Assembly: GCA_021798275.1 (NCBI GenBank)
Contig: JAJZMK010000006.1
Location: 1 to 63,037 of the forward strand
Origin: Actinomycetes bacterium
GTDB taxonomy: Bacteria; Actinomycetota; Acidimicrobiia; Acidimicrobiales; Bog-793
Direction: 5' to 3'
Length of the DNA stretch: 63,037 nucleotides
Position numbers and translations under genes: made by a program. Shown here one piece after another: positions 1-63,037 of the stretch. The notes under the pieces were generated by a model. The model was not told the origin of the DNA, searched no databases, and saw only the letters and a program-made list of their open reading frames with translations. Numbering within the stretch: the first letter of the stretch is position 1; each line of letters begins with the position of its first letter.

Positions 1-799
1 CTACTTGAAAAAAAGAGGGCCGTCTTTCTCCGTTGAATACGTTGTATGAGCCGTAAGCGCCGTCGATCGGTAAGGCTTGATCTTTCCTTGATATGCCTAC
101 TTTGTTCTTTCCGCTTCTTTGTTTTTGGGTTTTTGTAAGCAGCCTGTATGCTACATTGGTGATTTCATTTCCTTCGGTAAAGATCAGTTCAATTTCACTC
201 CCACTCGGCCAGTTTTTTTTAACAGGCGGGAGACATTCAAGGTTTGCTCTAGATATCAGACAATCTGTTATTGGTATAACATCATGACTGTGGCGCCTAC
301 GCATACCTAGTGACCCGTTTTTGTCGGCGATCAACCGAATCCTGTTTCTCCAGCGTAAGCCGTTGTCATCTGCAAAAGGTGGCTTTACCTTAAATTCTAC
401 ATCCATGTCCCCGATGAAATTCAGACATTGCTTGACGACTTCTTCTTTCATCTTGCGTTGGTAAGATAATTCGGCATGCTGGAAGTCGCACCCTCCACAG
501 CCAAAAGACCCGGCAAATTGGCATGGGGGAGCGACTCTGTGGGGATTTCGATCAACAATTTCCACTACTTCAGCGCGTCTGAAGTGCTTATTTACGGATG
601 TGATTTTTGCTTTTACCGTTTCGCCCGGCAAACCGTGGTTGACAAAGTAAACATTGCCGTCATTGTGACTTATACAAGCTCCGCCGTTTACAATTTTCTC
701 CAGGTGAAGCAGCACTTCATTGTCTATGTCGAGTGGTTTTTCCAAGGTGTTATTGTGGTCTTTAGACAGTTTCCGTAAGTTCTTGGATGGTAAGCGCAT
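1..799 (-). CDS. 23S rRNA (uracil-5-)-methyltransferase, RlmD/RumA-like, 3' truncated by window edge
   Basis: Reverse-strand reading from ATG at 799-797: MRLPSKNLRKLSKDHNNTLEKPLDID...TRAM-like N-term, ...GSCGGCDFQHAELSYQ..., ending ...GERRPSFFQV at the edge (TrmA/RumA 'FFQvN' motif). Absent from the ORF track because it is open at the edge. Confidence 0.85.
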   Translation of the reverse strand, partial: MRLPSKNLRKLSKDHNNTLEKPLDIDNEVLLHLEKIVNGGACISHNDGNVYFVNHGLPGETVKAKITSVNKHFRRAEVVEIVDRNPHRVAPPCQFAGSFGCGGCDFQHAELSYQRKMKEEVVKQCLNFIGDMDVEFKVKPPFADDNGLRWRNRIRLIADKNGSLGMRRRHSHDVIPITDCLISRANLECLPPVKKNWPSGSEIELIFTEGNEITNVAYRLLTKTQKQRSGKNKVGISRKDQALPIDGAYGSYNVFNGERRPSFFQV

Positions 800-2903
800 G
801 GCCAAATAACGGACCCTCGGCTTCGTTGTAGCCTATAGAGCTGAGCAGGTTGGCTTGTGTTCTGAGTCTTACACCTGATGCTATCGTGGCGATGTCAAGA
901 CCTGCACCCAGGCTGGCAACCGCTGCGGCGATGGCGGAACTTCCCGGTTGTTCATGTATCTGTTCTGTCAGGGTGGGATCTAATTTCAATCTTGATATGG
1001 GAAGCTTTGACAACAGATTAAAGCTCGACCATCCGGCACCCACGTTTGTCAATAGAACCAAAAAGCCCATTTTGGTCAATGCCACAATACTGTTAGCCGC
1101 AGCCGGCCCGGCATCAAGAAGTGCTTGCTCGTTAATTTCAAAGCAGAATAACTCTTTTTTCAGGCCGTAGGAGTTGACAGGAGAAGCGATGGTGGAGACT
1201 ATGGCTTCATCTACGAGCATGCGGTTGGCGATCGGTATACGAATGGCGCATTTTGGTATCAAAATTTTTTTATCCATTGTCGGGGTAAGGCTGTCCGAAA
1301 CGGACTTGCAAATATTATCCAGAATGGTAGCGTATAACTCACGCCCAAGGTTTATTTCGCAAGAGAAGGGCAAAATATCGGAAAAAGAGAGCGTCGTATC
1401 TTCCGGTATGTAGGTAATAAAACTTGCTGAAGCAGCCATTATCCTGTGACTTTCAAGAGAGACAACCGGTAAGAATGTGATACGGAGCTCTTTCTTATCA
1501 ATAATTTCATTCACTAGCTTCATCTTTGCCGAGCGTCCAAACATATCCTGCTTCATGACGTCGTCATAAATTTCAAATCTGTTCCCGCCACGCTCTTTTG
1601 CTTTATAGAGAGCGGAATCAGCTTCGTCGATCATAGTTGGTCCGTCGTTGTTCCTAGATAGAGAGATACCTATACTGGCCGATACGCTTACGGACGTTTC
1701 CGTCAGCGGAACAGGCTTATAGATGGCCCGTCTGACGCGCTCGGCTATTGATAAAGACGTAGTGATATCCAGAATTCCTTCCGCCAGCATCACGAATTCG
1801 TCACCACCAAAACGGGCTATGGTATCTCCGGGGCGCGTCACCTCTTTTAGTCTTTCGGCAACCGCTATGATAAGTTTATCGCCGGCGGTGTGTCCGTAGG
1901 TATCGTTAACTTTCTTAAAGCCATCTATATCGAGGTAGTAAAGAGCGATCGGGACTCCGGACCTTTTGGCTCTGGCAATAGCTATCTCCAAGTGGTCAAG
2001 CAATAGGGCGCGGTTGGCAAGTCCGGTGAGAGCGTCATGCGTGGCTTGGTAAGCCAGACTGGCATTTTCCTGTATCCTGGTGGTTACATCTCTGGCGTTG
2101 CCGACGATACCTTGGACTGCCGGATCTTCAAGATGATTGGAGGCTACAATCTCCAAGTGTCGCCAAGAGTTATCCCAAGCTCTGAGGCGTATGGAAATTT
2201 CCACCACGCTACCCAAGTTTTCCTGGAGGTACTGAACTTTCTCGGCGTTGGCCTCCAAATCCTCAGGGTGAATGTAATCCCTGAGGTAAGTGCCTATGGC
2301 GTCTTTTTCCGCCACGCCGGTTATTTCAAAGAAAGCCGGGCTGGCGTATTTGATGCGGCCTTCATTGTCACTCAAGGTAATCATATCCCCGGACCTTGCC
2401 ATAAGAGCAGAAAACCTATCAAAAGCCGCCTGTAGCTGATTATTGTGTTCCTGGAGATCGGTGATATCCATAAAAGTAGCTATGACACCGACTTCTTGTG
2501 CCGAGAGCCTTATTGGCTTTGTATTGGCAATCGTCCATAATCGCTTGAACTTGCCATCGGCGGAGGGAACATCTATACCGATGGTAATGCGATTCATCGC
2601 CTCTCCCGTGGAGAGGGTTTTGAGTATGGGACTGTCTTCTTTCTCCCAGGCTGTGCCGTCTAAGTGATAAGTGGCGGAAATGTGCTCCAAAGCATTGACG
2701 CCGACGATGTTCTCTTGATCGGCATTGAGCATATTGCAGGCGGCTTGATTGACAGCTATTATGCGACCCGTGTGGTCGTGGATTATAACGCCATGCTCAA
2801 GACCTTCTATGACCGCACGATAATCTACTTCATCAGTGCGTATTTCATCAGTGCGGATTTCATCAGAGCGTGTAGCTCCCGATTTTTCTTTTGCTGTTAT
2901 CAT
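762..2903 (-). CDS. PAS-PAS-GGDEF diguanylate cyclase with degenerate EAL-like C-terminal domain
   Basis: PAS-like segments; RPGDTIARFGGDEFVML (GGDEF plus upstream RxxD); C-terminal region EAL-like without the EAL signature. Start assigned at MITAKEK; the tracked ORF extends to 2993. Confidence 0.9.
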   Translation of the reverse strand: MITAKEKSGATRSDEIRTDEIRTDEVDYRAVIEGLEHGVIIHDHTGRIIAVNQAACNMLNADQENIVGVNALEHISATYHLDGTAWEKEDSPILKTLSTGEAMNRITIGIDVPSADGKFKRLWTIANTKPIRLSAQEVGVIATFMDITDLQEHNNQLQAAFDRFSALMARSGDMITLSDNEGRIKYASPAFFEITGVAEKDAIGTYLRDYIHPEDLEANAEKVQYLQENLGSVVEISIRLRAWDNSWRHLEIVASNHLEDPAVQGIVGNARDVTTRIQENASLAYQATHDALTGLANRALLLDHLEIAIARAKRSGVPIALYYLDIDGFKKVNDTYGHTAGDKLIIAVAERLKEVTRPGDTIARFGGDEFVMLAEGILDITTSLSIAERVRRAIYKPVPLTETSVSVSASIGISLSRNNDGPTMIDEADSALYKAKERGGNRFEIYDDVMKQDMFGRSAKMKLVNEIIDKKELRITFLPVVSLESHRIMAASASFITYIPEDTTLSFSDILPFSCEINLGRELYATILDNICKSVSDSLTPTMDKKILIPKCAIRIPIANRMLVDEAIVSTIASPVNSYGLKKELFCFEINEQALLDAGPAAANSIVALTKMGFLVLLTNVGAGWSSFNLLSKLPISRLKLDPTLTEQIHEQPGSSAIAAAVASLGAGLDIATIASGVRLRTQANLLSSIGYNEAEGPLFGHALTIQELTETV
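2829..2873. repeat. 15-bp x3 in-frame tandem repeat
   Basis: ttcatcagtgcgtat / ttcatcagtgcggat / ttcatcagagcgtgt; encodes (S/T)DEIR-type repeats at the protein N-terminus. Confidence 0.8.
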
Positions 2904-2928
2904 ATCGATGTTCAGATACCTCTGCTGC

Positions 2929-3537
2929 TTATTCCCCGGAGTCGTCGTCTTCAACTTGATAAAAAGGTAAATCAAGGTCAGCCAGCCTGACAAGCCCCGA
3001 GGCTATCAAACCCGCCAACATCATAACCTGATTTTCCAATCGGTCTCTTCCTTCAAGGGCAGTCTCCTCTAATCTCAGTACCGATTGGAGTGAAATTTCA
3101 ATAGCCGCTTGCGATGTAGCTTTATTAGAACTGTACACCTCTTCAGAGCGCGGGTCTGTGAATTCTAAAATTTCTTCACCCATGGTGGCCGTCAAGCCAT
3201 CCAGTGCGGAAAGTATCAATTTGGGATTTGGTAGTTCCCTTAATCTCTGCAATCTCAAAGTGACTTCAAGAGCAATTTCAATGGTCTCCGTGGAAGGCTC
3301 TCCTATGGTCCACGAGCGATAAGCGCTTTGGCTCCATGTCGGCCACTCTAACGTTATATCGGCGCGCACCCTAGGCGGAGATTGTTCGCCGGGAAGACTG
3401 TAAGAGGTTTCAAAAGAAAGGTCTCCCGATAAAATATCGGACAAAAGTCTTTCCTCAATTTGCTGTGGTTCCAGAAGGCTTTGCTCTAAAGCAGACTTCA
3501 GTTGATAGATTACTCTGAGAAAAATATGATCAAACAT
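2929..3537 (-). CDS. hypothetical protein (202 aa)
   Basis: Long ORF directly upstream of the GGDEF gene on the same strand; no family recognised. Confidence 0.65.
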   Translation of the reverse strand: MFDHIFLRVIYQLKSALEQSLLEPQQIEERLLSDILSGDLSFETSYSLPGEQSPPRVRADITLEWPTWSQSAYRSWTIGEPSTETIEIALEVTLRLQRLRELPNPKLILSALDGLTATMGEEILEFTDPRSEEVYSSNKATSQAAIEISLQSVLRLEETALEGRDRLENQVMMLAGLIASGLVRLADLDLPFYQVEDDDSGE

Positions 3538-3691
3538 TTATATATTACGCTAATCAAATTTTATGGATCCGGTATCGATAAATTGTACTTTTCTGATAAC
3601 CGATATTTTTTATATTAACAACTTAATGCAAAAGGATTACTTCTCCTGTATTCTTCGAACAAAGACTATGGTGTCCAGATCGCGGGGTCAG

Positions 3692-4555
3692 ATGTTGACG
3701 GAAACAACAAATACATGGCTCAAGAGGGGATTCTTGCTGTATGCGCATCAGGGAGGTGCTTTGGATGCGCCGGCAAGTACGCTATTTGCTATGGAACAGG
3801 CTCTTCAAAGCGGGGCCAACGGTATTGAATTAGACGTCCACCGCACCAGAGACGGCGTGTTGGTGGTCAGCCATGATCCGGTTGTGGATACCACGACGAA
3901 CGGCAGCGGAGCCATAGCGGATCTGGATTATGAATATATATCACGATTGAATAACGCTTATTATTTTACAGAAGAGACGCCTTCTTCTCCGGAATCATAT
4001 CCTTATAGGGATATTGGGGCAAATAATCCCAAGTTTTCCGTGGCGCGCCTTGAAGAAGTGCTTTCCTGCTTTCCTGATGTGGTGTTAAATCTTGATATCA
4101 AACAGACATTTCCGGCTGTAACACCTTACGAAGAGCAGTTGGCTTTAATGTTGCGACACTACGGGCGCCAAGAGAATACGATAGTGGCATCTTTCCACGA
4201 CAAGGCCATAGAGAGATTCTCGGAAGTAGCTCCCGAGTTCGCCACTGCCCCCGGAGCTGCGGAGATGGCTATGTACGGTAAAGCGTTTTTTGGCGGCACG
4301 GCCATCAGTAAATCGATTACCCGTCATGTTGCCCTACAAGTTCCGGCCAAAGTGGGAAGCATGGATATCATAAGCAAAAGCTTTGTGGAAACAGCCCATG
4401 AACTCGGATTGGCTATTCATGTCTGGACGATTAACGACGAAAAAACCGCTTTGGAGCTGTTGGATACCAAAGTAGATGCCATAATGACGGACAGGCCAAA
4501 AGCATTAGCCAATATTGACAAACTGAAATCACTGCTGGATACCTCTTCTAGATGA
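3692..4555 (+). CDS. glycerophosphodiester phosphodiesterase family protein
   Basis: YAHQGGALDAPASTLFAMEQALQSGANGIELDVHRTRDGVLVVSHDPVVDTTTNGSG and HVWTINDEKTALELLDTKVDAIMTDRP are GDPD hallmarks. Start inferred at MLTETTNT; the ORF extends to 3563. Confidence 0.92.
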   Translation: MLTETTNTWLKRGFLLYAHQGGALDAPASTLFAMEQALQSGANGIELDVHRTRDGVLVVSHDPVVDTTTNGSGAIADLDYEYISRLNNAYYFTEETPSSPESYPYRDIGANNPKFSVARLEEVLSCFPDVVLNLDIKQTFPAVTPYEEQLALMLRHYGRQENTIVASFHDKAIERFSEVAPEFATAPGAAEMAMYGKAFFGGTAISKSITRHVALQVPAKVGSMDIISKSFVETAHELGLAIHVWTINDEKTALELLDTKVDAIMTDRPKALANIDKLKSLLDTSSR

Positions 4556-4937
4556 GGTAGAAACGACAAAAGAATATTTTATGGACGTGATCAGTAATTT
4601 CAGGTACAACTCACCATAGTGGTTTGTAGCACTATTTGGCGTAACTATATATGCATTACCTCACTGTATTGATAAATATCAACCGCGACCACAGTTTGGT
4701 TTTTTACCGTGATTAGCGCTTTTCTTTTTTCTGAGTTTTCTCTTGTTTGTTCTTTTTGACATAGCTCTATGATACTACTCGATAAACTCAAGTGAATTTA
4801 TCACTTTGTGACATTGTCCAAAAGATTATCAAAAGTAACTTTGCCTGGCTACAAGATAGTCTTGTAGCTGGATATATGGTAGTCTACTGCTAAGGTATTA
4901 GACGAAGTAGATGAGGCTGTAAGCGGAGGCTTCCCAA

Positions 4938-5282
4938 TTGTCCTGGCTGATATACAACGGACAAGTTATTGCCAGTATCGAAGAGAGAAAACGCGGCTTT
5001 TATGAGGTTTTCCAGAGTTGCGGTAGGAAGTTGACAGGTGTAAATGGCGTCATCATGACAGGATCGGTGTTTCTGCTTCATAATATCGGATCCTCACTGG
5101 AGGTAGACATCATAGTTCTGGACGAACAATTTTCTGTCAAAAAATTGAAATTCTTAAAAGGTAATAGATTTGCTTTTGTCGGTAAAAAATCCAAATACGT
5201 CCTGCTGGGATCCAAAAAATCATTGGCGAAATATAATATTCAAGTGGGGGACATTTTAAAAATTGTCTCTGAAGGTTTTTGA
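4938..5282 (+). CDS. DUF192-like protein
   Basis: EERKRGFYEV...TGSVFLLHNIGSSLEVDIIVLDEQFSVKKLKFL...VGDILKI resembles DUF192; TTG start with GGAGG eight nt upstream. Confidence 0.6.
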   Translation: MSWLIYNGQVIASIEERKRGFYEVFQSCGRKLTGVNGVIMTGSVFLLHNIGSSLEVDIIVLDEQFSVKKLKFLKGNRFAFVGKKSKYVLLGSKKSLAKYNIQVGDILKIVSEGF

Positions 5283-5399
5283 GATAGCTGCCTTTCGGAT
5301 AAAAGGCCGGTACGGTCTTTTCTGGCTGCAACAAAACTCCGTTGTGTTATATAAGCGTAAAGTCTTACCGGCATCTCGTAAAGGTATAGGATATCTCCG

Positions 5400-6248
5400 G
5401 TGATCGGTACCCTTTATATCGTGTCAACCCCTATAGGCAATTTGCAAGATATGACAGAAAGAGCGCGCAAGGTATTGGCTGATTGCGACGTCGTCTGCTG
5501 TGAAGATACAAGACATTCAGGGATGCTATTAAAAAAGTTGGGTATCAACGCTAAAAAGCTGCTTTCCGTACATAAATTGAATGAAGCTTCCAAGGCCGAC
5601 GTAATCGTTGAGATGCTGTTAAAAGGATCCGACATAGCTTTGATCTCCGATGCGGGAACCCCTTTGATATCAGATCCCGGAGAGAGGGTTGTGCAAAGCG
5701 CAGTTAGTGCCGGGATAGAGGTGGTAGCCATTCCGGGGGCATCGTCGGTATTGGCGGCGTTGGTGGTAAGCGGATTTGAACTTGATCGGTGGAGTTTTGA
5801 GGGTTTTTTGGAGCGAAAAGGCCCGGAGCGTAAAGCCCAGTTATCAAGGCTTAAATTCAGTACCGGCGTTACACTGTTCTTTGAATCTCCCAATAGAATA
5901 GCTAAGTCAGCGTTTGAATTGGCAGGCTATTGCGAACCGGAACGACGGATTGTGATAGCCAGAGAGCTGACGAAAATGCACGAAGAAATTTGGCGGGGAA
6001 CTGTTATGGATATTTCCGAGCGCTTTATCGCCAAAGTTCCAACCAAAGGTGAAATTATTTTAGTGGTCGATAAATTTCATGGGAAGATCTCAGATCCCTA
6101 TGGTTTCGGGAACACTTTGTCCATGTTAGAAAAACTTTTCCGTTCCGGATATAGCCGTCACGATGCCTTGGCCATCGTTACGTTATTGACAGAGAGAGGG
6201 CATAAGGAAGCTTACGATATCTCGTTAGACATCTGGAATAACAGATAA
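5400..6248 (+). CDS. rsmI: 16S rRNA (cytidine(1402)-2'-O)-methyltransferase
   Basis: GTLYIVSTPIGNLQDMTERARKVLADCDVVCCEDTRHSGMLL, SDAGTPLISDPGERVV, IPGASSVLAALVVSG. Confidence 0.97.
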   Translation: MIGTLYIVSTPIGNLQDMTERARKVLADCDVVCCEDTRHSGMLLKKLGINAKKLLSVHKLNEASKADVIVEMLLKGSDIALISDAGTPLISDPGERVVQSAVSAGIEVVAIPGASSVLAALVVSGFELDRWSFEGFLERKGPERKAQLSRLKFSTGVTLFFESPNRIAKSAFELAGYCEPERRIVIARELTKMHEEIWRGTVMDISERFIAKVPTKGEIILVVDKFHGKISDPYGFGNTLSMLEKLFRSGYSRHDALAIVTLLTERGHKEAYDISLDIWNNR

Positions 6249-6258
6249 TTTTAAATTT

Positions 6259-7866
6259 ATGGACGCAAGTGGTCAATCTGGTAATACACTCGCCATAGTG
6301 AGTAAGCATTTTTATATAACTACGCCAATCTATTATGTCAACGATAGACCGCACTTAGGCACGGCATACACGATGGTGATAGCCGATGCTTTGGCCCGCT
6401 GGCATAGATTGATAGGCGATGACGTATTTTTCTTAACAGGAACCGACGAGCACGGACAAAAGATCGCCAATGCGGCTGCGGAAAAATCACTTTCTCCGCA
6501 GGCATGGGTAGATGAGGCTAGCCTCTGGTTTAAAGACGCTTGGAAAGCGCTGAACATCTCCAACGACGTGTTTATAAGAACCACAGAGGAGCGCCACCAC
6601 AAAGCGGTTCATCAATTTATGCAAAATATTTTTGATAACGGCTACATATATAAAGGCAATTATCAAGGATGGTATTGCGTAGCATGTGAAGCTTATTATC
6701 AGGAAGAGGAATTGCTCCCAGGCCAGCTATGTCCTCAGCACCTCAAAGATGTGAAGTGGATGGTAGAGGAGAATTACTTCTTTGCTCTATCGAAATTTGA
6801 GGACCGTTTACTGCAATTATATGCAGATCGCCAAGATATGATCACACCTCCTTCTAGGTATAACGAGATCGTATCTCAGTTGCGACAAGGGCTTCGTGAC
6901 ATATCGATTACGCGAACATCGATTGATTGGGGCGTCAAAGTACCTTGGGATAAAGACCATGTATTTTATGTCTGGTGTGACGCTCTGGTCAATTATCTTA
7001 CAGCCATAGGTTATCCAAAAGACCAAGATCAAATGGACACCTGGTGGCCCAATGTCCATCACCTGGTAGGTAAAGACATAATTAAATTTCACTGTATTTG
7101 GTGGCCAGCTCTTTGTATGGCGGCAGGTTTGAATCCACCCAATCATATTCTTGCGCATGGATGGCTACTTGTTTCTGGTGAAAAAATGTCTAAATCCCGT
7201 CTAAATCAAATTGATGCCGCCCGTTACGGAGAGCACGTTGGGGTGGAACCTTTGCGCTATCATTTGTTGCGTGAGATACCGCTTGGAGCTGACTCCGACT
7301 TTTCAGAAGAAGGGCTGATATCTCGCTACAATTCCGATTTGGCCAATAATTTAGGGAACCTACTGGCCAGGGTTGTTACGCTAGTACAAAATAAGTACTC
7401 CGGCGTAATACCAGATAACGACGTATGTAACCCCACTTGTGAGATGAAAGCTATTATTAATGCCACCGCCAGAGATGCGGCTTTGGCTTGGAATAACTTT
7501 ACGCCCGATCAGGCTTTGACGCACACCTGGAATCTTATCCGTGAGGTGAACTCTCTTTTGGAGTCCAACGAACCGTGGAAAATGTCTCCCGGTGAGAAAC
7601 TCGGACATATTTTAACGGATGCTTTGGAGGCTTTACAACTCATAGCGGTAATGTCGTATCCGGCCATACCTGAATCTGCAAATGAAATATGGCGCAGATT
7701 GGCTCTGCCCGGTGACATCGAAAACGCAATTACTAATGTGCCGGCGCTACTTGCCATGTTGACAGAAGAAAGCATAGGCGAGACATATGCAGTTGTGAAT
7801 TATAAAATAGCTGGCAATCAAGTAGTTTTGGGTCCCGCCCTTTTCCCCAGGCGTAAAGCCGGATGA
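6259..7866 (+). CDS. metG: methionyl-tRNA synthetase
   Basis: FYITTPIYYVNDRPHLGTAYTMVIADALARW, TGTDEHGQKI, GEKMSKSRLN. Confidence 0.98.
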   Translation: MDASGQSGNTLAIVSKHFYITTPIYYVNDRPHLGTAYTMVIADALARWHRLIGDDVFFLTGTDEHGQKIANAAAEKSLSPQAWVDEASLWFKDAWKALNISNDVFIRTTEERHHKAVHQFMQNIFDNGYIYKGNYQGWYCVACEAYYQEEELLPGQLCPQHLKDVKWMVEENYFFALSKFEDRLLQLYADRQDMITPPSRYNEIVSQLRQGLRDISITRTSIDWGVKVPWDKDHVFYVWCDALVNYLTAIGYPKDQDQMDTWWPNVHHLVGKDIIKFHCIWWPALCMAAGLNPPNHILAHGWLLVSGEKMSKSRLNQIDAARYGEHVGVEPLRYHLLREIPLGADSDFSEEGLISRYNSDLANNLGNLLARVVTLVQNKYSGVIPDNDVCNPTCEMKAIINATARDAALAWNNFTPDQALTHTWNLIREVNSLLESNEPWKMSPGEKLGHILTDALEALQLIAVMSYPAIPESANEIWRRLALPGDIENAITNVPALLAMLTEESIGETYAVVNYKIAGNQVVLGPALFPRRKAG

Positions 7867-8030
7867 CGAAAAAAGAATTGCTGTTTGCGATACAAAGTCC
7901 ATATATTTTATGTGTCATCTGCCGCCGTAAAAGCCCGCTAATGTGGGAAAATATACAAGCTTGCAAATTCATAAGTGATTCGTTGAATCTTTTTGGACGA
8001 GAAGAGATAATAGGTGTGATAACCAAGTGA
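7863..8030 (+). CDS. putative 55-aa microprotein between metG and tatD
   Basis: MTKKELLFAIQSPYILCVICRRKSPLMWENIQACKFISDSLNLFGREEIIGVITK*; ATG overlaps metG TGA (ATGA), its TGA overlaps tatD GTG (GTGA). Below the ORF-track length cutoff. Confidence 0.5.
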   Translation: MTKKELLFAIQSPYILCVICRRKSPLMWENIQACKFISDSLNLFGREEIIGVITK

Positions 8031-8923
8031 GTTGGATAGATACCCATTGCCATCTGGAAGATTCTATAGAACTTGCCGCTATATTGGCGCAAGCTACTTT
8101 AGCCAATGTCAAGAGCATGATAACGGTTGGCACCGATATAGGTTCTTCCTTGCAGACCGTAAGTCTGGCATCGGCTATAGCAACCGCTAAAGAAAGCGGA
8201 ATGGATTTGCGGCAATTCGTCAAAAAGCGCTTTCAAGACGCCAGCGCGGCCGACATTCTGCTGTCAAAGAGCCCTTACGATGAAAACGATATCTTGGATC
8301 TACCTGACATATGGGCCGTTGTGGGGGTTCATCCACATGAAGCCAAAAATGGCGTTGCTCCTCTTTACGATATTGTCGGAGGCCTGGATGAGTCTGGCAA
8401 AGGCCATACTGGTTCCGTGGTGGCAATCGGTGAATGCGGACTTGACTATTACTATGGAAATTCTCCGGTAGAGGATCAAAAGAGAGCATTTACGGAGCAA
8501 ATCTTACTTGCTCACCGATTGGATCTGTCGCTGGTGATACACACCCGAGATGCTTGGCAAGATACGTTTGAAATTCTAAGTGAACACAAATTGCCGACCA
8601 ATACTATAATTCATTGCTTTACCGGAACCGTGTCGGAAGCACGAAGGCTGATAGACATGGGGGCTTATATCTCATTTAGCGGTATAGTCACCTTTAAAAA
8701 CGCTTTGGATATACAGGATGCGGCAAAGTTTTGTCCCATGGACAGGATCTTGGTGGAAACAGATTCTCCATACCTAACCCCCGTTCCTCATAGAGGCATT
8801 AAAAATCAGCCCGGCTTTGTCGGTCTCGTGGGAGCTAAAATAGCCGAGATAAAAGGTATAGGCGTAGATCAAGTGGCCGAGCAAACACTAAACAACGCTA
8901 GGCAAGCCTTTTCCTTGCTCTAA
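8027..8923 (+). CDS. tatD: TatD family hydrolase
   Basis: WIDTHCHLED, VVGVHPHEA, AIGECGLDYYYGNSPVEDQKRAF, VIHTRDAW, IIHCFTGT, LVETDSPYLTPVPHRG. Confidence 0.95.
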   Translation: MSWIDTHCHLEDSIELAAILAQATLANVKSMITVGTDIGSSLQTVSLASAIATAKESGMDLRQFVKKRFQDASAADILLSKSPYDENDILDLPDIWAVVGVHPHEAKNGVAPLYDIVGGLDESGKGHTGSVVAIGECGLDYYYGNSPVEDQKRAFTEQILLAHRLDLSLVIHTRDAWQDTFEILSEHKLPTNTIIHCFTGTVSEARRLIDMGAYISFSGIVTFKNALDIQDAAKFCPMDRILVETDSPYLTPVPHRGIKNQPGFVGLVGAKIAEIKGIGVDQVAEQTLNNARQAFSLL

Positions 8924-9044
8924 CCTTGCTCTTTCGCCATGTCTTGTTGCGGTCTGTCCTAAGAGCGAACAGAGTATGTAAAGCTTAGAAAGCGATAAAA
9001 CTACCTTCTTGAGGGTACTCGTTTTTAGCTATCTGCTCCACACC

Positions 9045-9785
9045 CTATTCCAATCCTGTTTTACCGATAGGGGTAGACTGCGTAGGTAGTGTAATTTTTA
9101 CAATAGAATTCCACTTTGTGAAAGTAACATCGGCATATCCGTTTTTTCCTTGTGAGAGGGTAGCTTTTAGCGGCAGATGATTTTTGGTAACAGAGGTGTA
9201 TAAGATCTCAGTTTCACTAAGTCCGCCTTGTGATTGTGGATGCCCCACGATCCCCAGCACTTTTTTACCGTTGAGCTTTGGATTTTTCAAATAAGTCACT
9301 TTACCAGGTATTTTTATCTGCTGCATTTGTCCTGAAATAGTGAGCGATGCAGTTAAATTGATATACGCGACATCAGTTTTGGGAATAAAAATCCACTTAT
9401 TACCGTATTTCTCCGCTCCGGCTTTCTTGAAACCAAAGAAAGAGATCAGTGTCAGAGAATTGGCTTTTAAGTAAAGCCTACCGTTTTGGTAAACCTCTTG
9501 GGATGCACCCTTTATTTTACCGTCTCTGTATGTTGAGTACACGTATCCCTTGTCTATACCGGCGCTACCGCTTTGCGATATGGTCGCTTGTCCCAAATGA
9601 TCATAATTTGTAAAATGTACCGATCGCATGTCGCTGCCTGATTTAACGGCAATACTCAACAGTTGGGATGGTTTTAGTGGTCGCCTCTGAGAGCGAGTAG
9701 CGGCTCCGGCAGGTAAAGATAGCAGCGATAGAGATGTGGCTCCCGACAAGAGAGATGCGGTAAGTATTTTAAGCGTATTTTTCAT
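9045..9785 (-). CDS. secreted hypothetical protein
   Basis: MKNTLKILTASLLSGATSLSLLSLPAGAATRS signal peptide; start inferred downstream of the tracked start. Confidence 0.75.
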   Translation of the reverse strand: MKNTLKILTASLLSGATSLSLLSLPAGAATRSQRRPLKPSQLLSIAVKSGSDMRSVHFTNYDHLGQATISQSGSAGIDKGYVYSTYRDGKIKGASQEVYQNGRLYLKANSLTLISFFGFKKAGAEKYGNKWIFIPKTDVAYINLTASLTISGQMQQIKIPGKVTYLKNPKLNGKKVLGIVGHPQSQGGLSETEILYTSVTKNHLPLKATLSQGKNGYADVTFTKWNSIVKITLPTQSTPIGKTGLE

Positions 9786-10005
9786 AGATCCCCAACCAAT
9801 CCTTCTGTCGACAAAGCTATAAGAAGCAAAACAAAATTGTTTCTCGACCACTCAAGAATAATATAAGCATTCTTGTCTTTACAAAAATAAAGGTAGAAAT
9901 TATTTAGGATATTTTTAGCGGCTTGTTATGTAAAAATCCAGATCTTTGCTTATTCTTGTTTCTGTCGGTAATGAATTGTTTTACGCCAGTAAAAGTAAAT
10001 TTTAA

Positions 10006-11532
10006 TTAATTGGATCCGTCTTTTTGATCGGCAGTCGGCTTATGTAGGACTCTGGTGGCAGAAAGTAAGGCGGCTACTACAAGTAAGACCATAGAGACGT
10101 AAAAGGCGGAGTGGAGACCGTTGGTAAAAGCGGCGGCAAGCTTGCCGTGTAAGTCAGTAGATCCGACGAAAATGGCGAAAGCAAGACCTCTGGATATAGA
10201 TCTTGATGCGACCAAGATAGCTAATGAAAATGAAAACACCATACCTATGTTGGCGAAAGTTCTGAGAGCCCCCGAGGCAATCCCAAACACTTCCTTGGGC
10301 GAAGCTTTCATTACCGCTGTTGTGTTGGCGGGGAAGAAAGAGGAACTACCGATGCCGTTGACAACGCTTGCCCCTACGACAAGCCACAAAGTTGTGGTAT
10401 CGGTGAGGTGTGCATAGATAAAGAGGGCGACGACTTGGATGGCCAGTCCTATCGTAGCGGGAAGAACCGGCCCTATTTTATCTATAATCTTTCCGACGAT
10501 AGGCGCCACAAATCCACCCAAAACATATCCAGGCACCAGTAAAAGTGAAGCGTGTATCGGTGAGAGTCCCCGAGCGCCTTGCAGATACATAATTACTAAA
10601 AATAGAACCGCATAGTTTCCCAATCCCTGGAACATGGAGGCTAACAGGGAAGGTGTCATTGTAGGTATTCTAAAAAGCGATAAATGGAGCATGGGTTCTT
10701 TTTGTCTGTTTTCGATAAACCCAAAGCAGACTATGAGGACAATACCTCCTACGAGGTATCCTACGATTGTGGGATCCAATGGGCGAGTCGCCAATTGGGT
10801 AGATGCCCATAAAATCCCGAACAGGCCAAGTCCGAGTGTGATCATCCCGGAAAAGTCAATTTTGTGAGATACTTTTTGAGTGTTGTCATGGAGGACTTTC
10901 AGCGCCAAAGCCACGGCAAAAATTCCGATTGGTATATTGATTCCAAACACCCACCGCCAATTGAAGTAAGTTACGATTATTCCTCCGAAGACAATGCCTA
11001 GAACGGCCCCCATTGACCAGCCGACGGCGTTAAATCCGTAAGCCCGGCCTCTCTTCTCCGGTGGGAAGAGGTCGGCTATTACGGCGCCGCTGTTGGCCGT
11101 TACCAGAGCGGCACCTAAACCCTGGAGAAGTCTGAAGATAATAATCGCGCCCTCATTCCAAGACAGAGCGCAAAGCCCGGAACCTATGACAAAGATGACA
11201 AAGCCGGTTTCATACATCTTCACACGGCCGTACATGTCTCCGAGTTTGCCGACTTGAGTGGCTAGTAGGGTTATGATCAGCAGATAGCCTATAACTACCC
11301 AAATCACGGAAGATAGTGATATGTGTAGGTTTTTCTCTATTTCCGGCAATGCCAAAATAACTATCGTGGTATCTACTGCGGTGATGAGCACACCCGTCAT
11401 GACTACCGCCAGAGCAAGACCTATATGTGTGGTCCCGACACTGCTACGATGGGTAGATCTATGAGGATGATGTCCGCTACCTTTTTCTTCTTGAGCGGAC
11501 AATTGACCTTTTCTTTCGGTTTCTATCTCCAC
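10006..11532 (-). CDS. MFS transporter, DHA2/EmrB-QacA type
   Basis: VDTTIVILALPEIEKNLHISLSSVIWVVIGYLL, multiple TM helices, LGDMYGRVKMYETGFVIF. Confidence 0.93.
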   Translation of the reverse strand: MEIETERKGQLSAQEEKGSGHHPHRSTHRSSVGTTHIGLALAVVMTGVLITAVDTTIVILALPEIEKNLHISLSSVIWVVIGYLLIITLLATQVGKLGDMYGRVKMYETGFVIFVIGSGLCALSWNEGAIIIFRLLQGLGAALVTANSGAVIADLFPPEKRGRAYGFNAVGWSMGAVLGIVFGGIIVTYFNWRWVFGINIPIGIFAVALALKVLHDNTQKVSHKIDFSGMITLGLGLFGILWASTQLATRPLDPTIVGYLVGGIVLIVCFGFIENRQKEPMLHLSLFRIPTMTPSLLASMFQGLGNYAVLFLVIMYLQGARGLSPIHASLLLVPGYVLGGFVAPIVGKIIDKIGPVLPATIGLAIQVVALFIYAHLTDTTTLWLVVGASVVNGIGSSSFFPANTTAVMKASPKEVFGIASGALRTFANIGMVFSFSLAILVASRSISRGLAFAIFVGSTDLHGKLAAAFTNGLHSAFYVSMVLLVVAALLSATRVLHKPTADQKDGSN

Positions 11533-11691
11533 AAGTTCATTGTATTATAGATATCGATAGTTCGTTCTATTAACAAACTTATTATGCTGACGATACGTCT
11601 TGTATGCCCCATAGAGTTGGCGTCTTTCATGTCGATCAGGCTTGCTGGCACGATCAGATCAATAATGCGGTAGAAGCTAGTAAATTGCCTA

Positions 11692-11711
11692 CGGTCAAAG
11701 ACCTTTGACCG
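11692..11711. other. short palindrome, operator-like
   Basis: cggtcaaag-ac-ctttgaccg: 9-bp perfect arms, 2-nt spacer, in the intergenic region upstream of the MFS gene. Confidence 0.4.
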
Positions 11712-11956
11712 ACACTAGGAACCATAGCGGTAGCTACGAAGATAGCCTCAAAGCTAACACTGTTTTCGATCGGCTGCGGCAGGTCAATAGGTCTCGGCAT
11801 ATATCGGAGGCAAAATACCCCTAGATTATTTATCATATCACATATTATTAATAATTATCAATAAATGCAGATATGATAAGCTTGGTGGTTTGCAATTACA
11901 AAATATATCAACTAGTATTTTAGTAAAATATAGCTGCAGTATGTAAATATATTATA

Positions 11957-12001
11957 TTTCTATATGGAAAGTATGAGTTAACTATTAGTTCCATATAGAA
12001 A
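11957..12001. repeat. 13-bp inverted repeat upstream of the Kelch-like gene
   Basis: tttctatatggaa (11957-11969) / ttccatatagaaa (11989-12001). Confidence 0.6.
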
Positions 12002-12061
12002 CAGGGAAGTACAAGTATTTCCAATATATAAATACTGCTGTGATAGGCAATGGAGGTTATA

Positions 12062-14533
12062 ATGAAGTATAAAAGCATAATCGGGCGACATCTAGATCAA
12101 ATACATATAACCAAGCGACGTTCTTGTAATGGAAAATCTCTTGTTTCTGTATTTGGAAAATATAGTAACAAATCCTTTTCCGACAACAGACGGAGCTTAT
12201 CAGGATGGCTGAGACCGATGTCGTTAGCCAAAACAGCTGCACCAATACTGCTATTTGCTGGCTACTCGACATTTTTTATAGGCGGTCAGTCTCTGCCTGC
12301 GGTGGCGGCTACCCAACAAACCATCAACACTTTTGCGGCCACGGCTACATTACCGAGTGGTCTCATCGGCGCCACGTCAACTTTATTAGATAACGGTGAC
12401 GTACTTATTGCAGGAGGCAATACCGGTAGTGCCAGTTCACCTTCGGCGACTTCGGCGGCCGAGATATATGATCCCGCAACGGGAACTTTCGTAGCTACAT
12501 CGGCTATGCCTGTTGCTGCCTATGATTCCACGGCCACTTTATTGGACAACGGAAACGTCTTGGTAGCCGGTGGTATTTCTTCTTCCGGGACGGCTCTTAG
12601 TAATGCCGAAATCTACAACACCGGCACGGGAGATTGGACTCAGGTATCACCTATGACAACCGCAAGCTTTGATGCCTCGGCTTCTATATTGGGTAACGGT
12701 GAGGTGTTGATAGCGGGAGGTCAGACAGGCTCAATGTCGTCGGTGACTACTACCACCACGTCTTCTACCAGTACTACCACCACGTCTTCTACCAGCACTA
12801 CAACCACTATGGCGCCGGTGACAAGTTATTCAGCCACTTCGAGTGCCGAGCTGTTTGATCCAAGCACCAATTCTTTCCTTGCGGCAGCATCTCTCAGCAC
12901 GCCTTTAGCGGACACTACCGCCACATTACTCGGTAACGGTGATGTACTTATTGCCGGTGGTTTGACGGGGATAGGGAGCAATGAGGTTCCAAGTAACGTC
13001 GCCGATGTCTTTGTACCTCCGCCATCGGGACAATCAAGCCCAGGGACGATGACACAGGTAGGTAATCTTCCCGTTCCTTTGGCAGCAGCGTCCGCCGATA
13101 GATTGGCTAACGGTGATGTACTTATCGCCGGTGGGGAGGAGAGTATAAATAACGTACTTACGGCAAGTAACGGTGCATATCTGTATAACCCTGCCACTTC
13201 GGCATTTGTTAGCACATCACAATTGGCTATAGGGCATGCCGATGCCCCAATGACACAATTGCCAAACGGTAATATCCTGATAGCCGGTGGTTTGACAGGC
13301 AGTATAACGTCTGAGACTCCCACGGGGACTGCCGAAATATACGATACGGCGACCAATACCTGGATGCAAACAGCTTCTCTGGTCACCGCCAGAGCTGATA
13401 CAAGTGCCGTTTTACTAGCCGGAGGGTATGTTCTGATAGCAGGCGGTCAGGGAGCAAACGGCGTTTCTTTGAACAGCGCCGAGCTTTATTTTGCCGGTAT
13501 ACAACCTGCCTTTACCAGCGTCGGCAGGGGAATTTTTGTGGCCGGCAGGGCACATAGTGTTTTGATTACAGCGAGCGGTACACCAGCCCCTACGTTTACG
13601 GAATCGGGATCCCTGCCGGCCGGCCTTACCTTTAGTAATGTTACGGGAGGAAAAGCCGAAATCTCAGGTACTCCTGCGTCCGGTTCGGAAGGTACTTACA
13701 ATTTGATTATTACGGCAAACAACGGAACCTCGGGGACGCCTTCGCAGAATTATACTCTTAGCGTCCGATACCCGGCCGTAGAAGGGTATTTGGAGGTAGG
13801 CGCACAAGGGCAGATCTACAGCTATGGGGCGGCTAAGTCTATGTCAAACCTTTCTTTGAATCCAAGGGTGAGGCCGGTCGTAGCTATCAGCGAAACAGCG
13901 GACGCTAAAGGATATTACGTTGTCACGAACCGTGGGAATATCTTCAATTTCGGTGATGCCAAATTCCACGGATCACATGCCAAGAGTCGTTTGCCTCATC
14001 CGATAGTGGCCTTTCAGACTGTAGATAACGGGAGCGGGTATTATCTTGTGACATCGGGAGGCAATATTTTCAACTACGGTACCGCCCAATTTTACGGCTC
14101 CACGGCACACATAAACCTATCCTCTCCGGTTACCTCTATGGCGGTAACTCCCAACGGACAGGGTTACTGGTTGGTAACGGCTTCGGGAAGCGTATATCCC
14201 TTCGGCAACGCCGTAGGCTATTCACATCTGTCTGTCAATCCCAAGGTTCGCAAAATAGTAGCTATTTTGCCCGATGCCACAGGACAAGGTTATTGGTTAG
14301 TGTCCAGATTGGGAAATGTCTACAATTACGGTAATGCCCAGTTCTTTGGCTCCAAAGCCAAGTACAGACTCCCGGCTGCAATTGTTGGTGCCCAAGCCAA
14401 TATCAACGGGAAAGGATATGTGCTGATTTCTTCCCGTGGAAATACTTACAATTTCGGGTCCGTACATTTTTACGGTTCCCCGGCCCATATCAAAATACCT
14501 GTGAGAATTGCCGCCGGCAGCTTGGCTTATTAG
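12062..14533 (+). CDS. secreted Kelch-like repeat protein with Ser/Thr linker, Ig-like segment and C-terminal 'GYWLV..fGnA.f.GS' repeats
   Basis: Repeated 'LLDNGDVLIAGG...AEIYDPATGTF' units; TTTTTSSTSTTTTSSTST linker; C-terminal GYYVVTNRGNIFNFGDAKFHGS-type repeats. ATG at 12062 preceded by ggagg. Confidence 0.88.
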   Translation: MKYKSIIGRHLDQIHITKRRSCNGKSLVSVFGKYSNKSFSDNRRSLSGWLRPMSLAKTAAPILLFAGYSTFFIGGQSLPAVAATQQTINTFAATATLPSGLIGATSTLLDNGDVLIAGGNTGSASSPSATSAAEIYDPATGTFVATSAMPVAAYDSTATLLDNGNVLVAGGISSSGTALSNAEIYNTGTGDWTQVSPMTTASFDASASILGNGEVLIAGGQTGSMSSVTTTTTSSTSTTTTSSTSTTTTMAPVTSYSATSSAELFDPSTNSFLAAASLSTPLADTTATLLGNGDVLIAGGLTGIGSNEVPSNVADVFVPPPSGQSSPGTMTQVGNLPVPLAAASADRLANGDVLIAGGEESINNVLTASNGAYLYNPATSAFVSTSQLAIGHADAPMTQLPNGNILIAGGLTGSITSETPTGTAEIYDTATNTWMQTASLVTARADTSAVLLAGGYVLIAGGQGANGVSLNSAELYFAGIQPAFTSVGRGIFVAGRAHSVLITASGTPAPTFTESGSLPAGLTFSNVTGGKAEISGTPASGSEGTYNLIITANNGTSGTPSQNYTLSVRYPAVEGYLEVGAQGQIYSYGAAKSMSNLSLNPRVRPVVAISETADAKGYYVVTNRGNIFNFGDAKFHGSHAKSRLPHPIVAFQTVDNGSGYYLVTSGGNIFNYGTAQFYGSTAHINLSSPVTSMAVTPNGQGYWLVTASGSVYPFGNAVGYSHLSVNPKVRKIVAILPDATGQGYWLVSRLGNVYNYGNAQFFGSKAKYRLPAAIVGAQANINGKGYVLISSRGNTYNFGSVHFYGSPAHIKIPVRIAAGSLAY
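12748..12795 (+). repeat. 24-bp tandem repeat x2 encoding Thr/Ser linker
   Basis: tactaccaccacgtcttctaccag repeated exactly twice, then degenerating. Confidence 0.85.
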
Positions 14534-14662
14534 GAAGCATGGTTCTGTAAATTATTAACAGATAACTCACAGATATATTTCAGCCTAATCAGAGAGTAGC
14601 CTGTCATGATATAAGCAGTGGTTACAACTCAAACTGAAATATTAGAGTAAATCGGATCGAGT

Positions 14663-14691
14663 GCCTGGACCCTTCCCCCCGGGGTCCAGGC
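14663..14691 (+). terminator. hairpin downstream of the Kelch-like gene
   Basis: gcctggaccc-ttccccccg-gggtccaggc; no strong U-tract. Confidence 0.5.
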
Positions 14692-14788
14692 CTGGTTCAA
14701 AACCACAGGATTGAATAAAAAAATATTTAGGTGAACAGAATTCAAAGGTTATTTAGCTAATATGGCAATAGGAAAGGGATGATCTGAG

Positions 14789-16354
14789 ATGGCTGAATAC
14801 GATGAAACACAGAGTAACGATCATGTGGGCAAACAGCAGAACGAAGACATTTTCAATTCACAGGCTTCTAGAGAATTCACACAAGGTGAAAATCAAAATC
14901 ACATCAACGAAGATCTACAGGCCACAACTTCTCAATGGCAGAACACACAACCCTCGGATGCCGCTTCGGCCACGCCTGAGGCCGGCGCTTTCAAAGATGC
15001 GACAGCCCAGCCGCCTTTTGCCTCCCCCTCAATCGAGCCCGGGCCCGTCGTCAATTCATGGATACCCCCCGGAACACAACAGCAATCTTTTCCTCCTCAT
15101 GGGCAGGTTCCCGTAAGTTCTCCTGAGCATAAAATATACAAGCGTTTGCTTATTTCGACCTTGTCCGTGGCTATATTGGCCGGTGGTTTGGGAGCGGGTC
15201 TCGGTTTTGCTTTTGGCTCACAAGGGATACCGAAGGGTTCCTCTGGAGCGGTGGCATCCGGTCCTATAGGATCCAACTCCGCTTCCACCCCAACCACCTC
15301 TTTAGCACCACAGGCAAGCAGCAGTACGAATCTCGTTCAAAAAGTGGCCAATGAAGTGGAACCGGCGGTTGTAGATATCAATACCGTTGTAGAATCGGAA
15401 AACCCCGGCTCTGAACAGGCTGCCGGTACAGGCATGATCATTTCGCACAACGGCTTGATTATGACCAACAATCACGTTATCAACCAGGCGACACAAATCA
15501 GCGTAACCATAAAAGGCTACCCGGGTAGCTACCCGGCTACCGTTGTGGGAGAGGATCCCACCGATGACGTGGCTTTGCTGAAAGTAAAAGGTTTTTCGAA
15601 TTTGCCAACGGTAACCTTTGCCAATTCTTCCCGCGTGACTCTGGGAGAAGGCGTAATAGCCATCGGCAACGCCCTTGGTCAAGGAGGCACCCCTACGGTC
15701 GTTACAGGTGAAGTTTCCGCTTTGGGTCGTAAAATCAATGCCACCGATCAACTTTCTTCAGTTACGGAAACTCTGTATAACATGATACAGACCACAGCTC
15801 CCATAGAGCCGGGGGATTCTGGCGGGCCACTTGTCAATACAGCGGGACAAGTCATCGGCATGGATACCGCCGCATACAACTCTGGCGTCGGATCTGGGTC
15901 TACCCAGGGATACGCCATTCCGGTAAACAGGGCTTTACGGATCGTCACGGACATTAAAAACGGTAACGCTACGGGCGGTATCGTTATAGGCGAAGCCGCC
16001 TTTATCGGAATATTCTACACTCCACCGCAGGCCAGCGTGCCGTCCAGTCCTTTTGGTGGGCTTTTTGGAAACCTAGGCGGAATCGGTTCTTCCGGTTCCT
16101 CCGGTAGTTCCTCTTCACCTCAGCCGCAAGGTGTTCAGATATCTCAACTTGCTCAAAACGGAGCTGCGCAAAAAGCCGGTTTACAGCCGGGTGACATCAT
16201 CACCGCAGTAAACGGAGTGGCCACTCCGACCGGAACCGCACTGCACGACGAAGTAGCCAAATTCAAACCGGGTGACACCATAAGCGTGACTTATATATCG
16301 ACTACTGGTGCTAAGAATACAGTCTCACTTACACTCGGCGGACTTCCCGATTAG
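14789..16354 (+). CDS. HtrA/DegP-like trypsin-fold serine protease with PDZ domain
   Basis: One TM segment; TGMIISHNGLIMTNNHVI, DPTDDVALLKV, IEPGDSGGPLVN; C-terminal PDZ ...AGLQPGDIITAVNG. Confidence 0.95.
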   Translation: MAEYDETQSNDHVGKQQNEDIFNSQASREFTQGENQNHINEDLQATTSQWQNTQPSDAASATPEAGAFKDATAQPPFASPSIEPGPVVNSWIPPGTQQQSFPPHGQVPVSSPEHKIYKRLLISTLSVAILAGGLGAGLGFAFGSQGIPKGSSGAVASGPIGSNSASTPTTSLAPQASSSTNLVQKVANEVEPAVVDINTVVESENPGSEQAAGTGMIISHNGLIMTNNHVINQATQISVTIKGYPGSYPATVVGEDPTDDVALLKVKGFSNLPTVTFANSSRVTLGEGVIAIGNALGQGGTPTVVTGEVSALGRKINATDQLSSVTETLYNMIQTTAPIEPGDSGGPLVNTAGQVIGMDTAAYNSGVGSGSTQGYAIPVNRALRIVTDIKNGNATGGIVIGEAAFIGIFYTPPQASVPSSPFGGLFGNLGGIGSSGSSGSSSSPQPQGVQISQLAQNGAAQKAGLQPGDIITAVNGVATPTGTALHDEVAKFKPGDTISVTYISTTGAKNTVSLTLGGLPD

Positions 16355-16373
16355 AACCGGAGAATAAATCGCA

Positions 16374-16422
16374 GTATAAAACCATCCCGCCCTGCTTTCT
16401 GCAGGGCGGGATGGTTTTATAC
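16374..16422 (+). terminator. terminator-like hairpin after htrA
   Basis: 22-bp perfect stem gtataaaaccatcccgccctgc-tttct-gcagggcgggatggttttatac. Confidence 0.85.
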
Positions 16423-16782
16423 GAGATATTGGAACCTCTTTGCTATGTGAAAAAGATTTAAGAAATTATCAGCCTACTCAAGTGAGAAAATATTTACAGT
16501 ATCTAATGGACTAATTTTCAAAATTTTTGATTTACAATCGTATCGTCACTTATCCAGAGTGTTTTCGGAAATCATTGTAAGGCTTGAAGAAATAAAATCC
16601 TCTAAAGTATATTTTGTTACTTTGGTATACGAATTGGTAGATTGACTTTTCTCGTCAAGTCATCAATGTATGGACTATCGCCTACAATTAAATAAATATG
16701 CATAAGAGAATTTGAATAGTATCCAAATAGCCTTAGCTTTAGGCAATCAGACTTGTAAGATGCTCTATGTAAATAACTTTTA

Positions 16783-17226
16783 TTGATTGTAATCATGGGA
16801 TGTATGAGCATCATGGATGAGTCTGAAGTCATATCTGCGTTGAAGTTTCACGGCGGTAGGCTGACAAAACCGCGTCGTGCTATCATCAGGGCTCTGCTTG
16901 ATTCACAAGAGCATATAACCGCTGAGGAACTGGCGGCTATTGTGAAACTGGTTAATCCGGAAATACATTTATCGACTGTCTATAGAAATTTAGAGGAGTT
17001 GGAAAAGATAGGTATTGTGGTCCATACGCATCTTTTACATGGTCCGGCAACATATCATTTGGAAGGACAGCTTCACATTCACCTGATATGTGAAGGATGC
17101 GGTAAAATTATCGAGTCGCCTATAGAATTGTTTAACCAACTCTCCCGTGACTTGAAGCGAAATTTTGGTTTCACAATTAATCTTCATCACTTTGCACTTT
17201 CGGGGAAGTGTAAAGACTGCCAATGA
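16783..17226 (+). CDS. Fur-family transcriptional regulator
   Basis: RLTKPRRAIIRALLDSQEHITAEELAAIVKLVNPEIHLSTVYRNLEELEKIGIV...HLICEGCGKIIE...CKDCQ. Confidence 0.93.
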   Translation: MIVIMGCMSIMDESEVISALKFHGGRLTKPRRAIIRALLDSQEHITAEELAAIVKLVNPEIHLSTVYRNLEELEKIGIVVHTHLLHGPATYHLEGQLHIHLICEGCGKIIESPIELFNQLSRDLKRNFGFTINLHHFALSGKCKDCQ

Positions 17227-17323
17227 CTACAAAGCTATAAGTGCAAAATATCGCAGGCCGTATCTGTATCTATAAATAAAAGCGCGCATAGACAGATCTG
17301 TGACAGCTATAGGGGTTGTCGGA

Positions 17324-18871
17324 TTACCGCTTACCTCGTCTGATGGTTGAGTAGCTGATGAAGGCGGATAAAAGTATGATCAAGGTTGCCAAAAGAAGTG
17401 CATTATGCAGTCCTTCTCTAAAGGCCGCGTATGCAGCATTAATTACTTTATTGACGATAGAGCCATAGACACCCTCTTCGTTATTGAGATTTTTCGGTAT
17501 ATTCCCGGTTTCTATGGCATGTATGACAAGTACCTGGAATATAGAGGGTATTTTAAGAACATTCAGTCTGTTGACGAGATAGCCGCTTAAATTTCCGTTT
17601 ACCATAGATCCCAAAACGGCTACACCGATGACAGAGCCCAACTCTCTGCTGGTGTTCACAGACGATGCGGCCATGGATGACTTTTCCGGCGGTACCCTGT
17701 CTAAGGCGATAAGTACCGTTGGAACGAGAGTTGATCCAAAACCTACGCCCGCCAGAGCAAGTGCCCATGGAAGCCAACCTGCCGGTACGTTTTCCCCCAA
17801 AGCCAACATTGAGAGAAAAATACCTATTGCAGATACTAAAGACCCCAGAGTCATCGGTAACGCGGAACCGAATCTGGTGATAAGTTTTCCTGTAAATATT
17901 GAGCTGAGCACCATCATGAATGTCATTGGTAAAAAGTCTGTGGCTATTTTGTAACCGGAATAATTAAGTACCTCTTCTAAATACAAAGCGGTAAAGAAGA
18001 ATATGGCAAAGATGCTAAAGAATAAAGCGAAGCCAGAGAACAAAGCACCGCTAAAAGCCGGATCACGAAAATAGCGAACGGCAAGCATAGGATTTTGATT
18101 TTTTCTTTCCAGAAAAATAAATATGGCTAGAGATATAAATGATAAACAAAACAACGCTATTACAAGAGAGTTTGCATATCCATACGATTCGCCCATAATA
18201 ATTGCAAATGTTATGGTGGCCAAGGAGATGCTACCGATTATAAAGCCCAAAAAATCCGGTCTAAAATCAGATCTATCTGAGCTTTCCGGCAATATTTTAT
18301 AGCTTGTGATGACGAGGAGTAGAGCGACAACTACGTTGAACCAAAATATATACCTCCAAGAGCCCACACCAAGGAGAATACCCCCTATGACAGGTCCGAG
18401 AGCCAAGGCTAGACCCGCTATGGCAGCCCAGATACCAAAAGCTTTTGCTCTTTGATCATGTTCGGAATATGTGTGTCTGATAATGGAGAGCGTACCCGGT
18501 TCCGATGCGGCTGCGCCAATGCCCATAACAAAGCGTCCGGCTATCAAAATATCGGGATTTGAGGCCAGAGCGGATATCAACCCTCCGGTGGCAAAAACGG
18601 TAAGACCGATAATTAGCAGTTTCTTTCGTCCGAACTGATCCGCTAAATTTCCGGCCAATAACATAAGACTGGCAAACGGCAGAGTATAGCCGTTTACCAT
18701 CCATTGCAGTTGAGCTACCCCGGCGTGCAAGTCAAGCTGTATCTCTCCGAGGGCTACGCTTACGATGGTGGTATCCAGGAAAGTAATAAAAAGCACCAAA
18801 CAGAGTACGGATAGGACAATTGATCGGCTGTAGCGGCTATTCGAAGGAGATTTGAATATCACAACAACCAA
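17324..18871 (-). CDS. MFS transporter, DHA2 type
   Basis: FITFLDTTIVSVALGEIQLDLHAGVAQLQWMVNGYTLPFASLMLLAGNLADQFGRKKLL; multiple TM helices. Confidence 0.93.
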   Translation of the reverse strand: MVVVIFKSPSNSRYSRSIVLSVLCLVLFITFLDTTIVSVALGEIQLDLHAGVAQLQWMVNGYTLPFASLMLLAGNLADQFGRKKLLIIGLTVFATGGLISALASNPDILIAGRFVMGIGAAASEPGTLSIIRHTYSEHDQRAKAFGIWAAIAGLALALGPVIGGILLGVGSWRYIFWFNVVVALLLVITSYKILPESSDRSDFRPDFLGFIIGSISLATITFAIIMGESYGYANSLVIALFCLSFISLAIFIFLERKNQNPMLAVRYFRDPAFSGALFSGFALFFSIFAIFFFTALYLEEVLNYSGYKIATDFLPMTFMMVLSSIFTGKLITRFGSALPMTLGSLVSAIGIFLSMLALGENVPAGWLPWALALAGVGFGSTLVPTVLIALDRVPPEKSSMAASSVNTSRELGSVIGVAVLGSMVNGNLSGYLVNRLNVLKIPSIFQVLVIHAIETGNIPKNLNNEEGVYGSIVNKVINAAYAAFREGLHNALLLATLIILLSAFISYSTIRRGKR

Positions 18872-18939
18872 ATTATCCTTTTACACGACAGTTCGGTGCT
18901 TCTTTGTAAAGATAGTAAAAATATAGTAAAGCTCGGTGT

Positions 18940-18985
18940 CTAAACACAACAAGACATCCCTTGCGGGATGTCTTGTTGTGTTTAG
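18940..18985 (-). terminator. 21-bp perfect hairpin downstream of the DoxX-like gene
   Basis: ctaaacacaacaagacatccc-ttgc-gggatgtcttgttgtgtttag. Confidence 0.75.
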
Positions 18986-19004
18986 CCTAGGAGGTAAAGG
19001 TAAC

Positions 19005-19595
19005 TTAGGCTACCTTAGGGGTGCTCCTCTTGGCTGTCCTATGCGTCAGAGCACTTTTGAATAATCTTCCGTCGTGTGTCTGGCGATATGCCCTGATGAA
19101 ACCATCGATTCCGATTTCAGAAGAAGTTTTCCAAGTGGCAAGGATAATAACGGCAGCTAAGGCATAGAAGGCGTTCACACTGGCCGTGCCTGACATGATA
19201 TAGGTGAAGTTGAGCAGTGCTCCTGCTGTTGCGGCAGCAGGTGTCAAAAACCCTACGGCCAGTCCAAGCCCGACTAAAAATTCGCTGACGGCTACCAGCA
19301 CTGCGACCCAGTCTGAGTTGGGAACAACGAATCCGTGTAGGAAGCTGCCCCACCAACTGTAAGCCGGGACTCCGTGTGAAGCAAATCCGGCCACGGCAAT
19401 TCCGTTGTTATGTAAAAATCCGGCGTTCTCTGCGCCCCACAGTTTGGCAACGCCAGCCTGTATCCACATAACTCCAAGCCATATACGAAGGGCTGACCAA
19501 ACAATTCCCATTACTTTGGAGTGGGTAAGGTAATGCCATGTTCGTGGCGTAGCGATGTCCTCTGGTTCTGCTATCAATGAAGCAATCTTGTTCAT
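19005..19595 (-). CDS. DoxX/DoxD-like membrane protein
   Basis: ALRIWLGVMWIQAGVAKLWGAENAGF...VSEFLVGLGLAVGFLTPAAATAGALLNFTYIMSGTASVNAF. Confidence 0.82.
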   Translation of the reverse strand: MNKIASLIAEPEDIATPRTWHYLTHSKVMGIVWSALRIWLGVMWIQAGVAKLWGAENAGFLHNNGIAVAGFASHGVPAYSWWGSFLHGFVVPNSDWVAVLVAVSEFLVGLGLAVGFLTPAAATAGALLNFTYIMSGTASVNAFYALAAVIILATWKTSSEIGIDGFIRAYRQTHDGRLFKSALTHRTAKRSTPKVA

Positions 19596-19760
19596 AATGC
19601 ACCCCTTTCATTCAACTTACTCGTAGCATCAATTGCTATAAGGCTATTATGACGGTATTTAGAGACAACCCTTAGAGGCAAAGGGCACACATGACAGTGA
19701 CAAATGTCACCGACTTCGAGTTTGTAATTTTGGCGATGAGGCGGAAGAATAGAAGGAGAT

Positions 19761-20966
19761 TTATGGGTACAAAGTATTTGGGACAGACCAGTTAAGCATT
19801 AGGCCACCCAAATCTGAAGTCGATAGCGTAAAGGATCCACCTAACAGCTTTGCCCGTTCCTCCATATTGGATAGACCAAAACCTTTTCTTTCGGCGTTTG
19901 CAAGACCTTTGCCGTTATCTTCAACAATTAATGTGACAGTATTTGCTACATGTAAATTTACTTTTGCTTCAGTAGCTTTTGCGTGTCGCAGTATATTGGA
20001 TAAAGATTCTTTCAATACGGCCAGTAAGTGTTCCCCAAGCTGCTGATTGACAAGTATATCTACATGTCCTTGAAGATTTATTTTCGGCTTAAATCCGAGA
20101 GCCGGAGAGATATTATTCACTGTTTCGATCAGCATAGATTTAAAAGTAGTCTCCTTATTACCCAAGGAGAAAATAGTTTTTCTTATATCAGATATAGTGT
20201 CATCTATATTATCTATTATTTCTATAAGATGATCTCTACTAATTTCGTCTTCAATAATATTAACAGTACTTTGTAAGCTCATACCGATAGCAAAAAGTCG
20301 TTGTATGACTAGATCATGCAAGTCTCTGGCAATACGTTCGCGATCCGATGTCAGGACCAATTGAGCTGCTCTTTGATGAAGTCTTGTATTTTCAATGGCG
20401 ATTCCGGCTATCGCGGCAAGAGCAATGAGGAGCCTCTCGTCAGCGGAAGAAAAAGGAGCAATTTTTGAACGACTCGGAGTTTGACTTTCGTTGCTCTGAG
20501 CCAATTTATCAGTCAGATAAATATTACCAAAAAGCTTACCCCTGATTTTGATTGGCACTCCCAAAAACGTGGTCATCTGAGGGTGACCGGGAGGAAAGCC
20601 ATACGACATAGGGTGTTTCCCAATATTGTCTATTCTGATTGGATCCGGAGATTGGATCAACAGGCCCAAGAGCCCTTTCCCGGTCGGATAAGGTCCTATG
20701 GCTTGGATTTGTTCCTCACTTATCCCAGACACCAAGAAACTTTCCAACGTTTTGTCATTGGCCAGAATCCCCAAAGCGCCATAGCGGCAATTTACTAAAG
20801 ATCTCGCGGAGTCAACTATAGCTTGTAGTGTTTCATCAAGATTCAAACCGGAGGTGACAGCGGCTATGGATTCCACCAGGGAATCCATTCGCTTTGCTAG
20901 GTCCCGATTTTCCTGATCAGTCTCTTCGGCCGATATTTTGGTATTCGCAATAGGCGTAGAGCTCAT
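19761..20966 (-). CDS. GAF-domain sensor histidine kinase, DevS/NarX-like
   Basis: GAF with GPYPTGKGLLGLL...HPMSYGFPPGHPQMTTFLGVPI; DRERIARDLHDLVIQRLFAIGMSL; HATPase VEDNGKGL. Confidence 0.93.
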   Translation of the reverse strand: MSSTPIANTKISAEETDQENRDLAKRMDSLVESIAAVTSGLNLDETLQAIVDSARSLVNCRYGALGILANDKTLESFLVSGISEEQIQAIGPYPTGKGLLGLLIQSPDPIRIDNIGKHPMSYGFPPGHPQMTTFLGVPIKIRGKLFGNIYLTDKLAQSNESQTPSRSKIAPFSSADERLLIALAAIAGIAIENTRLHQRAAQLVLTSDRERIARDLHDLVIQRLFAIGMSLQSTVNIIEDEISRDHLIEIIDNIDDTISDIRKTIFSLGNKETTFKSMLIETVNNISPALGFKPKINLQGHVDILVNQQLGEHLLAVLKESLSNILRHAKATEAKVNLHVANTVTLIVEDNGKGLANAERKGFGLSNMEERAKLLGGSFTLSTSDLGGLMLNWSVPNTLYP

Positions 20967-21043
20967 ACGACAAAATCATATCATAGGAAAAAATATGTTA
21001 CCCAGAGAGTATGCGGCTTATCCGTAACATTTTATTCGAAACA

Positions 21044-21853
21044 TCAGTCCGTTAGGGGCAATACCGTCTGTGGCTTGGTAATGATGTGATTTTCTCTGAT
21101 CGGCTTGACTGCCGTCCCGATGGCAAAGAATTCAGTGGTGTGGCCTCCCCACTTATGAGGCAGTGATAAAAGCTGAACCCCTACGATGCCTTCGGCATGG
21201 AGTTCCTCTGCTTCTGCCTGCATACGGCTCATAGCCAGCTCGCGGGCATCATAAAGAGCTTCGGTATATTGAGTGATCTCCACATTGCGCGATAGGTTTG
21301 ACATAGCCGTGAAACCGCGTTGATGTGCTATGTGATATACACAGCTTCCCATGACCATCCCAAGTGGAGCATAACCGGCTTGGATCAATGTCCAGAAATC
21401 TTGCCCTGATAAATCTGATGTGAAAGGCATCTGCTTATTGTTGCGCCAGGTTCCCTCAATCTCTGCTTTGACGGCCGTCCCGACGGCAATGAATTCCGCT
21501 ATATCGGCACCGAATTCTTTAAACTCTATGTCAAGCCTTACCCCTACTATCCCATCGGCACCAAGAGCATTGGCTTCCTGCTCCATGCGGGTCATGGCCA
21601 ATTCCCGTGCGTGGTACATGGCTTGCGACAACGTGTCGAGTTCCATATTTTTACCCCATCTACCCAGTTGGATACCCACATGATAGACACTGGAGCCGAG
21701 GACGAGCCCCAGAGGTTTAAAGCCTGCTTCTCTGACCAGTAGGAACTCATTGACGGTGAGGTCCGAGGTGAACATGGAGGTTGCAGAACCGGGTTTCATT
21801 TCATTTAAACGACGCATAGCGTCATCTGGTATTTGTACTAATTCATCTGGCAT
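21044..21853 (-). CDS. tandem YbjQ-like (heavy-metal-binding / UPF0145-type) two-domain protein
   Basis: Two repeats of '..LARELAMxRM..EAxxLxAdGIVGVxL......AEFiAvGTAVK'. Confidence 0.75.
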   Translation of the reverse strand: MPDELVQIPDDAMRRLNEMKPGSATSMFTSDLTVNEFLLVREAGFKPLGLVLGSSVYHVGIQLGRWGKNMELDTLSQAMYHARELAMTRMEQEANALGADGIVGVRLDIEFKEFGADIAEFIAVGTAVKAEIEGTWRNNKQMPFTSDLSGQDFWTLIQAGYAPLGMVMGSCVYHIAHQRGFTAMSNLSRNVEITQYTEALYDARELAMSRMQAEAEELHAEGIVGVQLLSLPHKWGGHTTEFFAIGTAVKPIRENHIITKPQTVLPLTD

Positions 21854-21908
21854 AGTATGCTCCTCAACTGTTTATTTAATATCTATCGCTATTGATTTAA
21901 TTCTTACA

Positions 21909-22814
21909 CTACTTATGTGAAGTCAATTTCTTGAGTCCCAATACGATAGGTGTATGGTTTTCTGTTTTTAAGTCACGGTGGGTATTAAACCTGACTATAG
22001 CACTTCCCATCAGATGTGCCATCCCGACCATATCCTTGTGCTGTTCGGCAATTTCCATCTCATGTATTTCCGTCGTGATCTGATCCGACAAGATGGCTCC
22101 TTCCGCTCCGATCCTGCTTACGTAGGTGCTTATTTTGCGACGCACGTCATTTCTAATGGCATTGAGCAGATCTGTATGACCGGGAACTTCGGTATTGGGG
22201 CCAAAAGACCTTGTAGCCATCATGGTGTAATAGTCGTTGTGTCTGATACCAAGTGAAATAGCTACCATGATAGCTTTTGGCATCCAACCGGACTGCATCA
22301 ATTTAGCCACTTCATTACCTGTGAGTAAGGTGGCAAAAGGCGTAGGGGAGTGGATCCGACCCAAAGCTTTAACCGCTGTTCCTAAGGCCATGTATTCCCT
22401 GAAACCATCGCCTAAACGGCTTTCTTTGATGCTCACGCCGACGACGCCGTCCGCTCCCAACTCGTGGGCTTCTGTGAGCATGCGGGAAATAGCGGTATCG
22501 TAACCGCTATTTAATGCATCAAGATAGGGAGTCAAAGCTCCCCACTGTCGAGAGTTGGCACCATCACACAAAGTTGTGTAAGTAGGAGGAACCCCGTATC
22601 CACCCCAACCGCAACTTACGTAGCCGGCAAATCCTATATTTTGAACCATGCAGCCCATAACTTCTCCGACAGGGATAAAACCACAAGATTCTATGGAAAG
22701 TTGTGACCCTATACTCAATAAGGAAGAAGAGGTGTTGGAGTTTTTTGAAGCGGCGATTCTCTTTAGTGCCTGCGGGGGTAAATTCTGAGGGTTTATATTT
22801 AATGACCTGTCCAA
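21909..22814 (-). CDS. second YbjQ-like tandem-domain protein
   Basis: AISRMLTEAHELGADGVVGVSIKES...EYMALGTAVKALG followed by a divergent second copy (SRIGAEGAILSDQITTEIHEME). Confidence 0.68.
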   Translation of the reverse strand: MDRSLNINPQNLPPQALKRIAASKNSNTSSSLLSIGSQLSIESCGFIPVGEVMGCMVQNIGFAGYVSCGWGGYGVPPTYTTLCDGANSRQWGALTPYLDALNSGYDTAISRMLTEAHELGADGVVGVSIKESRLGDGFREYMALGTAVKALGRIHSPTPFATLLTGNEVAKLMQSGWMPKAIMVAISLGIRHNDYYTMMATRSFGPNTEVPGHTDLLNAIRNDVRRKISTYVSRIGAEGAILSDQITTEIHEMEIAEQHKDMVGMAHLMGSAIVRFNTHRDLKTENHTPIVLGLKKLTSHK

Positions 22815-23172
22815 CTCATCCTCCGAAATTTACCTGTCCCCAGCGTGGTGACTTGACAACTATGACCTGCAACAAGACACTAGTGCACAGCAGAGTCTTT
22901 TGCAAATAGGCTGGAGTATTTTTCCCGAGGTGCAATGGATATAGGCATAAGTAAATATAGACGAAGCATCGCCAGACAGTGCTACTTAGTTTTGCTATTT
23001 TTTGACGGCTGTGAGTGTCCGACGTAGGGATTGATATTCGCAGAGTTACCTCCAAGGTGCTGATCGAGTGGTAAAGACAATGAGGTCTTAACCAATTATT
23101 AACCTTTATGCTAGCCGTTATGACCTATTACCCTAGGGAAAGATGCCTCCCGAGTCCTAATATAGTCTTACT

Positions 23173-23670
23173 ATGAATGAGACACCTGCCAGAGCTAAAG
23201 AGCGAAATAAGAACGGCTCGGTGGTTTTTGTCTCAGATTTCGTCCATATTGCCGGAGATTTGGATCTCCTAAAAGATAAATTGTCTCATGAGCATGCCGG
23301 TTGGCTGGCACCTTTGGCCGTAGATACGGCATCGGAGGAAAGCAGTGGAACAAAAATTAAAGTCGGCTCCAATGCCTTGCTGGCAAAAGTTGTCGACGTG
23401 ACACTGGCCGAACCCAGAGTAAGAGATGACGGTGTAGTTATTCCGATGAAGTGGCATCCCACCGGGGTATCTAAGCTCTTTCCTTCACTGGATGCCGATT
23501 TGGAGTTGTCCTCCCTTGACGCCGGTATATGCAGATTGGCAATTACGGGACGCTATAGAATCCCACTTGGGACGCTAGGTGAAGTGGCAAACAATGCTTT
23601 TATGCATAGAATTGCAGAAGATACCATACGTAGATTTTTGACGCAGATAGCTGAAAAGCTGGCAGCCTAG
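23173..23670 (+). CDS. hypothetical protein, SRPBCC-like
   Basis: FPSLDADLELSSLDAGICRLAITGRYRIPLGTLGEVANNAFMHRIAEDTIRRFLTQIAEKL pattern. Confidence 0.6.
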   Translation: MNETPARAKERNKNGSVVFVSDFVHIAGDLDLLKDKLSHEHAGWLAPLAVDTASEESSGTKIKVGSNALLAKVVDVTLAEPRVRDDGVVIPMKWHPTGVSKLFPSLDADLELSSLDAGICRLAITGRYRIPLGTLGEVANNAFMHRIAEDTIRRFLTQIAEKLAA

Positions 23671-23707
23671 CAGGCTATCCGCTGGAAAAACGTTGTTACG
23701 AGCATAT

Positions 23708-24355
23708 TTAATTAATGCTCGTGTCTCCTTTTTCTTCCAGCCTTACGGCATAAACGGCGGCTTCGGTTCTTCTGGAAAAACCCATTTTATTTAATACATT
23801 TGATACATAATTTTTGACGGTTTTTTCAGCAAGGAACATTTCCGCACCTATCTGACGGTTCGTTTTGCCTTCGGCAAGCAGGGATAAGATTTTTCTTTCT
23901 TGTGGCGTCAAGTGATCGATACGTGTGTCGGGCCTACTTTTATGACGAAAGTGGTCTATAGCGGCGCGAGCCACGGTGGGATCGATCAGAGATGCTCCGT
24001 TGGCGACCTGTCGTATGGAATTGATAAGCTCATTGCCGCGTATCTGTTTGAGTAAATATCCGCTGGCACCTGCCAGAATCGCCGACTCCAGCGCCTGGTC
24101 ATCATCGTAAGAGGTCAGAATCAAGCATCTCATTTTTGGATTGATCTCCAGAACCTCCCGGCAAACCTCAATTCCGTTGCCGTCGGGCAGCCTGACGTCG
24201 ATAATAGCGACATCAACGTCGGCCAAAGGTATTCTTTGCAGAGCTTCGGCTGCGGTAGAGGCCTCACCGGTAATTGTAATATCGGCTGCGGATTGCAGCA
24301 ATTCTCTGAGGCCTCGTCTTACAAGCTCGTGGTCATCCAGCAGAAAAACGTTCAC
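23708..24355 (-). CDS. LuxR/NarL-family response regulator
   Basis: Receiver MNVFLLDDHELVRRGLRELLQ; HTH LTPQERKILSLLAEGKTNRQIGAEMFLAEKTVKNYVSNVLNKMG. Confidence 0.96.
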   Translation of the reverse strand: MNVFLLDDHELVRRGLRELLQSAADITITGEASTAAEALQRIPLADVDVAIIDVRLPDGNGIEVCREVLEINPKMRCLILTSYDDDQALESAILAGASGYLLKQIRGNELINSIRQVANGASLIDPTVARAAIDHFRHKSRPDTRIDHLTPQERKILSLLAEGKTNRQIGAEMFLAEKTVKNYVSNVLNKMGFSRRTEAAVYAVRLEEKGDTSIN

Positions 24356-24455
24356 TTTCTAGATGATAGCAATAAAACCGTCATTTGGCGTAGGTCTTAA
24401 GTCACAAATAAGATCTATGGGGGCTTGACAGATGTGTTATAACGAAATTAGACAA

Positions 24456-24490
24456 CTCAACAGGTCTAGGGGGGGACTAGACCTGTTGAG
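24456..24490. other. 14-bp perfect hairpin in a divergent promoter region
   Basis: ctcaacaggtctag-gggggga-ctagacctgttgag, flanked by ttgaca (24425-24430) and tgtcaa (24493-24498). Confidence 0.7.
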
Positions 24491-24860
24491 TATGTCAATA
24501 GGGGGCTTTATTTTAGGGAATGTATGGCTTTCTTACTTGCTTCGGTATTTAATCGTCCCGATTTTATAGAATCTGAAATACCCATATGCAATCCACACAT
24601 TTCGTTGGTCCGACATATTCTCTGGCGGCCTAAGTATCAATATATCACATTGAGTAGTTGCTTTGCCACTTAATAAGCCAAATTTTTTAGAATTTTGCTA
24701 AAAATTATTTTTTCTATATTATGTGGTCACGCCAGTTCCAAGAATAGACATGTGCTTTTGGTATCCAAATTAAGCTTTCGAATTAGCAGTCATTGCCACA
24801 AGTGTTTTATGACGGAGTACGCTGTCTGTATAGTAATAAAGTCCCACAAGGAGCAAAGTA

Positions 24861-26039
24861 GTGATTTTAGAGGATGCGAGTCCATTTTTACCGGAACTTG
24901 ATATAGATAAATTACGCCAAAAAAAAGGTGCCAAATGGGCATCAGTTGGACACGATCAAATACCGGCTTGGGTTGCCGATATGGATTTCCAGGTAGCTCC
25001 CGAGATTCAGCGGGTTCTTGCCGATACGGTAGAACGAGGTGACCTAGGGTATTTGGATTCACAATCCGGTAAATATTTGTCTGAATTATTTGCTACCAGA
25101 TATCACATCCGGCACGGTTTGGACGTCGACCCTGGCCTTGTCCGTATTACAAGTGACGTTGTCCAGGCAATCGGCGGCTGTATTTTTGCATTTACCGATC
25201 CAGGCGATAAAGTTCTTTTTCTAACCCCTACTTACCCTCCATTTTTTAGTGTGGTAAGTGGCTTATCGCGTCAAATTATGGACATAGACCTGGTGCGGGA
25301 AAATGATACTTATGTGATTGATTTTGACGCGCTACAAGAAGCCGTTGCAGATCAACGACCGACGATGCTGCTGCTTTGCAATCCGCATAACCCATTAGGC
25401 CGAGTTTTTACCCGCACAGAGTTAGAAACTTTAGCAGAAATTGCACTCGTCAATGATATGACTATAGTTTCGGATGAAATTCATTGCGATCTTGTTTTCC
25501 AAGGCTACAAACATATCCCGATAGCGGCCGTTTCCGATGAGGTGGCCAAAAAGACCGTGACTTTGTCTTCAGCCAGTAAAACATTCAATATAGCCGGATT
25601 GCATTGTGCTCAAATGGCGTTTGGATCAAAAGAATTATTTGACAGTTTCCAAAGATGTCCTTCTGTCCTATTGGGGGGTGTGAGTTCGCTGGGGATAGCG
25701 GCAGCTTCTACTGCCTATGCGGAAGGAGCATTATGGCTTGATGCAATCATGGAGATTTTGAATTCCAATAGAAACACATTGATAAATTGGACCAAGCAAT
25801 TTCCTTCTATGGGATTTATTCCGCCCGAAGCCACATATTTGGCATGGATAAATCTCAGATTTTTAGATCTGGGATGTCGTCTTGCCGATCTCATCACCGA
25901 GAAAACAGGTATCGTACTTTCGGACGGTCTTTCTTTTGGTAAAGCCGGTGCCGGCTATGTAAGGCTCAATTTTGCTACCGGCAAAACTATTTTGGAAGAG
26001 ATACTGGAGCGACTCGGTAACTTTATATCGCACGGTTAG
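24861..26039 (+). CDS. MalY/PatB-family PLP-dependent aminotransferase / C-S lyase
   Basis: AWVADMDFQVAPEIQ, LLLCNPHNPLGRVFT, VSDEIHCDLVF, SASKTFNIAGL. Confidence 0.95.
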   Translation: MILEDASPFLPELDIDKLRQKKGAKWASVGHDQIPAWVADMDFQVAPEIQRVLADTVERGDLGYLDSQSGKYLSELFATRYHIRHGLDVDPGLVRITSDVVQAIGGCIFAFTDPGDKVLFLTPTYPPFFSVVSGLSRQIMDIDLVRENDTYVIDFDALQEAVADQRPTMLLLCNPHNPLGRVFTRTELETLAEIALVNDMTIVSDEIHCDLVFQGYKHIPIAAVSDEVAKKTVTLSSASKTFNIAGLHCAQMAFGSKELFDSFQRCPSVLLGGVSSLGIAAASTAYAEGALWLDAIMEILNSNRNTLINWTKQFPSMGFIPPEATYLAWINLRFLDLGCRLADLITEKTGIVLSDGLSFGKAGAGYVRLNFATGKTILEEILERLGNFISHG

Positions 26040-26059
26040 ATATAAAGTTACAGAGTCGC
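26009..26059. terminator. bidirectional hairpin between convergent genes
   Basis: gcgactcggtaactttatatc-gcacggtta-gatataaagttacagagtcgc, one mismatch; spans the malY-like stop codon. Confidence 0.65.
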
Positions 26060-26076
26060 CGGTGTCCAAAGAGCCG

Positions 26077-26799
26077 TTATCTAGCGAACCTACTGACCCA
26101 AACTTCCTTGGGGACATCGCGCAAGACCGGATTTGATTTGGTAAGGGTTTCCAATTGCATGGATTTCTCGGTATCGTAGTCGTGTCCGGGATAGATAAAA
26201 GTTGAAGGAGGCAGCTTTTTAGTCAGCCCAAACAAGCTGTCGTAGAGCTCTTCGGAGTCTCCACCGGGTAAATCGGTGCGTCCGCATCCGCGCAGAAAAA
26301 GGGTGTCGCCTGTCAGCAGCGAACCCCCGACCGATACACACTGACTCCCCGGAGTATGCCCGGGAGTATGTAGTAGCGTCACAAGCGTAGAGCCCAATTC
26401 GATCCCGTCTCCGCTTTCGTGCAATTGCAGGCAATCCTGAGATACAGAAGTGGTTTTGGTGATCCACTCAGCTTCTTTTTTTTGTGCGTGGATGGGTATA
26501 TCTGTCAATTCCAGCAACTCTTTTATACCGGCTATGGACACAGAGTGACCACTGTAGAGAGTTCCTCCGGCATGATCAGCATGAAAGTGTGTCAAAATGA
26601 CACCTCTTAACTTCAATCCTTTTTCTGAAACTATGGCTAACAAACCTGCCGGATCATATGCCGGATCTACCAAAAGAGCGTCTTGCGTTTCTTTATCGGC
26701 TATTACATAAGAATAGTTAGCCATAGTTACTGCAAAGTCATTGTCTCTGGCGAAATCTTGGCCGGCCCGCAATTGAGTGAGTGAAAAGGTTTTTTCCAT
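26077..26799 (-). CDS. MBL-fold hydrolase (glyoxalase II-like)
   Basis: LTHFHADHAGGT, LLHTPGHTPGSQCV, LTGDTLFLRGCGRTDLPGGD, IYPGHDYD. Confidence 0.93.
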   Translation of the reverse strand: MEKTFSLTQLRAGQDFARDNDFAVTMANYSYVIADKETQDALLVDPAYDPAGLLAIVSEKGLKLRGVILTHFHADHAGGTLYSGHSVSIAGIKELLELTDIPIHAQKKEAEWITKTTSVSQDCLQLHESGDGIELGSTLVTLLHTPGHTPGSQCVSVGGSLLTGDTLFLRGCGRTDLPGGDSEELYDSLFGLTKKLPPSTFIYPGHDYDTEKSMQLETLTKSNPVLRDVPKEVWVSRFAR

Positions 26800-27035
26800 A
26801 GTTCCACTTTCTTTTATGTATTAGGCCCCGATGTGTTGTAGATAATCAAAGAGGTCCCTTTACCTATCATAGCGTAATGCCTCCTACTGACTCTTAGAAG
26901 CAGAGATTTGAGTATTTTCGACAAAACTGATTTCTTGCGAAAGGCATTTCTTGATGATATAAAACGATCTCTGGGCCCGGCTTGCAATGTGGAAAAGTGA
27001 TTTGTACTAAAATAAACTAAATATACAGAAGGGAA

Positions 27036-27527
27036 ATGGCGATGACAAGATTGGCCGATGGGGATAAAGCACCGTTCTTTGATTTGATTGACGATGAAGG
27101 TAAATCAGTATGCTTGACAGATTATACTGCCAAATTATTGGTCTTGTATTTCTATCCCGCTGACGATACCCCGGGATGCACCCTGGAAGCTTGCCAATTC
27201 AGTGATCTTTACGGTGACTTCGCTCATCTTAATATAGATGTTTTAGGTATATCACCAGATAGCCTCAGTTCTCATGAAAAATTCAAACAGAAACATAACT
27301 TGAAAATTAAGTTGGCTACAGATCCAGATTCCACCGTAGCCAAAGAGTATGGCGCTTATGGAGAAAAGAACCTTTATGGGAAAAAAAGTATAGGCATTAT
27401 CCGATCAACTTTTCTCATTGACGGTGCGCAAAACGTTCTAAAGGCTTTTTATAACGTCAGAGCAAAGGGCCATGCTGAAAAAGTTTTATCTTTGGCTTTG
27501 GGATTTGCGGGCAAGGGGAGCGACTGA
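27036..27527 (+). CDS. peroxiredoxin, BCP/PrxQ type
   Basis: LVLYFYPADDTPGCTLEACQFSDLYGDF. Confidence 0.95.
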   Translation: MAMTRLADGDKAPFFDLIDDEGKSVCLTDYTAKLLVLYFYPADDTPGCTLEACQFSDLYGDFAHLNIDVLGISPDSLSSHEKFKQKHNLKIKLATDPDSTVAKEYGAYGEKNLYGKKSIGIIRSTFLIDGAQNVLKAFYNVRAKGHAEKVLSLALGFAGKGSD

Positions 27528-27529
27528 GA

Positions 27530-28663
27530 ATGCCTGTAGATATCAAGCACTGGAAACACTTATACGAAGAAGTTGTGACAAGCGGGCTGTGTACCGGTTG
27601 TTCCGCATGCGTTATAGCATGCCCGCATGATGTGCTGGGGTATGAATCAGCACAAGGAACTTACAAGCCGTATCATTTTGAGCAAGATGGCGGAGCTACC
27701 GGCTGTACACATGGCGACAAGGGATGCACGTTGTGTACGAGGGCGTGCCCTCGTTTTGGTCTTTGGGAGCCGGAAATCGACAACTACTTATACGGGCGGC
27801 CAAGAAATGTCGACGAAGTTTCCGGTATATATAAGGAAATATGTCTTACTCAGGCAACAAGTGAAGAGTTACTGTCCAATGGCCAGGACGGAGGTTTAGT
27901 CAGCGCTTTACTGATCTATGCCTTGGAAGAAAATATTATTGACGCGGCACTGGTGTCTCGGTTGGAAGGGGACGGAACGACTTGGAAAGCGGCACCTTAT
28001 GTAGCCAGGACAAAGGAAGACATCATAGCAACGGCAGGTTCGCGCTATACCTATTGCGCAAATCCTTACGCATACCCGCAAGCGGTAGAACAGGGGGCTG
28101 AGCGCATAGGCTTGGTTGGTATGGGATGTCAGGTGTCAGCCCCGAAAGCCATGGCTGCCAGACGCGCCGGTAAAATAGCCAGAAGATTTGCTTTGAGTAT
28201 AGGGCTTTTATGTTCCAAAACATTTGACGATTCTATTTTCGATGAATTGTTTGATGAGAGATACGGCATCAAAAGAGAGTCGATAAAAAAGATGAATATC
28301 AAAGGGGTATTCCAAATTTACACTAAAGACGGAGGTTATCACGAAGTTCCTCTCAAGGAAGCTCATCAATGGACGCGAGAGGGATGCTTGATGTGTCCGG
28401 ATTTTGCCGCCGAACACGCCGATATCTCCGCAGGCGGAATAGGTGCTTATGCCGACTGGACCCTTACGGTTATAAGAAGTGATTTAGGAAAGCAGATTCT
28501 TGACGATATGGAAAATAAACACTTAATTGTGCGCCGACCCATAGAAGAAGATCTTGGAGCTCTCAAGCTGATGAATAAATTGTCGGCGGTGAGCAGGAAA
28601 AGACTTCCCGAACAACCGGCGGAGTATAAAAAGCGTATAGAGGTTAGGCCAAGTTCGGTTTGA
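27530..28663 (+). CDS. coenzyme F420 hydrogenase/dehydrogenase beta subunit family (FrhB-type) iron-sulfur protein
   Basis: GLCTGCSACVIACPHDVLGYE, CTLCTRACPRF, QDGGLVSALLIYAL, CLMCPDFAAEHADISAGGIGAY. Confidence 0.85.
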   Translation: MPVDIKHWKHLYEEVVTSGLCTGCSACVIACPHDVLGYESAQGTYKPYHFEQDGGATGCTHGDKGCTLCTRACPRFGLWEPEIDNYLYGRPRNVDEVSGIYKEICLTQATSEELLSNGQDGGLVSALLIYALEENIIDAALVSRLEGDGTTWKAAPYVARTKEDIIATAGSRYTYCANPYAYPQAVEQGAERIGLVGMGCQVSAPKAMAARRAGKIARRFALSIGLLCSKTFDDSIFDELFDERYGIKRESIKKMNIKGVFQIYTKDGGYHEVPLKEAHQWTREGCLMCPDFAAEHADISAGGIGAYADWTLTVIRSDLGKQILDDMENKHLIVRRPIEEDLGALKLMNKLSAVSRKRLPEQPAEYKKRIEVRPSSV

Positions 28664-28706
28664 TGACCAGGCTGGTATAGCCGTTAATCATGTTTTAGTA
28701 CGTACC

Positions 28707-29432
28707 CTAAGTTGATTGTTTGCATCGGTACAAAATTTGATCAAACATGTCTTCGGTTAAAAGTTTAGTAAAAACATTACGTTGACTTGGGTGATAGCTG
28801 CAAATAAGATTGACGTTTTCGCCGAAAGGTGTCACCAAGCCGTGTCCAAATTTAGGCTTCGCCTCTTTGGAGGAGAGTTTCATAAAAGAGTTTGCATTTT
28901 CGGCTACCGCAAGTTTTTTGATGCGCCATAAGGAATCGTAAGCGAAATTTCCCAGAGCCAAAATAGTGGACAGATGTTTTAATTGACGTATTTCATCAAT
29001 TAAAAAGCCAAGGCAGTTGTCGCGTTCATTAGGTAAAGGCTTATTTTGAGGAGGGGCGCAACGAACAGCTGCCGTGACATAAGCTCCCGTTAAAAAGAGC
29101 CCGTCATCGAGACCCAGGGAGTAAGGCTGGTTGGCGTAACCACACCTGTAAAGCGCTCCGTAGAGGAAATCTCCGCTTCTGTCGCCGGTAAACATTCTAC
29201 CTGTTCTGTTGCCGCCGTGTGCGGCCGGCGCCAATCCGCAAATCAACAAAGTAGCGTCTGGATCTCCGAACGATAAGGCTGGTCGTCCCCAATAAGTCTG
29301 ATCTTGATAGGCAGCCCTTTTTTCGCTGGCGATTTTTTCTCTGAACGCGACAAGTCGCTGACATTTTCTACAGTTTGCAATATCGTTTTTTTCGTTGAAA
29401 CGATATTGAATTCGGTTTTCTATTTCTTCCAT
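28707..29432 (-). CDS. uracil-DNA glycosylase superfamily, family 5 (UdgB-like)
   Basis: CRKCQRLVAFRE, YWGRPALSFGDPDATLLICGLAPAAHGGNRTGRMFTGDRSGDFLY, CSYHPSQRNVFT. Confidence 0.9.
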   Translation of the reverse strand: MEEIENRIQYRFNEKNDIANCRKCQRLVAFREKIASEKRAAYQDQTYWGRPALSFGDPDATLLICGLAPAAHGGNRTGRMFTGDRSGDFLYGALYRCGYANQPYSLGLDDGLFLTGAYVTAAVRCAPPQNKPLPNERDNCLGFLIDEIRQLKHLSTILALGNFAYDSLWRIKKLAVAENANSFMKLSSKEAKPKFGHGLVTPFGENVNLICSYHPSQRNVFTKLLTEDMFDQILYRCKQST

Positions 29433-29792
29433 AGAATGACCCCTGCTCTAGTTGTTTGTCCTTATATTGATGGACGCTATCTTGTTCAATATAAAGGCCA
29501 GCCTAGGCCTCTTTTGCGGCATAAAAAAATCTTTTCCGGGAAATTATGCTCTGTCGTAGATAGATGACAGAGCGGTATGGGTGTGCTTTCAAGGTTCTTG
29601 CTTAGTTCTGATGTTATAAAAAAGTAATTTTGGTATCTATCGGTATCTATAGAAATACTTACGTATGGTCGATGAAAGAGGATCTAATCTCGGAGTTTGT
29701 CATAGCTGACCATGCGACGCTTGCGGGAAAGGTAAGATTCAGTTAGTGAACGATACGGAACAGTCAAAATAAGTACGGGTGAAGGTGGTCAT

Positions 29793-30485
29793 ATGGAAGG
29801 TGACAACGGGGAATCGTCTTTAGCACAAGACAGTCCTTTGGTGGTGATCTTTGTGCGTCACGGTAAAACATCGTCTACCGGAAAAATACTTCCCGGCAGA
29901 AGCAAGGGTTTGCATTTAGATGCGATAGGTAAAAAAAGCGCACATGATTTAGCGTTTCACATCAAAAACAGGTGTCAGATTGCTGCCATCTATTCTTCTC
30001 CTTTGGAAAGAACCCAGGAAACAGCCGCCCCGTCGGCAGAGGCGCTATCTCTGCCAGTGATTTTAGATGACAGGTTATCAGAGTGTGACTTTGGAGATTG
30101 GACCGGTGCGAGGCTGGCAGATCTTCGCAAGCTTCCCGAATGGGACTCATTGATCTCAAGTCCTGATGATTTTCGCTTCCCCGGCGGAGAATCTTTTGTC
30201 GAAACCGAAGAGCGAATACGCTCTTTTACATCCGAGATGGTGAATACTTACAAAGGACAGACTATTTTGGCTTTTACCCACGCCGATCCCATTCGAATCG
30301 CCTTATCTTCAAGTTTTGGTATGGGCGTTAGCATGATGCATAAAATTACAGTGTCTCCAACGTCGATAACAACGGTCTTGTACCAAACTGAAGCGTCTAT
30401 GGTGTTAACGGTGAATTCGCAATTGAATATTCTTGACATGCAGGACTTGGTTATGATAGGTGAGCAGATTGATAAAAATAATTGA
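29793..30485 (+). CDS. histidine phosphatase (MSMEG_4193-like phosphoglycerate-mutase family)
   Basis: VVIFVRHGKTSSTGKILPGRSKGLHLDAIGKKSAHDLA; TILAFTHADPIRIALSSSFGM. Confidence 0.87.
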   Translation: MEGDNGESSLAQDSPLVVIFVRHGKTSSTGKILPGRSKGLHLDAIGKKSAHDLAFHIKNRCQIAAIYSSPLERTQETAAPSAEALSLPVILDDRLSECDFGDWTGARLADLRKLPEWDSLISSPDDFRFPGGESFVETEERIRSFTSEMVNTYKGQTILAFTHADPIRIALSSSFGMGVSMMHKITVSPTSITTVLYQTEASMVLTVNSQLNILDMQDLVMIGEQIDKNN

Positions 30486-30503
30486 CAATAAGAGAGTATA
30501 TAA

Positions 30504-31070
30504 ATGACAGCGATGCTTCCGATAGTGCCGGAATGGGTTATTTTTGCTACCACGGGCCCTTTAGGCGAGAGGACATTTTATTTACAGTGCAGCGAAGGCG
30601 CGACCGTATATACCTATAAAATGGAAAAACAGCAGGTAATGGTACTTGCAGGTAGACTAGGTGAACTTTTGAAAGACGCGCCCAGACCCGGTCATCTGCC
30701 GGATGTGGACAATCTCTTCCTGCAGCCGTTTAACGAGGTGAATTTTATCGTAGGGACTATGGCTGTAGCATATGACTCAAATCTCGACAGGGTTGTGTTG
30801 ATCCTCGAAGATATTGAGTCGTCCTTGGATGAATTTGAGGAGTTTGACGAGTATACCAATTTACCGGATGTAGATACCTTGGCGGAGATGATTGACGGCG
30901 CCAGAGCCAGTCAATTGTTGTTAACAAGAGAACAGGCAGCCGCTTTATCGATTGCTGGTATCACCATTTCCAAAGCTGGTAGACCACCCTGTCCCTTGTG
31001 CGGATATCCATTGGATCCCAGGGGTCATGCTTGTCCGAGAACAAACGGTCATAAGCCCCCAAGGCGATAA
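30504..31070 (+). CDS. DUF3090 family protein
   Basis: GPLGERTFYLQCSEGATVYTYKMEKQQVMVLAGRLGELL...CPLCGYPLDPRGHACPRTNGHKPPRR. Confidence 0.87.
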   Translation: MTAMLPIVPEWVIFATTGPLGERTFYLQCSEGATVYTYKMEKQQVMVLAGRLGELLKDAPRPGHLPDVDNLFLQPFNEVNFIVGTMAVAYDSNLDRVVLILEDIESSLDEFEEFDEYTNLPDVDTLAEMIDGARASQLLLTREQAAALSIAGITISKAGRPPCPLCGYPLDPRGHACPRTNGHKPPRR

Positions 31071-31083
31071 AAATTGCTGTTAT

Positions 31084-31794
31084 ATGGTATCAAATTTTGA
31101 GTTAGACCAGGAAGAGTTCCTAAGGCAGGCAGAAATTTATCCGCTTGGTGCTATTAGGGATAGTTCCAACCTGGCGTTACTTTGTAATCTCGTGAGTGGA
31201 GATCGTGAAGAATTGGCTGTTTATAAGCCGTTGTCAGGGGAAAGACCGCTTAGAGATTTTAGTCCAGGGCTTTATAAACGGGAAGCGGCAACTTATGAGT
31301 TGTCAGTATATCTTAATATGAATTTTGTTCCCATTACTATCGAGCGCGAGGGCCCGTATGGAATCGGTTCGTTACAGAAGTTTATTTTCCACGACCCATC
31401 ACAAAACTATTTTACTCTAACTTCAGATCCAAAATTACTTTTGTATCTGAAGTCTTTGTGTGGCTTCGATCTGTTGATAAATAATGCCGACCGGAAAGCA
31501 AGCCATGTCATGGTCGGTGATGACGGTCACATATATGGCATAGATCATGGTTTATGTTTTCATGAAGAAGATAAGTTGCGGACTGTAATGTGGGATTTTA
31601 TAGGAGAACCTCTCCCTGAAGACGTCATAAATGCTTGCCTGGCACTGGTTGAGTGTCAGCCTGAATTCTTGTGTCGGTACTTGACGGAGGCTGAAGTAAA
31701 AGCGATCGGGGTAAGAGCGGCAAGAATGCTCGAAGAGCCGATTTTCCCCGATGTCCCCGAAGAAAGATTTTTCTATCCTTGGCCTATCATGTAA
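31084..31794 (+). CDS. SCO1664-family protein, PI3/PI4-kinase-like fold
   Basis: LLCNLVSGDREELAVYKPLSGERPLRDF...FDLLINNADRKASHVMVGDDGHIYGIDHGLCFHEEDKLRTVMWDF; start at MVSNFELD, inside a longer tracked ORF. Confidence 0.85.
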   Translation: MVSNFELDQEEFLRQAEIYPLGAIRDSSNLALLCNLVSGDREELAVYKPLSGERPLRDFSPGLYKREAATYELSVYLNMNFVPITIEREGPYGIGSLQKFIFHDPSQNYFTLTSDPKLLLYLKSLCGFDLLINNADRKASHVMVGDDGHIYGIDHGLCFHEEDKLRTVMWDFIGEPLPEDVINACLALVECQPEFLCRYLTEAEVKAIGVRAARMLEEPIFPDVPEERFFYPWPIM

Positions 31795-31848
31795 TAAGGC
31801 CTTCTTTTATGGGTATTATATAATTCATACCTAAGAGGTGGGGTTCAT

Positions 31849-32361
31849 ATGGGTGCAGCAGAGCGTGATTCAGGCAATACGCATTATAAGAAAAAAAGCG
31901 ACGAAGAAAATCCCTTCTGTGCTAACTTTAAAAATCTCAGTCAAAACGTAACAGAAGATAGCTCAGATGCCCAATCAGACGTGGGACATGTAAGTCAGAT
32001 AGAACCGGAGCGATGCGGTTTTGGCGATATCGTCAAGATGCCTTTTGTGATGCTCACCAGGATAGATTTAGGTTTAGAGAAAGTATCTGAAGCATTGTTG
32101 GAGAAAAGCGGCAACTCTATTCTCATCGGCGATGCCGCTAACGCTCTTATTCACGTGCGTGAGGAATTAAAAAGATCTGCCCATAGCGAAGACGGCGGCA
32201 TTATGATCACTCACGACGCCGCTCTCGACCTGACGACAGGCCTTTTAGACTTGGCAGACATCCTGTTTAAGATGTCGTTTGTCGTTGAGGCACTGGCTTT
32301 AGAGGGTATAGAGTCTCACATTTTGGAAATCATGGTAACTCCTTGGTCGAAAAGTAAATAG
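31849..32361 (+). CDS. hypothetical protein (170 aa)
   Basis: Coding-like ORF with a helical C-terminal half; no family recognised. Confidence 0.6.
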   Translation: MGAAERDSGNTHYKKKSDEENPFCANFKNLSQNVTEDSSDAQSDVGHVSQIEPERCGFGDIVKMPFVMLTRIDLGLEKVSEALLEKSGNSILIGDAANALIHVREELKRSAHSEDGGIMITHDAALDLTTGLLDLADILFKMSFVVEALALEGIESHILEIMVTPWSKSK

Positions 32362-32743
32362 CCTTTTCCCAAGGGTTTGGCCGGGAATACTCTATTGATC
32401 ATCTCCTGCGTTCTTGGTTTATAAATGTTCAGGCAATAATAATGTCAGGATCAATTAAGTGGCTGTAGATATCGGTCGGTGTTTGAATAGCTGCTAAATA
32501 GAGTTTTGCCAATTCTTGAAAAAGGTCGGTTAATTTGAGCTAGTATTAGAACTGTTGTAATATCGCTTCTACCGGGTTTTTCGTCGAAGACTTGTCCGAA
32601 GTATTGCTTGATGATGAAAAAATTGCCGAGTTGTTTTATGAATGGTTGTCCGTAACTGTTGCCACTGTATCTTCACGTAAATGAAATGGTAATCGCAGTA
32701 CAGGCTAAGCAATTTCTGTCATAATAGGAGAGTGGAAGTTTTG

Positions 32744-33055
32744 ATGGATGTTCTAAGTGACAAAGAGCAAGAGAGATTCCTTGTTCTGGAGTCATGTCAC
32801 AGTACCTGGTTTTTTGACCCGGTTGAGCAAAAGTTTTGCCGACTGATGAAAGACAGCAAGTCCGTCGCCACTGAATGGCTTCACTATGACAAGCTCGTTG
32901 TTCACGAGGATTCCGATGCATTTGTTGTTTTTCTGGATGCCTCCGGAACAAAGTTGCTTAGATCTTGGCGGCATACCGACCATTGTGAACAGTGTGGTGG
33001 TAATGCAACGGCCGAAATATCACTTGAAGACTTGCGTAAGGTTATGCAGCTGTAA
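32744..33055 (+). CDS. hypothetical small protein with a CxxC motif
   Basis: MDVLSDKEQERFLVLESCHSTWFFDPVEQKFCRL...HTDHCEQCGGN...; start inferred, ORF track begins at 32732. Confidence 0.6.
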   Translation: MDVLSDKEQERFLVLESCHSTWFFDPVEQKFCRLMKDSKSVATEWLHYDKLVVHEDSDAFVVFLDASGTKLLRSWRHTDHCEQCGGNATAEISLEDLRKVMQL

Positions 33056-33076
33056 AATAACAAATCTTTGGTGTCT

Positions 33077-33120
33077 ACGTAGCCTTTGCGGCCGTTTGGT
33101 AAAGCTACGTTGATCTTTTT
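33077..33120 (+). terminator. terminator-like hairpin
   Basis: acgtagc-cttt...aaa-gctacgt (one bulge), followed by tgatcttttt. Confidence 0.65.
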
Positions 33121-33423
33121 GTGATACTGAGATTTGCCATTATGATGCCTACCAATCCATATCTGTTTTGCTAAAGCATTCTTAGAACATGATCAGTAAT
33201 TATATTACTACGGTAGGTCATATCTCTTGGATGAGGCTATTTCCCGAATCTGAGTTGTAGCTTTGCGATCTAGCAGGTGCGATAAAAGCTAATTAGACGG
33301 CTTTGCACCACTAACGGTACGTCGTGGTAGTTGCTTGAAGGTTTGCGTGGGATGTATTTACTTACTTTAGATTCGGAAATTATTTTATAAAACCCCCGTT
33401 TCCTCTTTATTGAAAGACTCGTA

Positions 33424-33954
33424 TTGTATAAGAATATAATCATGGATGAAACCGAAATACCAAAAATAATTGTTGTTGAAGGACAAAGTCAGAGCGAAGA
33501 GAACCAGACACATGTCGCGCAAGCCGATTCCGGCAATATGGAGATTTTGGAATCTATAGAACAGCCGGCTAAAGTCATGCGCATCGGCTCGATGGTAAAA
33601 CAGCTCTTGGAAGAAGTCAAATCAGCACCTCTAGACAAGAAAAGTCGAGAGAGGTTGCGTGATATCTACGACAAGTCCGTTAGTGAACTGGCTGCTTCCC
33701 TTTCTCCGGATTTACAAGCGGAGCTTGACAGACTTGTATCGCCGTTTGAATCGGAAGAACCAAGTGACGCTGAATTGCGTATAGCTCAGGCGCAACTCCT
33801 GGGATGGCTGGAAGGCCTCTTCCACGGCATTCAGGCTGCAGTTTTTGCTCAGCAAGTTGCCGCCAAAGCTCAATTGGAGGAGCTTAGAGCACGCGGTCTT
33901 CCCCAAGCAGGCCATATTGACAGTGCCAATCCTAAATCTGGTATGTACCTGTAA
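33424..33954 (+). CDS. bacterial proteasome activator (Bpa) family protein, DUF2587
   Basis: PAKVMRIGSMVKQLLEEVKSAPLDKKSRERLRDIYDKSVSELAASLSPDLQAELDRLVSPF...AQAQLLGWLEGLFHGIQAAVFAQQVAAKAQLEELR; C-terminal SGMYL. First strong Met may be MDETEIPK. Confidence 0.88.
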   Translation: MYKNIIMDETEIPKIIVVEGQSQSEENQTHVAQADSGNMEILESIEQPAKVMRIGSMVKQLLEEVKSAPLDKKSRERLRDIYDKSVSELAASLSPDLQAELDRLVSPFESEEPSDAELRIAQAQLLGWLEGLFHGIQAAVFAQQVAAKAQLEELRARGLPQAGHIDSANPKSGMYL

Positions 33955-34086
33955 GTCTTTTTCCTGTATGTGTCTTCAGAAGGCGCATTAGTTAAAGACA
34001 ACGTTTAGGCGTAGATCTTTCAAGCGGTTCCGGTAATAAAAGCCATTGGCTCAAGCACCGGTTGCTTCTGGTTGTATAAGATTTAT

Positions 34087-34100
34087 TTATCTATAGATAA
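34087..34100. promoter_or_regulatory. 14-bp perfect palindrome upstream of dnaE
   Basis: ttatctatagataa followed by gttttt. Confidence 0.3.
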
Positions 34101-34158
34101 GTTTTTACCCATCGCCCATCCGGCGGCGGGATCAGCGAAACACGAGAGTTAAGTTATT

Positions 34159-37100
34159 ATGAGTTCAGCTTCTTTTGCCCACCTTCATACGCACACCGAG
34201 TACTCTATGCTGGACGGGGCGGCTCGTGTGGAAGAACTTGTAAAGATGGCTGTAGAGGACAAGCAGCCGGCTATGGCGATTACCGATCATGGCAATATGT
34301 ACGGAGTCCTTGATTTTTATGACACCTGTAAAGCACACGGAATTTCGCCCATTGTCGGGATAGAAGCCTATATGGCAGCTCAGTCACGTTTTGAGAAACC
34401 TGTTAGGCGTGGTAAAATCGATGACACAGGGGGAGACGGAGAAAAAGGAGAAAAACTTTATTACCACCTAACCTTATTGTCAGAAACAACCAAAGGGTAC
34501 AAAAATCTGATCAAGCTCTCCTCCATGGCTTTCTTGGAAGGCTATTACTATAAACCGCGTGTAGATTTTGAATTGCTTGAGAAGTATCACGAAGGATTGA
34601 TAGCCTCAACCGGCTGTTTGGGTGGACTCGTAAACCAGTTTTTGTTGGCCGGGAATCCACTAGAGGCAAAAAAAACTGCAGCAAAATTGCAAGATATTTT
34701 TGGCAGGGACAACCTTTTTGTCGAATTGCAAGATCACGGCTTGCCTGAACAGAAAAGAACCAATCCCGAGTTGGTACAAATTGCTAAAGATATAAGGGCT
34801 CCTTTGATTGCCACCAATGATAGCCATTACTGCAGACGCACTGATGCAATATCTCATGATGCACTACTATGCGTGCAGACTGGGGCGACTATCAGCGATA
34901 CGAATAGGTTCAAGTTTGACGGAGAAGAACACTATTTAAAGTCATCGGCCGAGATGCGTATGTTGTTCGATGACCTACCGGAAGCATGCGATAACACCTT
35001 ATGGATTGCGGAGCGGGCCAATGCGGAAATTGAGCCCGGGCTCCCCACGTTACCTCAGTTCGAAGTTCCCGATGAATTTCAAGGCTCCACTTACGAAGAA
35101 TCAGCCTCTAAATACCTTAGGCACCTGACATACGAAGGAGCCTATGAGCGCTACGGGATAAGTCTCAACGAGGAAGTGAGAAACCGCCTTGATTACGAAC
35201 TGAACGTGATCGGCGAAATGGGTTTCAGCGCCTATTTCTTGGTTGTGGCTGATCTTATCAACTTTGCCAACAGAAAAGGAATCAGAGTCGGTCCCGGTCG
35301 AGGCTCCGCCGCAGGTTGTTGCGTAGCCTATTGCCTGAAAATAGTTAATATAGACCCTATTGCCTATGGGCTCATCTTTGAACGCTTTTTGAACCCCGGT
35401 AGAAAGTCTATGCCCGATATAGATATGGACTTCGACGAACGTTACCGTTCTGAGATGATCGGATATGCTTCCGAACGCTATGGCTGGGACAAAGTAGCCC
35501 AGATAGTTACTTTCTCAACCATAAAAGCCAGGGCAGCCGTGCGTGATGCGGCCAGAGTATTGGGTTATCCTTACGGTCTCGGCGACAAAATAGCCAAAGC
35601 CATGCCTCCCGTAATCATGGGGAGAGACACCCCTCTCAGCGCCTGTCTTGAATTTGATGAAAAATATGAAGACGGATATAAAGCCGCCGGATTATTGAGG
35701 GAAATGTATGAGCAAGAGCCGGATGCCAAGAAAGTCATTGACGTAGCCAGAGGTCTGGAGGGTTTGAGGCGCCAAGATGGAATCCATGCCGCCGCTGTTG
35801 TTATTACCAATGAGCCACTGACGGAGTATCTACCCATACAGAGAAAGCCGGAACCGAACGGGGATGTGAGCAATGCCCCAGTTGTTACTCAGTACGAGAT
35901 GACCGGTGTGGAGCGTCTCGGTCTGTTGAAGATGGATTTTTTGGGCCTTAGGAATCTGTCTGTAATAGACATAGCACTACACCTCATTGAGGAAAGCACG
36001 GGAGAAAAGCCGGATATCGATAAAATAGACCTTGCCGATGAAAAAACTTATGAGATGCTAAGGCGGGGAGATTCCATAGGTGTTTTCCAATTGGAAGGCA
36101 ATGCCATGCGTTCTCTTATGCGTTCTCTGGCCCCCACATGTTTTGATGATGTCGCGGCTCTTGTAGCTCTTTATAGGCCGGGACCGATGGCAGCCAATAT
36201 GCATAAAGATTATGCCGACCGCAAGAACGGACGAAAGCCGGTTGAGTATCTACACGAAGACCTAAAAGAAATTCTCCCCGAGACATACGGTCTAATGATT
36301 TATCAAGAATCCATGATGCGTGTCGCACAGCGCTTTGCGGGCTACTCTTTGGCCGAAGCCGACAATTTGAGGAAAGCGTGTGGGAAGAAAAACAGGGAAT
36401 TAATTGCAAAAGAAAGAGCAAAATTCGTAGCCGGTTGCGATAAAACCGGCTACGGACAAGATCTCGGAACCAAAATATTCGATATTATCGAGCCTTTTGC
36501 GGACTATGCCTTCAATAAATCTCACGCTTACGGCTATGGCCTCGTAGCTTATCAAACCGCTTGGCTTAAGGCCAACTATCCGGTTGAATACCTGTCTGCT
36601 CTTTTGTCATCTGTCAAAGATGACAAAGATAAAATGGCCGTTTATCTGGCTGAATGTCGTAATATGCAGATAGAAGTGCTCGTGCCTGATATCAATACCT
36701 CAACCTCGGAATTTTCCCCTTACATCACTGATTGGGTTGCGGATAAAATTACCGGGAACAAAAAAGAGAATTCCAAGAAAGCCATAGTCTTTGGGCTGAC
36801 TGCCATCAGGAATGTGGGCCAGGCTGTGGTGTCTCAGATCCTTGTCGAGAGAGATAAGAGCGGGCCGTTTAAAGATTTTTATGATTTTTGCCAAAGAGTT
36901 GACCCTTCGGTGTTGAATAAAAGGGCCATAGAATCTTTGGTCAAAGCCGGAGCTTTTGACAGCCTTTCACATACCAGAAAAGGCCTTTTGCTTAGCTACG
37001 AGGATATTGTAGAAAAGTCTTTGCAGCGCAGACGAGAGGAGCAGCAAGGGATCTCCACCCTGTTTTCTCTTTTCGATGATCCCTCTATGCAAGGTGGAAA

Positions 37101-37833
37101 ACAAAGCGACTCTCTCTATAGCGAGAACAAAGTCCAGATACCAGAAGTTGAATTCTCAAAAACAGAAAAGCTTGTTTTTGAGAAAGAGATGCTGGGCTTA
37201 TATGTGAGTGACCACCCTTTGAAGGGTTTTGAGCTTCAGCTGTCGCGATTGACAGATATGAGTATCCGCGAATTAATAGACTCTAATTTGGACTCAGATG
37301 AAGATGGGAATCCAACTCTACAAGAAAATACCAGGTCTAATGGATTTATTACCGTAGGGGGAGTTGTTACAGCCCTTTCAAAACGCTACACCAAAAGAGG
37401 TGAGTTGATGGCTACGTTTACTCTCGAAGATTTGGATGCGTCCGTAGAAGTGTTCGTGTTTCCAAAATCAATGGCCGAATTTGGGACAAAATTGGAAAAT
37501 GATCAGATCGTCCTGGTCAGGGGTCGTGCCGATACCCGTGATGACGCCTTAAAAATTGTGTGTCAGGAAGTCATCAAACCTGAACTCGTTCCCATGGGAC
37601 AGGCTGTGCCTGTAAAGATAAATTTACCGATACATTCCGCTTCGGAGGGAATGGTTCAAAAACTCAAAGATCTCATAGCTGACCATCCCGGGGTTTCTCC
37701 CGTGGTGATTATGCTGGGGGATAAGTCGCTTCAACTCACAGAAGAGTTTTGCGTGGAGCCAAGTAACGGTTTTATGGGGGCAATTAAAGAATTATTGGGT
37801 GCAAATGCCGTTTTGAATGCCGCTTCTTTCTAG
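34159..37833 (+). CDS. dnaE: DNA polymerase III subunit alpha
   Basis: FAHLHTHTEYSMLDGAARVEELVKMA, GPGRGSAAGCCVAYCLKI, PDIDMDFDERYR, YQESMMRVAQRFAGYSLAEADNLRKACGKK. Confidence 0.98.
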   Translation: MSSASFAHLHTHTEYSMLDGAARVEELVKMAVEDKQPAMAITDHGNMYGVLDFYDTCKAHGISPIVGIEAYMAAQSRFEKPVRRGKIDDTGGDGEKGEKLYYHLTLLSETTKGYKNLIKLSSMAFLEGYYYKPRVDFELLEKYHEGLIASTGCLGGLVNQFLLAGNPLEAKKTAAKLQDIFGRDNLFVELQDHGLPEQKRTNPELVQIAKDIRAPLIATNDSHYCRRTDAISHDALLCVQTGATISDTNRFKFDGEEHYLKSSAEMRMLFDDLPEACDNTLWIAERANAEIEPGLPTLPQFEVPDEFQGSTYEESASKYLRHLTYEGAYERYGISLNEEVRNRLDYELNVIGEMGFSAYFLVVADLINFANRKGIRVGPGRGSAAGCCVAYCLKIVNIDPIAYGLIFERFLNPGRKSMPDIDMDFDERYRSEMIGYASERYGWDKVAQIVTFSTIKARAAVRDAARVLGYPYGLGDKIAKAMPPVIMGRDTPLSACLEFDEKYEDGYKAAGLLREMYEQEPDAKKVIDVARGLEGLRRQDGIHAAAVVITNEPLTEYLPIQRKPEPNGDVSNAPVVTQYEMTGVERLGLLKMDFLGLRNLSVIDIALHLIEESTGEKPDIDKIDLADEKTYEMLRRGDSIGVFQLEGNAMRSLMRSLAPTCFDDVAALVALYRPGPMAANMHKDYADRKNGRKPVEYLHEDLKEILPETYGLMIYQESMMRVAQRFAGYSLAEADNLRKACGKKNRELIAKERAKFVAGCDKTGYGQDLGTKIFDIIEPFADYAFNKSHAYGYGLVAYQTAWLKANYPVEYLSALLSSVKDDKDKMAVYLAECRNMQIEVLVPDINTSTSEFSPYITDWVADKITGNKKENSKKAIVFGLTAIRNVGQAVVSQILVERDKSGPFKDFYDFCQRVDPSVLNKRAIESLVKAGAFDSLSHTRKGLLLSYEDIVEKSLQRRREEQQGISTLFSLFDDPSMQGGKQSDSLYSENKVQIPEVEFSKTEKLVFEKEMLGLYVSDHPLKGFELQLSRLTDMSIRELIDSNLDSDEDGNPTLQENTRSNGFITVGGVVTALSKRYTKRGELMATFTLEDLDASVEVFVFPKSMAEFGTKLENDQIVLVRGRADTRDDALKIVCQEVIKPELVPMGQAVPVKINLPIHSASEGMVQKLKDLIADHPGVSPVVIMLGDKSLQLTEEFCVEPSNGFMGAIKELLGANAVLNAASF

Positions 37834-38186
37834 ACCCTTTTGTCTCTATACCGTCTGCTTAAAATATCACTTTGAAGATTTAAGGCTAAAGACGCCTCCT
37901 GGTAAAATATTTTGAGATCAAGGAACGTCCCAGACAGTTTTTATCCTTATGTTACAAAACTTTAAATAACCATACTCGCAGGTACGTCCTCATGTAGAGT
38001 AGATATTAGCGGTTGCCACTCCCTTTCTCTATGAGGACGGCAGGCATCGACTATCTGGGTGGTTTACAATTGAGATAGCGGAAATTGAAATTTTATAGCT
38101 TATGGGAGTTGTTAAATTTTTTGAACATCTGCGAAAAAGGTATCAGATTGCCTATAGATAGGCATTGGCGCTGTAAAGGATTCTGA

Positions 38187-38879
38187 ATGATGGAAGTTAT
38201 TACCAAAGATTGCACAGCTCTAGATGATTTAGAACTTGCAGAAATGGCTGACATCTCCGCGTCCGGAGAAGCGCGTTTGGAAGTCGGCTTATTGTCAAAG
38301 CTAAAAGATGAATGGGTTTTAGTTACAAAGATTACGGATACCAACAGGCTTTTGGGGTTCTCGTTTGCCAGTCTGGAGCGTATAGGCGGTACGCCGAGCA
38401 TACTGATAGCTGTAGCCTCTTTCGTTAGAGAGGATGTTGCCAAAGAGGCCATGAAACTTCTGATGAAAGACTTATACAGGCGCGCTCTTCTGGCATTTCC
38501 CGGTGAAGATGTACTGGTCAGTACTAAAATGAGTTCTTACTTCGGATATCAAGCTTATGCAGGCTTACATGACATCTTGCCGATAGAAGGCCATAAACCG
38601 ACCGGGGAGGAGAGGGCCTGGGCCCGCCGTCTGGCCAAGCGCTTTTCCTTGGATTCACAGATAGATGACAGGACGTTTTTGGCCAGAGGTAACGGCTCTC
38701 CTGTGGCTGTTTTCGACTATCAGCCGTTTGGGGAAGAAGAGTTTGATATAGATCAAGATCGTAGTCTTGAAATATGTAAATCTGTCTTTGAACAAGTTGA
38801 CAGAGGTAACTACGACTGCGTGATCCCCCTCGGATGGGCAATGGCTGAGGATCTGGCCAACGGTATGTTGCCGAAGTAA
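38187..38879 (+). CDS. hypothetical protein (230 aa), possibly GNAT-like
   Basis: Coding-like ORF; N-terminal part loosely resembles an acetyltransferase fold by eye. Confidence 0.6.
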   Translation: MMEVITKDCTALDDLELAEMADISASGEARLEVGLLSKLKDEWVLVTKITDTNRLLGFSFASLERIGGTPSILIAVASFVREDVAKEAMKLLMKDLYRRALLAFPGEDVLVSTKMSSYFGYQAYAGLHDILPIEGHKPTGEERAWARRLAKRFSLDSQIDDRTFLARGNGSPVAVFDYQPFGEEEFDIDQDRSLEICKSVFEQVDRGNYDCVIPLGWAMAEDLANGMLPK

Positions 38880-38944
38880 CCGATCAACCCGGTTTTGATG
38901 ACCGCTTATTACTAGGTTCGCGATCTATTGATCGATATCTATTG

Positions 38945-39748
38945 TCAGCCGCGGCGTCTCTTTGGAGCTATGACACTCATGACAACTTTTGGAACGTGTC
39001 CGTTCTGCACTCTGTAGAGGCCTATCAATAAGTGTGTCACCTTGCCCCCAAGTAGCTTGGTAAGTTCTTTCTTAGACAGTACGTATTCGCCCGACTCCGG
39101 CAAGAATTGCCGGTATTTACCGTCTGCCAAGGGGAGTTTTTGTATGGTGCCTCCCCATTCGAAGACACACGTCATGTCGTTGGTCTCAGATAAAATAATT
39201 TCCATCTGAGATTTAGTTATATCTATAAGAGCTACGGAAGGCTCTACGGCTTCCAAATCCATAAAGGCAATTGATGGGCCGAAGTTGCCGAGTATCTTGC
39301 CCGAAGTCGATTTTTTTGTAGCGGTCATTTTCAGCAGCTTTTTAACTTTTCTGTAAGGTAATTGCCCAAGTAGCGATATAGATTCTAAAGTTTCTATAGC
39401 TTCTGGTCTGGAAGGATCAACAGGGTTAGGTTTGGCTGGGTTGTTGAGCTCGAGCAAAGTAAATTTTTTGATATTAAATGTTGAATGGGACTTGCTTTCC
39501 CGGTCGTCGTTTTTTTCTTTTGTCGCAACTTGGGAAACAGGTAGTTTGGAAAGTTGCAGATAACGGGAGTTTCTGACAAATGACCCGGTATCTATGTCGA
39601 CGCCTATCCATTCCGAAGGTGAATAGAATAATGTGGCGCAAGTGATTTGGTTAGCGTATTTTGGCGTGGGGAAGTTCCTACTTTTTTTTGCAGCCGATAA
39701 ACCTTGAGCTAATTCGGTCTGATTATCTTGGGTAATTTCGTATGTCAT
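38945..39748 (-). CDS. hypothetical protein (267 aa)
   Basis: Coding-like ORF, no family recognised. Confidence 0.6.
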   Translation of the reverse strand: MTYEITQDNQTELAQGLSAAKKSRNFPTPKYANQITCATLFYSPSEWIGVDIDTGSFVRNSRYLQLSKLPVSQVATKEKNDDRESKSHSTFNIKKFTLLELNNPAKPNPVDPSRPEAIETLESISLLGQLPYRKVKKLLKMTATKKSTSGKILGNFGPSIAFMDLEAVEPSVALIDITKSQMEIILSETNDMTCVFEWGGTIQKLPLADGKYRQFLPESGEYVLSKKELTKLLGGKVTHLLIGLYRVQNGHVPKVVMSVIAPKRRRG

Positions 39749-39888
39749 CTTTATCCGATTGGTCAGAGCTGTATGGACGCATCAAACAACCGTCTGATCC
39801 TAGTATGAGTAAAATCCATTGTAGTAATCGTAACTGCTAACTCTTTTATATTCTTGTCAATAAGGTACATTTCCAACTCTCTGTCGTA

Positions 39889-41214
39889 TCAATCTTGCAC
39901 GGAAAACCCAGTACCAAGGCTCCTATCTTTATCGATAAGGGGTATTCTGCCTTCCAAGGCATAGGCCGTAAGCTGCGATTTAATGGGTTTCCCGATAGCT
40001 GTTTTTGGAATCTGATTTACCAGATAGAGTGATTTTGGAACCGCCCAGGGTCCTATCTCGTCTTTTATACTCTCTTTCAAAGATGCAATGTCAACTTTTT
40101 CGCCGGTCTCATGCTTTACGAGGAAAGCGACAACTTTTTGACCCCATATCTTGTCCTCCATCCCCGCTACAACGGCTTCGGCAATGCCTTTGGTTTTCAG
40201 GATGACTTTCTCCACGTGCGAAGGCCATACTTTTTCTCCCCCCGTAATAATCAGTTCCGCTATTCGGCCATCGACGATCAATTTCCCACACTGATCCAAT
40301 TTTCCGGCATCTCCTGTCGGGAACCATCCGTCGAGCTTGGAGGTCTCGTTAGCGAATCTGTAATTCTTAAAAAGCATGGCACCTCTGAGGCAAATTTCAC
40401 CTTCTTTCAAAGATCGGTCTATTACAGAGTTTGCTTTATCGATACTGCGAAAAGCCAATTCCATTCCGTCTAAAATGTTTCCGTCGTAGACTACGCCGCT
40501 GGCGGTCTCGGTCATTCCGTATGTCTTGATGACGTTAGAGGGTGTGTTGTCGGGTAATTTCGAACCGCCGAGAAGTATTTTTCTGAATTGATCTGCATAG
40601 GTATTTCCCAGTCTGTCCAGCGTGGTCGGTACCAGAGATGTCAAGTTCACCTTCTCTTCTTTGATGAGTCCGACGATAGTCTCTTTGTCAAATTTGGCTA
40701 TAGCGACGACTTCTGTGCCCGTCAGAATGCCTCTTGTGATAATAGAAAGACCGCCGATATGGCTTACGGGCAAACAACATAGCCATTTGTCTTGACCCGG
40801 ATTAGTCTTTAAATATCGATTTGTAGCTTGTGCCGACGCCAGAAGAGCGTCAATGCCGATGACAACACCCTTTGGTGTCCCCGTGGTTCCTGAAGTTGGT
40901 ATGACAACCCCGTCCCCATCCTCCGTCCCGACTCCATCTTTTAAAGCTACGGTTTCAAAGTCACGCAAAACTCCCGTTTTGCCGGTTATCACATATCTAT
41001 CAAGGATATTTTCAGACCTAGATGATGCTTCTACACTGTTTCCTGTCGGCGTGATTATATAGTTAGGGCGTAGAAGTTTGATAATTCTTTGTTTTGCATG
41101 TTTGGATAATCTTGTATCCAAAGGCAAGATGGCGTCACCGTTTTCAAAGCACTTTTCTGTCAAGAATCGAAATAAGTCACCGCCCGGTAAATCAAGAGCA
41201 ACAAGTTTCCGCAC
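39889..41214 (-). CDS. menE: O-succinylbenzoate-CoA ligase (acyl-CoA synthetase)
   Basis: VIPTSGTTGTPKGVVIGIDALLASA, KTYGMTETASGVVYDG, GWFPTGDAGKLDQCGKLIVDGR, PKTAIGKPIKSQL; menaquinone gene context. Confidence 0.88.
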   Translation of the reverse strand: MRKLVALDLPGGDLFRFLTEKCFENGDAILPLDTRLSKHAKQRIIKLLRPNYIITPTGNSVEASSRSENILDRYVITGKTGVLRDFETVALKDGVGTEDGDGVVIPTSGTTGTPKGVVIGIDALLASAQATNRYLKTNPGQDKWLCCLPVSHIGGLSIITRGILTGTEVVAIAKFDKETIVGLIKEEKVNLTSLVPTTLDRLGNTYADQFRKILLGGSKLPDNTPSNVIKTYGMTETASGVVYDGNILDGMELAFRSIDKANSVIDRSLKEGEICLRGAMLFKNYRFANETSKLDGWFPTGDAGKLDQCGKLIVDGRIAELIITGGEKVWPSHVEKVILKTKGIAEAVVAGMEDKIWGQKVVAFLVKHETGEKVDIASLKESIKDEIGPWAVPKSLYLVNQIPKTAIGKPIKSQLTAYALEGRIPLIDKDRSLGTGFSVQD

Positions 41215-41336
41215 AAATATATTCTATCCGATGATCCAAAAAGCTAAGGCTGTAACCTAAAACTGTCAAATGCGGTAAATTGTATCCGCACGGCTTTATT
41301 GATCGTAAGCGTTGGAGAAAGCGAAAATAGGTAAAT

Positions 41337-42185
41337 ATGTCCGGAGAAAATGGTGTTTTGGATTGGCAACAGATAGGGAACTACGATGACATCAAACTAG
41401 AAAAGGCTGAGCACATAGCGAAAATAACGATCTGTCGGCCGGAAGTTCGTAATGCGTTTAGACCTCAAACTGTTGCCGAGTTGATGGATGCATTTCTGGT
41501 TGTCAGAGATGACCCTGACATTGGGGTAGCCATTTTGACCGGACAAGGCGAATTGGCATTTTGTTCCGGCGGAGACCAAAAAGTTAGAGGTGAAGACGGA
41601 TACATAGGAAGTGACGAACTGGCCAAGAAGGGTATAGGTCGTCTCAATGTTTTGGATTTGCAGATTCAAATCCGTCGCTTACCAAAGCCGGTCGTAGCGA
41701 TGGTAGCCGGTTATGCCATAGGCGGGGGCCACGTTCTCCATCTGGTCTGTGATCTGACCATAGCGGCTGATAATGCCCGCTTTGGGCAGACCGGTCCCAG
41801 GGTAGGGAGTTTTGATGCCGGCTACGGAGCCGGCTTGCTAGCCAGAACCATAGGTATAAAGAAAGCTAAAGAAATTTGGTTCCTCTGTCGCCAATATGAC
41901 GCTGCCCAGGCTCTTGAAATGGGACTGGTCAATACCGTTGTCAAGTTGGAAGACTTGGAGAAAGAAACCGTGGCGTGGTGCAAAGAGATGTTGGAATTAT
42001 CACCTTTGTCACTTAGGCTTCTAAAAGCCGGCTTCAATGCCGCCGATGAAGGATTGGCAGGCGTACAACAGTTGGCCGGTGACGCAACCATGCTTTTTTA
42101 TATGAGTGATGAGGCGCAGGAAGGACGCAACGCTTACTTGGAAAAGAGGGATCCCGATTTTTCCAAGTTTTCAAGGCGACCCTGA
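41337..42185 (+). CDS. menB: 1,4-dihydroxy-2-naphthoyl-CoA synthase
   Basis: [78 protein letters not shown]. Confidence 0.97.
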
Positions 42186-43051
42186 TGGCTACTTTTGTAG
42201 ATTTTCTACACGGTGCCAGACCAAGGACTCTGCCGGCAGCAGTCGTGCCGGTTATTGTCGGTATAGCGGTGGCTGCGGACGAAGCTAAGGTAAATGTCCT
42301 AAACGCTCTTTTGGCTTTGGTGGTTGCTCTGGCGGTTCAGATAGGAACCAACTATGCCAACGACTACTCCGATGGCGTAAAAGGTACCGATTCTGTGCGG
42401 GTTGGTCCTACGAGATTGGTGGCCGGGGCCATAGCAAGCCCTAGAGCTGTTAAAATCGCCGCTCTGGTCAGTTTCTTTGTCACGGCCGCTGCAGGTCTGA
42501 CGATTGCCGTTAGGACTTCTCCCTGGCTAATTTTGGTCGGTGCTCTCTGTATATTGGCCGGCTGGCTATATACGGGAGGTCCGAAACCTTACGGTTATTT
42601 GGGGCTTGGTGAATTGTTTGTATTTATCTTTTTTGGCTTGGTAGCCGTTATCGGTACGACTTACGCCGCGTCGGATAAATTTATTCCTCTTTCCGTGTTT
42701 GCCGCCGTGCCGGTTGGTTTATTAGCGGTTTGTCTTTTAATGATTAACAATATCAGGGATATTGAAACAGATAAAAAGTCGGGTAAAAACACTCTTGCCG
42801 TTATCATGGGAGATAAAAGAAGCAGATTACTGTATGTGTCTATCTTGGTATCTGCGGTTTGCATTGCTGCGGTGATCGCTGTGGTAAAAATATCGGCTTT
42901 GCTTGTATTGCTTTGCATACCGCTGATGTTTACTCCGGTCAGGAAAGTACTTGCGGGAGACAAAGGTCTAGATTTGATACCGGTATTGGCCAAAACTGCC
43001 CTTGTGCAGATCGTGGCCGGGATTCTACTCGCTATAGGTATTTGGCTATAA
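42185..43051 (+). CDS. menA: 1,4-dihydroxy-2-naphthoate polyprenyltransferase
   Basis: RPRTLPAAVVPVIVGIAVA, GTNYANDYSDGVKGTD, MINNIRDIETDKKSGKNTLAVIMG. Confidence 0.96.
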   Translation: MATFVDFLHGARPRTLPAAVVPVIVGIAVAADEAKVNVLNALLALVVALAVQIGTNYANDYSDGVKGTDSVRVGPTRLVAGAIASPRAVKIAALVSFFVTAAAGLTIAVRTSPWLILVGALCILAGWLYTGGPKPYGYLGLGELFVFIFFGLVAVIGTTYAASDKFIPLSVFAAVPVGLLAVCLLMINNIRDIETDKKSGKNTLAVIMGDKRSRLLYVSILVSAVCIAAVIAVVKISALLVLLCIPLMFTPVRKVLAGDKGLDLIPVLAKTALVQIVAGILLAIGIWL

Positions 43052-43784
43052 AGGACATTATCAACTCGGCCGCTTTGATCGGCTGCTCTGCGAGGACGGA
43101 ATGACCACAATTGTCTATTATGTCTAATTGACTAATGGCTCCTATTTTTTTGTGCAGTCTGCGTCCTATTTCAACATATTTTTCGTCATTGGCGCCGACC
43201 AGTATTAAAACCGGTATGTTATTTTTGGCCAGATTTGGCAATAGATCCCACATAGGTTCTTCGTTTCCCTGTCCGAGAGCCAATAGAGCGGAAGCCATTT
43301 TGTCTCCGTTGTTTTGGCAACGCTCTTTTAGTCCGGTTTCCTCCGGCGTCAAATGGGCAAACAAAGGTCCGGCAAGCCATTCTTTTATGAAGACCTCTAC
43401 GGGAACTTCCCTGATATGCTTGGCCAGTCTTTCGTCATCAAGACGCCTTTGCAGCCGCTCGTCTTGGTCTTGGATTCCGGCGGTAGCACTGATCAGCACC
43501 AACCCGGCTACAGAGCCTGGGTGTTCCAGAGCAATCCTAAGAGCTATCCTTGCCCCCATAGAGTAGCCGACATACACGGACTTACCGTAAAAAGAGGAAA
43601 TTTCCAAAGCGACGTCTCGGCTATCTTGGCCCGGTACTAACGGCTCTTTGTCACCGTGTCCAGGCAATTCTGCTATGTGTAGTTCGTAAGGAGAAAAGAG
43701 TGTTTCACTAAGGCCGCGATACGACGCGGCATTTTGGGTAAAACCGTGGATGAGGACTATTTGCCTTCTTCCCATCTGAGTCAA
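43032..43784 (-). CDS. menH: alpha/beta hydrolase, likely MenH (SHCHC synthase)
   Basis: IVLIHGFTQNAASYRGL, AELPGHGDKEP, VYVGYSMGARIALRIALEHP; between menA and menD. Confidence 0.85.
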   Translation of the reverse strand: MTQMGRRQIVLIHGFTQNAASYRGLSETLFSPYELHIAELPGHGDKEPLVPGQDSRDVALEISSFYGKSVYVGYSMGARIALRIALEHPGSVAGLVLISATAGIQDQDERLQRRLDDERLAKHIREVPVEVFIKEWLAGPLFAHLTPEETGLKERCQNNGDKMASALLALGQGNEEPMWDLLPNLAKNNIPVLILVGANDEKYVEIGRRLHKKIGAISQLDIIDNCGHSVLAEQPIKAAELIMSFIAKYL

Positions 43785-43916
43785 AGTTTACCTTCCAAGT
43801 CATAGATACGCGTTTTGAGGGTAAAAGCGCTTAGGCATGACGGTAAAAGGAAAAATTGATAAATCAAAGCCTATTTTGCCAAGCGCGCAACCTTTTAAAT
43901 ATTCTAGTCTTTACTT

Positions 43917-45815
43917 GTGCTCTATGAATCGGAAGAACGACAGCTTGCATTTTCTCTTTCACTGATTGACGAGTGGTATCGTTCCGGGGTTAGACAGGCG
44001 GTTATTTGTCCAGGTTCCAGATCGACGCCCTTGACCTTGGCTCTTTTGATGGACGAAAGATTCGAAATAACTATACGTCTGGACGAAAGATCTGCCGGCT
44101 TTTTTGCCGTAGGTCTGGCTATGGCCTCCTTGAAACCGGTGGTCATCCTGGTTACCAGCGGTACGGCCGCCGCCGAATTGCATCCCGCAGTTGTGGAGGC
44201 TGATCTGGCTCAAATTCCGGTTATTGTCTGTACCTCCGATAGGCCGGCGGAGCTGCACGATGTATTTGCCCCTCAGACCATAGGTCAGGACAATCTTTAC
44301 GGTAGCAGTGTGCGTTATTTTTACGACGCTCAAGGAGTATTTGTATCGGAACCTCACGTATGGCGTTCGATAGCCGCACGACTGGCGCAAGAAGCGATCG
44401 CAAATCCCAAAGGTCCGGGTCCTGTACATTTAAATCTACCTTTCAGCGAACCGTTTTTCCCCTCTTCAAAGAGCGAAGAGGAGATGTTATCTAATAAAAG
44501 CGAGTCGCTCTCTGACACCGGTGAAATTGTGAACAAGGCGGTGCTCCTTCAAGCTTTTGTCGATGAAGCCAAGAAGCTCGTCATAGCGGGCCGCTCTAAC
44601 GGTCAACCTTGGCACCTGGTTTACAGTAGCTATAACCACGATGACAGGGTATTTCAGATGTTGCTTGATTTTATCAAACACGGGTTAAAAGTTGTCATCA
44701 TCGCCGGTTGGCTTCCAAGGCCCAAGGCTCTCAGTCCGTTTTTGGCGTTAAGGCAGTTAGCCAAAGAAAATGGGTGGGTAATTTTTGCCGATCCGCGCGC
44801 CTGGCCCAGAACAATAGACGGGGTATCTATATTTTCTTATGACACGCTTGTCAGAAGTGACACCGTTACTTCCGGATATACCCCCGATCTTGTTGTCCAT
44901 GTGGGACAAAGACCTTCCTCTAAAGCTTTAACACAATGGTGCCGGGAGCTGCATTCAAAAGGAATACCGCACATTCGTTTTGACCCCTATCAGAGGTTCA
45001 TCGATCCCGAAAGATATATCTCACACGTCATTAAAGCTGACATCGAGCTGGTGGCCCAAAAAGTTTTGGAGTCGGAAAAAGGTAAAGTATCTCCGGAAAA
45101 CGCGCACGCCTTGGGTAAATGGCAGCACAATTGGTTGACTGCGGAAAAAGTATGTCAGGATACCTACACATCTCTTTTGTATAACGAAGAGCAGTTGACG
45201 GAACCTAAAATAGCGAGGTTTCTCTATCAATATCTTTCGCCAACCTCGACAATAGTGGCGTCTTCATCCATGCCGATCAGGAACCTGGAGTTTTTTGCCG
45301 GTCCGAGATTGGACGCACCTCATGTCTTGGCCAACAGGGGGGCAAACGGTATAGACGGCGTAACCTCTACTATATTGGGCGTGGCTAAGGCCAACAGGAA
45401 ACTGCAAGGTGCTCAAACGATAGGGTTCTTAGGGGATTTGGCATTTTTGCACGATACATCAGGTCTTATCTGGGGGCAATTTGAAGAAAAACCCGATGTA
45501 ACTTTGGTAGTCGTAGATAACAACGGCGGTGCCATTTTTTCGTATTTGCCAATTTATGATATGCTCCCCGGAGATTATTTTGAAAGAGCTTTTGCTACTC
45601 CGCATCGCTTCGATGCTGAAAAACTGGTTACTTCTTTGGGGCATCATTATTTTCAAGCCGACAGCATAAATAACCTTGCAAAATGTTTGGATACTGCTCA
45701 AGCCCTATCTGGAATAAAGATAATTTTCTGTCCCGTTCAAAGAGATTTGGCCAGTGAAAACAGTGCCTTTTGGGTATCGCTAGCTCAGCAGAAAGTCAAC
45801 GAAGTGTTAAAGTAG
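43917..45815 (+). CDS. menD: SEPHCHC synthase
   Basis: SGVRQAVICPGSRSTPLTLALL, RSAGFFAVGLAMASLKPVVILVTSGTAAAELHPAVVEA, LANRGANGIDGVTSTILGVA. Confidence 0.97.
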   Translation: MLYESEERQLAFSLSLIDEWYRSGVRQAVICPGSRSTPLTLALLMDERFEITIRLDERSAGFFAVGLAMASLKPVVILVTSGTAAAELHPAVVEADLAQIPVIVCTSDRPAELHDVFAPQTIGQDNLYGSSVRYFYDAQGVFVSEPHVWRSIAARLAQEAIANPKGPGPVHLNLPFSEPFFPSSKSEEEMLSNKSESLSDTGEIVNKAVLLQAFVDEAKKLVIAGRSNGQPWHLVYSSYNHDDRVFQMLLDFIKHGLKVVIIAGWLPRPKALSPFLALRQLAKENGWVIFADPRAWPRTIDGVSIFSYDTLVRSDTVTSGYTPDLVVHVGQRPSSKALTQWCRELHSKGIPHIRFDPYQRFIDPERYISHVIKADIELVAQKVLESEKGKVSPENAHALGKWQHNWLTAEKVCQDTYTSLLYNEEQLTEPKIARFLYQYLSPTSTIVASSSMPIRNLEFFAGPRLDAPHVLANRGANGIDGVTSTILGVAKANRKLQGAQTIGFLGDLAFLHDTSGLIWGQFEEKPDVTLVVVDNNGGAIFSYLPIYDMLPGDYFERAFATPHRFDAEKLVTSLGHHYFQADSINNLAKCLDTAQALSGIKIIFCPVQRDLASENSAFWVSLAQQKVNEVLK

Positions 45816-45972
45816 TATATAAATCAATCTAACATGTAACATTTACATTACAAGTTCAACCGTGCTCTGGAGGATTACTCCATACTTTGCTACCCTAGGA
45901 TAGACAGGGTGGCTCAGCCGCCATTACTGCCTGAGAAAGGTCATTGAAAGAGATAAATATGATGGAGGTCAG

Positions 45973-46404
45973 ATGAAAATACAAGATCTGCTTACCGAAA
46001 AAGGCTCAGCTGTGGTTACAATAAGTCCTTCTAAAACAGTTTTGGATGCGGCAATGTTGATGACGGAGCACAATATAGGAGCACTAATTGTTTCCGATGA
46101 CAAGATTCATATAGACGGTCTGATTTCAGAACGCGATATTGTCAGACGTCTAAGTCAGATAGCCGGACCGGTCGTAAACGAGCCGGTGGCGTCGATCATG
46201 ACATCTTCGGTTTATATCTGTCGGGTAGAGGATGACGTTGAATATGTCATGGAAGTGATGACGGATAATAAAGTCCGACATGTTCCCGTTGTCTGCGACG
46301 GTAAAGTCTGTGGAATGATAAGTATCGGTGACATAGTTAAAAACCGTATTACTGAGTTGCAAAGTGACAGGGAGCATCTCTTAAAATATATAACGGCCCG
46401 CTGA
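45973..46404 (+). CDS. CBS-domain pair protein
   Basis: TISPSKTVLDAAMLMTEHNIGALIVSDD...GLISERDIVRRL...MTSSVYICRVEDDVEYVMEVMTDNKVRHVPVV. Confidence 0.95.
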   Translation: MKIQDLLTEKGSAVVTISPSKTVLDAAMLMTEHNIGALIVSDDKIHIDGLISERDIVRRLSQIAGPVVNEPVASIMTSSVYICRVEDDVEYVMEVMTDNKVRHVPVVCDGKVCGMISIGDIVKNRITELQSDREHLLKYITAR

Positions 46405-46474
46405 TACACATTGCATTAAGTATGGACCTGCTTAGTTTAGATACCCTAGCATTAAGGGATTAGGTAGTTAGTAG

Positions 46475-47218
46475 CTATGCAAATCTTTTAGCATCGTGAG
46501 CTGCATACTTCGCGACCCGGTTAACAATAGAGACCGCATTTTCAATCTGAACTACAATGTCTGCTAATTTGTCTGCCGGAAGGGCGCAGGTCATTTCTTC
46601 CGGTTTCATACCGGTTCTTACTCTGCTTAGAGCACATCCTACACTGGCAGCGGGAAAACCCTGTTCTTTGGCTATTGCGATAATGTGACATTGCGGCTTG
46701 CCAACAATTTTGAGATCAGCCAAGGCATCGGAAAGAATCATCAACTGTCTTCCGTTGATCCTCATCAAGACCACATCTAGATCAAGTGTAGGTGGTGTAT
46801 CATTAAGTGGTCCGTAAGTTACATATTCCGGAGAACCGCTGACATGTGGGAGCATGGCTACATCAGCTTCTCCCACCCACCCAGTTTCCAAAAGAGTTTT
46901 GATATCCTCGTATTTGGTTTCTGGAGTTAGGTCTGATAATCCGTGGGTGAAGCTTCCGACAGTGCAGTTGCCGTGGTCTTTCTTTTCAGTGGTGAAAGTC
47001 AGTTTATCGGCGTGCATCCAAAATACACATCCGGCGGGTACCTTACCCTGTCGTCCGTCCGGGGTTCTGGTACTCGTGGGCCTGTTGAAAGGTTGTATGT
47101 CATCGGGTTTATTTACGCTAAAAGTGATTCCTATGGGATTTGCTGCCAGATGAAGAGCACCGGTGAGGCGTTCAGCCAGGTTATTCCAGTCGATTTGGCT
47201 CCGTATATTTTGATCCAT
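46475..47218 (-). CDS. DUF169 family protein
   Basis: LAANPIGITFSVNKPDD, GCVFWMHADKLTFTTEKKDHGNCTVGSFTHG, AASVGCALSRVRTGMKPEEMTCALPADKL. Confidence 0.82.
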   Translation of the reverse strand: MDQNIRSQIDWNNLAERLTGALHLAANPIGITFSVNKPDDIQPFNRPTSTRTPDGRQGKVPAGCVFWMHADKLTFTTEKKDHGNCTVGSFTHGLSDLTPETKYEDIKTLLETGWVGEADVAMLPHVSGSPEYVTYGPLNDTPPTLDLDVVLMRINGRQLMILSDALADLKIVGKPQCHIIAIAKEQGFPAASVGCALSRVRTGMKPEEMTCALPADKLADIVVQIENAVSIVNRVAKYAAHDAKRFA

Positions 47219-47281
47219 AGTTACAGCATAACGTATAAAAGGCTATTTTGATTAGAGCTTGATCCTTGTAGGACTTTTAAT

Positions 47282-47315
47282 ACTTTTATGGCTAAGTAGT
47301 GACTTTTATGGCTAA
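47282..47315 (+). repeat. 14-bp direct repeat upstream of tyrS, 20-bp period
   Basis: acttttatggctaa at 47282-47295 and 47302-47315. Confidence 0.75.
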
Positions 47316-47335
47316 AACTATGGCACGCTATTTAG

Positions 47336-48658
47336 ATGCCCGGGACAGATTCCTTTTTAACTGCCGACGATATTTCGGCAAACTCATGCTCTCTTGATCT
47401 TCGCTTTCGTAATTTGATCTATCAGATAAGTGATGAAGAGCTGCTGGTACTTCTAGATAAGACGAGGCTCGGTATATATGCCGGTTTTGACCCTACGGCA
47501 GACAGCTTGCACCTTGGCAATTTACTTCAGCTATGTAACCTTAGACGTCTTCAGTCGTATGGTCACCGCCCCATTATAGTTCTCGGAGGTGGTACCGCTA
47601 TGATCGGTGACCCCGGTGGCAAGACGGCCGAGCGTAAGCTTTTGTCGAAAGAAGAGATCGAACGCAATGTAGAAGGCGTATTGCCGCAACTGGAGCAGTT
47701 TCTGGACTTCTCTCTTCCCAAAGATCAAAATCCAGCCGTCCTGGTAGATAACAGTGCCTGGCTGGACGAACTGAGATTGACAGATTTTTTGAGGGATATA
47801 GGAAAACATATAACAATAGGGCAGATGATAGCCAAAGAGTCCGTGAAAAGCAGGATAGAACGTCCGGAACAAGGCATATCATTTACAGAGTTTAGTTACA
47901 TGCTATTGCAAGGTTATGATTTCTTGCAACTCTATAATTCTTACGACTGTAAAGTGCAGATAGGCGGTTCCGACCAGTGGGGAAATATAACGGTTGGAAT
48001 CGATCTGATCGGGAAAATAGCCGGAGGTAAAGCTTTCGGGCTTACATCTCCTTTGGTCTTAAAGCAGGACGGCACAAAATTTGGCAAATCCGAAGAAGGC
48101 GCCATCTATCTTGATAAGAACAAAACGAGTCCTTTCGCACTCTATCAGTACTTATTGAGAAGCGAAGATGAGATGGTAGGTGACTACCTGCGCTTTTTCA
48201 CATTTCTGGCCAAAGAAGAGATAGCCGATCTGGATGCCAAGAGATCAGCTAACCCCAAAGCCCGCGATTGTCAAAAAGCATTGGCTTACGAGGTATGTGC
48301 TTTGATTCACGGAGAGGCGGAAGCTAAAAAAGCCCTAGCCGCTACCGGTGCCCTATATTCTGAAGATGCCTCTCTTTTGACGGCCGATATTTTGGAAGCC
48401 GTCTCCAAAGATGTGCCAAAGACGTTGTTTACCTTGCGAGAATTGGAGGAGGGAATTGAGCTGGTTGATACTTTGGCGGCGGCAAATTTGGCCAAGTCAA
48501 AAAAAGATGCCAGAACAATTATTTCTCAAGGTGGGGCATATATAAATAACAGACGGGCAGATGCTTCAGACTCTATAAATAGAAAAGATCTTATAGATGG
48601 GAGATTTATTCTTCTTAGACGGGGTCGTAGAGAAGTAAACTTGTTGGAATTTAAATAG
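47336..48658 (+). CDS. tyrS: tyrosyl-tRNA synthetase
   Basis: IYAGFDPTADSLHLGNLLQL, GGGTAMIGDPGGKTAER, QIGGSDQWGNITVG, KFGKSEEGAIYLD, S4-like C-terminus. Confidence 0.97.
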   Translation: MPGTDSFLTADDISANSCSLDLRFRNLIYQISDEELLVLLDKTRLGIYAGFDPTADSLHLGNLLQLCNLRRLQSYGHRPIIVLGGGTAMIGDPGGKTAERKLLSKEEIERNVEGVLPQLEQFLDFSLPKDQNPAVLVDNSAWLDELRLTDFLRDIGKHITIGQMIAKESVKSRIERPEQGISFTEFSYMLLQGYDFLQLYNSYDCKVQIGGSDQWGNITVGIDLIGKIAGGKAFGLTSPLVLKQDGTKFGKSEEGAIYLDKNKTSPFALYQYLLRSEDEMVGDYLRFFTFLAKEEIADLDAKRSANPKARDCQKALAYEVCALIHGEAEAKKALAATGALYSEDASLLTADILEAVSKDVPKTLFTLRELEEGIELVDTLAAANLAKSKKDARTIISQGGAYINNRRADASDSINRKDLIDGRFILLRRGRREVNLLEFK

Positions 48659-48755
48659 TAAAGATGTACGCCATCAGTTTCTTTGGTTTTTTTCGTGCAT
48701 TGGCGGAAGCGTAACTTATGCGTAGTGTTATGACTGTGAATTCGGGAATAGTTGT

Positions 48756-49190
48756 ATGAGAGTGAAAAAAAACGTGCTGTTTATGGTGTCGATCGGATTT
48801 TGTGCCATCCTACTTGCCAGTTGCTCATCTCAGAATACCATATCATCTTGGGTAACGGGAAATTCCTTTTCCGCAAATAACGGCCAAGTGCTAAGCGATA
48901 TCAATGGAATCGAAAATGGTATCAAACTCAAAGAGCTCACACAACTGCACACTGTCTGTGAAGCGCTTTCAGCAGATGCTTCGACGGTATATCAAACCCT
49001 TCCTACACCTGTTCAGGCTTTGACAGACGCCTTTTCCCAGGCTTATACAGATTTATCTCAGGCCGGACACGATTGCTATTATGCCCCTTCGTTCACCTCC
49101 CCGTTGATGCGAAAATTTGAAAAGGAATTTGCTGTCGCCAAAAGTCAACTGTCATCTGCACTGGCACTACTTTCTACTTTTAAAAATTGA
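48756..49190 (+). CDS. putative lipoprotein
   Basis: MRVKKNVLFMVSIGFCAILLASCSS lipobox. Confidence 0.75.
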   Translation: MRVKKNVLFMVSIGFCAILLASCSSQNTISSWVTGNSFSANNGQVLSDINGIENGIKLKELTQLHTVCEALSADASTVYQTLPTPVQALTDAFSQAYTDLSQAGHDCYYAPSFTSPLMRKFEKEFAVAKSQLSSALALLSTFKN

Positions 49191-49239
49191 CACCAGATAT
49201 AAATGACAAGCTGCTTCGCATGGATACTCTCGCACTAAG

Positions 49240-49842
49240 GTGTGGCTTAATTTGCTACACTTGTATCAGAGAGACAAGGTGAGACCCATGGCAAGTGATA
49301 ACGACAGTTATGAAAGGCTGAGGCGGAGAATCCTTTGGAGTATCGTCAACGGGCTTTACTTGGTCGGCTCGAGGTATGACAGTGATCGCAACGTAATGAC
49401 TTGTAGTTTTGTAACCCAGGTAGCAACGGAGCCAAAGTTGGTTGGTATAGGGGTGGAAAGGGAGTCCAAGTCGGCTAACTTGATAGAACAAGGCGGATCA
49501 TTCACTTTGATGTTCCTTGGACGGGGTCAAAAAGATATAGTCAGGAAATTTGTCAAACCGGCTATATGCGATATCGACAAAAGCGAGATCAACGGTTACT
49601 TATATCAAGATGCCCCGGTGACAAAAGCGCCTATTCTACAAGATATACCTGCCTTTATAGAGTGCTCTGTATATACCAAGGTAGATTTTGCAAGTCACAC
49701 ATTTTTTATCGGAGAAGTTATCAATGCAGAGTTTGTCAACACCTCTTTGGACCCCAGTTACGAAGAAGCCATCGCTTTGGACGCCAATAAAGTTTTGGAA
49801 GTTTTAAGGATGGAAGATACCAGGATGCATTACGGAGGATAG
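49240..49842 (+). CDS. flavin reductase-like (flavoredoxin/FMN-binding split barrel) protein
   Basis: GLYLVGSRYDSDRNVMTCSFVTQVATEPKLVGIGVERESKSANLIEQGGSFTLMFL; true start may be MASDNDSYERL. Confidence 0.87.
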   Translation: MWLNLLHLYQRDKVRPMASDNDSYERLRRRILWSIVNGLYLVGSRYDSDRNVMTCSFVTQVATEPKLVGIGVERESKSANLIEQGGSFTLMFLGRGQKDIVRKFVKPAICDIDKSEINGYLYQDAPVTKAPILQDIPAFIECSVYTKVDFASHTFFIGEVINAEFVNTSLDPSYEEAIALDANKVLEVLRMEDTRMHYGG

Positions 49843-49943
49843 ACGCAAAGTGGCAACCAAGGTGTCTGCGGCAATTCCATCTGTTTTTGCCTTGATTCAG
49901 GTAGCCGGTAATCAGCAGGGATTGGCGTAACTTTTTATGGGTA

Positions 49944-51143
49944 ATGAGACAACAAATGGCATTTAGTCAAATAAATTCTTTGCAACACAACTTGGCTTGG
50001 CAAGAAGTTGCAACCGATGCAGATTTAGAGGATTTGATTGACGAAGCTATAGCTTGTGGAGCATATGCCATAGATACCGAGTTCCATACTGAGAAGACGT
50101 ATTTTCCCAAGCTGGCTTTGGTACAGATTGCCTATGGAGCTAAATCGGCGATAGTCGATCCTTTTAGTGTGGATATCTCGCTCATGGCTAGGCTGCTGGC
50201 ATCCGATGCCAAAGCTATCTTTCATGCCGGCGACCAAGATTTGAAAATTCTCTATGACGTCTGTCATCTGCTACCAAAGAGCGTTTTTGATACTCAATTG
50301 GCAGCGGGCTTTCTGGGCTTTTCGACGCCCTCTCTCAGCCTTGTCATTGACAAGATGCTAAACGTTGTTTTGGATAAAGGTAGCCAACTCACGGATTGGA
50401 CTAAACGACCTCTCGGGGCAGAACAAAAGCTTTATGCTATCAACGACGTCAGGTACCTAATTCACCTGCATGACATGATGGAAAGTCAATTGGTATCGCT
50501 GGGGAGGTTGGATTGGCACAGGGAAGAGTGTCAGCGTCTGCTCCTAAAATCTCGTCAACCACAAGACCCCAAAGAGGCCTGGTGGAAAATAAAACAATTC
50601 CGCCAGTTGAAAGGTATCCACAGGGGTATTGCCCAAGAAGCGGCGGCTTGGAGAGAAACTAGAGCCAGGGAAATGAATCTCCCGTTACGCTATATCCTGT
50701 CCGATCTAGCTCTTGCCGCTATTGCCAACAGGCCTCCGCATAGCATAGAAGACTTAGCGGGTGTCAGGGACATGGATCTTGCCAAGACTGATCTAAAATC
50801 TCTTTTTGCCAGTATAGAGCGCGGAAAAGTATTGCCGGAATCAGAACTTGTTTTCCCACAGGCCGGTTACGTAGAAGACCGCATGTTGAAACCGATACTG
50901 GGTTTGTCTTTAGTCTATGTGGCGGAGAAAGCCAGGCAACTTTTCATCGATCAAGCCATCTTGGCCACTAGGACAGACTTGGCTCTTTTCTATAAAGATC
51001 CGTCAAGCGGATTGATTAGAAACAGTTGGAGGTTCGATTTGATAGGAGAACCTCTACTGAAATTGTTCAAGGGTGAGGCCTCTTTGGCCTTCGGCAAAGA
51101 TGGTTCAGTCGTTCTCGAGCAAAGGTCTTATGACGCTATTTGA
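49944..51143 (+). CDS. rnd: ribonuclease D
   Basis: YAIDTEFHTEKTYFPKLALVQIAYG, FHAGDQDLKILYDVCHLLPKSVFDTQLAAGFLGF, HRDC-like C-terminus. Confidence 0.93.
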   Translation: MRQQMAFSQINSLQHNLAWQEVATDADLEDLIDEAIACGAYAIDTEFHTEKTYFPKLALVQIAYGAKSAIVDPFSVDISLMARLLASDAKAIFHAGDQDLKILYDVCHLLPKSVFDTQLAAGFLGFSTPSLSLVIDKMLNVVLDKGSQLTDWTKRPLGAEQKLYAINDVRYLIHLHDMMESQLVSLGRLDWHREECQRLLLKSRQPQDPKEAWWKIKQFRQLKGIHRGIAQEAAAWRETRAREMNLPLRYILSDLALAAIANRPPHSIEDLAGVRDMDLAKTDLKSLFASIERGKVLPESELVFPQAGYVEDRMLKPILGLSLVYVAEKARQLFIDQAILATRTDLALFYKDPSSGLIRNSWRFDLIGEPLLKLFKGEASLAFGKDGSVVLEQRSYDAI

Positions 51144-51280
51144 CTCGGCGGTCAGCACCTAATATATGTGCTCAATCTGTCAAGATCTCAGCTACGCCGC
51201 TTTACAACTGAGCTTTATGCGGTGTAGTTATTCTTTCTATTGTGTAGCGAAATTAATCTTTGGCTTTCATCTGGTGCGGC

Positions 51281-52015
51281 TTAGCTGGTAGCTACCCTGA
51301 GAAAAGCTTCGGCTAATCGACCGCTTTCCCAGCCTGCGGTTTCGGTATTAGCCGAAAGCCAGCTTTTCATCCTTTCTTCCAAATTGCCGTCCTTATCTGT
51401 TTCCTGGCTTACGTGGCAACGCAGAGCCTCAAGTTTCGATTCAAATGTAGATGATATGTCGACAAATGTATCCGGGGAGCCATGTGACATAATCCAGACT
51501 TCATCTACACTGTGAGGCTCCAGGCCGTCTTTGAGTAGTTCGGGGAATGCAAAAGGGTTACGGGCATCGGGGTAAATGGCTTGTAAAGCAGCTTCGCCTG
51601 CAGCCATGTGGTCGGGGTGGCTTGAAAATATACGGCCATAGTTTCTTTCCGGGTTTTGTGTCAAGACTCTTTGTGGTCTGACACGCCGGATAACCTCGGC
51701 AATATTTTTGCGCAATTCCAGACTTATTTGGAGTTTGCCGTCCTCGTAGCCCAGAAAGTAGATGTCTTCTACTCCCAATACTTTCGCTGCCGCCCTCTGC
51801 TCTTCTTGTCGCAATTTAGGCATTGAGGATCTGGGAAAGTTGAGGTCAAATCCTCCGGCATCTCCGTTTGTCACTAGGCAGTAGGTGACTTTTACTCCGG
51901 CATCTGTCCATCTTTTAATGGTGCCACCTGCTCCAAAATCGATGTCATCGGGGTGGGCCACTATACAGAGTACGGAATCTACCAGGTCATCGCCTTGATC
52001 AGTAAATATAGTAAT
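51281..52015 (-). CDS. PIG-L/LmbE-family deacetylase
   Basis: LVDSVLCIVAHPDDIDFGAGGTIKRW, SHPDHMAAGEAAL. The frame extends upstream of the tracked GTG (51961); no ATG/GTG/TTG there that retains the full first beta-strand; end set at an ATT preceded by AGGAGA. Confidence 0.85.
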   Translation of the reverse strand: MTIFTDQGDDLVDSVLCIVAHPDDIDFGAGGTIKRWTDAGVKVTYCLVTNGDAGGFDLNFPRSSMPKLRQEEQRAAAKVLGVEDIYFLGYEDGKLQISLELRKNIAEVIRRVRPQRVLTQNPERNYGRIFSSHPDHMAAGEAALQAIYPDARNPFAFPELLKDGLEPHSVDEVWIMSHGSPDTFVDISSTFESKLEALRCHVSQETDKDGNLEERMKSWLSANTETAGWESGRLAEAFLRVATS

Positions 52016-52345
52016 TTTCTATTCTCCTAACAACAGTTGAAACCGCTAATTCCATAATAACATTCAAAATAGCTTCTCTACGCATGCCATCAGGCGGTCG
52101 TTTGCATTGGATCTCTCGTGATCGTAGGACTCATATCAAAACCGTCGCTTGATATACCGCTCCAGGTCATATGTTAAATATATTTCCCATCGATAGTGTG
52201 ACTAGACATTGCGGTAGATAAAAACCGTATTTTGGGAAAGTTCCCACATTTAAGGTTAAAAAACCTATTCGATCTTCGGCAAGATTATCTGTATAAAATT
52301 CCCGTTTATCTGGATCTATAGTTAAATAACCTTACGGACAGATCA

Positions 52346-52534
52346 TTAATATTCTTCGTTACCGGGCGAAGCAGGTTCGTCTTCGTATTCAAGTTCGTCG
52401 GATTCGTACAAGCACCAGCCAGCGTGATCTTCATCAGGTTCGGCGCCACACTCCGGACAAGGTTCTTGTACAACTTCTACGGCTCGCTTCAGTGAACGAG
52501 CTTCCTCAAATCTACGGTGGCGTCCCTTTTTCAC
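52346..52534 (-). CDS. small zinc-ribbon-like protein
   Basis: 62 aa; CPECGAEPDEDHAGWC plus acidic tail. Confidence 0.6.
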   Translation of the reverse strand: MKKGRHRRFEEARSLKRAVEVVQEPCPECGAEPDEDHAGWCLYESDELEYEDEPASPGNEEY

Positions 52535-52921
52535 GTTGGCTCCCTACTTACGTCTTCCCATAGTCAGATTGTCACTAAAACACCGATATGGAATTGTTAT
52601 TCTTATATCAAAAATAGATGCACATTTGGGTCTTGTATAAAGCATACAGCGAATTTTTAATGTAAATGTGCCGCCGGTATAATAACTACTTCCAAAAATC
52701 GGAAATTTCCTGGACCTCGACCGAAGTTCTAACCACTTCCGAGGCAGCGCTCTGACTGTGATGTTCGTCAACTCCAAGTTCTGCCTATACTTGAGATAAC
52801 CTCAGAGACTCCCTTGAGGCTCTGAGCTTTGATCTGGCAATTTAGACTTAAATGTCAATTGTTTAGAGTCGAGCCTAAAGCCAGAAGGAGAGGAAGCGGG
52901 CTGGTTCCAAATTATTTTTGC

Positions 52922-52952
52922 TAACACCAAGGAGCCAGGATCCTTGGTGTTA
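52922..52952. other. 12-bp perfect hairpin in intergenic region
   Basis: taacaccaagga-gccagga-tccttggtgtta. Confidence 0.55.
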
Positions 52953-53763
52953 TGGACAGGACATAGCACGGCCCTAGATGGCTGTGTTTACCCGTGGTTT
53001 GCTATAGAGATTACTTGGGGCAATGAGAGGAATCACGAGGAGTCTGACACCGAGTAAATTGCCATAGCGAGCGGAAGTCCTCCACCGGTAACACATGTGA
53101 GGTGACAGCGCTTCGTGCCTTTTCGATACCTAACATATGGTCGATGAAGATCTACCGAACATGATAAATCCACCAAGTCCTCCCGGGAGTGACAGCAGTG
53201 CCTGCTAGTTTTGTCTCCGTGTCCATATCGGCGGCGACCATAGGAGTACAACTCAATAAGTCAACCCACAAAGACAATGAAGACTCTTGCACGTAGGAGT
53301 GCAATTATCAGGGATACAGGCTATAGCATCGCCGGTAAATCACGGGTAACTCTCCTATGGTGTGTGTACGATGGCAGATGGGGCGGTGATTTAGATACTG
53401 CGAAGCCGGCTAGTGCAAACGAGGTCTTGGCGGATTTACTGAGTCTTACGGTATCTCGATCTAAAACCGTCTGCATCTGATTTAGAGCACGATTCATACC
53501 CATTAATGGCATCAAACATATAGTCGGTATCTATGAAAGTCGATGTTCTGTAAGCATTTCTATCAGAAGTGACTATCGAAAGGTCCTATCTATCAGGATC
53601 GACTAATTGGTTTTGCAAAACTAGCTATCAAAAGTCGGCATATATGGGGCCCATCGCGACGTTTTGAGTGTGTCAAAGCGTCAAGATAAGTTGCTTTTCT
53701 CTCGATTATCGCGATTGAGAGACGTCTTTACTTCCTATTCCTTTTGTGGCGGGGTAAGCTTTA

Positions 53764-53997
53764 GTGATTATGGAAGAAACATCTTTTGATCCAAAAGATA
53801 TGATCGATAGGTTTGCCAGGAGAGCCAGGGCGGTCAAAGAACGCACTATGCCGCCGGTAGAGGGAATCGAGAGGCAGCAGATCAGAAAGCAAATGCAACT
53901 TGACTACCAGGACTTTGCCATGTTGGCAGACGCCGAGGCGAAATTGGAAGACGGAATTTTGACGATTACGATAGATTTAAGGCCACAGCCGGAGTAA
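53764..53997 (+). CDS. hypothetical small protein (77 aa)
   Basis: MIMEETSFDPKDMIDRFARRARAVKERTMPPVEGIERQQIRKQMQLDYQDFAMLADAEAKLEDGILTITIDLRPQPE; coding-like composition. Confidence 0.55.
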   Translation: MIMEETSFDPKDMIDRFARRARAVKERTMPPVEGIERQQIRKQMQLDYQDFAMLADAEAKLEDGILTITIDLRPQPE

Positions 53998-54087
53998 TCA
54001 AAGCCTGTCACTATTTTTGCTCTATCTCAGATATTTCACTTGGTAAAAAGTTTAGGGCAAGCCATGCTAGCTGTTGGAACGGTTTTC

Positions 54088-54138
54088 TTGCAGCTTAGAG
54101 AATGTGCAGGGTGTACTCTAAGCTGCAAAAATCTGCAC
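54088..54138 (+). ncRNA. candidate structured RNA / pseudoknot upstream of smc
   Basis: 13-bp stem ttgcagcttagag...ctctaagctgcaa; loop gtgcag (54104-54109) complementary to downstream ctgcac (54133-54138). Confidence 0.35.
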
Positions 54139-54284
54139 TAGAAGTGATGGCAGTGCTATTTACAACATCTCTAACTGACTCTTAGAATTGCATTTAGAGC
54201 ATCACTAGACTGATAAAGTAAACATAGAATTCAGCCCAGACTTTATAGGTAAAGCGGCATATACAATACAATTGAGGCGGATGA

Positions 54285-57200
54285 GTGTATCTTAAATCAT
54301 TAACTCTAAAAGGGTTTAAATCTTTTGCTGATTCGACAACGTTGGAGTTGGAGCCTGGCATCACGGTTGTCGTAGGTCCGAACGGATCGGGAAAGTCCAA
54401 TGTTGTAGATGCCGTTGCCTGGGTTTTGGGTGCTCAGGGACCTAAAGTCGTGCGCTCCGGGAAAATGGACGATGTTATTTTTGCCGGTACGGCTAAGAGA
54501 CCTGCTCTAGGTAGAGCAGAAGTAACCCTTGTCATTGACAACAGTTCCGGCCGGCTGCCTGTAGATCTAAGCGAAATCAATATTACGCGTACGCTGTTTC
54601 GAAGCGGTGACAGCGAATATCAAATTAACGGAGCGGCCTGCCGTTTGCTCGATGTTCAGGAACTTCTTTCTGATGCCGGGGTGGGTAGAACACAGCATGT
54701 CATTATCTCGCAGGGGCAGCTAGATGCCATTTTGCAAGCCAGACAAGAAGATAGGCGTGCTGTCATCGAAGAAGCGGCTGGAATCTTAAAGTATAGGAGG
54801 AGAAAAGAAAGAGCGGAGCGCCGTCTTGATGCCAGCGAATCTTCGCTTGCCAGGTTGGAAGATCTTTGGCGGGAAGTAAAGAGGCAGATAAAGCCTTTGG
54901 AACGACAGGCCAAAGCAGCCAAGGACTATAACGAAATTACTACCGGCTTGAGATCATTGGGAATTTACTTGGCCGGACGAGAATTGGCGGCACTCGATTC
55001 TAAACGCTCAACCTCCGGATTAGAGCTGGAGAAATTGTCTACATCCAGGGATGAATTGCTGCAAATTCTGGAGGAAACAGACAAAGCGCTGTCTTTTAAA
55101 CAAGAAGTACTGGACAAAAGCAGCTATAACGACAACGCTGTTTACATAGGGCGGGTCGGTCAGCTGTTTGAATTTGGGCGAGGTCTGAATACGCGCTTTG
55201 GGGAACGTTTACGCTTCGTGGAAGCTTCACTGAATTCCGTACGCGCCTTGCCGGATTTGGATCAGACAAAAGCCATGTTGACAGATACCGTAGATTTACA
55301 ATCTGGCCTGGAATCAGAAATAAGATCTCTGTCAGAAAAGATTGAAGAGGTCCTGGCAGCTGAACAATTGCTCGCCGGAGAACGTCAGGCATACCTTGAT
55401 CAGGAAGCTGCTAAAAAACTTGACCGCAATCAATCTTTACTGGCCGGATATCCCATTATCTTACCGGACTCTGATTCGACGATAAATCGAAAATCAGAAA
55501 ACGGCGACTATGTGACGAGTATTCACAATGGCTCGCAGGTGCGGGACGGATCATCACCAAAAGAGCCATCCGCTGTTTCTTTGTCCAAAGAGTTAAATAA
55601 GGAAGTACTTCAAGTAAGAGATAACGTGGCAGCCAAGAGAAAAGCCTGGGCAAGCGTAAAAGAGTCGGAAACACGGCTACTTGAAAGACTAAAAGGCATA
55701 AGCCAGCGCATAACAGAGACGCAAGCAAGTTTCAGTGAAACCGATACTCAATTGGCAGAAACAGAGAATTCTTTAACAGCTACTCAAGTGGAGTATGACT
55801 CAGCTGTCGAAGTTTTGAAAACTGCCGAGATCGAATTTGCGAAAGCAAATGAAGCCAAAGCAGCCGTTACAGCTGACCTGCACGGAGCACTGGCCAAGGC
55901 AGAGGCCTTGGAATTTGCCCTGAACGAAGCACGTTCACGCGCGGGAATCGAACACTTAGGCGATAATCAGGGTGTACTTGGAACCTTGCTTGACGTGGTT
56001 GACGTATCCGAAGAACTGACCAAAGCTTTCGAAGCAGCGGTGGGGGTCAACGTAGGAAATGCAGTGTTGGTCAAATCCGATTATGTCCAGCAAGCTCTTG
56101 AAACATTGGCAAATAAAAAGCTGAGCGGAACTCTTGTACCTGTGCCGCCTTACGGCAATTCGGTAAAACAAAATGTAAGTGACAGACTACATTTTTCCCA
56201 AAATGTAGTCTTATTGCGGCAATTTATTTTAGCGAAAGACGAACAAGTTTCTCTGCTTTTAGATCTACTACTTGACGATGTTTGGTTGTGTAGGGGCCAG
56301 GTTTCAGATGCAATCGACGCCTATCTGTCACATCCCGATGCCACAATTGTGACTCAGGACGGCAGCTGTTTTGCTCCTAAGAGCTGGCGATTGGTACATG
56401 AGACAGTAGGAGCAACACAGGCGGCTTTTGACAGGGTTTCTCAGTCTATGCACGATTTGAAATCTAAGGTTGCCAAGCAAGAGGATCTCAGACAAGAGGC
56501 AGAAGAGTCTCTACGCTTAGCCAGATCAGCGGCTGAGTCGATCAATAAACTGGTTATAGAACAAACCGCTAAAGTGGAAAGACTGGCCAGGGCTAAGTCC
56601 GATTTAACCTCTACTCTCAGTGACCTGACTTCTCAAGACAAAGAGCTTCAAAATCGCTACGAATCGGTTAGTGAAGAATTAAACGGACTGTCTGTTTCTC
56701 TCTCGGAGCAGGAAGCTCGTTTGGCGGCTTTGGAAGAAAAAGCGGAAGAAATTTCTGCCAGAGCCGCTAAAGAAGCTGAGGAAATCGCGGAGCGCGCTAA
56801 GTACCTGGAAGAGGAACGCAACAGAGAAAGAGCCGTATTGGCTGATTTCGACCAAAAAGCAAAAGCCCATATGGTCTTGCGTCGTGACCTCGAGGTGAGG
56901 GCAGCCTCATTGGAGGAACGCTATAAGAATTTAGAAGAGCGGAAAAAGAATCTGGAAGATACTTTACAGAGGCAAATTGCGGAATTTGAGAACTTACAAA
57001 AAGAAGAACCTATTCTGTTGGCTAAGCACAGCCTAATTGCAAGCTGCCTTCTTGAATTGAAAGATGTCCTGGATTTACTGAGCAATGTAAAAGAGGAATT
57101 GACAGAGGCTGATCAAGCCCAAAATGCCGAACGCGATAGGGTATTGGATGAGCTAAAACGCCTGCGTGCCAACAAGCGCGAGGGTGAAAGTAAGCTCTCT

Positions 57201-58085
57201 CTATTGGCAGAGCAAATTAAAAACACAGAGATAAGCATTGTCGAGACCGATACCAGGATCAAATCACAACAAGAATTACTAATGGCGGAATTTCACGTTT
57301 CCAAAGTTGAAGCTCTCGAGGCACCGAGACCACAGATTCCCCCCGGTATGTCACTTCATGATTATCAAAAGTCACTCCAGCGGGAGTTGCGCCTGATCGG
57401 CCCCGTCAATTCTCTGGCTGAAGACGAACTACGACAACTAAAAGAGAGGGAATCGTTTTTAGAGGCTCAATTGAGTGATATCAGGAGCGCAAGAAGAGAA
57501 CTGAACCAGGTCATCAAAGCTATTGACAAAGAAATTATGGAAGTATTTCTTAAAGCTTATAACGATGTAGCCAATCATTTTGAACAGTTGTTTGCCACTC
57601 TTTTCCCGGGAGGTCATGGGAAGCTGAGTCTTACTTCTCCCGACGATCTCCTAAATACCGGTATTGAGATTGAAGCCAGACCGGTCGGACGTAATGTCAG
57701 AAGGCTGTCTCTGCTGTCTGGAGGGGAAAGGTCTTTGGTGGCCGTAGCGTTTTTGTTTGCCGTATTCAGGAGCAGACCTTCGCCTTTCTATCTGATGGAC
57801 GAGGTCGAGGCCGCCCTGGACGAAGTAAATCTGAGACGCTTTTTAAAGCTTTTGGAAGAGTTTAGACATGAGGCCCAACTTATTATCGTCAGCCACCAGA
57901 AAAAGACTATGGAGGTTGCCGACGCCCTCTACGGCATCAGCATGGCGCCCGGTGCTTCTTCCAAAGCCGTAAGCGAGAAAGTTGTGAAAGCCGGACGAAG
58001 TCAAGACCTGATTGGGCTTAGAGAAGCCGCAAGAGAGCAACAGCCGGCAGATACCCGTTTGGGTGCCGGAAATTTCGAAGAATAG
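54285..58085 (+). CDS. smc: chromosome segregation protein SMC
   Basis: YLKSLTLKGFKSFADSTTLELEPGITVVVGPNGSGKSNVVDAVAWVLG; coiled coils and hinge; LSLLSGGERSLVAVAFLFAVFRSRPSPFYLMDEVEAALDEVNLRRF. Confidence 0.98.
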   Translation: MYLKSLTLKGFKSFADSTTLELEPGITVVVGPNGSGKSNVVDAVAWVLGAQGPKVVRSGKMDDVIFAGTAKRPALGRAEVTLVIDNSSGRLPVDLSEINITRTLFRSGDSEYQINGAACRLLDVQELLSDAGVGRTQHVIISQGQLDAILQARQEDRRAVIEEAAGILKYRRRKERAERRLDASESSLARLEDLWREVKRQIKPLERQAKAAKDYNEITTGLRSLGIYLAGRELAALDSKRSTSGLELEKLSTSRDELLQILEETDKALSFKQEVLDKSSYNDNAVYIGRVGQLFEFGRGLNTRFGERLRFVEASLNSVRALPDLDQTKAMLTDTVDLQSGLESEIRSLSEKIEEVLAAEQLLAGERQAYLDQEAAKKLDRNQSLLAGYPIILPDSDSTINRKSENGDYVTSIHNGSQVRDGSSPKEPSAVSLSKELNKEVLQVRDNVAAKRKAWASVKESETRLLERLKGISQRITETQASFSETDTQLAETENSLTATQVEYDSAVEVLKTAEIEFAKANEAKAAVTADLHGALAKAEALEFALNEARSRAGIEHLGDNQGVLGTLLDVVDVSEELTKAFEAAVGVNVGNAVLVKSDYVQQALETLANKKLSGTLVPVPPYGNSVKQNVSDRLHFSQNVVLLRQFILAKDEQVSLLLDLLLDDVWLCRGQVSDAIDAYLSHPDATIVTQDGSCFAPKSWRLVHETVGATQAAFDRVSQSMHDLKSKVAKQEDLRQEAEESLRLARSAAESINKLVIEQTAKVERLARAKSDLTSTLSDLTSQDKELQNRYESVSEELNGLSVSLSEQEARLAALEEKAEEISARAAKEAEEIAERAKYLEEERNRERAVLADFDQKAKAHMVLRRDLEVRAASLEERYKNLEERKKNLEDTLQRQIAEFENLQKEEPILLAKHSLIASCLLELKDVLDLLSNVKEELTEADQAQNAERDRVLDELKRLRANKREGESKLSLLAEQIKNTEISIVETDTRIKSQQELLMAEFHVSKVEALEAPRPQIPPGMSLHDYQKSLQRELRLIGPVNSLAEDELRQLKERESFLEAQLSDIRSARRELNQVIKAIDKEIMEVFLKAYNDVANHFEQLFATLFPGGHGKLSLTSPDDLLNTGIEIEARPVGRNVRRLSLLSGGERSLVAVAFLFAVFRSRPSPFYLMDEVEAALDEVNLRRFLKLLEEFRHEAQLIIVSHQKKTMEVADALYGISMAPGASSKAVSEKVVKAGRSQDLIGLREAAREQQPADTRLGAGNFEE

Positions 58086-58147
58086 ACAAATATCAGGTAA
58101 TATCGGATATAGATAAATAGCGGGCGATATCGGATGATTGGAAAATT

Positions 58148-59353
58148 GTGATTTACGTACTCGTGGCTGTCATAGCCGTATTGTTAATTTTAATGGGTGC
58201 CGGTCTCACCGTATATTTAAAGACCGACAAAAGTTCACGACGTCTCGGGAAGAAAGATTTAACCAAAATATCCGATGAGTCGCGGTCTTTTACCGTAGAG
58301 GCGGAAAGCGCTCAAAAGGGTAGACCAAGTGTCGATACCATCTCCTCTGAAGACGGCGGGCAAGATAGAGATGCCGGTTCTAGAGACAAGAAAGAAGAAG
58401 TTGTTTTTGAACCGCAGCAGCAGAACGCGGCAGGTGTAGAATCTGCTACCCGCTTTAGGCTAAAAGACCGTTTGACAAAAACGGGAGGTATTTTATCTTC
58501 TCCCTTTGCTCTGTTGCGCAGCAAAGGTCGCTTTGATCAGCAGGTGTATGACCAATTGGAGGAATCTTTGATTATGGCTGACGTGGGGTTAGCGACCACG
58601 GCAAGGCTTTTGGACTCACTGAAATCTGCTGTGGCAAAAGGACAACTTTCAGCCGGAGAGGATGAATTGGCTGACTACTTGAAAGACGAGATAGTCTCTG
58701 TCTTAGATGTCGGCGACGGAGATTTGGAACTCTCCTCGGGTCCGGGAAACGTCTGGTTGTTGGTGGGTGTCAACGGTGTCGGCAAAACAACCACCATAGG
58801 GAAGTTGGCATACAGGGAAGTATCTGCCGGGAAAAAAGTAATTTTGGCGGCCGGTGATACTTTCCGTGCGGCAGCGGCAGACCAATTGGAGCTTTGGGCC
58901 CAGCGTTCGGGAGCGGGCTTCATACGGGGAGCTTCCGGCGCCGACCCGTCTTCGGTTATCTTCGATGCCGTGCAGCACGGCGTTGCGGTAGAGGCGGACT
59001 TGGTGATAGCCGATTCCGCCGGGCGTTTACACACCAAAACAAATCTGATGGAAGAATTGAAAAAGATCCGCAGAATAGCGGATCGACCTCCCGGTAAGGT
59101 TGCCGAGGTTTTGCTGGTGATAGATGCCACAACCGGTCAGAACGGGCTGATCCAGGCGCGCCAATTTACCGAGGCCGTAGGTGTGACGGGGATAGTCTTG
59201 ACCAAATTGGACGGAACTGCCAAGGGTGGTATAGTCTTGGCCATAGCGGCCGAGCTGAATCTTCCGATTAAACTTGTCGGTGTCGGTGAAGGAATAGAAG
59301 ATTTGATTCCGCTTGACAAGCGGGAATTCGCCGAGACTCTGGTCGGTATCTAG
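58148..59353 (+). CDS. ftsY: signal recognition particle receptor FtsY
   Basis: N-terminal TM helix; LLVGVNGVGKTTTIGKLAYR, LAAGDTFRAAAADQLELWA, ADSAGRLHTKTNLMEELKKI. Confidence 0.97.
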   Translation: MIYVLVAVIAVLLILMGAGLTVYLKTDKSSRRLGKKDLTKISDESRSFTVEAESAQKGRPSVDTISSEDGGQDRDAGSRDKKEEVVFEPQQQNAAGVESATRFRLKDRLTKTGGILSSPFALLRSKGRFDQQVYDQLEESLIMADVGLATTARLLDSLKSAVAKGQLSAGEDELADYLKDEIVSVLDVGDGDLELSSGPGNVWLLVGVNGVGKTTTIGKLAYREVSAGKKVILAAGDTFRAAAADQLELWAQRSGAGFIRGASGADPSSVIFDAVQHGVAVEADLVIADSAGRLHTKTNLMEELKKIRRIADRPPGKVAEVLLVIDATTGQNGLIQARQFTEAVGVTGIVLTKLDGTAKGGIVLAIAAELNLPIKLVGVGEGIEDLIPLDKREFAETLVGI

Positions 59354-59379
59354 GACCGTAATTTTATAACAAAGGTGTA

Positions 59380-60735
59380 TTGATGTTTGAAAACTTAACG
59401 GATCGCTTTGATTCGATTTTAAAAAGGATCAAAAGTCGGGGACGGCTGACTGAAGAAGATATAGACGAGATATCGAGAGATATTCGCGTCGCATTATTGG
59501 AAGCCGACGTTGCCTTACCGGTTGTACAGGACTTTGTCAACAGGGTAAAAGAGCGTTGCCGGGGAGAGGAACTTTCCAAGAGTCTCACGCCAGCTCAGCA
59601 GGTTATCAAATACGTCAACGAAGAGCTGATAAATATTTTGGGCGGTTCCCAGCTCAAAATTACTTATGCACCGAAACCGCCCACGATCATCCTGCTGGCT
59701 GGTTTACAGGGTTCCGGGAAAACAACCACGGTGGCAAAGCTAGGTAGATGGTTCAAGCAGCAAGGTAGGCACCCTCTCTTGGTGGGTGCGGACTTGGCCC
59801 GTCCGGCTGCCGTTGAGCAGCTAAAAGTACTTGGCGCGGAAATAGGTGTGGCTGTATTTTCCGAACCGACAGATCCTGTCAGTGTGGCCAGAAAAGGGGT
59901 TGCCGAGGCGATCAGAGTCGGGCGTGATTTGGTCATTATCGATACAGCAGGGCGACTTAGCATAGACGAAGTGTTGATGGAAGAAGTCCGTCAGGTCTCA
60001 AAAGCCGTCAATCCACACTATACCTTCCTCGTCATCGACGCCATGACCGGTCAGGACGCGGTCAATACAGCAAAAGCTTTCCACGAAACACTGGAGCTGG
60101 ACGGCATTATCCTGACAAAAGTCGACGGTGATGCCAGAGGTGGAGCGGCGCTATCTGTCAAGCAAATTGTCGGTAAGCCGATAGCATTCGTGGCCACAGG
60201 CGAACGTGTAAATGAACTTGAAACTTTTTATCCGGATCGGATGGCGAGCCGTATTCTGGGTATGGGCGATGTACTGAGTCTGATAGAAAAAGCTGAGACA
60301 GAAGTAGATCAAAACGTCAGCGCCAAAGCTTTGGAGAGGATGCGCAGCGGTCATTTCAGTTTGGATGATTTTTATGACCAGCTGCAGCAAATGAAAAAAA
60401 TGGGACCTTTACAAGGTTTGGTTTCCATGCTGCCGGGTATGCCGAAAGAGGTGCGTAACGCCAATATAGACGACGCTGATATAGTCAGAATTGAAGCCAT
60501 CATAACTTCTATGACGGCAGAAGAAAGGGATAACCCCCAGATTTTGAACGGTTCCAGGCGAAGTAGGATAGCAAATGGATCCGGAACTTCCGTTACCGAT
60601 GTGAATAACTTACTCAAGCAATTTAATGAAATGCAAAAATTGTTTAAATCTCCCGGTTTGATGAACCAATTGATGAAATCACCTGCGATGCGTAAAAAAA
60701 AGAATAGCTCAAAAGGCAGACGGACAAAGAGATAG
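59380..60735 (+). CDS. ffh: signal recognition particle protein Ffh
   Basis: LAGLQGSGKTTTVAKLGRWF, VGADLARPAAVEQLKVLG, IDTAGRLSIDE, M-domain. Confidence 0.97.
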   Translation: MMFENLTDRFDSILKRIKSRGRLTEEDIDEISRDIRVALLEADVALPVVQDFVNRVKERCRGEELSKSLTPAQQVIKYVNEELINILGGSQLKITYAPKPPTIILLAGLQGSGKTTTVAKLGRWFKQQGRHPLLVGADLARPAAVEQLKVLGAEIGVAVFSEPTDPVSVARKGVAEAIRVGRDLVIIDTAGRLSIDEVLMEEVRQVSKAVNPHYTFLVIDAMTGQDAVNTAKAFHETLELDGIILTKVDGDARGGAALSVKQIVGKPIAFVATGERVNELETFYPDRMASRILGMGDVLSLIEKAETEVDQNVSAKALERMRSGHFSLDDFYDQLQQMKKMGPLQGLVSMLPGMPKEVRNANIDDADIVRIEAIITSMTAEERDNPQILNGSRRSRIANGSGTSVTDVNNLLKQFNEMQKLFKSPGLMNQLMKSPAMRKKKNSSKGRRTKR

Positions 60736-60924
60736 AATGGAATTAGGAATTTATTCAAAATTAATCGAAGATGTATAATTCTTTGTTTTAGATTAGGTTC
60801 TGGCAATTATTGAATTTAAATAATGTAGACTTGACGAAAAACAATTGATGATTTTTATTTATAAAAGTCAGTTAATTAATAAGATGTAATTATCGGGTTT
60901 ACCCGGGGAAGTGAAGGAATCGAC

Positions 60925-61347
60925 GTGGCAGTAAAACTCCGCCTGATGCGGATGGGGAAAAAGAAACAGCCGACCTATCGTATAGTTGTGGCTGATGCTC
61001 GTTCTCCGCGTGACGGAAAATTCATCGAAGTAATTGGGACGTATGCCCCAAGGAAAGACCCTGCCGAAATAATAGTCAATAACTCACAAGCGAGTGATTG
61101 GCTGTTGAAAGGTGCCCAGCCTACGGAAACGGTTAAAAAATTATTGGAACTGTCTGGAGCCTGGGAAGAATACTCCAAGGCCAGAGGTGTCGAATACAAG
61201 CCTAGCAAGCCTTTATTGGTAGCCACCAAGCCTTCTGCTGTAAAAACTCCTCCCGCTGTAGTTGAGGTTAAAGCGGATAAGGATCAGAATGTAACCGTTG
61301 ATGCGGAAGACGCACCTACTTCTTCAAGTGAGACCGAGGTTGAATAA
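60925..61347 (+). CDS. rpsP: 30S ribosomal protein S16
   Basis: [48 protein letters not shown] start. Confidence 0.97.
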
Positions 61348-61838
61348 TGACACAATCAAGCGATCCAAGCGCCCCTTTATTTGCAGAGCCGCAGTTTAAC
61401 GAATCGTCGCTTGCAGATGAGGGTAATGACGATGTGCAGGACCCAGAGATCCCAGATGAGTTGGAAACAGCCGAAAAACTAGGAGATGACCAAATGGTTG
61501 AGGAAGAATTGCCCGAAGAAATCAGCGGATCAGAAGATGAAGTATCTGTTGCCAACCAGGCATCGGACGAAGTCGAGTCGGATGGTAACCTCATTCCCGG
61601 TGGACGCTCCAAAGAAGTGTTGGAATTTTTGGCACGTAAGCTTGTCGAAGATCCCGATGCCGTTGAAGTAGACATCGAGCCTGCTAAATCAGGTGCAAAG
61701 CTGCTACTCAAAGTGGCTCCCGATGACATGGGTCGCATGATAGGCCGTAAAGGACGCGTGATTCAAGCCGTTAGGGTGGTTGTGAGAGCCGCCGCAGCCC
61801 GCGACAAGACAGATGCTACTGTCGAAATCGTAGACTGA
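61347..61838 (+). CDS. khpA: KH-domain RNA-binding protein (KhpA-like) with long acidic N-terminal extension
   Basis: SKEVLEFLARKLVEDPDAVEVDIEP...VAPDDMGRMIGRKGRVIQAVRVVVRAAAARDKTDATVEIVD; lies between rpsP and rimM. Confidence 0.92.
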   Translation: MTQSSDPSAPLFAEPQFNESSLADEGNDDVQDPEIPDELETAEKLGDDQMVEEELPEEISGSEDEVSVANQASDEVESDGNLIPGGRSKEVLEFLARKLVEDPDAVEVDIEPAKSGAKLLLKVAPDDMGRMIGRKGRVIQAVRVVVRAAAARDKTDATVEIVD

Positions 61839-61860
61839 TCAACTTCTGACTCCGGTTTCT

Positions 61861-62358
61861 GTGTCTTCGACATTCGATGACGATCTTCTTGAGGTCGGTG
61901 TCATAATAAAGCCACACGGTGTCAAAGGATATGTTGTGGTACTTCCTATTACAAACGTCATGGAGAGGTTTGTAATAGGAAGTACTTTTTTTACCGAGCA
62001 AGGTGAAAAAGAAAGAAGAGAACTGCTGGTAGAGCAGGTGGCCGAATACAAGAACGGTTTCCTGATCAAATTCCAGGGTTACGAAGACATGTCTGCTGCC
62101 GAAACGCTGAGAAATATCAAACTTCTGGCCAAGCCCCTCGATATTGAAGACAGCGAAGCGTTGTTTGTTCACCGTTTGGTCGGCCTAAATGTCGTTGATC
62201 AAGATGGGATACAAAGGGGTACGGTTGAGTACGTGCAAGCTAACCCAGCCAGTGATCTATTGGTTTTGGAAACCGGAGGGATGATACCTCTTGTTTTTGT
62301 TGAGTCGGTAACGGATCAAGATATTTTTGTACGAATTCCCGAAGGGCTTTTAGAGTAG
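61861..62358 (+). CDS. rimM: ribosome maturation factor RimM
   Basis: LLEVGVIIKPHGVKGYVVVLPITNVMERFVIGSTFF; C-terminal PRC-like LLVLETGGMIPLVFVESVTDQD; GTG start. Confidence 0.95.
   Translation: MSSTFDDDLLEVGVIIKPHGVKGYVVVLPITNVMERFVIGSTFFTEQGEKERRELLVEQVAEYKNGFLIKFQGYEDMSAAETLRNIKLLAKPLDIEDSEALFVHRLVGLNVVDQDGIQRGTVEYVQANPASDLLVLETGGMIPLVFVESVTDQDIFVRIPEGLLE
61939..61992 (+). terminator. intragenic terminator-like hairpin within rimM
   Basis: gtacttcctattacaaac - 11 nt - gtttgtaataggaagtac followed by ttttttt. Confidence 0.7.
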
Positions 62359-62375
62359 CAAATTCCGGCCGGAGT

Positions 62376-62501
62376 CATTTGAATCTCCGATACTCAGATT
62401 GAATAGTCGGAAGTCAAATGCTGAGATCAACATGATTTTGATGTATTGGACCGTTAGAGCGGCCCGCCATGAGATCTCTTGAAGATTTCTCATGTCCAAT
62501 A
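62376..62501 (+). ncRNA. candidate structured leader between rimM and trmD
   Basis: Nested stems catttga/tcaaatg + tccga/tcgga (62376-62420) and tattggac/gtccaata + atgag/ctcat (62444-62501). Confidence 0.35.
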
Positions 62502-62560
62502 TTCCAAGCCGGGCTTGTTTCGATAATCTAATCCAACGGTGCTAAGGTTGAATTGATAAT

Positions 62561-63037
62561 ATGGACGATACTGTGATTTCGAAAAGCAGCCTTCCTTTTC
62601 GTATAGATGTTTTTACGATATTTCCCCCCATGATCGAACAGTACGTTTCGCAGAGTATTTTGGGTAGGGCCAAAGAATCCGGTGCTTTGGAAGTCGTAGC
62701 TCATGACATCCGCTCATTTTCCACCGATAAACACCGCTCTGTAGACGACACTCCTTTTGGAGGTGGCGCCGGAATGATATTGGCGCCGGAACCTGTTTTT
62801 AGGGCTGTGGAATCCACGGATATCATCCGCCCACTTTTTTTACTTTCACCTGGCGGAAAGTGCTTCAACCAGGAAATGGCCAAAGATTTCTCACGATTGA
62901 CAGACCAAGCGGGTCGCAGAGGGTTTTCTCTGTTGTGCGGGAGATATGAAGGCGTTGATGACAGGATAAGAGAGCACCTGATAGACGATGAGATCTCTAT
63001 AGGCGATTATGTCTTAGCTGGAGGGGAATTGGCGGCT
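62561..63037 (+). CDS. trmD: tRNA (guanine-N1-)-methyltransferase, 3' truncated by window edge
   Basis: [72 protein letters not shown]. Confidence 0.97.

Follow-up and report, generated by a model that had tools for sequence, protein, structure and literature searches.

The rimM gene in the window (the whole 63,037-nt stretch analysed, which is one complete contig) contains an 18-bp perfect inverted repeat within its sense codons, and we think it probable, though well short of certain, that this coding palindrome arose by mutation, through a short-range template switch inside a working gene. The hairpin is unshared by relatives while other coding palindromes occur in the same genome, which makes a by-product of DNA copying the likeliest reading, and its resemblance to a stop signal is probably incidental rather than regulatory.

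The two arms, GTACTTCCTATTACAAAC and GTTTGTAATAGGAAGTAC, flank an 11-nt loop, and seven T's adjoin the 3′ arm with zero spacer (Table 1). The initial annotation had described this arrangement, and both its coordinates and the perfect pairing proved exact. If one mismatch is tolerated, the arms extend to 21 nt around a 5-nt loop. In the folding test proposed there, the segment reached -31.1 kcal/mol in RNAfold versus -12.3 ± 2.8 kcal/mol for dinucleotide shuffles (z = -6.7; none of 200 shuffles folded as stably), and the hairpin, at -29 to -31 kcal/mol, was retained when folded in contexts of up to about 1 kb. Only 6 of the 18 stem pairs are G-C, so the stability comes from length, and the stem lacks the G+C-rich base of intrinsic terminators, whose usual stems of 5–10 bp are shorter than this A+T-rich one. 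The U-tract is confined to the sense side: ATGTTGTG precedes the 5′ arm, and the antisense strand therefore has none. The start-codon region of rimM folds separately and is not predicted to be sequestered by the hairpin, and neither a competing antiterminator pairing nor a leader peptide was seen in folds of up to 1 kb.

Table 1. Coordinates of the rimM hairpin, its operon and examples of further coding palindromes (window positions unless another contig handle is given)
Feature	Coordinates	Strand	Description or basis
rpsP (S16), upstream operon gene	60925..61347	+	ORF and profile match
khpA (KH-domain RNA-binding protein, acidic N-terminal extension)	61347..61838	+	ORF and profile match
rimM (ribosome maturation factor), hairpin host	61861..62358	+	GTG start; ORF; TIGR02273 E 2.4e-25; PF01782
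5′ arm	61939..61956	+	codons 27-32, GTA CTT CCT ATT ACA AAC = V L P I T N
Loop, 11 nt	61957..61967	+	GTCATGGAGAG
3′ arm	61968..61985	+	codon 36 third base to codon 42 second base, R F V I G S T
T7 tract	61986..61992	+	Thr42 third base and Phe43-Phe44 codons (TTT TTT)
trmD, downstream, truncated by contig end	62561..63037	+	ORF and profile match
Further coding palindrome	L148:5626-5663
Further coding palindrome	L108:3230-3260
Further coding palindrome	window:37153-37184
Further coding palindrome	window:56184-56211

The hairpin spans codons 27–42 and thus falls within the PF01782 match (RimM residues 12–90), inside the RimM N-terminal domain. The protein alignment passes through it without a gap, in agreement with the earlier suggestion that both arms are native to RimM and not an insertion; a mobile palindromic element of the REP/RPE type, or an insertion, was rejected on the basis of the single site and the ungapped alignment. 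In the stem, third codon positions pair among themselves and first positions pair with second, and each arm (V-L-P-I-T-N and F-V-I-G-S-T) therefore limits the amino acids that the other can encode. Since the pairs include amino-acid-changing first and second positions, such a stem would not arise from selection acting only on synonymous sites. Within the operon, the hairpin starts 101 nt past the khpA stop, the khpA end and rimM being separated by 22 nt, and the T7 tract lies 125–132 nt into rimM. The acidic extension of KhpA amounts to ~88 residues ahead of the KH domain, and the congeners have extended forms too. Between rimM and trmD lies a strongly structured gap of 202 nt (62359-62560), compared with about 141 and 158 nt for the two congeners; a promoter or leader of trmD could reside there. 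No Rfam match was found for either the rimM hairpin or this gap.

The palindrome is beyond chance given the fixed protein. A Markov-1 null produced perfect repeats with 13-bp arms 0.05 times per window and longer ones never, and with the RimM peptide fixed and synonymous codons sampled at genome usage the probability of all 18 pairs was 3.25e-5. Within the genome sample (stretches totalling 924 kb, window included) no other gene contains a perfect palindrome as long. Pure coincidence, in which codons and protein chanced upon the palindrome and then the T7 tract with no mutational or selective cause, could draw on predisposing pairs in the genus (Pro29/Gly40, CC facing GG, with Gly40 in 2 of 3 members; Asn32/Phe37, AA facing TT) and on T-rich codons already present in a congener, but a probability of 3e-5 given the protein, together with the absence of arms of at least 15 bp from 24 permutations of 714 kb, makes it quite improbable. 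The hairpin is present once in the genome, the remaining matches being single arms with 3 mismatches. That uniqueness bears on a DNA-level or protein-binding element (an operator, a recombination site or a cruciform site) as opposed to an RNA signal: such an element would suit the perfect dyad symmetry, but with no sibling sites in the genome, no Rfam match and no conservation we find it hardly credible.

Perfect palindromes are also in excess in other genes of this genome. Counting arms of at least 12 bp with loops of 3–20 nt over 714 kb of called coding sequence, we observed 13 palindromes versus 1.17 in 24 within-gene synonymous permutations, a roughly eleven-fold excess, and 3 with arms of at least 15 bp versus 0 in the permutations. 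The checked hosts encode a UvrD helicase, Der/EngA, SMC, DNA polymerase III alpha (dnaE), a YfhO-like protein, an acyltransferase and a methyltransferase, and a U-tract accompanies the rimM palindrome only, with none at the other checked coding palindromes. Two of the 13 are doubtful as coding: one lies past the congener-shared region at the C-terminus of an ABC protein (L135), and the other, a 17-bp perfect palindrome (L119:15340-15376) just upstream of the domain of a TetR-family regulator, is possibly the operator of that gene, its start codon having been called too early. The congener samples held 1 and 3 coding palindromes in 232 and 277 kb, and an E. coli control held 0 in 240 kb, where about 4.4 would be expected at the rate of the present genome. 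As far as sequence counts can indicate, the excess likely has a mutational cause, and the fact that unrelated genes contain coding palindromes lacking U-tracts fits a mutational origin of the one in rimM. Loss of SbcCD found no support as the cause of the many palindromes, as below-cutoff SbcD-like matches were present in 20 of 20 family genomes tested, including this one.

These further palindromes also weigh on the reading of the repeat as an assembly or sequencing artefact, a fold-back chimera. The source genome is metagenome-assembled (2.09 Mb in 156 contigs, 85.7% complete), and a search for another, independent assembly of the species found none, both of which favour an artefact; against it stand an intact reading frame and domain, arms of just 18 bp that enclose an internal loop, a distance of 1 kb to the contig end and comparable palindromes on other contigs, so that we consider it very improbable.

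Template switching that makes perfect hairpins and alters several adjacent coding residues has been documented (PMC8794818, PMC8604942, PMC6649704). In rimM, an imperfect inverted repeat in the present lineage would have become the perfect 18-bp repeat, probably through a template switch during replication (quasipalindrome correction) in which one arm was recopied as the reverse complement of the other, beside a pre-existing T-rich stretch. As such an event would leave it, the palindrome has perfect arms, is in frame and retains the residues of the family, and the 13 coding palindromes point to like events elsewhere in the genome. With TTT TTT as the codons that follow, it mimics an intrinsic terminator, and it would have been kept because RimM still works, its effect on transcription being, we infer, tolerated rather than selected.

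Comparison with relatives bears on both the origin and the function of the hairpin. The codon alignment of rimM covered 26 relatives, namely the two congeners (G001 and G002, the genus comprising three genomes) and 24 further family members, and none of these contains a comparable hairpin. At homologous sites, G002 forms 9 of the 18 stem pairs and G001 forms 4, so the conservation or covariation of the arms envisaged in the initial annotation did not appear, as far as these sequences allow it to be tested. The congeners are 53–55% identical in RimM, a distance at which the ancestral state of the arms is not reconstructable, and the genome contig and viral contig collections searched yielded no closer relatives. 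Two arm residues, Leu28 and Thr42, are unlike those of either congener, and in the loop Val33 replaces an Arg found in 24 of 26 relatives; the T-rich codons pre-exist, with CTTTTT at the homologous codons of G002 (sequence L006). Identity to G002 is 13/18 in the 5′ arm and 7/18 in the 3′ arm, the pattern expected had the 3′ arm been rewritten. Against G001, rimM shows no asymmetry (identity 9/18 vs 10/18, or 0.50 vs 0.56), and the arm-asymmetry test pooled over eight coding palindromes, which addresses arm rewriting directly, was not significant (p = 0.15). We count these last two results against a template-switch origin, along with the fact that the longest coding palindrome happens to adjoin a T7 tract, which is suggestive in itself, and the distance of the congeners, which leaves room for a recent functional gain.

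Like an intrinsic terminator, the hairpin has a stable stem with a U-tract directly behind it, although it sits within rimM and not at the end of a gene. On a d'Aubenton-Carafa type score, which combines a U-tract weight with stem energy per base, it reached d = 28, placing it 10th in the 924 kb behind nine better hairpins and 1st among sense-coding sites, and in this respect the terminator-like character first assigned to it held up. Hairpins scoring at least 10 numbered 22 near 680 gene 3′ ends (within 120 nt) versus 15 in about 720 kb of sense coding sequence, making them roughly ten-fold denser per kb after gene ends, and this enrichment suggests that the U-tract hairpin signal is probably meaningful in the present genome, where about 3% of genes carry such a hairpin at the 3′ end versus 15% in E. 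coli with the same script. Coding sites scoring at least 20 were similarly rare on the two strands (3 sense vs 2 antisense), giving no sign of class-wide selection for coding-strand terminator-like hairpins, and 10 of 39 sense terminator-like hairpins fell in the first 200 nt of genes, with no clear 5′ concentration. In the absence of a close ribosome, RNA polymerase could stop at about 61990–61992 with some efficiency, whereas during translation the stem would be melted or covered by ribosomes. In the account of Li et al. 2015 given in PMC7858274, intragenic terminators close to ORF starts work efficiently and following ribosomes suppress those further in; by analogy with this pattern, some premature termination about 125 nt into rimM is plausible. 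The hairpin may thus terminate some untranslated rimM transcripts.

The initial annotation had proposed that the structure could attenuate rpsP-khpA transcripts ahead of rimM-trmD, and in its species-specific form this reading holds that the hairpin and U7 end rpsP-khpA transcripts early in rimM unless prompt rimM translation relieves them, lowering rimM-trmD relative to rpsP. The top sense-coding terminator score, a stem stable in all contexts with U7 beside it, the position near the ORF start and the low probability of the pairing given the protein all speak for it, and E. coli rimM and trmD have ribosome densities about ten-fold below those of rpsP and rplS (PMC4378010), which makes lowered output of these genes a plausible target. 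But the hairpin is absent from both congeners despite their common gene order ffh-rpsP-khpA-rimM-trmD, so the comparison does not support attenuation; no leader peptide or alternative antiterminator pairing was seen, and similar palindromes lie in other genes without U-tracts. We therefore regard an attenuator as unlikely, if worth keeping in view, and found no literature on regulation of rimM by intragenic terminators. A combined form, in which a one-step template switch produced a lineage-specific ribosome-sensitive terminator in sense codons, governing how much ribosomal protein is made relative to maturation and tRNA-modification enzymes, seems to us distinctly unlikely. A constitutive terminator that ends the rpsP-khpA transcript, with rimM-trmD served by another promoter, would agree with the strong stem and U7 so soon after the khpA stop, but the site lies inside the conserved N-terminal domain, past the rimM start and the KPHG motif, where every rimM transcript crosses it and strong constitutive termination would truncate rimM itself. 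A consensus scan found no promoter-like site downstream of the hairpin, and we consider this arrangement highly improbable.

The origin by template switching that we favour has a close likeness in the coding palindromes of Nematomorpha mitochondria (PMC6649704), which are perfect in-gene repeats with native residues in both arms, vary between species and have been ascribed in a proposal to template switching. The rimM palindrome corresponds to their 'phase 3', in which third positions pair with third, the most constrained arrangement, but it sits on a bacterial chromosome, has 18 bp compared with up to 284 bp, and carries a U-tract. Yeast template-switch multinucleotide mutations (PMC8604942) and RNA hairpins made by template switching (PMC8794818) share the perfect arms and possibly the several neighbouring amino-acid differences, but there the ancestor is known from close relatives, unlike in rimM. 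PMC7815308, and Li et al. 2015 as cited above, describe ORF-internal terminators of E. coli that likewise have a hairpin and U-tract early in the coding sequence and are expected to be translation-sensitive; the rimM stem differs in being A+T-rich and 18 bp long, and in being predicted from sequence as opposed to having a mapped 3′ end. Finally, the E. coli rpsP-rimM-trmD-rplS operon has the same genes under non-coordinate control, with rimM and trmD output below that of the ribosomal proteins (Wikstrom and Bjork 1988, as related in PMC4378010), but control there is translational and mRNA levels are flat. No such hairpin is present in the E. coli rimM start region.

If the resemblance is incidental, the rimM hairpin illustrates that template switching can place a terminator look-alike in an important gene, and it warns against equating each intragenic hairpin and U-tract with regulation. 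If it terminates in vivo, one mutational event would have created a translation-sensitive control point in a conserved operon. The excess of coding palindromes is a more general lead than the rimM hairpin.

Two perfect stems in the window are longer than that of rimM, and both are intergenic. The first (16374-16422) is a 22-bp palindrome with a 5-nt loop, 20 nt past the ORF end at 16354, and with a score of about 39 on either strand it is terminator-like, resembling a bidirectional terminator. The second (18940-18985) is a 21-bp palindrome with a 4-nt loop and no U-tract, just 3′ of the minus-strand ORF 19005-19595. A 15-bp perfect palindrome with a GGGGGGA loop (24455-24491) lies between two divergent ORFs. 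Elsewhere in the genome, a methyltransferase (L149:5608-6501) is 100% identical in protein sequence to one in G001, whereas other searched orthologues are about 43–80% identical, which suggests recent transfer or cross-binning.
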